DNA of 23,761 nt from a virus: positions 1 through 23,761 of the IMG/VR virus record IMGVR_UViG_3300019776_000371; one strand, given 5' to 3'. The position numbers and the translations under genes were made by a program. The notes under the pieces are model-generated. The model saw only the letters and a program-made list of their open reading frames with translations. It was not told where the DNA came from and ran no database searches. Shown here one piece after another: positions 1 to 23,761 of the stretch (position 1 is the first letter of the stretch; every line of letters starts with the position of its first letter).

Positions 1-312
1 CACGAACATGCCTTTTCCATTCCAGCCATCGCGCGCCACCTTCTTGCCGACTTTCAGGGCTTCCAGAGCCAGTCCGAAGTTCATCCCGGTTTCAGTGGGG
101 CGATATGCGCGTTCGAATACGTCCTTTGGTGACCAGCTGATGTAGCCAGCAAAGTCGGCATGGTTAGCTTTTCCGCCGTCGATGTATTCGACAAGATAGC
201 CATCATCCTCGCCATTCTCATCCGCTGGCAGCGTCCAGCCGCGAAGCTGGTTGTATTCCAGCCGGGTCATTTCCTTGGCATTGATCAATTTTACGCCGAT
301 GAACTGTTGCAT
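1..312 (-). CDS. Tad2-like (DUF2829) anti-Thoeris candidate, partial
   Basis: The first 104 codons are present and the gene runs off the left edge. Start ATG at 312 follows an AAGGAG ribosome site. The N-terminal part (about residues 1-77) contains [10 protein letters not shown] and [16 protein letters not shown], a module often seen in phage proteins. After it comes [20 protein letters not shown] and then W-N-G-K-G-M-F, the hallmark start of the DUF2829 family. That family includes Tad2 of phage SPO1, which sequesters the cyclic ADP-ribose-type signal made by Thoeris defence. The family call is from visible motifs. Anti-defence activity of this copy is inferred. It is the last visible gene of the leftward early operon, a usual place for counter-defence genes. 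The C-terminal half of the domain is not visible. Confidence 0.75.
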
Positions 313-350
313 GTACTTCTCCTTCGTGGTTTATGCGCTTGTGCGCGGGG

Positions 351-563
351 TTAAGCTGCCTCGGCAAGCAAGTAATCGCGGGCGCCACCGAATAGCTCCA
401 CGCAGCCAACATCATTGCCCTGCCGGTCCAGCAGATAGATTCCCAAGCCTTTGCGGATTGGCGTCAGGCCCTGCAAATCGTCCGCTGCCTTGTGCAATGC
501 AGCGGCAATCGCTGGGATCGAGTCCATGAGGATATCGATTTCAATTTCGATTGTGGCCTTCAT
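351..563 (-). CDS. Small hypothetical phage protein (70 aa)
   Basis: I do not recognise a family. The protein has 70 residues and begins MKATIEIEID. The N-terminal half looks helical and contains AAALHKAADDL. The C-terminal half, with GIYLLDRQGNDVGCVELFGG, looks like a beta-hairpin. The ATG overlaps the TGA of the upstream winged-helix gene (ATGA, 560-563), so it is probably translated by coupling in the same leftward operon. The gap to the next gene is 38 bases and holds that gene's ribosome site. Confidence 0.65.
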   Translation of the reverse strand: MKATIEIEIDILMDSIPAIAAALHKAADDLQGLTPIRKGLGIYLLDRQGNDVGCVELFGGARDYLLAEAA

Positions 564-967
564 GCTGTAGTCCCAAAAAATGCAGCTACCAACGGATCGC
601 GTGCAATGCCGATCTGCTGAGCCGCAATAGTCTTGACTTTACGGCATTCGTAATCCGGGTTGACTGGCCGCTTTGAACCTGGCTTCGGGCCGCGCTTCTT
701 CGGCGGTGGCGCGTCTTTCTTGACGGTCTGAACGTCAAACGGCAGCGCGCCTTGTGCAATGCGGTAGACTTTGTATCGGCGGTCGGAAGGGCTTTCGACG
801 TAGACGATTTTACCGGCGTCCAGCAGCATCCGGATATGGGTCAGCATCGCACGGCGCCCGAGATCGACCTCGGCATAGAGCGCCTTGATCGGCATTGGCT
901 TGAGCTGGATTGCGTACATGATCGCGTTCAGGCGCTTGACCCTGGCTGGGGTGATGGGCTTACTCAT
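560..967 (-). CDS. Putative winged-helix DNA-binding protein
   Basis: The protein has 135 residues. Residues 1-75 resemble a winged helix: ITPARVKRLNAIMYAIQ, then a helix-turn-helix-like stretch (IKALYAEVDLGRRAMLTHIR), then a wing (GKIVYVESPSDRRYKVYRIA). The second half is a basic, proline-rich tail with PPPKKRGPKPGSKRP, resembling an AT-hook-like DNA contact. Two in-frame ATGs occur at 970 and 967; I chose 967 because AAGGAG then lies 7 bases upstream. It overlaps the end of a membrane mini-gene upstream. It could regulate later phage genes, but no target is visible. The fold is inferred from sequence pattern only. Confidence 0.6.
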   Translation of the reverse strand: MSKPITPARVKRLNAIMYAIQLKPMPIKALYAEVDLGRRAMLTHIRMLLDAGKIVYVESPSDRRYKVYRIAQGALPFDVQTVKKDAPPPKKRGPKPGSKRPVNPDYECRKVKTIAAQQIGIARDPLVAAFFGTTA

Positions 968-1070
968 CATCGCACTCCTTTTCTTCGTATTCTGGAACGA
1001 AGATCAGGCAGAGCAGCAGGTAGGCAATGATAAGCCCGAGAATGGTCAGTCCGATGTCGGCGAGAGTCAT
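960..1070 (-). CDS. Membrane mini-protein, 36 aa, one segment
   Basis: This short ORF encodes 36 residues. After MTLADIG comes one hydrophobic segment (LTILGLIIAYLLLCLIFV), then an acidic tail (PEYEEKECDDE). The ATG at 1070 overlaps the TGA of the gene upstream (ATGA), and its TAA lies inside the start region of the winged-helix gene, so it is sandwiched in the operon by overlaps on both sides. That tight packing is the main argument that it is real. An inner-membrane location is likely. Function is unknown; phage mini-proteins of this type can be exclusion proteins or host-takeover factors. Confidence 0.55.
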   Translation of the reverse strand: MTLADIGLTILGLIIAYLLLCLIFVPEYEEKECDDE

Positions 1071-1213
1071 TTTTCCTCCCGGCCCTGGAAGCGCTCGTAC
1101 AGAGCGATAGCCATGTCGATCAGGTGGCCGAATCCCCACCAGAATACGGCGCCAGTTGCGATAATCGAGAGCGCCGAAGCGATAAGCTCGATTGGGGTCA
1201 TTGGGTGGTTCAT
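1067..1213 (-). CDS. Membrane mini-protein, 48 aa
   Basis: The 48-residue product begins MNHPMTPIELI and carries one or two hydrophobic stretches (LIASALSIIATGAVFWWGFG, then HLIDMAIAL), ending in a charged tail (YERFQGREEK). The ATG at 1213 overlaps the TGA of the 86-residue gene upstream, and its own TGA overlaps the ATG of the next mini-gene. It is therefore one of a row of coupled small genes. I recognise no family. An inner-membrane protein is likely. Confidence 0.55.
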   Translation of the reverse strand: MNHPMTPIELIASALSIIATGAVFWWGFGHLIDMAIALYERFQGREEK

Positions 1214-1470
1214 TTCACACTCTCCTCGTCCATTTCCCGAATCATGTTATCGGCATATGCAAAGCGCAGGGCTACCATCATTTCCAGCAGATCACGCCCG
1301 GATGGCTTTTCATCACCTTGCGTACCGCTCCATATATTTTCGACATCGGCCAGGGTATAGGGTGCATGCGCGGCGAAGTAGGCGCGCAACGTCATGCCAT
1401 CAGCGCGATAGTTCCTTTCGTCTTCGGGACATGGGAAGGCGTAACTGCCGTTATCGAATTTTTTAGTCAT
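1210..1470 (-). CDS. Conserved-type small phage protein (86 aa)
   Basis: The product has 86 residues and starts at ATG 1470 with AAGGAG placed 8 bases upstream. It contains the phrase DGMTLRAYFAAHAP, which is common in small uncharacterised phage proteins, followed by a helical region rich in Met and Ala (LEMMVALRFAYADNMIREM). No catalytic motif is visible. It lies between the helicase gene and two membrane mini-genes and is coupled to the latter by an ATGA overlap. Function is unknown. Confidence 0.65.
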   Translation of the reverse strand: MTKKFDNGSYAFPCPEDERNYRADGMTLRAYFAAHAPYTLADVENIWSGTQGDEKPSGRDLLEMMVALRFAYADNMIREMDEESVK

Positions 1471-1509
1471 TTCTCTTCTCCTTGTGGTGCCAGCTCTTGC
1501 TGGGCGGGG

Positions 1510-2403
1510 TTATTTCAACTCGTAGCGGATCGGCAGGGTGCCGCGCGTATCGAGGTACTGCTGGGATGAAACGTCGAACCAGAAGCCGAAGCGGCCCTCA
1601 AACTCGCCGTTGCGCTGCTTCTCGCACACCAACTGGGCGTTGAACATGGCCGTGTCGTCATCCTCGGCCTTCTTGTCACGCCACACGATGAACACGTTAT
1701 CGACCAGATCGGTTATGGCGCCGGCGCCCTTGATATCGAACTTGCCCGGTGCCTTGTGCTCACTCTCGCCTTTGCGCACGTGGTGCACCAGATGCACGTG
1801 GACCATGTTGTCGTTGGCGAAGGCACACAGGGCGTTCACGAAGTCCTTTTGCGCGTTGTAGTCATCCTCGCCCTTGACGCACTTCATGAGGCTGTCAACG
1901 ACAAATTGCGTTATGCCGAACTGCTTGCGGGCGTAGCGCATGACCGCGATGACCTTGCGCCATTCGACCGCGCCGACATGATCGTAGAGCCACAGGCGGC
2001 TATCGTTCCAAGCACCGAAGCTGTCGATAAAATCGATGCTCGGCTTCCCGTCGCCGTATGCTTGTCGGCTCATGCGCATCATCTGGCGCACCGGCCGCAT
2101 TTCGAACGAGGCCACCATCGTGCGCTGATGCTGCTGGTTCAGATCTAGCGTCACCTGGGACAGGAACATGCTCTTGCCGTGGCCGTTGACGCCGGCCCAC
2201 AGCGAAACCTCGCCAGGGCGAAAGTTGACCTTGTCGTGTGTCTTTTTCCAAAGCATGGTGGGCGGCAGCAATACCGGCTGATCGGCTGGCGGGTAAAACG
2301 CCTCCTTGGTTGCCTTCGTCCAGTGGGATGCCGGGTACACCGCGTGCTGCTCGGTTTCCTCCATGTACTGCGAAAAGTCGATGTTGTCAGGGATGATGTT
2401 CAT
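1510..2403 (-). CDS. DnaB/Twinkle-type replicative helicase domain protein
   Basis: This is a 297-residue RecA-fold helicase of superfamily 4, matching the C-terminal domain of DnaB-type enzymes without the usual N-terminal domain. The Walker A motif GVNGHGKS lies at residues 71-78, the catalytic glutamate is in SFEM at about 101, and Walker B FVVD ends at D170. A VHHVRK stretch (206-211) and IKGAGAITDLVDNV (224-237) complete the family pattern. I chose ATG 2403 because it overlaps the stop of the upstream gene (ATGA); an ATG 60 bases earlier lies inside that gene. Such proteins form hexamers that unwind the phage replication fork. It lies two genes downstream of the likely replication initiator, which fits a replication module. 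Confidence 0.85.
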   Translation of the reverse strand: MNIIPDNIDFSQYMEETEQHAVYPASHWTKATKEAFYPPADQPVLLPPTMLWKKTHDKVNFRPGEVSLWAGVNGHGKSMFLSQVTLDLNQQHQRTMVASFEMRPVRQMMRMSRQAYGDGKPSIDFIDSFGAWNDSRLWLYDHVGAVEWRKVIAVMRYARKQFGITQFVVDSLMKCVKGEDDYNAQKDFVNALCAFANDNMVHVHLVHHVRKGESEHKAPGKFDIKGAGAITDLVDNVFIVWRDKKAEDDDTAMFNAQLVCEKQRNGEFEGRFGFWFDVSSQQYLDTRGTLPIRYELK

Positions 2404-2798
2404 TGCCAAAAAACCTTGTTGTCTTCTTCGTGAAAGGCGCTGTAGTCCAGGCCAAAGTGCCATCCGTTCAACTCAACGCTGAACGATTCAGGACGCGTTT
2501 GATACGGCCTCCAGACCACCTGTGCGCCGCGGTGCGTGTGAATGTCCCACAGGCACAGGTATTCGGGTCCGGCCTGCTTTATGTCGAAGGCGGTTTGCTT
2601 CCAGTCGATGCCAGTAGCGATCAGCAGGGCGACGTTCAGGTCTTTCAGCCAGCGCCAGTCATACCGCTGCCCGACTTCTGGCTGCACCGTAGGGTTCTGC
2701 ACCGCGAATGGCCCAACCAGCGAAATCACCACCGTGTCAGCAGGTTTGTAGCCGCGCATACGGGCCTTGAGGATTGCGTCTGCACCTGGGGCGATCAC
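2400..2798 (-). CDS. Hypothetical protein of the replication module
   Basis: The protein has 132 residues. The start is GTG at 2798, forming a GTGA overlap with the initiator gene upstream. It contains KARMRGYKPADTVVISLVGP, RYDWRWLKDLNVALLIATG and PEYLCLWD. This pattern recurs in uncharacterised proteins placed between the initiator and helicase genes of related phages, as far as I can recall. No enzyme motif is evident. The position suggests a role linked to helicase loading or replication, but this is inference from context only. Confidence 0.7.
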   Translation of the reverse strand: MIAPGADAILKARMRGYKPADTVVISLVGPFAVQNPTVQPEVGQRYDWRWLKDLNVALLIATGIDWKQTAFDIKQAGPEYLCLWDIHTHRGAQVVWRPYQTRPESFSVELNGWHFGLDYSAFHEEDNKVFWQ

Positions 2799-3499
2799 AG
2801 CACCACCTCGCGGCGTGGAATTGCAGCAGTGCTACCAGAAGCGCCCCCAGGGCCTGCCTTTTCGTTCCGTACCCAGTTACGCCAAGTAGCTGGCCAATCA
2901 GCCTTACGTCCTTTAGCCCCTGGTTGGGCAATCCAGTAATCGCGAAAGCGCTGAAAGACTTCCGAAACTTTCAGGTCTTGGCGGTTTGCTTTGCAAAACG
3001 CAATGTCCTCCGGAGATGGACGCCATTCCTCGGCAAGCCGAGTGCCTCTACTCTCTTTTGGTTTATGGTTACTGGTTTCTGGTTTCTGGTTAGCTTGTGA
3101 TCCGGTTATTTCTGGGTTACCGCTGGGTTCCGATCCGGTTTCCTGTGGGTTACCGCTGGGTTTATTCTGGGTTTTCTTTGGACGTCCACCCAGCTTTCCA
3201 TTTGCACGAGCAACCTCTGCTTTTGCGTGATATTCGGCAATCTCGCTTTCGCAGCGTTCATGCATATAGCCGCGACCTTCGACCTGGGAAAACTTGAGCA
3301 GCAGGATTTCACCAACCATCTTGCGCTCCGCTTCATCACGAACGCCCAGTAACTTGCAAACGGTATCCATCGAGTCAGGCAAAGGCTGTTCGGTATCGTA
3401 GTAGATGTCCAACATTTCACGATACAGAGCGCGCTCCATTCGCGTCATGTTGAAGCATCCGGCACGGAAGTCGCCAATGTGGTGATTGTAGAAGTGCAT
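2795..3499 (-). CDS. DUF1376-type replication initiator with DnaT-like C-terminus
   Basis: The protein has 234 residues from ATG 3499, whose A is shared with the stop of the gene upstream. The N-terminus (MHFYNHHIGDFRAGCFNMTR to about residue 90) matches the DUF1376/YdaU family of phage replication proteins. Residues 100-150 form a Lys/Pro/Ser/Asn-rich linker with two 11-residue repeats (KPSGNPQETGS, EPSGNPEITGS). The C-terminal part, FRDYWIAQPGAKGRKADW then PATWRNWVRNE, resembles the ssDNA-binding C-terminal domain of DnaT-like primosome proteins. The likely role is to bind the phage origin and help load the helicase encoded two genes on. The linker DNA carries a phased repeat array, described separately. 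A longer frame to 3553 exists but lacks a good start. Confidence 0.8.
   Translation of the reverse strand: MHFYNHHIGDFRAGCFNMTRMERALYREMLDIYYDTEQPLPDSMDTVCKLLGVRDEAERKMVGEILLLKFSQVEGRGYMHERCESEIAEYHAKAEVARANGKLGGRPKKTQNKPSGNPQETGSEPSGNPEITGSQANQKPETSNHKPKESRGTRLAEEWRPSPEDIAFCKANRQDLKVSEVFQRFRDYWIAQPGAKGRKADWPATWRNWVRNEKAGPGGASGSTAAIPRREVVL
3072..3173. repeat. Phased short repeats inside the replication initiator gene (candidate origin iterons)
   Basis: Read on the plus strand, three tandem 7-mers CTGGTTT/CTGGTTT/CTGGTTA lie at 3072-3092. Then heptamers of the form nnSGGTT start at 3101, 3112, 3123, 3134, 3145, 3156 and 3167, exactly 11 bases apart: TCCGGTT, CTGGGTT, CTGGGTT, TCCGGTT, GTGGGTT, CTGGGTT, CTGGGTT. 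A 17-base unit (TGGGTTACCGCTGGGTT) is repeated at 3113 and 3146. In lambda the origin iterons lie in the middle of the O initiator gene, between its two domains. The same placement here makes an origin plausible. Confidence 0.6.
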
Positions 3500-3678
3500 C
3501 AGGCCACCTCTTGCTGGCCGTGCTTGGCCTGCTCTTCGTTCAGACGGTCGCATTCGTCCTGGGCCGTCTTTTCGGACGGAGCGCAGGTAATCGAGCTGTG
3601 AACGATAGTGCCGGGGACTTTGTAGAGGACGTGGTACAGGCCGGCAATCGGGCCTGCGACAATGAATTTCTGGGACAT
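3499..3678 (-). CDS. Small hypothetical protein (59 aa)
   Basis: The product has 59 residues starting MSQKFIVAGPIAGLYHVLYK. ATG 3678 has AAAGG upstream, directly after a strong inverted repeat. Its TGA shares one base with the initiator ATG. The C-terminal half (SEKTAQDECDRLNEEQAKHG) is helical and charged. No family is recognised. It is the first gene after a 254-base intergenic region, so it may head its own transcript that continues into the replication genes. A longer frame to 3729 would run through the inverted repeat and is less likely. Confidence 0.6.
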   Translation of the reverse strand: MSQKFIVAGPIAGLYHVLYKVPGTIVHSSITCAPSEKTAQDECDRLNEEQAKHGQQEVA

Positions 3679-3932
3679 TTTGTTACCTTTCCAGGCGCAT
3701 TGGGGAAGGGTCCTGGCCGGACCCCGCATCAGGTTCGGGGGGAATGCTTGGCAGCAAATCCACCCTTCTCCAATGCGCCCCTGATGTTGCAGTAATCCAT
3801 CTTCCTCGGCCAGGATTCAGATGGTGCTTAAGGGCGTCGGGCTTTGCGCGCCGACACCGGTATTGTGCCAAAGCACGATGGTACGAGCAAGCTTTTTCAG
3901 CACCCCCACCAAATTCCGACAAGCAGCGGTCA
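3679..3932. promoter_or_regulatory. 254-base intergenic region, probable leader for the replication genes
   Basis: No convincing gene was found here. It holds the inverted repeat at 3694-3779 and a second hairpin, GTCGG (3836-3840) with CCGAC (3851-3855). On the minus strand a weak promoter-like pair is possible, TTGCTC followed after 17 bases by CACAAT. In an otherwise overlapping operon, this gap between the YkgJ-like gene and the 59-residue gene suggests a separate promoter or an RNA-level control for replication. The promoter is uncertain. Confidence 0.35.
3694..3779. repeat. 18-bp inverted repeat with competing inner hairpin
   Basis: The arms GGCGCATTGGGGAAGGGT (3694-3711) and ACCCTTCTCCAATGCGCC (3762-3779) are inverted copies with a single mismatch, separated by 50 bases. 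Inside is a perfect 6-base hairpin GGGTCC/GGACCC (3708-3713 with 3719-3724) whose left arm uses bases of the outer repeat, so the two structures exclude each other. The leftward transcript would place the structure just before the AAAGG ribosome site of the gene starting at 3678. No T-run follows, so it is not a typical terminator. Confidence 0.6.
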
Positions 3933-4334
3933 CTATCGAAGTGAATTCTTCTTTATTGAAACAAGATTGATATCGGTAGTCATTGCTGCTGGCTGCATTC
4001 CCATGATGCTCAGGTACTTTTTTGTCAGCATATCTGCCTGCCGCTCCGTTAGTGGCACCTCCGGCCCACAGCCATGTGGACACTTCATCTTCGCCGCATT
4101 TGTTGCTCCGAAAAGACGACATAAGAATGGACGATCTTTATAAATAGAGCAGCCACCATCAACCTGATAGGAGCAATCTAGGCAGCTTTCCCCAATCTGG
4201 CGTGGATGCATCTTGATCGCCTTCCATTCGGCTTTGGCAATCGGCACTGGGCCGCAGCAATCATGACAACCTGGTTTGCACTCGAACACAGGAATTTGGG
4301 CATAGAGTTTTTTAAGATCAGCATCACGGTTCAT
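3933..4334 (-). CDS. YkgJ-family cysteine-cluster protein
   Basis: The 133-residue protein has the CxxxCxxCC signature at Cys19, 23, 26 and 27, then CLDC (51-54), Cys62, and RPFLCRLFG with Cys72, followed by CPHGC (85-89). This matches the YkgJ/UPF0153 family, thought to bind zinc or an iron-sulfur cluster; the biochemical role is not established. I chose ATG 4334, which has AAGGAG upstream, over an ATG 27 bases earlier. Such genes occur in phage early regions. It lies just downstream of a membrane mini-gene and is followed by the structured intergenic region. Confidence 0.8.
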   Translation of the reverse strand: MNRDADLKKLYAQIPVFECKPGCHDCCGPVPIAKAEWKAIKMHPRQIGESCLDCSYQVDGGCSIYKDRPFLCRLFGATNAAKMKCPHGCGPEVPLTERQADMLTKKYLSIMGMQPAAMTTDINLVSIKKNSLR

Positions 4335-4345
4335 CACAGTTCTCC

Positions 4346-4492
4346 TTAGCAGTTCCACCACAGCGCCACAAGCAGCGCGAACATCGCCAGCGCTACAAGC
4401 CAGCCGACGAAGCGGCCTCGGCCTCGGCGCTCTTGCATGATGCGTCTGGGCATGTTGCGGTCCAAGAGGTGGAAGTATTCGAGGATTTTCAT
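4346..4492 (-). CDS. Membrane mini-protein, 48 aa, basic N-terminus
   Basis: The 48-residue product has a basic N-terminal half (RNMPRRIMQERRGRGRF) followed by one C-terminal hydrophobic segment (VGWLVALAMFALLVALWW) and ends in Asn-Cys. The ATG at 4492 overlaps the TGA of the coiled-coil gene upstream. It resembles a tail-anchored single-span protein with the basic end in the cytoplasm. Function is unknown. Confidence 0.55.
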   Translation of the reverse strand: MKILEYFHLLDRNMPRRIMQERRGRGRFVGWLVALAMFALLVALWWNC

Positions 4493-4803
4493 AACTTACC
4501 TTTCATGCGCTCTTCAAACCGGCGTGTCAATTCATCAAATTCAGCCTGCATTTCGGCGGCTCTTCGCTTTTCTTGAGCATGCCGCAAAGCGGCCTTGGCC
4601 TGGGAATGACGAATGATAAATTCAGCCCTGGACTGAGCAATATTTGCCAGATTAATGTGAATATTCGCAAAGGCAGCAGCAGCTTGGGCGTCAGCCTCGG
4701 CTATCCGGATCAACTTCTTGACGCTGACTCGCGCAGCTTCTTCGTTGCGCTTCCTAGTAGCGATGCGGCGCTTCTCGGGAATGTTGAAAGGCCAGATGTT
4801 CAT
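4489..4803 (-). CDS. Helical coiled-coil protein (104 aa)
   Basis: The protein has 104 residues, nearly all predicted helix, rich in Ala, Glu, Lys and Arg. Residues 10-104 include KRRIATRKRNEEAARVSVKK and RRAAEMQAEFDELTRRFEER. No catalytic residues are apparent. The short N-terminus MNIWPFNIPEK may be membrane-proximal. The ATG at 4803 overlaps the stop of the gene upstream, and the stop overlaps the next ATG. Because the adjacent gene is a single-span membrane protein coupled to it, the two might act together. This is inference. Confidence 0.6.
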   Translation of the reverse strand: MNIWPFNIPEKRRIATRKRNEEAARVSVKKLIRIAEADAQAAAAFANIHINLANIAQSRAEFIIRHSQAKAALRHAQEKRRAAEMQAEFDELTRRFEERMKGKL

Positions 4804-5054
4804 GGTTCGATCTCCGTCATGCGTTTGATCAGCAGCATCCCCTTTTCAGTCAGGAACTGCTCTGTCTTCTTACGGCGGAAGCACTGCTTCATGATCGTGT
4901 CATGGTTGATGCCGCGTTGCGTAATGCCGACACGCTCAAACTTATCCAGTGCTTCGACCATGGCTGGCGCCATTGCTTGCTCCAGCGGATAGCATTTGCT
5001 CGGCTCTGGACTTGTGTACAGGTTCAGCAGCAGATGAATTTCGAGTGGGCTCAC
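4800..5054 (-). CDS. Conserved-type small phage protein (84 aa)
   Basis: The product has 84 residues from GTG 5054, within a GTGA overlap with ninG. The text runs LEIHLLLNLYTSPEP, then APAMVEALDKFERVG, then TEKGMLLIKRMTEIEP. The last part, with EKG followed by a hydrophobic helix, resembles the end of small winged-helix proteins, so a DNA-binding fold is possible but not shown. I do not recognise a named family. Confidence 0.6.
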   Translation of the reverse strand: MSPLEIHLLLNLYTSPEPSKCYPLEQAMAPAMVEALDKFERVGITQRGINHDTIMKQCFRRKKTEQFLTEKGMLLIKRMTEIEP

Positions 5055-5653
5055 AGCAGCACCTCCTGTTTGTTCTTTTTCAGTTCACGCAGCTTGGCGC
5101 GGTAAAGGTCACGGATTGCGATGATGTCATCAGCAGTCCACTTTTGGGTTGTGTTGTCGGCTTCCAACGCTTCCACCCGATCCAAGCCGATACGAGCAAT
5201 CAGGCCCAGGCGGTAATCCACAGCGTTGCCGGATTTCCACTGGTTGTCGTGCTTACTCTGGGCGTGGCAGTTGTCCTCGTTGAAGCGCAGGTGTGCCGCA
5301 CTGCCTATGCTTCGATAATGCCCTGCATCAACAGCATTTCCGGACCAGTCGAGAGGCCTGCCGCTGGAAATGCATGGATACCCCGCCAGCTGGTCACGAA
5401 GGCGTATGAAGGCGTTAAACGCTACCTGCGCCTCCTTGATGTAGTCCCGCTTCGTTTTGAGAGCCTGGAGCCCTTTCTGGCGTTCCTGGCGGTCTTTCTT
5501 GGCCTTCTCCTGTGCCACGAACTCAATCGAGCACTCAGGGCCGCAAACCTTGGCAAAGCTGGTGCGCGGCGTGAAATACTCGCGGCAGACTTTGCAGCGC
5601 TTCTGCCTGACCTTTGGCGCCGGCTTCATGGGCTTGAATTCGGCTGGCTTCAC
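5051..5653 (-). CDS. ninG: NinG/Rap-like recombination nuclease
   Basis: The protein has 200 residues from GTG 5653, chosen because AAGGAG lies 8 bases upstream and the GTGA overlaps the previous stop; an ATG at 5692 would overlap the neighbour by 43 bases. A zinc-type pair CKVC (20-23) with Cys37 and Cys41 is followed by a basic helical region. The nuclease-like core is DAGHYRSIGSAAHLRFNEDN followed by CHAQSKHDNQ (about 109-138). This is the lambda NinG (Rap) family, a structure-specific endonuclease acting on recombination intermediates and D-loops. Its partner NinB lies two genes upstream, as in lambda-type nin regions. Confidence 0.9.
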   Translation of the reverse strand: MKPAEFKPMKPAPKVRQKRCKVCREYFTPRTSFAKVCGPECSIEFVAQEKAKKDRQERQKGLQALKTKRDYIKEAQVAFNAFIRLRDQLAGYPCISSGRPLDWSGNAVDAGHYRSIGSAAHLRFNEDNCHAQSKHDNQWKSGNAVDYRLGLIARIGLDRVEALEADNTTQKWTADDIIAIRDLYRAKLRELKKNKQEVLL

Positions 5654-5892
5654 CGGCAAATCTCCTTGGTGCTGACGCTCTTGGGCATGCATTGAGCGAG
5701 GCGCAGCATTGTGACGCGGCCCCGTTCGTCCGCAGCATTGAACTGAGCTACAAGGTCGATTACGCGCTTATCTTGCGAGGTGGCGGCGAAGACGATAGGC
5801 AGGCCAGAGCGCGCAGCTTCGGCAGGATGGATCGCCTTCAGTTCGCCCTGGTAGTGGTCAAGGATGGCTTGTTTGTCTAAGGCTTGGTTCAT
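5650..5892 (-). CDS. Small hypothetical protein between ninB and ninG
   Basis: The 80-residue product starts MNQALDKQAILDHYQGELKA and includes SGLPIVFAATSQDKRVIDLV. It appears mixed alpha/beta, and no family is recognised. It is coupled to ninB by an ATGA overlap at its start and to ninG by GTGA at its end. The conserved setting suggests an accessory role in the recombination module, but nothing in the sequence shows one. Confidence 0.65.
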   Translation of the reverse strand: MNQALDKQAILDHYQGELKAIHPAEAARSGLPIVFAATSQDKRVIDLVAQFNAADERGRVTMLRLAQCMPKSVSTKEICR

Positions 5893-6353
5893 GGTTGCAC
5901 CTCGTTAGGATTGGCTGAAAACTGCACACCGAGATTTGCACCGAAGGCAAAGATTTGCTCCAGGTAGAGGCTAAATCCCTTCTTCGTCAGCATGGTTGTA
6001 CTGCCAACCAGCCTTCGCTTATCGTCCGGCGCCTCTTTCCACTTCACATAACCAGCGCGGCACAGTTCAGGATCAAATTCCTCGGGCAAGAACTGCTCCT
6101 TGAAATACTCATGCCAAACATCTGCGCTATATCGACGCTGCTCAAGAAAGGCTTGCTCTTCCATGTCTTTCAATGGACCGCTCCACATGAGGTCATTCTG
6201 CGACTTCTTGCGCGGAGGCTTATAGTCGCTCACGACGATCTGCAGAGGCTCCAGTGCGTCGATTGGCAGGTTGCGAATCACAGCAATGGCACGTTCACGG
6301 ATAGCTTCGTCTTTCAAGATCAACGTGCGCGGTGCGTAGGGCGAGCGGTTCAC
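5889..6353 (-). CDS. ninB: NinB/Orf-like recombination mediator
   Basis: The protein has 154 residues from GTG 6353, which overlaps the stop of the Cro-like gene (GTGA) and has a GGGGGAAGG site just upstream. The family pattern is visible: RTLILKDEAIRERAIAVIRN, then KSQNDLMWSGPLKDMEEQAF, then VWHEYFKEQFLPEE, and near the end GSTTMLTKKGFSLYLEQI. Lambda NinB (Orf) is a ssDNA-binding mediator that can replace RecFOR functions. The extended frame to 6434 would run into the cro-like gene and is rejected. Its place directly after the repressor puts it under the leftward early promoter. Confidence 0.9.
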   Translation of the reverse strand: MNRSPYAPRTLILKDEAIRERAIAVIRNLPIDALEPLQIVVSDYKPPRKKSQNDLMWSGPLKDMEEQAFLEQRRYSADVWHEYFKEQFLPEEFDPELCRAGYVKWKEAPDDKRRLVGSTTMLTKKGFSLYLEQIFAFGANLGVQFSANPNEVQP

Positions 6354-6529
6354 GCCTTCCCCCGGAAGTATTCGGCCAGCTTGCGCACGGTCGTGAAAGA
6401 TGGCGCCTTGTTCGATTCGTTCGCGATCCCCCACACGGTTCGGTAGGAAAGGCCGACCTTTTCAGCGACTGCCTTCAGGTTGGTTTCCTTCAGCATTGCG
6501 ACCACATATTGCAGGTCATCTTGCGACAT
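6350..6529 (-). CDS. Cro-like HTH repressor
   Basis: The protein has 59 residues from ATG 6529, with AAAGGAG upstream. A helix-turn-helix is visible at about residues 17-37 (LKAVAEKVGLSYRTVWGIAN), followed by SNKAPSFTTVRKLAEYF, typical of XRE/Cro-type small repressors. It is the first gene of the leftward operon and lies next to the divergent control region, as Cro does in lambda. It lacks any dimerisation or cleavage domain of a CI-type repressor. It probably binds the 6540-6620 region and tunes early transcription. Confidence 0.8.
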   Translation of the reverse strand: MSQDDLQYVVAMLKETNLKAVAEKVGLSYRTVWGIANESNKAPSFTTVRKLAEYFRGKA

Positions 6530-6560
6530 TTTTACTCCTTTCGTTGAATTGATGTTTGGA

Positions 6561-6589
6561 AGATTACTGCAACAATCACGGAAGTGCAA
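6561..6589 (-). promoter_or_regulatory. Leftward early promoter
   Basis: On the minus strand TTGCAC (6584-6589) is followed after 17 bases by TAATCT (6561-6566). It reads into the Cro-like gene after about 30 bases. Three TGCAA motifs start at 6568, 6585 and 6602, each 17 bases apart, and overlap this promoter; they may be operator half-sites. The match is by eye. Confidence 0.55.
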
Positions 6590-6613
6590 TGAAAATATTT
6601 ATGCAAATTCTTC

Positions 6614-6643
6614 TTGACGGACATTTGATGAGTGGACTAATAT
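6614..6643 (+). promoter_or_regulatory. Rightward early promoter
   Basis: TTGACG (6614-6619) is followed after 18 bases by TAATAT (6638-6643), a good sigma70 match. The transcript would start near 6650 and contain a small hairpin GCGCC/GGCGC (6655-6671) before the ribosome site of the gene at 6687. It drives the rightward early operon with the repeat protein and the recombination pair. Confidence 0.65.
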
Positions 6644-6686
6644 TCCATTCATAGCGCCGCACCGTGGCGCATAACTGGAGAAGAAG

Positions 6687-6848
6687 ATGCGCCCTGACTA
6701 CTGGAACCCGACTTGGTTCAAACAAGGCCAGCAAGTGAAATATTCCGGCTTTGATGCCACTGTGATTCGTCATTACTTCGATGGCATGTGGGAAATCCGT
6801 TTGCCTGGTGGCGTGTCGGTAGTAAGCGGTGCAGACATCATCGCTTAA
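6687..6848 (+). CDS. Small hypothetical early protein (53 aa)
   Basis: The 53-residue product begins MRPDYWNPTWFKQGQQVKYS and ends in a short beta-rich stretch (MWEIRLPGGVSVVSGADIIA). The alternating strands and the phrase GQQVKYSGFDATVIRHY suggest an SH3-like barrel, which is a guess from pattern. ATG 6687 is preceded by GGAGAAGAAG. It is the first gene of the rightward early transcript, the position of lambda N, but it has no basic RNA-binding stretch at the N-terminus, so an antiterminator role is not supported. Confidence 0.6.
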   Translation: MRPDYWNPTWFKQGQQVKYSGFDATVIRHYFDGMWEIRLPGGVSVVSGADIIA

Positions 6849-6861
6849 CACGGAGAACGAA

Positions 6862-7023
6862 TTGAACAATGATTTGAAAGACCGCATCGACGACCAGGAA
6901 CGCGAGTATTTTGAACGCCGCCTTGAAGAACTGAGCGCCGGTCAGCACTGGAACCGCTCCGAGCTGTATCACAAGATCAACGAAGAACTTGCGCAGATCC
7001 GCGCAAATCGCAACGCACCTTAA
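6862..7023 (+). CDS. Small acidic helical protein (53 aa)
   Basis: The frame is open from 6829, but TTG at 6862 is the better start because GGAG lies 6 bases upstream and the gene then does not overlap its neighbour. The product (NNDLKDRIDDQEREYFERRL and onwards) is almost wholly charged helix and contains WNRSELYHKINEELAQIR. It could be a small coiled coil. No family is recognised. Position 6829 (ATG, 64 residues) is the alternative start. Confidence 0.55.
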   Translation: MNNDLKDRIDDQEREYFERRLEELSAGQHWNRSELYHKINEELAQIRANRNAP

Positions 7024-7040
7024 ACACTGGAGAAAATGAA

Positions 7041-7724
7041 ATGGCTACATGGATTGAAGACAGCAATGGCAATAAATGCAGCATCGAATATTTCGGCAGC
7101 GAAGAAAAGGCACGCGAAGCGCTTGCCTCTTTGAAGGAGTGCAAGAATTGTATTAACTGCTCGCGCTGCTCGTACTGCTCGGGCTGCTCGCGCTGCTCGT
7201 ACTGCTCGCGCTGCTCGCGCTGCTCGCGCTGCTCGGACTGCTCGTACTGCTCGAGCTGCTCGCGCTGCTCGGACTGCTCGGACTGCTCGCGCTGCTCGGA
7301 CTGCTCGGACTGCTCGCGCTGCTCGCGCTGCTCGTACTGCTCGCGCTGCTCGGGCTGCTCGCGCTGCTCGTACTGCTCGGACTGCTCGGGCGTTAAAAAA
7401 GAAGAAACCACCGTGCCGGATATCCCGAAAATTGAGAACATCCATCAAGTTGTTTATGCCGCTGTTACCGCCTCGCCAGAAGCGCTGGATATGTCTTCGT
7501 GGCATATCTGCGATACCACGCATTGCCGCGCAGGATGGGTTGTGCATCTGGCCGGCCCAGAAGGTAAAGCGCTGGAGAAATTCCACGATACCCCGCTGGC
7601 TGCAATGCTGATTTACCGTGAAAGCGGCTATCAGATCAATCCTGGCCAGTTCTTCCTGAGCAATGAACTGGCAATGGAAGACATGAAGCGCTTGGCCGAA
7701 AAAGAGGCGAAAGCCAATGATTAA
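7041..7724 (+). CDS. Cys-Ser-X triplet-repeat protein with phage C-terminal domain
   Basis: The protein has 227 residues. Residues 1-33 form a short charged domain (MATWIEDSNGNKCSIEYFGS). From Cys34 to Cys115 there is a cysteine at every third residue, 28 in all, and from Cys40 onward the unit is strictly Cys-Ser-X, 26 copies. X is Arg (11), Asp (6), Tyr (5), Gly (3) or Ser (1). Residues 130-227 form a separate domain with SSWHICDTTHCRAGWVVHLA and TPLAAMLIY, which I have seen in other phage hypothetical proteins. ATG 7041 has CTGGAG upstream. Function is unknown. The array may be a disulfide- or metal-stabilised solenoid or a thiol-rich metal binder; both are inference. Confidence 0.85.
   Translation: MATWIEDSNGNKCSIEYFGSEEKAREALASLKECKNCINCSRCSYCSGCSRCSYCSRCSRCSRCSDCSYCSSCSRCSDCSDCSRCSDCSDCSRCSRCSYCSRCSGCSRCSYCSDCSGVKKEETTVPDIPKIENIHQVVYAAVTASPEALDMSSWHICDTTHCRAGWVVHLAGPEGKALEKFHDTPLAAMLIYRESGYQINPGQFFLSNELAMEDMKRLAEKEAKAND
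7158..7391 (+). repeat. 26 tandem 9-bp repeats encoding Cys-Ser-X
   Basis: Each unit is TGC TCG NNC, where the last codon is CGC, TAC, GGC, GAC or AGC. The first eight-ninths of the unit hardly vary, and all changes fall in the first two bases of the third codon. A local higher-order pattern (Arg-Asp-Asp twice) occupies 7257-7310. Such perfect short repeats are prone to slippage, so copy number may vary among relatives; the 9-base unit keeps the frame. Confidence 0.95.
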
Positions 7725-7815
7725 GCGCATTCCCACAAAATCCACCAACCGCGCCGCGCTGCTGCTGATCCTGATCCCGGTAGCGCTGGTGCTGGGGTAT
7801 TGGGCAAGTCTGTAA
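7717..7815 (+). CDS. Membrane mini-protein, 32 aa
   Basis: The 32-residue ORF starts inside the end of the repeat-protein gene (ATG at 7717, previous TAA at 7722). It has a basic N-terminus (MIKRIPTKSTNR) followed by one hydrophobic segment (AALLLILIPVALVLGYWASL). The topology would be a single inner-membrane span with cytoplasmic N-terminus. Support is the overlap with the previous gene and the textbook membrane profile. Function is unknown. Confidence 0.5.
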   Translation: MIKRIPTKSTNRAALLLILIPVALVLGYWASL

Positions 7816-7836
7816 CCACAACAAGGAGAAAACCAA

Positions 7837-8553
7837 GTGAGCAATATCGTACCGTTCCAAGAAATGGAGAGCATGTCGAGCTATATCGTGCGCTCCAAGC
7901 TGTTCGGCGCCAAGGACGAATCGCAAGCCATGAGCCTGATGCTGCTAGCCCAGGCTGAAGGTCTGCACCCGATGACCGCAATTCAAGACTTCGACATTGT
8001 GCAGGGCCGCCCGGCACGCAAGACGCACTCCATCCTGGCACGCTTCCAGGCGGCAGGCGGCAGCGTGGCATGGGAAGAAATCACGCCCAGCCGCGCATGT
8101 GGCGTGTTCTCGCATAAGCAGGGCGGATCGCTGAAAGTTGAATGGACTTTCGAGGACGCGAAGAAGGCAGGACTGACTGGCAAGGACAACTGGAAGAACT
8201 ACCCGAAGGCCATGCTGCGCGCGAGGTGCATCGCTGAAGGTGTGCGTGCCGTCTTCCCTGGCGCCATCGGCGGCATGCTGACGGTGGAGGAGGCGCAGGA
8301 CATGCCGACGCCTGAGAAGGACATGGGCGCCGCAGAAGTCGTGCAGCGCTCCGTTCATGACCTGCCAGAGTGCACACCTGAGCTGTTCGCTGACAAGTCA
8401 CCAGAGTGGCGAAAGATCGTGACAAGTAATCGCAAAACGGCCGAAGAACTGATTACCTTCCTGAGCACGCGCGCCGTGTTCACCGAAGAGCAGAAGCAGT
8501 CTATCCGCTCCTGGGCACCGCAGCCTGAACCCGAAGAACCACAACCAGAATAA
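7837..8553 (+). CDS. RecT/Red-beta-like single-strand annealing protein
   Basis: The protein has 238 residues. The stretch NWKNYPKAMLRARCIAEGVR (118-137) followed by AVFPG matches the conserved W-x-x-Y-P-x-x-M-L-x-R-A-x-x-x-x-x-R pattern of RecT/Red-beta annealing proteins. Upstream, LHPMTAIQDFDIVQGRPARK (43-62) fits the beta-rich core. The C-terminus is acidic and proline-rich (PQPEPEEPQPE), like the flexible tails that contact host SSB or an exonuclease partner. It lies 8 bases before a YqaJ-type exonuclease, the standard annealer/exonuclease pair. The role would be annealing of resected phage DNA. The family call rests on motif plus context. Confidence 0.7.
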   Translation: MSNIVPFQEMESMSSYIVRSKLFGAKDESQAMSLMLLAQAEGLHPMTAIQDFDIVQGRPARKTHSILARFQAAGGSVAWEEITPSRACGVFSHKQGGSLKVEWTFEDAKKAGLTGKDNWKNYPKAMLRARCIAEGVRAVFPGAIGGMLTVEEAQDMPTPEKDMGAAEVVQRSVHDLPECTPELFADKSPEWRKIVTSNRKTAEELITFLSTRAVFTEEQKQSIRSWAPQPEPEEPQPE

Positions 8554-8561
8554 GGAACCCC

Positions 8562-10211
8562 ATGCAAGTCCATACCCTGATTCAAGGCAGCCCAGAGTGG
8601 CACGCCTACCGCAAGAACCATTTCAACGCCAGTGACGCGCCGGCCATGCTGGGCTGTTCTGCCTATAGGACACGCTCCGACTTGATTCGCGAAATTGCCA
8701 CGGGCCTGACTGCGGAGATTGGCCCAATCACACAGCGCATTTTCGATGACGGCCACCGTTATGAAGCCCTGGCCCGTCCTCTGGCCGAGGACATAATCGG
8801 CGAAGATTTGTATCCAGTCGTCGGCTCCGAAGGCAAGTATTCTGCATCCTTTGATGGACTGACTTTAGACCAGTTCATTGGCTCAGAACACAAGTCTCTG
8901 AACGATGAACTACGCACGCTGATGGCGCCAGGTTGCGAAGGCCATCAATTGCCGAAGATGTATCGCGTCCAGATGGAGCAGCAATGCATGGTGTCTGGCG
9001 CTGAGAAAATTCTTTTCATGGCATCTAAGTGGGACGGTGATCGACTGATTGAGGAATACCATTGTTGGTACATTCCCGACTTCGAATTACGCCGCGAAAT
9101 CCTGGCCGGCTGGACGCAGCTGGAATCCGATATCGCAGCCTATGTTCCGGCACAGGTCACAGAAAAGCCCGTAGCGGAAGCCGTTGAATCCCTGCCGGCT
9201 ATCGCTGTACAGATTCGTGGGGAAGTTGTAGCCAGCAACATGCCGGCTTTCAAGGAACGCCTGTCGGCCTACCTGGCCAGCATCAACACCGACCTGAAAA
9301 CAGATCAGGACTTTGCCAATGCAGAAGCCGTGGTAAAGAACTGCGCCGACACCGAGCGCCGCATCGCCGCCGCGAAAGAGCAGGTGCTGGGCCAGGTGGC
9401 CTGCATTGACGAAGTAATCCGCGCGCTGGAGGATGCCGACGACCAGCTGTCCAAAGTACGCATCCACCTGGAAAAGGAAATCAAGGCGAAGAAGGAAGCC
9501 ATCAAGTCGGCTATCCACCTGAAGGCAGTACAGGCCTTCCGCGATCACGTTCACGCACTTGAGCAGGAAATCTCCCCGCTGCGCCTTGTATTCGATGCAC
9601 GCGACTTCTCGGGCGTCATGAAGAACAAGCGCACACTGGAGAGCCTGCAAAACGCTGTCGATACCGAACTGGCAGCTGGGAAGATCGCTGTTGATACCTT
9701 GGCCTCTGGCATCCGCGCGCGTCTGAACTGGTACAAGATGGAAGCGACGGGCTATGAAGCACTGTTCGCCGACCTGCAAACCATCATCCAGAAAGGCGAT
9801 GACGACTTCAAGCTGCTGGTGTCTAGCCGTATCGATACGCAGAAGAAGGTCGAAGCAGAGAAGCTGGAAGCCGCGCGTAAGGCAGCAGAAGAAAAGGCAG
9901 CAATTGCCGCAGCTCCAGTTCTCGCCGTAGATATGTCCACTCCTGGTGCCGATGTTGTGGACGCGACATTCGCTGGCGGGCTGGTATCGTTCAAGGCCGA
10001 CGCTATTCCAACACTGCCTACCCTGCGCCTGGGCCAGATCAGCGAGCGTCTGGGCTTCACCGTGACCGCCGATTTCGTCTCGTCTCTGGGCTTCGCGCCG
10101 GCCGCAACCGACAAGGCGGCAAAGCTGTACCACGAATCCGATTTCCCCCGCATCTGCGCCGCGCTGCAGCGTCATATTGCAGCGGTGCAGTCCAAATTCA
10201 CCACCACCTAA
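8562..10211 (+). CDS. YqaJ-type phage exonuclease with long helical C-terminal extension
   Basis: The protein has 549 residues. Residues 1-170 are a lambda-exonuclease-like PD-(D/E)XK nuclease: SPEWHAYRKNHFNASDAPAM (10-29), GHRYEAL with Glu68, SFDGL with Asp98, and the Glu-His-Lys motif at 109-111 as the E-x-K catalytic pair. MYRVQMEQQCMVSGA (133-147) gives the conserved glutamine helix. Residues 210-400 are long helices resembling DUF1351-type phage proteins, followed by an Ala/Lys/Glu-rich coil (about 425-450) and a small C-terminal domain. Typical YqaJ nucleases have 200-330 residues, so this is a long fusion. It would resect double-stranded ends for the annealing protein upstream. Confidence 0.85.
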   Translation: MQVHTLIQGSPEWHAYRKNHFNASDAPAMLGCSAYRTRSDLIREIATGLTAEIGPITQRIFDDGHRYEALARPLAEDIIGEDLYPVVGSEGKYSASFDGLTLDQFIGSEHKSLNDELRTLMAPGCEGHQLPKMYRVQMEQQCMVSGAEKILFMASKWDGDRLIEEYHCWYIPDFELRREILAGWTQLESDIAAYVPAQVTEKPVAEAVESLPAIAVQIRGEVVASNMPAFKERLSAYLASINTDLKTDQDFANAEAVVKNCADTERRIAAAKEQVLGQVACIDEVIRALEDADDQLSKVRIHLEKEIKAKKEAIKSAIHLKAVQAFRDHVHALEQEISPLRLVFDARDFSGVMKNKRTLESLQNAVDTELAAGKIAVDTLASGIRARLNWYKMEATGYEALFADLQTIIQKGDDDFKLLVSSRIDTQKKVEAEKLEAARKAAEEKAAIAAAPVLAVDMSTPGADVVDATFAGGLVSFKADAIPTLPTLRLGQISERLGFTVTADFVSSLGFAPAATDKAAKLYHESDFPRICAALQRHIAAVQSKFTTT

Positions 10212-10220
10212 AGGAACGAC

Positions 10221-10841
10221 ATGCAAGACTTTTACCTGCACAAAGAGCGCGCACTACTGGCGCACCTGAACACCCGAACCGAGCTGCACGGCGATGAGGA
10301 ACAGCCGGCCTGCGATTTGAAGCTGGAGCTGAGCCTGCACAACTCGGTGCTGAACAAGTTGCACGCCGAGCTGCGCGAGGTCTTCTACACCGCCGACAAG
10401 CAGATGGACCTGGAGCAGGACCACCTGGTAAACCTGCGCTTTCCGCAGATGTCGGCGTTTAGCTGGGACACCGAACTGCCACGCGCCGTGCTGACCATTC
10501 ATGATGATCTGGACGGCGATTTCATCATCCAGGGTAAGGCGAACAAGTTCAAGCTGGAACTACTGGAAGGCGGCACGACCAAGCTGCAAATCCGCTTCCA
10601 GATGGGCGAGATTGACCCACAGGACGCAGCAACGCTGTTCGGCATGCTGCGCCAGACGGTGAGCATCAGTCTGCAAGCGGCGGCCGAAGAAGAGAAGAAG
10701 GACAACTTCGAGCAGGCCGATCTGCTCAGCCAGGAGCCGATGAGCGAAGCGCGCGCCGAAGCCGAACGCGCATTCAAGGGCGCCGTGACTTCGCCCGATG
10801 AAATCCCTACCGGGCTGAACGTCGAAGACCCGCCAGCATAA
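10221..10841 (+). CDS. Hypothetical protein of the recombination module
   Basis: The protein has 206 residues and starts 9 bases after the exonuclease gene. The first 150 residues look like a beta-rich domain: PACDLKLELSLHNSVLNKLH, then LPRAVLTIHDDLDGDFIIQG, then FKLELLEGGTTKLQIRFQMG. The C-terminal tail is acidic and helical. Proteins of this type often follow exonuclease/annealer pairs in phages of this kind, as far as I know without an assigned role. It ends just before a terminator, so it closes the operon. It might modulate the nuclease or host RecBCD, but this is inference. Confidence 0.65.
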   Translation: MQDFYLHKERALLAHLNTRTELHGDEEQPACDLKLELSLHNSVLNKLHAELREVFYTADKQMDLEQDHLVNLRFPQMSAFSWDTELPRAVLTIHDDLDGDFIIQGKANKFKLELLEGGTTKLQIRFQMGEIDPQDAATLFGMLRQTVSISLQAAAEEEKKDNFEQADLLSQEPMSEARAEAERAFKGAVTSPDEIPTGLNVEDPPA

Positions 10842-10860
10842 GCAACAGCACTCCGCAAAG

Positions 10861-10881
10861 GCCCGCTAGTCGGGCTTTTTT
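10861..10881 (+). terminator. Rho-independent terminator of the recombination operon
   Basis: The stem GCCCG (10861-10865) pairs with CGGGC (10871-10875), loop CTAGT, followed by six T. It starts 20 bases after the stop of the preceding gene. Confidence 0.8.
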
Positions 10882-10886
10882 ATCGC

Positions 10887-10914
10887 TTGCGTTTTCACGA
10901 ACATTAACTATAAT
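10887..10914 (+). promoter_or_regulatory. Promoter of the accessory cassette
   Basis: TTGCGT (10887-10892) is followed after 16 bases by a perfect TATAAT (10909-10914). It directly follows the terminator and precedes AAAGGAG and the gene at 10953, so the downstream cassette can be transcribed independently of the early operon. Confidence 0.7.
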
Positions 10915-10952
10915 GATCTGTACGCAATGATGCGGATTTAAAGGAGAAGAAA

Positions 10953-11117
10953 ATGGCAGGCAAACAGGGTACTGCGATGAACAAAGCGCAGAAACTAATT
11001 GAGGCAGGAACCCCGGCGCCGGAAGCTGCGCGCAAGGCCGGCGTGGCACTGGGTAGCATCTACCTGCGCCCATGGTGGAAGGCGATGCAGGAATCGAAGA
11101 AAGGCGGAGCGAAATGA
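10953..11117 (+). CDS. Small helix-turn-helix protein (54 aa)
   Basis: The 54-residue product has a helix-turn-helix-like core, MNKAQKLIEAGTPAPEAARK then AGVALGSIYLRPWWKAM, similar to resolvase- or terminase-small-subunit-type HTH segments. The basic C-terminus (ESKKGGAK) fits DNA contact. ATG 10953 has AAGGAG upstream, and the stop overlaps the next ATG. As the first gene after a strong promoter it may be an autoregulator of the cassette, which is inference. Confidence 0.6.
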   Translation: MAGKQGTAMNKAQKLIEAGTPAPEAARKAGVALGSIYLRPWWKAMQESKKGGAK

Positions 11118-11521
11118 GCATCGACATGTACAGCGAAAAGACCATCGAAGCTACAACGCTGATCAAGCAGGTTACCGGACTGGACTGGTTCTACGCTCTC
11201 GATACGAACAGTCAGGAAACGCTCGAACGATTCATCGCCTGCATGGACAAGGTGAAGGCCGATATCCTGGCTTCGCTGCCATCCACAGCACTGCAAGCGC
11301 CTGTACGCGAAGTGCCGGGATGGTTGCCGATTGAGGCCGCGCCGAAGGATATGGCATCCCGCTTGTACTTGATCGGACGTTACTGCGTGCAAGGCTTTAC
11401 CGACGCGGCTGGCGAATTAATGGTGCAAAGTGAGATATCGCCACATTGGAGAAAGATGCGCAGCAAGCCTACGCACTGGATGCCACTTCCAGCGGCTCCA
11501 GTACAGGAGCCGAAGCCATGA
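11114..11521 (+). CDS. DUF551-containing phage protein
   Basis: The protein has 135 residues from ATG 11114 (ATGA overlap with the HTH gene). The C-terminal part has WLPIEAAPKDM (about residues 75-85) and ends THWMPLPAAP, the Trp-x-Pro-x-Pro signature of the DUF551 family found in many phage accessory regions. The N-terminal half is helical (TIEATTLIKQVTGLDWFYAL). The function of DUF551 is not known. It is translationally coupled to both neighbours. Confidence 0.7.
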   Translation: MSIDMYSEKTIEATTLIKQVTGLDWFYALDTNSQETLERFIACMDKVKADILASLPSTALQAPVREVPGWLPIEAAPKDMASRLYLIGRYCVQGFTDAAGELMVQSEISPHWRKMRSKPTHWMPLPAAPVQEPKP

Positions 11522-12102
11522 GCCAAATGCGCCAAAAATTCTGTGAAATCCATGGACTCATGTTCCATGACGATTGCGACGATCACCCGGAATTTGAAAG
11601 CTTCACACTCGGCTACAAAGCCGCCACCGAAGCCGCCAAGGCTACCAGTGTAGCGGTGGGGGAGATCAAGCCTATGACCATGTCGTATGTGCAGGCCGTT
11701 CCGAATCACTGCGACCGCATCACATGGCGCGGTTCTTACTATCACCTGAAAGAAGGCGCCGAGGCAGCACGACAGCCAGCACCAGCATTGCCGGTGAACG
11801 AAATCGCGAAGAAGTTGAACGCGCTGGACATGGCAATCGCGCACTCGACCAACCTCACGCCACACAGCAAGCCTCGCCGATTGCTGGCAGCCATCATCCA
11901 CGAAGTATGCAGTGACGCCGCCCTGGCAGCGACAGCAGCACCAGTGCTGAGTGATGAGCAGATCAGTAAGATGGCGCGCTATCTGTCCGATTTTTCGTCG
12001 GATCAGTGCGGTGTCAATAAAGACGATGCATGGGCGATCTACGGCAACGATGAGATTGAACTTGTACGGGCCGCACTCGCCGCCACCAGGAGCCAGCCTT
12101 GA
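11518..12102 (+). CDS. Hypothetical protein whose stop codon is supplied by an inserted element
   Basis: The protein has 194 residues from ATG 11518 (ATGA overlap; AGGAG upstream). The middle part, YVQAVPNHCDRITWRGSYYH then LKEGA, is a phrase common in phage accessory proteins. The C-terminus contains PVLSDEQISKMARYLSDFSS and EIELVRAALAATRSQP. The last codons are CCT TGA, and TTGA is the right end of the TnpB element. Removing the element at either plausible boundary gives CCA TAA or CCA TGA, so the protein is unchanged. Function is unknown. Confidence 0.6.
   Translation: MSQMRQKFCEIHGLMFHDDCDDHPEFESFTLGYKAATEAAKATSVAVGEIKPMTMSYVQAVPNHCDRITWRGSYYHLKEGAEAARQPAPALPVNEIAKKLNALDMAIAHSTNLTPHSKPRRLLAAIIHEVCSDAALAATAAPVLSDEQISKMARYLSDFSSDQCGVNKDDAWAIYGNDEIELVRAALAATRSQP
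12089..12098 (+). repeat. 10-bp direct repeat, left copy
   Basis: GGAGCCAGCC lies directly before the TTGA end of the TnpB element and again at 13196-13205. It could be a target duplication, which would be unusual for this family. It could also be a pre-existing repeated ribosome-site sequence, since the second copy serves as the GGAG site of the gene at 13206. Confidence 0.6.
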
Positions 12103-12250
12103 CGTCCCCTCTGCTAAAAGTCAGAGGTTCCTTCTACAAGCGTCGCACGTCCGCGACGGAGAATATTAACGGCAGCATTTACGTCACGATCATGAACCGT
12201 TCCGCAATCACTACATTGCCATTCTCTTATTCCAAGACCTGCGATACCTT
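12099..12250 (-). ncRNA. Candidate omega RNA (reRNA) at the tnpB 3' end
   Basis: In IS605-group elements the 3' part of tnpB plus the right end is processed into a guide scaffold that continues into flanking DNA as the guide. The hairpin at 12108-12127 and the TCAA end fit this. The guide would then begin GGCTGGCTCCTGGTGGCGGC, which is complementary to the end of the host phage gene. The 5' limit given is arbitrary. Confidence 0.35.
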
Positions 12251-13160
12251 TCGGCCTCTCGGGCGGCAAGGAGCCGCAGCAAGAACAGGTTTGGGTGGTA
12301 AATCGTTCATCGACTTCCTCGAACATAGCGCCATGCCTAATGGCCTTGTACGCGAGTTGGTTGCGGAATGTCGTCCAGCTTGCATCATTGACGGACTTTG
12401 CCATGCTGGTCTTGGCGAGTCCTGCCGCATTGATGTTGCCAACGGCGATGTAGTCGAACTCGTGCACGATGCGATGCGTGAGTTTGTGAATGAAGTCGCT
12501 GCGGCGGGCGGCGATCTTTGCGTGAATCTTCTTGGTTTGACGCTTCTTACTGGCCCGCTGAGCCTTAGCGAGGAAATCTTCGAGTGCTCTATAGTGGCGA
12601 GGGTTGTCGATCTTCTCGCCGGTGGAAAGCGTAGCGAAATCTTTGAGCCCAAGATCTATTCCGACACCAGATCCGATGGAGCGCGCAAGATTTTCTTCGA
12701 CCTCAATGGCAATGTTCAGATACCAGTTGCCAAGAGAGTCCCGAGAGAAACATGTACCGTCTTTGATCTTTCCTTCTGGAAGTGGCCGAGACTTGAACAC
12801 TCGGAAAATATTTCCATCAAATCGGAAATCATCGCCAACCCTGTAAAGGTCACGGCCTTTTATCGGGAGCCAGCCAAGCGACTTTTTGCCACGATATCGC
12901 AGATATGGGCGACGTTGTTTTATCCGCGATTTTGCATACTGCTCACATACTGCGTTGATTGCCCCAGCATGCAAACCAAGTTCTTTACTGCTTCCCGTGG
13001 TAAGTCTATTCAGATCAAAACCAGAGAGCCATTTTCGGTCAAAGCGAAGGGCATCCTTTTGCCGATCATTGCAGTAGTTCCAGACAAAATCAACCTTCCT
13101 GGACTTCTGGTTTAACCAGCCAGTGAGAGATTTCACACGGTAACGATAGAACAAAATCAT
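12114..13160 (-). CDS. tnpB: TnpB RNA-guided nuclease homologue, variant RuvC-II
   Basis: The protein has 348 residues starting MILFYRYRVK, with a GGTGG site upstream. RuvC-I is GVGIDLGLKDFATLS with Asp169. The zinc ribbon is TCSCCG (Cys292, 295) and WQCSDCG (Cys316, 319). RuvC-III is HDRDVNAAVNIL with Asp326. At RuvC-II, where typical TnpB has Glu-Asp-Leu-Asn, this protein has VGNINAAGL, so Gly241 replaces the catalytic Glu; LAKTSMAKSVNDASW follows as in relatives. Glu285 in VDERFTTQTCS is a candidate substitute, since related TnpB groups carry a rearranged glutamate there. TnpB normally cuts DNA next to a target-adjacent motif using an omega RNA. Whether this copy is active, rearranged or dead is open. 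Confidence 0.85.
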   Translation of the reverse strand: MILFYRYRVKSLTGWLNQKSRKVDFVWNYCNDRQKDALRFDRKWLSGFDLNRLTTGSSKELGLHAGAINAVCEQYAKSRIKQRRPYLRYRGKKSLGWLPIKGRDLYRVGDDFRFDGNIFRVFKSRPLPEGKIKDGTCFSRDSLGNWYLNIAIEVEENLARSIGSGVGIDLGLKDFATLSTGEKIDNPRHYRALEDFLAKAQRASKKRQTKKIHAKIAARRSDFIHKLTHRIVHEFDYIAVGNINAAGLAKTSMAKSVNDASWTTFRNQLAYKAIRHGAMFEEVDERFTTQTCSCCGSLPPERPKGIAGLGIREWQCSDCGTVHDRDVNAAVNILRRGRATLVEGTSDF

Positions 13161-13195
13161 AAGTCAATTTTACCACCTATTATGTATAAAAATTT

Positions 13196-13205
13196 GGAGC
13201 CAGCC
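13196..13205 (+). repeat. 10-bp direct repeat, right copy
   Basis: GGAGCCAGCC is identical to 12089-12098. It lies directly before ATG 13206 and provides the GGAG ribosome site with 6-base spacing. Confidence 0.6.
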
Positions 13206-13730
13206 ATGAGCGAACTGAAACAGACCGACCTGAGCAAGCGCCTGCGAGAATTGGCGCAACGCCTTGTGACGCCATACGAAACCGCAAAAGTAATGCTCGA
13301 CGCCGCCGAAGAAATCGAACGTTACTACACCGGGATGCTGAACTGGAAAGCCACGGCAGAAGCACAGAGCCGCGCTCAGCCAGAGGCTAATGCCGATGCG
13401 AAGGATGCGGAACACAAAGAGCCAACGCACGATAACCACCCAGGACACCATGACGGCATGACCTGCAAGCAAGCCAGTCAATGGCTGACCGACTACAACG
13501 AATGCTTGTTGCGCGGCCTAACAATGGAACCTATCGAAGTGATCAAAGCCACGATAGAGGCGGATCGTGTTGATGCGGAGCGCTACCGCTATCTGCGCGA
13601 CGAAGCTTGGAAGCGCAAGCCTGATCTTCATGATGGAGGTCGTGCGGCGCTGATGATCGGGAATCACGGCGAGCAATTGGATACCGCCATCGACGCTGCG
13701 CGCCAAGCAAAGGAGAAGGGGAATGTGTAA
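13206..13730 (+). CDS. Hypothetical phage accessory protein (174 aa)
   Basis: The protein starts at ATG 13206 (MSELKQTDLSKRLRELAQRL), not at the ATG at 13182, which lies in the element end. Residues 1-45 form a helix with TPYETAKVMLDAAEEIERYY, typical of ead-like phage proteins. The centre is a low-complexity His/Asp-rich linker (EHKEPTHDNHPGHHDG). The C-terminal part includes EADRVDAERYRYLRDEAWKR, a phrase widespread in small phage accessory proteins. Before the TnpB insertion it was probably cotranscribed with the gene ending at 12102. Function is unknown. Confidence 0.65.
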   Translation: MSELKQTDLSKRLRELAQRLVTPYETAKVMLDAAEEIERYYTGMLNWKATAEAQSRAQPEANADAKDAEHKEPTHDNHPGHHDGMTCKQASQWLTDYNECLLRGLTMEPIEVIKATIEADRVDAERYRYLRDEAWKRKPDLHDGGRAALMIGNHGEQLDTAIDAARQAKEKGNV

Positions 13731-14187
13731 CTACTGGCACGGTGGCACTATCGAGTGCCGAGGCGATGGCTACATGTGGGATGCTGATTGCGACGGGTAC
13801 GACCCTGAGGATGTCAGCATGCCATGCCCAGCCTGTAACACCATGACATGGTTTGAAAGTGCAAAGGAGAATGGTGAATCGATCTCCTATTCATCTGGAT
13901 ATTGGGGCAGCAATACCGGCGTGGACATGTGGCGCAATGCCGTCACAATCGCATTGCGCGCCAATCCAGAAATGGCACCAAAGCTACTGCGCAAGATGGG
14001 AACCGTTCGCCCGATCATGGATCATCCAACTGACCGAGCCGAATGCATTGAAGTGCCTCACGACTGCCGCAATGAACGTTTCCTGGTCAGCCGCCGCAAG
14101 CGCGAAGGCACATATATCAGCCGCAGCCAATCCACCCCAACGACAGACGCACCGCAAGCGAAGGGAAGCGAGGAGAAAGGTGACTAA
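13723..14187 (+). CDS. Hypothetical protein with cysteine pair (154 aa)
   Basis: The gene overlaps its upstream neighbour by 8 bases and has AAGGAG upstream of ATG 13723. The 154-residue product has Cys2, Cys12, Cys23 and a CPAC pair at about residues 35-38, suggesting a zinc-binding N-terminal domain (MCNYWHGGTIECRGDGYMWD). The middle is helical (MWRNAVTIALRANPEMAPKL). The end is Arg/Ser/Thr-rich and appears disordered. No family is recognised. Confidence 0.6.
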   Translation: MCNYWHGGTIECRGDGYMWDADCDGYDPEDVSMPCPACNTMTWFESAKENGESISYSSGYWGSNTGVDMWRNAVTIALRANPEMAPKLLRKMGTVRPIMDHPTDRAECIEVPHDCRNERFLVSRRKREGTYISRSQSTPTTDAPQAKGSEEKGD

Positions 14188-14314
14188 GCTCATCTTCGCA
14201 TTAATTCCTGCACTGGTCGTCTGGGGCATCTTCATTATATTTGGTGCCCCATGGCTAGGCTGGATTTTCGCATCGTGCATTTTTGGTTTCGGACTAGATG
14301 TCCTGAGCGACTAA
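14180..14314 (+). CDS. Membrane mini-protein, 44 aa, GTG start
   Basis: GTG 14180 is preceded by AGGAGAAAG and overlaps the previous gene by 8 bases. The product has two close hydrophobic stretches, LIFALIPALVVWGIFIIFG and LGWIFASCIFGFGL, and ends DVLSD. It is probably an inner-membrane hairpin. Function is unknown. Confidence 0.5.
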   Translation: MTKLIFALIPALVVWGIFIIFGAPWLGWIFASCIFGFGLDVLSD

Positions 14315-14346
14315 CCCAATAACCCCCTAGTACAAGGAAGAAGAAC

Positions 14347-14769
14347 ATGAACAAGGAACAAATCGAAAAGCTGAAAGAGGTGGCGTTGAGAGCGCCTAAG
14401 AACCCTGGTGAATGGCCGTTTTATTTGCGATCCTTTCAGGCGGCTGCGAGCCCTGAAGTTATCCTGGAACTGATCGCCCTTGCCGAGCACTCCCTCTCCG
14501 CACAAGATGAAGTGCTGACGGATGAACAGATCGACACGCACATCAACACGGTGTTGCGGCCGACCGGAACGAAGATGGCGAATTTCACCATGCAGAAATC
14601 GAAGGATGACCTGCGCACTGCGATGCGATCGGTTCTTGCTGCCGCCACCCCATCCCCATCACTGGAAGTACGGGATGTGGTGAATGCTGTACCGATTCCA
14701 GGTCTTCCATTCGCGGACCTAGCTACGCCAATCAAAGAATTTGAGGCGAAGAATGCCGATCAAGGCTGA
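14347..14769 (+). CDS. ead/Ea22-like accessory protein (140 aa)
   Basis: The 140-residue product starts MNKEQIEKLKEVALRA with AAGGAAG upstream. The phrase SPEVILELIALAEHSLSAQD resembles the repeated-phrase N-termini of ead/Ea22-like phage proteins, where NPENVLALI-type text recurs. The rest is helical, then a Pro/Val-rich tail. The function of the family is unknown. It overlaps the HNH gene by 17 bases. Confidence 0.6.
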   Translation: MNKEQIEKLKEVALRAPKNPGEWPFYLRSFQAAASPEVILELIALAEHSLSAQDEVLTDEQIDTHINTVLRPTGTKMANFTMQKSKDDLRTAMRSVLAAATPSPSLEVRDVVNAVPIPGLPFADLATPIKEFEAKNADQG

Positions 14770-15166
14770 AAACAAGGCGCGCTATCCGGCGAATTGGGAT
14801 GAGATCCGCGCCGCGATTCTGGAACGTGCCGGCCACCGCTGCGAGCAATGCAAAGTCAAGAACTACGAACGCATTGCGCGCGGCGATGATCGATTCGCCG
14901 ATACCTACATGACGAACGATGCCGAGGTGTACTGCGCCAACACGGGCGAAAGCCTGGGCCAAGTTCGCATGAGCGACTACTACGTGAAAAACATGGTCGA
15001 TATCGTCCTGACCATCGCCCACATGGACCACGTGCCGGAGAACTGCGAGCCGGAAAACTTGAAAGCACTTTGCCAGCGCTGCCACCTGCGCTACGACGCA
15101 AAGCATCATGCCGAGACGGCCCGCGCTACCCGGCGTGCAAAGCTGAACAACCTGGAACTGTTTTGA
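14753..15166 (+). CDS. HNH-type nuclease-like protein
   Basis: The protein has 137 residues from ATG 14753, with GAGG upstream and a 17-base overlap with the previous gene; an ATG 12 bases earlier is the alternative. The HNH-like layout is visible: GHRCEQC (Cys30, 33), then TIAHMDHVPENCEPENLKAL with His90, Asp92, His93 and Asn102, then CQRCHLRYDAKHH (Cys107, Cys110, His111). These fit a beta-beta-alpha-metal nuclease with a structural zinc. Phage HNH proteins can serve packaging or homing, or target incoming DNA. This one is far from a terminase, so an accessory role is likelier. Confidence 0.75.
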   Translation: MPIKAENKARYPANWDEIRAAILERAGHRCEQCKVKNYERIARGDDRFADTYMTNDAEVYCANTGESLGQVRMSDYYVKNMVDIVLTIAHMDHVPENCEPENLKALCQRCHLRYDAKHHAETARATRRAKLNNLELF

Positions 15167-15173
15167 GAAAACC

Positions 15174-15620
15174 ATGACCACCAACACCACCAATAGCCAA
15201 GTGGCGAGTATCGCGGATGATCGGGAATTTAATAGACTGCTGAATATCTGGATGAAGCACGAGGATAAGACGAATGCTGATCTTATCTCCGGTCACATCA
15301 AGTGGACTGATTTCACGTGCTATATCGACGCCAAGCTAGCCGAAAGCAATGTGTTGGCCGACAAGGCAATTGCAGATGTTGCCAGCCTCTACGATCAACT
15401 GCGCCAGAAAGACAATGCATGGGATGCTATGCGAGAACGCGCTGAGCAGGCCGAATCCCGCCTTGCTGAAATACAGCGGGGCGTGGAGGGGCTGCGAACA
15501 TATTTTATTGCAGCGTATAATCATCCTGCATATGACCCGAAATTTGTTGCACTGCAAGACGTCCTTGCCATTCTCGCCCCACAGGGCCAAGCAAGCGATA
15601 CCAGCGGCCTGCCAGGCTGA
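15174..15620 (+). CDS. Hypothetical accessory protein (148 aa)
   Basis: The protein has 148 residues starting MTTNTTNSQVASIADDREFN. The central part is helical and includes ASLYDQLRQKDNAWDAMRER and AEQAESRLAEIQRG, probably a coiled coil. The end is AFLAP-like, with ALQDVLAILAPQGQASDTSG. The ATG is 8 bases after the HNH gene. No named family or catalytic motif is seen. Confidence 0.6.
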   Translation: MTTNTTNSQVASIADDREFNRLLNIWMKHEDKTNADLISGHIKWTDFTCYIDAKLAESNVLADKAIADVASLYDQLRQKDNAWDAMRERAEQAESRLAEIQRGVEGLRTYFIAAYNHPAYDPKFVALQDVLAILAPQGQASDTSGLPG

Positions 15621-15630
15621 AAGGAGAAAT

Positions 15631-15837
15631 ATGGCTGAGCTTCATGTCTTAGCGCCGCGTGATGGGCGCACCGTAGAAACAACTATCGAATCAGCAAATA
15701 ATGACGATATGGTTGAGTGCTTGATAATTGGCACAAATTCGGAAGGCGATTTCGTGTTTTTCAGTTCCGGGATGGGAAATCGCGATGGGCTATGGCTTGT
15801 CGAAAAGGCCCGAAACTGGATCATGCAAGGAGAATAG
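15631..15837 (+). CDS. Small hypothetical protein (68 aa)
   Basis: The 68-residue product starts MAELHVLAPRDGRTVETTIE; AAGGAG lies upstream of ATG 15631. The stretch ECLIIGTNSEGDFVFFSSGM then GNRDGLWLVEKARNWIMQGE reads like a compact alpha/beta domain that often occurs in phage accessory regions. The length and sequence are well formed but the role is unknown. Confidence 0.65.
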   Translation: MAELHVLAPRDGRTVETTIESANNDDMVECLIIGTNSEGDFVFFSSGMGNRDGLWLVEKARNWIMQGE

Positions 15838-15839
15838 CC

Positions 15840-15911
15840 ATGACAATCTTCATCGTGATAGTCGTTTCAGCGCTATGCGGTTACGTTATCGGGCGAGGTA
15901 TGCCCAGGTGA
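15840..15911 (+). CDS. Membrane mini-protein, 23 aa
   Basis: This very short ORF follows the previous stop by 2 bases and has AAGGAG upstream. It encodes one hydrophobic segment (MTIFIVIVVSALCGYVIGRG) and ends MPR. It is the last ORF of the plus-strand cassette, directly before the terminator. The call rests on the ribosome site and the membrane profile; it could be a chance ORF. Confidence 0.4.
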   Translation: MTIFIVIVVSALCGYVIGRGMPR

Positions 15912-15915
15912 AGAA

Positions 15916-15938
15916 AGGGCCATTGCGGCCCTTTTTTT
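15916..15938 (+). terminator. Convergent terminator
   Basis: AGGGCC (15916-15921) pairs with GGCCCT (15927-15932), loop ATTGC, followed by a run of seven T. It ends the plus-strand cassette. The stem can also serve the minus-strand late operon, whose last stop lies at 15937, although the T-run in that direction is weaker. Confidence 0.85.
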
Positions 15939-16788
15939 ATTTCCGGATCTGTCCGGTAGCGATAAGCATGCACTCGGCGGCGGCAGTCACGTTGGTTGAG
16001 TTCTGGCCGGTGCTAGTCACACGTAGGATCACCGTTGTGCGCGCGGCGAAGTTCAGGCCGAATTGCGTAAGATGCAAATAGGGAACCTGTGACGTAACCT
16101 GGAACTCGATCGGGATGCGCTTGTTGCCAGTCCCGGATACCTGCTGGATACCAAACACGGCCGAAAAAATCGTGTTGTTTGGAGTGAATACCGTGAAGTT
16201 GAAGCTGCCGCAGAATAACGAGGTGCCATCGGCCACCGTGTACACCGCCTGGCGGCCGAAGCCATAGCCTGCACGTGCAATGGACTGAATTGTGCCACCA
16301 CCCACAACACGCAGCGTCAGATCACCATCATTATCGCCGCTGCTTCCCGCGCTGGTGGTGGTGAGCAAGTTGACGCGCAGGTAGGAATTGACGGTTGTCA
16401 CTGGAGTGGTGCCGTTCAGTGTCACAGTCTCCGAAATAGCTAGCCAGTTCGCATCCAGACCTTGTATCAGGACCGTGCGCGCGCCTGTGCCGGCCGCAGT
16501 ATCTGTCGCTGCTGTCGAGACTATTTCAAGCTGGCTTGCCGCGGCGAGCAGCGGGTAATTACCGCCGCCCTCCCATACGTCTTCGGCGCTCGCACTTGGG
16601 ATATCAGGATTGTGCCCGAGCAGCGCCACGCGGGTGTAGCCCGGCACCGCCCCAATGTTCTGGTTGATGCGGTTTGCCTCGATGGCGACGGCTTGGCTAT
16701 CTTGGACGTTGTAGGTATTGGTCTGGCCCAGCGCCAGCAGCGGCGCCAGGATAAAGGCGAGCAGAAGCCGGGAAGTGAATTTGATCAT
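15937..16788 (-). CDS. Virion-like protein with signal peptide (283 aa)
   Basis: The protein has 283 residues. Residues 1-22 are a Sec signal peptide: basic start MIKFTSR, hydrophobic LLLAFILAPLLAL, cleavage after Leu-Gly or Gln. The body has GYTRVALLGHNPDIPSASAE, ASQLEIVSTAATDTAAGTGA then RTVLIQGLDANW, and AISETVTLNGTTPVTTVNSY. This resembles a widespread phage virion-associated protein family whose members normally lack a signal peptide, from my memory of such sequences. It is the last gene of the late operon and ends in the shared terminator. The precise virion role is not known. Confidence 0.7.
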   Translation of the reverse strand: MIKFTSRLLLAFILAPLLALGQTNTYNVQDSQAVAIEANRINQNIGAVPGYTRVALLGHNPDIPSASAEDVWEGGGNYPLLAAASQLEIVSTAATDTAAGTGARTVLIQGLDANWLAISETVTLNGTTPVTTVNSYLRVNLLTTTSAGSSGDNDGDLTLRVVGGGTIQSIARAGYGFGRQAVYTVADGTSLFCGSFNFTVFTPNNTIFSAVFGIQQVSGTGNKRIPIEFQVTSQVPYLHLTQFGLNFAARTTVILRVTSTGQNSTNVTAAAECMLIATGQIRK

Positions 16789-16790
16789 GG

Positions 16791-17219
16791 TTAGCCCCCT
16801 GCAAGCATAGCGTCAACGGAAATCGTCATGTTCGGGCTGGCCGCGCCATTCAGTTGCACGCGCCAGATTTGCGGCAGGAAGTCGGATGCCGCGCCATTGG
16901 TAGATCCTGGAATGCCAGGATAGAGCTTCAGGATCGTCTGGCCATTGGCGCTGATGGCTGTGCCTACCAGCAGATCGTAATAGCTGCCGGTGTTCAGGTT
17001 TTTACCCTGCAGCGTCAGCGTGTAGTTGCCTGAGACGTAGCCGGTGACGGTCACGACCAGGTGCAGGCCGCGGTAATACTGGTTGACCTGGTCCGTGCTG
17101 TTGATCTGCGCCGCGGTTTGCGTGGCCGGCGCAATAACTGAGATCTGAGTATTGGTGATCTGAGCCTGGGCGGTCGAGAGTACCGCCGCCAGCGCGACGG
17201 CCAAGAGTGTTTTTTTCAT
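16791..17219 (-). CDS. Virion-like protein with signal peptide (142 aa)
   Basis: The protein has 142 residues. The N-terminus MKKTLLAVALAAVLSTAQAQ is a textbook Sec signal peptide with an Ala-x-Ala site (AQA). The body, with YYRGLHLVVTVTGYVSGNYT, TLQGKNLNTGSYYDLLVGTA and ILKLYPGIPGS, is beta-rich and resembles small phage structural proteins of the kind found near tail genes. The ATG overlaps the holin stop (ATGA), and the next gene follows by 2 bases. Two such exported proteins in tandem beside holin and endolysin genes is unusual. Confidence 0.7.
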   Translation of the reverse strand: MKKTLLAVALAAVLSTAQAQITNTQISVIAPATQTAAQINSTDQVNQYYRGLHLVVTVTGYVSGNYTLTLQGKNLNTGSYYDLLVGTAISANGQTILKLYPGIPGSTNGAASDFLPQIWRVQLNGAASPNMTISVDAMLAGG

Positions 17220-17746
17220 GGTGATCCTTTAGGCGGGTTTGATTGAGCAAGCAGACGGCTTTTCTCAGCGCTTCCGCTGGTGCTGCCGAAGTAGTACGAA
17301 AGCACCTGTTCGGCCTTGGCTGATAGATAGCCGATGATCGTACCGGCCAGCACCGAATCTGCCTTGGCCCAGCCCATGAGCGTACCGATTGCCATCGCGA
17401 TGAAGGCGGCAATGATAGTGTAGGCCAGATTGCGGTTGGTCTTGTCTCCTACGGTCGACTCGCGCTTGCGGGCACTGTCACGGTCCTGGAATGCGATTTG
17501 CGCAAGCGCCTTGATTTCCTGAAAGCCGAGTTCCTGCATGCGGATCTGGAAAGCCTGGTCGGCATTCTTCAGAGCCAGCATCTGCTCTGGCGTCACGCCG
17601 GAAATCGCCTGCTTGATCGCTGACTCTGTCTTTTCGGACAGGCCCAGTGCATCAGCTGCGGCGCCGACCGCCAGGCCACCCAGAGGGCCGGTCAAAGCCG
17701 TAGCAATCCATGGCGCCACGGTGCCGATAAGTGCTTTCCAGTCCAT
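17216..17746 (-). CDS. Three-segment phage holin (3TM/GTA-type)
   Basis: The protein has 176 residues. The start MDWKALIGTVAPWIATALTG and GGLAVGAAADALGLSEKTES, with the conserved middle FQDRDSARKRES (about 86-97), match the 3TM holin family (PF11351 type). Two later hydrophobic segments are LAYTIIAAFIAMAIGTLMGW and AGTIIGYLSAKAEQVLSYYF, followed by GSTSGSAEKSRLL. It would form holes in the inner membrane to release the endolysin encoded directly upstream. I chose ATG 17746; GTG 17749 is the alternative. Confidence 0.8.
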   Translation of the reverse strand: MDWKALIGTVAPWIATALTGPLGGLAVGAAADALGLSEKTESAIKQAISGVTPEQMLALKNADQAFQIRMQELGFQEIKALAQIAFQDRDSARKRESTVGDKTNRNLAYTIIAAFIAMAIGTLMGWAKADSVLAGTIIGYLSAKAEQVLSYYFGSTSGSAEKSRLLAQSNPPKGSP

Positions 17747-18243
17747 CACACAATCCCCACGGTTTCGGTTGCAATCTTCCAGCAGTTCTCCCAGCGGTCA
17801 GGATGCGGCTTGCCAGGGCGCCACGCCTCGATATATTGGGCCCAACCCTGTTCAGCGGTCGCTGGCAGCTTATCGGGCAGCGTGAAGATCAGCAGACGCG
17901 CGGCGATAGCGGCCAGGACGTCGTTAAACTGGATGGCCTCCCACAGGTGCAGCGCGTCGGCCTGCACGTTGTAGGCATCGCACATCTTCGTCATGAGCAG
18001 GCCGGTTTTGTCATGCTTCAGGACGCCCTTGCAGCCGCCGCCTACTTCGAACTGCAAAAAGGAGGATGCCGGGCCCGCCTCCTTGCCGTTGCTGGTCAGC
18101 TGGCGACGATGCGTTAGATTCGATTCCTGCAACGCGATGGCCAATACGATACGCGCGCTGAATGGCGTGTCTGGAATACCGAGCCGTGACAGTTCAGCCA
18201 GTGCCGGCCGGATGGCAGTCCGATAGAAACGTTCTGGTGTCAT
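17746..18243 (-). CDS. Endolysin, lytic transglycosylase/lysozyme type
   Basis: The protein has 165 residues, starting MTPERFYRTAIRPALAELSR at ATG 18243 with AAGGAG upstream. The likely catalytic glutamate is Glu40 in ALQESNLTHRRQ. It is followed by GPASSFLQFEVGGGCKGVLK (58-77), which matches the Gly-Pro-Ala-x-x-x-x-Gln-Phe-Glu text of phage lysozyme/transglycosylase-like proteins. No signal peptide or SAR segment is present, so export would rely on the holin. It would cut the glycan backbone of peptidoglycan. The exact bond cleaved cannot be told from sequence. Confidence 0.75.
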   Translation of the reverse strand: MTPERFYRTAIRPALAELSRLGIPDTPFSARIVLAIALQESNLTHRRQLTSNGKEAGPASSFLQFEVGGGCKGVLKHDKTGLLMTKMCDAYNVQADALHLWEAIQFNDVLAAIAARLLIFTLPDKLPATAEQGWAQYIEAWRPGKPHPDRWENCWKIATETVGIV

Positions 18244-18246
18244 GAT

Positions 18247-18492
18247 TTACTCCTTGTGTTCTTTTGTATGGCGTTCGCGCCAGGCCTTTTCCACACGGAT
18301 TGCCCACCAGCCGGCGATAAGCAGGCCGGTGACAATGCCGACGCACATCGAAATGATGGACAGCCAGCCCTGGATTAATTCCATGCGTGCAGCTGCTCCT
18401 ATCCCAGTGGTTCCAGCCGCAATAGCCGCTGAAATCTTCGTGCTGGAGATAGCGTTTTCAATCACGGATCGAGTGCTTTCGTCGTTCATCAT
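18247..18492 (-). CDS. Small membrane protein of the lysis cassette (81 aa)
   Basis: I chose ATG 18492. TTG 18504, which overlaps the upstream stop as TTGA, is the alternative and adds 4 residues. The N-terminal 40 residues have a mixed Ser/Ala/Gly-rich helix (ENAISSTKISAAIAAGTTGI). The hydrophobic segment is WLSIISMCVGIVTGLLIAGW, and the tail is strongly charged (RVEKAWRERHTKEHKE). The layout fits a small holin or antiholin. It lies directly upstream of the endolysin gene. Confidence 0.6.
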   Translation of the reverse strand: MMNDESTRSVIENAISSTKISAAIAAGTTGIGAAARMELIQGWLSIISMCVGIVTGLLIAGWWAIRVEKAWRERHTKEHKE

Positions 18493-18500
18493 TTTTTCGC

Positions 18501-18923
18501 TCAAGAATGGTTGCGACCGCTGCCAATATGCCGATGGCGAACCATATCGACCCTAGGACGATCAGTAGTATTGTCTTCATCGGTGCGGTCAGGGATAAAG
18601 AAACAGGCCAACTGCGCAACGGTCAGAACCCACATATAAGTGTTGTAGATGCTGGGCGGTGCGTAGCTCATATACAGAAGCCAGCCGGCCGCATTACCGA
18701 CCATGAACGCAACGAGGAACCATTGCGACCAGTCCAGCAAGCGGCCTTGTAGGATCATTGGCGTGACGAGCCAGAGCAGAAGCCAATCGCACAGCATTGC
18801 GCTGCCATGGAATAGCAGCATGCCGGTAGGCGTGTTCTCCACCGATCCAGTAAGGAGCCGGTGGAGCACCATGATGCCAACGATTACCGCCAGCATCAGG
18901 CCACGTGCGCGCCAAGTGTTCAT
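18501..18923 (-). CDS. Polytopic membrane protein (140 aa)
   Basis: The product has four hydrophobic segments: LMLAVIVGIMVLH, MLCDWLLLWLVTPMILQ, WFLVAFMVGNAAGWLLYMSY and YMWVLTVAQLACFFIP. The charged C-terminal tail (DRTDEDNTTDRPRVDMVRHR) should be cytoplasmic. The ATG overlaps the stop of the small basic gene upstream. It may be a second holin or a lysis regulator. No family name can be given from sequence alone. Confidence 0.65.
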   Translation of the reverse strand: MNTWRARGLMLAVIVGIMVLHRLLTGSVENTPTGMLLFHGSAMLCDWLLLWLVTPMILQGRLLDWSQWFLVAFMVGNAAGWLLYMSYAPPSIYNTYMWVLTVAQLACFFIPDRTDEDNTTDRPRVDMVRHRHIGSGRNHS

Positions 18924-19024
18924 TTTGACTTTTTCTTAGCCGGCGGCGTGGTCGACTTCTGCTCGGTTGGTGGACGTTGCTGACCGCCTCCGGCGCCAGT
19001 GCCCATATTCAGTTTCTTCTTCAT
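18920..19024 (-). CDS. Small basic low-complexity protein (34 aa)
   Basis: The 34-residue product MKKKLNMGTGAGGGQQRPPT continues with EQKSTTPPAKKKSK, so it is Gly/Gln/Pro-rich with lysine clusters at both ends. AAAAGGAAAAAGC lies before ATG 19024, and the stop overlaps the next ATG. Similar tiny proteins between tail-fibre and lysis genes occur in related phages, from my recall. Function is unknown. Confidence 0.55.
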   Translation of the reverse strand: MKKKLNMGTGAGGGQQRPPTEQKSTTPPAKKKSK

Positions 19025-19035
19025 GCTTTTTCCTT

Positions 19036-21291
19036 TTAGAAGGTGTTGAGGTTGAAGGTCTTCGCCACCCCGCTTGCTGCTGGCGTGCCGTTGCTGGAGC
19101 GCGTCTGGATATTACCTGCGATGCCGTTCGTCGCGCCTGCGGCGATGATAGACGTCGCCGTAGTTGGTCGGAAGTCCGTGAGGTTAATGAATTCGTAGAA
19201 CGCGCTGTTACTATTTGACAAACTGAAGAACGGCAGTGTACACGCGCCGCCACCCTTACGAATTGCGTTCTTCATGGAAAATCGCTGGCTGTTACCCAAC
19301 TCACCAATGGACAGCGTACCCGTGCCGGTATACGACAGGCCATCCACATGAGTATCGTTGCCAAAGATGACCATATGCTGGCCACTGGTTGCGAGCGTAT
19401 CTGGTACAACGATATTGATGTTGTTCGCGTCCAGGTTGTCAGAACGGATGAGCGCCAGACGTGTACGAGTGCCATTGATGTACGCATTGGCGATACCTGG
19501 GCAGTTCAGCACCAATTTGTCGATTTGGTTGAACCCGCCAGCGCCTGTAGAGAACAACTTCACGAGCTCCGCGCCAGCAGACGATCCGGCGAAAGTATCG
19601 TTAATCACGTTCACAGTCAAGTCAACAACATTATTCGCACCGTCGATGACCGCGTCGGCGTTTGTCAGAGTGACGTTGCTGAGGGTCCAGCCGTTAGAGG
19701 AGTCCGTAGCGGCATTCAGTAACAGCCCCTGGCAATTATTCCCGTCAGCAACAATAGCTACGTTGGAGAGGCGCAGATTACGGGAGCGTGCCGGAGCTAC
19801 GCCAGAGCGTACCACACCAAGAGCAGAGCAGTTTGGGAAATCCAAACCATCCAGAACAACGTTCTCCAGAGTATCTGTACCAGCCACTGGAGTAAGCTCC
19901 ACGCCGGTCTTGCAATGCGTGGCGAAGATGTCCCGAAGAGTTGACTCATAGTTCACAGCGTCACCCGTGATATTGTATGTGGCCACTTTCAGGCATGGCT
20001 TGGTGCTACTGGTGAAGATTTTGATATTCGACACTGAGCAGTTGTTGGCCGTGTCGATTGGCGACACCATGCCATAGGGCAGCAGGTCACCATAGATCTG
20101 CGAATCGGTAAAGCTACCACCGGAGGCACGGAGTTTCACAGCACGCTTGCTACATGCGATGAACTGGCAATCCGAAATGCTGACGTTGAGGCGCTTGGCT
20201 CCAGAGCCCATATAGGTACGGATCGCGTCACCATCATCAAACAATGCGACATCGTTGTCTGTCAGGCCGCCCGCTAGGATGGTTTGCACGATATTGAAGG
20301 TACAGCCTGCAATCTGGCCGCGCGTAGGTGTTGGTTGTGCTGCTGCTGGGTCGCCCCCATCTTCTGGCAGGAACACCACACCACCAACAAAGCCAAGACC
20401 AACAGCGGCCGGGACAATAGAGCCATCGTTGTATTTACGGATATTCTGGAACAGGCAATCTTTGATTTCGAAGTCTGCCACCGCATAAGGATTGATATTC
20501 AGCGCATACATTTGGTTCAAGGTATTCGAACCATAGGTATTGCCAAGCAGGTTTCGGAACGTGCATTCGAAGAATCGCGGACGTACAACGTTCGTATCAA
20601 CGTAAATCATCGCGAAACGCGGCTGCTTGAGGTTGCCATCAAACGCGACATTCTGGAAGGTCACATTGTTGGCGGTTACATCGGCCAGGCGCGAGGTGTT
20701 CGGTCCGTTGAATTTCAGCGTTCCATTGCGGAAAATCGTATCAGCGGTGGAAAATAGGATTTTCGAAGTGCAGAGGTAAGTTTTTCCACCGAGATCCACA
20801 CCAGAGCCAGAGGATGCAGCTTTCTGAATTGCTGCGGAGTCGTCAGCGACACCATCGCCGATGGCAGCAAAGTCCGCTACCGGAAGGAATTCACGATATT
20901 CGTTCACCTGGTGCTGCGTGGTCGCCACTGCGTTTGCAGTCGTGCGCTTCACCGCAATCAGCGCATCGCCTTTCGTCGGATCTGCAGCATCCGACAGGCC
21001 GGCGAATCCAAGCGGATCGGTATTGTAGTTGTCGACCGTGTAAATCAGATTGTCCAGAGCGTCACGCACCTCGACCTTGTAGTTACCAGACCAGTAGATA
21101 GCACTGGCCGGCTCACCGCGGGCGTTGAGGATAATCGGATTCGTCTGTGGAATCGTCCCGGCCGCATCACTGAAGGTCTGCTTGGGCGTTACTGTGCCGG
21201 CGGCATAGGTATAGACCTTGCCACCGACCAGCGGAAGGCCAGCGATTCCGGAATAGTGCTGCTTCGGCAGCGGCATCAATGAAAGTGCCAT
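19036..21291 (-). CDS. Tailspike with P22-like head-binding N-terminus and beta-helix
   Basis: The protein has 751 residues; ATG 21291 has AAGGAG upstream. Residues 1-100 contain GKVYTYAAGTVTPKQTFSDA and IILNARGEPASAIYWSGNYK then VEVRDALDNLIY, the particle-attachment domain seen in P22-type tailspikes and many tail fibres. From about residue 137, VADFAAIGDGVADDSAAIQK marks the start of a pectate-lyase-like right-handed beta-helix, with repeated Asn/Val/Gly-rich rungs to the end. The role is binding and perhaps cleaving a host surface polysaccharide. The catalytic site cannot be placed by eye. It lies downstream of the gp10-like gene, consistent with a short-tailed particle. Confidence 0.85.
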   Translation of the reverse strand: MALSLMPLPKQHYSGIAGLPLVGGKVYTYAAGTVTPKQTFSDAAGTIPQTNPIILNARGEPASAIYWSGNYKVEVRDALDNLIYTVDNYNTDPLGFAGLSDAADPTKGDALIAVKRTTANAVATTQHQVNEYREFLPVADFAAIGDGVADDSAAIQKAASSGSGVDLGGKTYLCTSKILFSTADTIFRNGTLKFNGPNTSRLADVTANNVTFQNVAFDGNLKQPRFAMIYVDTNVVRPRFFECTFRNLLGNTYGSNTLNQMYALNINPYAVADFEIKDCLFQNIRKYNDGSIVPAAVGLGFVGGVVFLPEDGGDPAAAQPTPTRGQIAGCTFNIVQTILAGGLTDNDVALFDDGDAIRTYMGSGAKRLNVSISDCQFIACSKRAVKLRASGGSFTDSQIYGDLLPYGMVSPIDTANNCSVSNIKIFTSSTKPCLKVATYNITGDAVNYESTLRDIFATHCKTGVELTPVAGTDTLENVVLDGLDFPNCSALGVVRSGVAPARSRNLRLSNVAIVADGNNCQGLLLNAATDSSNGWTLSNVTLTNADAVIDGANNVVDLTVNVINDTFAGSSAGAELVKLFSTGAGGFNQIDKLVLNCPGIANAYINGTRTRLALIRSDNLDANNINIVVPDTLATSGQHMVIFGNDTHVDGLSYTGTGTLSIGELGNSQRFSMKNAIRKGGGACTLPFFSLSNSNSAFYEFINLTDFRPTTATSIIAAGATNGIAGNIQTRSSNGTPAASGVAKTFNLNTF

Positions 21292-21300
21292 ATCTGCTCC

Positions 21301-21630
21301 TTAAACGAATTCGACTGCAGTGTATTTGAACGTCAGGCCATTCCCGAGAGCTTGCACTGTGCCGCCCTGGTTCAATCCTTGGTTGATCAACTCACCGCAT
21401 GGATAGGATTCTCCGGCTGCGATAGGTCGCGCCGAAATATAGGTATTGGTAGCACCTGCTGTGCCGCCAGACGGGACCAAATAGACTGTCGCGGCAATCG
21501 GGGCGCCGGTCGTATTGGTCAGCGTGGCCGCCTTAATGACGCGTTTTGTCAGCGCCGGCACAGTGGTTCCTTGCGTTGCGGCTGCACCGGTCAGTGCGCC
21601 GCCGTCGAAAATATATGGAGTAACACTCAT
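21301..21630 (-). CDS. Small virion-type protein (109 aa)
   Basis: The protein has 109 residues, rich in Thr, Gly and Ala: KRVIKAATLTNTTGAPIAAT then VYLVPSGGTAGATNTYISAR. This looks like a compact all-beta domain of the kind found in phage neck or tail accessory proteins. The ATG at 21630 overlaps the upstream TGA. It sits between a structural gene and the tailspike. The precise role is unknown. Confidence 0.6.
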   Translation of the reverse strand: MSVTPYIFDGGALTGAAATQGTTVPALTKRVIKAATLTNTTGAPIAATVYLVPSGGTAGATNTYISARPIAAGESYPCGELINQGLNQGGTVQALGNGLTFKYTAVEFV

Positions 21631-22208
21631 GATCCGATCCCATTGTTAATGGACATAGTCCGAAGATTGTTGGCCAGGGCGATTACCGTTGGCAAGTCAG
21701 TAGCTGCTGCGCCAAGTGCAAATGATGTTTGTGGTGCCTTCCCATTGCAGCCGAACAATGTGAATGCGCCAGTATTCGCTGTCTTCGCTCCGATCTTCCC
21801 AGGATGCTCCCAATCGACAGGAGGCACGGCAAACGAATATTCTATCTGGGCATATTCCGCATATGCTTTTGCTTGGGTCGCCTGTGCCATGGCATCCGCT
21901 TGGTTAGAAAGCTGAGTTTCCAGCGCCTCGATCCTTGCTGCAAGCTGCGAAAATAGTTGTCCATCATGGGAAAACTCAGCCGATAAAAGCGCATCTTGAG
22001 CTGCAGCATTGGCACCCTTGGTTCCGGCATCAGCTGTTTCGATACTGAACAAGGCTTCCAGCTCGCCCATGTCGTTTCCAGACGGCCCGCCAACACGCTG
22101 CAGAAGATCGGTCAGGGCCCGAAAGAACTCCGGTGTCATCATTACGAAACCGTCATCACGAACAGTGCCGATTGCAACGCGAGCCGGGAAAAGATTAAGA
22201 GTCGCCAT
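21627..22208 (-). CDS. Putative tail/virion protein (193 aa)
   Basis: I chose ATG 22208, 4 bases after GGAGG; an ATG at 22211 is the alternative. The N-terminus MATLNLFPARVAIGTVRDDG and PEFFRALTDLLQRVGGPSG resembles proteins encoded beside gp10-like genes. A coiled coil follows at about 80-120 (FSQLAARIEALETQLSNQAD). The C-terminal part, with FALGAAATDLPTVIALANNL, is beta-like. It is probably a virion component, inferred from position. Confidence 0.6.
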   Translation of the reverse strand: MATLNLFPARVAIGTVRDDGFVMMTPEFFRALTDLLQRVGGPSGNDMGELEALFSIETADAGTKGANAAAQDALLSAEFSHDGQLFSQLAARIEALETQLSNQADAMAQATQAKAYAEYAQIEYSFAVPPVDWEHPGKIGAKTANTGAFTLFGCNGKAPQTSFALGAAATDLPTVIALANNLRTMSINNGIGS

Positions 22209-23644
22209 CATTCCTCCGGATTCAGTGTGGCGCCGATGATGACGCGTTTAACTGGATCGCTGATGGTTACGCGGTACACGCGATCACGCGCGCGGCCCAA
22301 GCGGTTCCAGCGCACTCGGGCGCCATAGTCACCTTGCACGCCAATCGAGGCATGGTGTTGGTTGCTCCAGGTGTTGCCGCCGTCATTCGACCAATCGAGC
22401 ATTGCTGCCGGATTGCTGGCATAGCCGGTTTGCAGGCCCCACCCTACTTCCATGTCGATCTGCAGCCGATTGTGGATGATCCATGAATAATCAGGGCCGG
22501 CAATATGCGAGGCCGCACGAATCGATGGCATCGGGTCGCCACCGTCGCTGTAATAGTCCAGGTCCAGCGCATAAAGATCACCAGTCTCATAATCACCGAC
22601 GACATGCAGTCCGCCGAAATAGGCATGCGCATTCGAACGATGACGTCCGAGTACGCCAGTGGAGGGCTTCAGATATGCGCGCTGGTGCCAGAGCTGCGTT
22701 GCCGCGTCATAACACCATGTCGCATTTGCGGACGGGAAGCTAATCATATAGAAGGTATGCCCCTCCTGCTGATACGCAAAGCCAACAGCATCCGAAATAT
22801 CGCCATAGGAGGCGACGGCAAATTCCATGGCGTCAGTTGATACTCGCCGCGGCGTATAGCCATCCAGGCGCCATACAATACCGCCGCCTTCCGCTGCATT
22901 GCCGATCCAGAACACGGAATTGTCCATCGAGACGGCGGACCAAGGCGCAGCACAGCCCTGCTCGATTGCGGCATTGGTGTCTCGGGCGAATGGGAAATCA
23001 GCATTCCCGCTGGCGCGCCAGATTTCCGACACCGTTTTCTTGAAAATTACCACATCGGTGTGGTTCACCAGCAGGCGCACAATCGGCTCCGCGTTGCTCT
23101 CCGCGCTGGCAAATTCAAGTGCGTCAAACGTCACTGCATTCGAACCTGAAATGTAAAACTGGTTCGTTCCCGGCCGATTGAAAATCATGTAGGTGTTCAG
23201 GATATCGGCGCTGTTCGAACCATAGAATGCTGGGTCAACGATTTGCGTCACGGTGTTTGCAGAAAGATCAACAGAATAACCTTTGCTTCCGGCTGCAATA
23301 ACTGCTTCAAAGCCGTTGTCAGTGATCGCTACCGGCGTAACACCAGATTCCATACTGCCGATTTTCGTTACTGTCGTCGGGATGGTGCGCCCCACATTGA
23401 CACGATACACACTGCCGCCGGCGACAACCACAAGCTGGCCACCATCGGTAGGTACATGGATTGCCCGCACAGGCGCATCATCCAGCAGGACGAGTTTTCG
23501 TGTGCCTGGCGTGCCATACAGCGCCGCAACAGCCTTAGCCGTGCCGGATTCACCAAGCACCGGGAAAAAGTTGATACAGGCCTGCGTGTCCAGGTTCTTG
23601 CTGCGTTCCCGGTAGCTTGCGCCGACGAAAGGGATTTGAGGCAT
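22208..23644 (-). CDS. P22 gp10-like packaged DNA stabilisation/tail hub protein
   Basis: The protein has 478 residues, similar in length to P22 gp10 (472). The N-terminus has RSKNLDTQACINFFPVLGES then GTAKAVAALYGTPGTRKLVL, the family's opening pattern. It continues as a propeller-like beta protein with VRAIHVPTDGGQLVVVAGGS, HTDVVIFKKTVSEIWRASGN and SVFWIGNAAEGGGIVW. In P22, gp10 forms the tail tube hexamer that closes the portal after packaging. The ATG shares a base with the upstream TAA. This gene identifies the particle as probably podovirus-like. Confidence 0.85.
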   Translation of the reverse strand: MPQIPFVGASYRERSKNLDTQACINFFPVLGESGTAKAVAALYGTPGTRKLVLLDDAPVRAIHVPTDGGQLVVVAGGSVYRVNVGRTIPTTVTKIGSMESGVTPVAITDNGFEAVIAAGSKGYSVDLSANTVTQIVDPAFYGSNSADILNTYMIFNRPGTNQFYISGSNAVTFDALEFASAESNAEPIVRLLVNHTDVVIFKKTVSEIWRASGNADFPFARDTNAAIEQGCAAPWSAVSMDNSVFWIGNAAEGGGIVWRLDGYTPRRVSTDAMEFAVASYGDISDAVGFAYQQEGHTFYMISFPSANATWCYDAATQLWHQRAYLKPSTGVLGRHRSNAHAYFGGLHVVGDYETGDLYALDLDYYSDGGDPMPSIRAASHIAGPDYSWIIHNRLQIDMEVGWGLQTGYASNPAAMLDWSNDGGNTWSNQHHASIGVQGDYGARVRWNRLGRARDRVYRVTISDPVKRVIIGATLNPEE

Positions 23645-23760
23645 TATTCCCCCGCTCCAGCCATATCGGCCAAGGTGGTTTTCTTCTTCGCACCGGTAAG
23701 CTGGCGCGCAATGGCCGGCCCTGCGCGGTTATAGAGGTTGGCCGCACCATATACGCCGGC
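23644..23760 (-). CDS. C-terminal end of an upstream late gene (partial)
   Basis: Only the last 38 residues are visible: AGVYGAANLYNRAGPAIARQ, then LTGAKKKTTLADMAGAGE and TAA. The frame enters from the right edge and ends in a TAATG junction with the gp10-like gene. It belongs to a virion gene by position, but no family can be given from so little sequence. Confidence 0.5.
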   Translation of the reverse strand, partial: AGVYGAANLYNRAGPAIARQLTGAKKKTTLADMAGAGE

Positions 23761-23761
23761 C

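Follow-up and report, generated by a model that had tools for sequence, protein, structure and literature searches.

Pentapeptide repeat proteins (PF00805), among them MfpA and Qnr, consist of tandem short repeats with an invariant core residue and fold as a right-handed quadrilateral beta-helix with four repeats per coil (PMC8145042). A shorter inward period is known from the beetle antifreeze beta-helix (TmAFP; 1EZG), in which every third residue points inward: the inward residues of each 12-mer are C2, S5, C8 and A11, two of the four being cysteines (PMC8038014). A comparable overall architecture occurs in gp34 of Ruminococcus phage phiRM10, an early-region protein in which an N-cap is followed by a solenoid of GNAxVxG hexapeptides and a small conserved C-terminal domain with the motif CGCFxGT.

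Here, we describe a phage protein with a long array of Cys-Ser-X (CSX) triplets, encoded in a 23,761-nt stretch of viral DNA (IMG/VR record IMGVR_UViG_3300019776_000371, positions 1 to 23,761; hereafter, “the window”). Like the pentapeptide repeat proteins, it has tandem short repeats and an invariant, putatively core residue, but the repeat is 3 rather than 5 residues long and the residue is Cys rather than Leu or Ala; with this period and no Pfam match, it falls outside PF00805. Its cysteine at every third residue would fit the alternation of inward and outward residues in TmAFP. A sequence-only reading of this DNA had stated that no characterized fold has this period; the period-3 inward residues of the beetle protein provide a counterexample (PMC8038014). 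Similarity to beetle antifreeze protein is weak by phmmer (E 0.055) and largely compositional, and there is no evidence of common descent. The 12-residue TCTxSxNCxxAx consensus of TmAFP and its ice-binding TxT face are absent from the array protein; indeed, CSX arrays contain no 12-residue unit, and their duplications cover any number of triplets. TmAFP is also secreted and disulfide-bonded, whereas the array protein has no evident export signal. The order of N-cap, short-repeat array and small conserved C-terminal domain is shared with phiRM10 gp34, whose repeat and C-terminal domain are of other types.

In database searches, the C-terminal domain matches phrog_31265 (E 1.2e-26) and the N-cap plus array match phrog_15341 (E 3.5e-17). 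Both PHROGs are unannotated, and neither describes a fold or an interchange of arrays. Sequence searches of Pfam (up to E 1), NCBIfam and PDB with the array protein returned nothing significant, and the C-terminal domain has no detected relative in Pfam or PDB. The score against HxsA (NF038313) is 17.2 bits, below the model's curated cutoff of 55 bits, and the His-Xaa-Ser repeat is absent. A search of the open-access literature for (C-S-X)n arrays found nothing relevant.

The array protein

The array gene (7041-7724, + strand) is preceded by a Shine-Dalgarno-like GGAG and encodes 227 aa (Table 1). Its cysteines lie at residues 13, 157 and 162 and, at a strict spacing of three residues, at 28 positions from 34 and 37 through to 115. 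Residues 34-117 thus form 28 triplets, CKN and CIN followed by 26 strict CSX units in which X is R (11), D (6), Y (5), G (3) or S (1). This recount bears out the sequence-only reading, which had reported both the cysteine at every third residue with 26 strict units and the restriction of X to these five residues. When the protein sequence was shuffled 20,000 times, the longest period-3 run of cysteines was 6, compared with 28 in the actual sequence.

Table 1. Parts of the array gene and the recombination genes downstream of it, in window coordinates
Feature	Position	Strand	Basis
N-cap, residues 1-33: short beta strands and a helix	7041..7139	+	AlphaFold2 pLDDT 94-97 in both models; phrog_15341
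(C-S-X)n array, residues 34-117, 28 triplets; proposed Cys-cored beta-solenoid rod	7140..7391	+	Repeat analysis, homologues, model
Linker between array and C-terminal domain; differs among homologues	7392..7424	+	Homologue sequences
C-terminal helical domain, residues 129-227, W-H-x-C-x-T-T-H-C-R-A-G-W; most conserved part	7425..7721	+	phrog_31265, alignment, pLDDT mostly >90
Context: RecT-like single-strand annealing protein	7837..8553	+	phrog_561, E 5e-23
Context: RecE/YqaJ-like exonuclease	8562..10211	+	phrog_7655, E 8e-169

Conservation and turnover of the array

At least 128 relatives were found in a scan of viral contigs, 80 of which were kept; these totals are lower bounds, with sampling partly through array-based queries. 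Bacterial genomes (Bacteroidota, Pseudomonadota, Acidobacteriota and Peregrinibacteria) hold 25 more loci. The sequence-only reading had turned to homologues of the C-terminal domain for the question of whether the array is conserved or mostly lacking. In all readable kept homologues, the stretch before this domain is (C-S-X)n or a closely similar (C-x-x)n, which answers the question in favor of conservation. The arrays range from 4 to about 60 triplets, with a median of 32. Cys occupies the first position of 2845 out of 2852 triplets (2744 of 2746 under stricter array borders), with rare replacements by Tyr, Ala, Thr, Ser or Leu; the second position is Ser in 86%, and the third is almost entirely limited to D, G, R, N, Y and H.

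Could the array be a translated simple DNA repeat that has no role at the protein level? The window array is a 9-bp tandem array of 25.8 copies with homogeneous codons: every Ser is TCG, and 27 of the 28 Cys codons are TGC. However, phages bearing CSX arrays span 34-65% GC and spell the same triplets with different codons, since the Ser codon differs by phage (TCG, TCC, TCT, TCA or AGC) while being uniform inside each array. Because Ser codons vary between phages and the triplets are kept, the pattern is conserved as protein; the uniform codons within one array indicate that each array is homogenized by duplication. The caps are also conserved, and the arrays are always in frame. Codon diversity refutes the simple-repeat reading, which has next to no chance of being correct.

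The length of the array varies even between close relatives. For example, two phages that are 99.7% identical over 10.6 kb (L064 and L078) have 28 and 25 triplets; other pairs have 37 and 42 (L002/L018) or 30 and 50 (L063/L067), with the proviso that assembly error is possible in single cases for array lengths from metagenome contigs. Runs of at least 6 identical triplets at a lag were observed 58 times, against 12.8 expected, and are spread over many lags. Neither these duplication lags nor the autocorrelation of X favored any multiple of 3 or 4 triplets that might give a coil size (9 or 12 residues). Judged from the homologue sequences, the array is conserved and under selection as a protein rather than as DNA, is widespread, and changes length fast.

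Several related sequences fall beside this picture. In Flavobacterium phage FL-1 (L001), which has been cultured, the CSX gene is broken across frames, with the array and the C-terminal part in different ORFs; the array part carries no annotation in the record. Loci L405 and L411 show tandem families of (C-x-x)n proteins within one stretch of large-phage contig, up to about nine in L405, with the N-cap RWYDENNNSW and the C-terminal motif RLLEPDL/RKLELEL. On sequence grounds, the rod module has expanded there into a set of paralogues. Runs of CSGCSG with no cap (L194, L198, L205 and others) are probably Gly-rich genes read in an antisense frame and were excluded on visual inspection; such frames are a trap for pattern searches.

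Interchange of array types

The C-terminal domain, named here for its THCRAGW motif, is about 95 residues long, and its invariant alignment columns include L, M, W, C, T, H, C, G and W. Across bacterial genomes and a second viral scan, at least 380 THCRAGW loci were found, in which the domain is preceded by CSX arrays or by ADLRG pentapeptide arrays; in one truncated case (L097), an LRR-like stretch precedes it. Each of 50 phage records tested has exactly one THCRAGW gene. Among 32 phages with CSX arrays, 31 have no pentapeptide gene, and the one exception has one at contig ends. The pentapeptide versions share with the CSX proteins the THCRAGW domain, a similar set of exposed residues (D, N, R, S and G) and, in some phages, the genomic slot: the order array gene, RecT, RecE is common to the window (CSX) and to L095 and L118 (pentapeptide), with homologous downstream genes at 30% and 44% identity. 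No homology was detected between the CSX and pentapeptide N-caps.

A second C-terminal domain gives a similar picture. A scan for CSX-coding DNA patterns also found (C-x-x)n arrays with other C-terminal domains, one of them bearing the CGCFxGT motif, and this domain was then sampled by its own DNA-pattern motif, independently of the repeats. The script classed the arrays before it as hexapeptide (54), pentapeptide (16), (C-x-x)n (10), CxFG hexapeptide (5) and other (6), with 17 unreadable because of their shortness; on visual inspection, all but one of the six “other” arrays are hexapeptide as well. The CxFG hexapeptide (L509, L543, L558, L485 and L479) is a further short-repeat array that contains Cys and plays the same role before the CGCFxGT domain. 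The CGCFxGT and THCRAGW domains are unrelated to each other, and the phrog_15341 profile spans N-cap and array both in the window protein and in (C-x-x)n proteins with different C-terminal domains. These sequence comparisons document an interchange of array types and a genomic slot in which it occurs. That two unrelated C-terminal domains each accept several beta-solenoid types as well as (C-x-x)n is the chief reason to regard the latter as a likely beta-solenoid itself.

An alternative explanation is that the thiols are the function, with a cysteine ladder that binds metal (metallothionein-like or as stacked Cys4) or stores redox or disulfide equivalents in the infected cell. There are many thiols per protein, Cys is almost never replaced while Ser and X vary, and the C2-C8 pairs of beetle antifreeze proteins do form disulfides (PMC8038014). 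Four observations count against this explanation. First, the core Leu of THCRAGW-joined pentapeptide arrays (735 of 736) is as invariant as Cys, such that burial alone would explain the invariance; the invariance of Cys was therefore rejected as proof of thiol chemistry. Second, many phages carry the same C-terminal domains with arrays other than Cys arrays, and thiols are thus not needed for the shared role. Third, the rare replacements of Cys do occur. Fourth, no recognized Cys-rich metal-binding family was matched in Pfam or NCBIfam. Overall, we consider thiol function unlikely. Of the guesses that the sequence-only reading attached to a thiol ladder, the solenoid survives, and metal binding, disulfides and a redox sink are unsupported. 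A related alternative, slightly less likely still, combines the two ideas: (C-x-x)n would be an undescribed minimal beta-solenoid of three residues per face, with an unbroken inner column of thiols that is chemically active in the cell as stacked metal-thiolate sites or switchable disulfides. If so, the stiffness or assembly of the phage rod would depend on metal or redox state.

The array could also be a hypervariable binding surface, with array turnover presenting new faces of randomly ordered D, R, G, Y and H to host targets. The order of X is near random and differs between close relatives, and nearly all arrays keep a mixture of D, R and G. However, X is confined to a small hydrophilic set that resembles the residues at exposed pentapeptide positions, and any surface pattern is lost on swaps to other solenoids. 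Moreover, duplication homogenizes the codons and so accounts for turnover without selection for diversity. A binding surface is thus an improbable explanation, on a par with thiol function.

Predicted structure

An AlphaFold2 model of the full protein has pLDDT >90 over most of both flanks, consistent with the earlier view that two ordinary domains flank the array, and pLDDT of about 30-40 in the array itself. With an ungapped alignment of the N-cap and 28 triplets, block-mean pLDDT is 88 and then 71 over the first triplets, each of which forms one isolated beta-bridge on its second residue (Ser), and falls below 50 beyond them. Foldseek searches of both models against the PDB gave no match. 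Structure prediction, proposed in the sequence-only reading as a check, thus yields confident flanks and, at moderate confidence, beta-bridges at the start of the array, whereas pLDDT stays under 50 across most of its length. The proposed beta-solenoid fold is partly modeled in this way, and we infer inward-facing Cys side chains. Most likely, the array forms a rod-shaped beta-solenoid for which phages substitute solenoids of other types, with the same C-terminal domain retained.

Genomic setting

The window is a fragment of a lambda-like phage with NinG, NinB, helicase, primosomal, tail and head-closure genes. The array gene is the third small + strand ORF, after 6687-6848 and 6829-7023, in agreement with its place in the sequence-only reading, and lies in an early region directly upstream of RecT and RecE; promoter-like matches around these ORFs are not clearly above chance. 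A tiny ORF (7717-7815, + strand; MIKRIPTKSTNRAALLLILIPVALVLGYWASL) overlaps the end of the array gene, is predicted to encode a likely membrane segment, and may be translationally coupled to it. Within the early region, on the opposite strand, is a TnpB/OrfB-like transposase gene (phrog_506; 12114-13160, - strand). The usual RuvC-II Glu seems to be replaced in its product (FDYIAVGNINAAGL), which suggests a nuclease-dead protein.

Proximity to recombination genes raises the possibility of a DNA mimic like Qnr and MfpA, or of a Gam-like protein that shields the ends of phage DNA. Such genes lie near many copies, the window gene is beside RecT and RecE, and known pentapeptide proteins mimic DNA (PMC8145042). 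However, MfpA and Qnr have a strongly negative rod surface, whereas the window array has a net charge of +6 and homologue arrays average -0.16 per triplet and lie between -0.70 and +0.18, a charge that is not DNA-like; DNA mimicry was rejected on this basis. In addition, phiRM10 has a Mu Gam-like protein alongside its CGCFxGT-domain protein, and a recombination gene (YqaJ, RecT or ERF) was detected at only 21 of 60 fully flanked homologue loci. A role of either kind is very unlikely. Since the recombination module is often, not always, near the array gene, no specific pathway is claimed.

Functional implications

What might the array do? We consider it probable that the array forms a narrow beta-solenoid rod with a cysteine core, exchangeable with other phage solenoids, that spaces or multimerizes the conserved C-terminal domain early in infection. 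Each Cys-Ser-X triplet would be one short solenoid face, with Cys directed into a stacked core, Ser forming a beta-bridge between coils, and the X residue, which may be Asp, Gly, Arg, Tyr or His, exposed at the turn. Phages would exchange this rod module for pentapeptide or hexapeptide beta-solenoids and retain the small C-terminal domain. Variation in rod type, length, X order and charge is tolerated, which argues against sequence-specific information in the rod; given this tolerance and the strong conservation of the C-terminal domain, the rod is proposed to space or multimerize that domain. The rod would be rigid, neutral to weakly charged and freely variable in length, and it may act near the phage recombination module. 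That the rod is a spacer and the C-terminal domain the active part is our conjecture.

If this explanation holds, a face of three residues would rank with the shortest repeats of any beta-solenoid, here with a cysteine core in a protein that has no evident export signal. The proteins would form a class of early phage protein that has apparently escaped annotation, in which a conserved C-terminal domain is carried on interchangeable solenoid rods. That interchangeability would make their function testable by swaps, and the arrays may offer a natural set of repeats for protein design.
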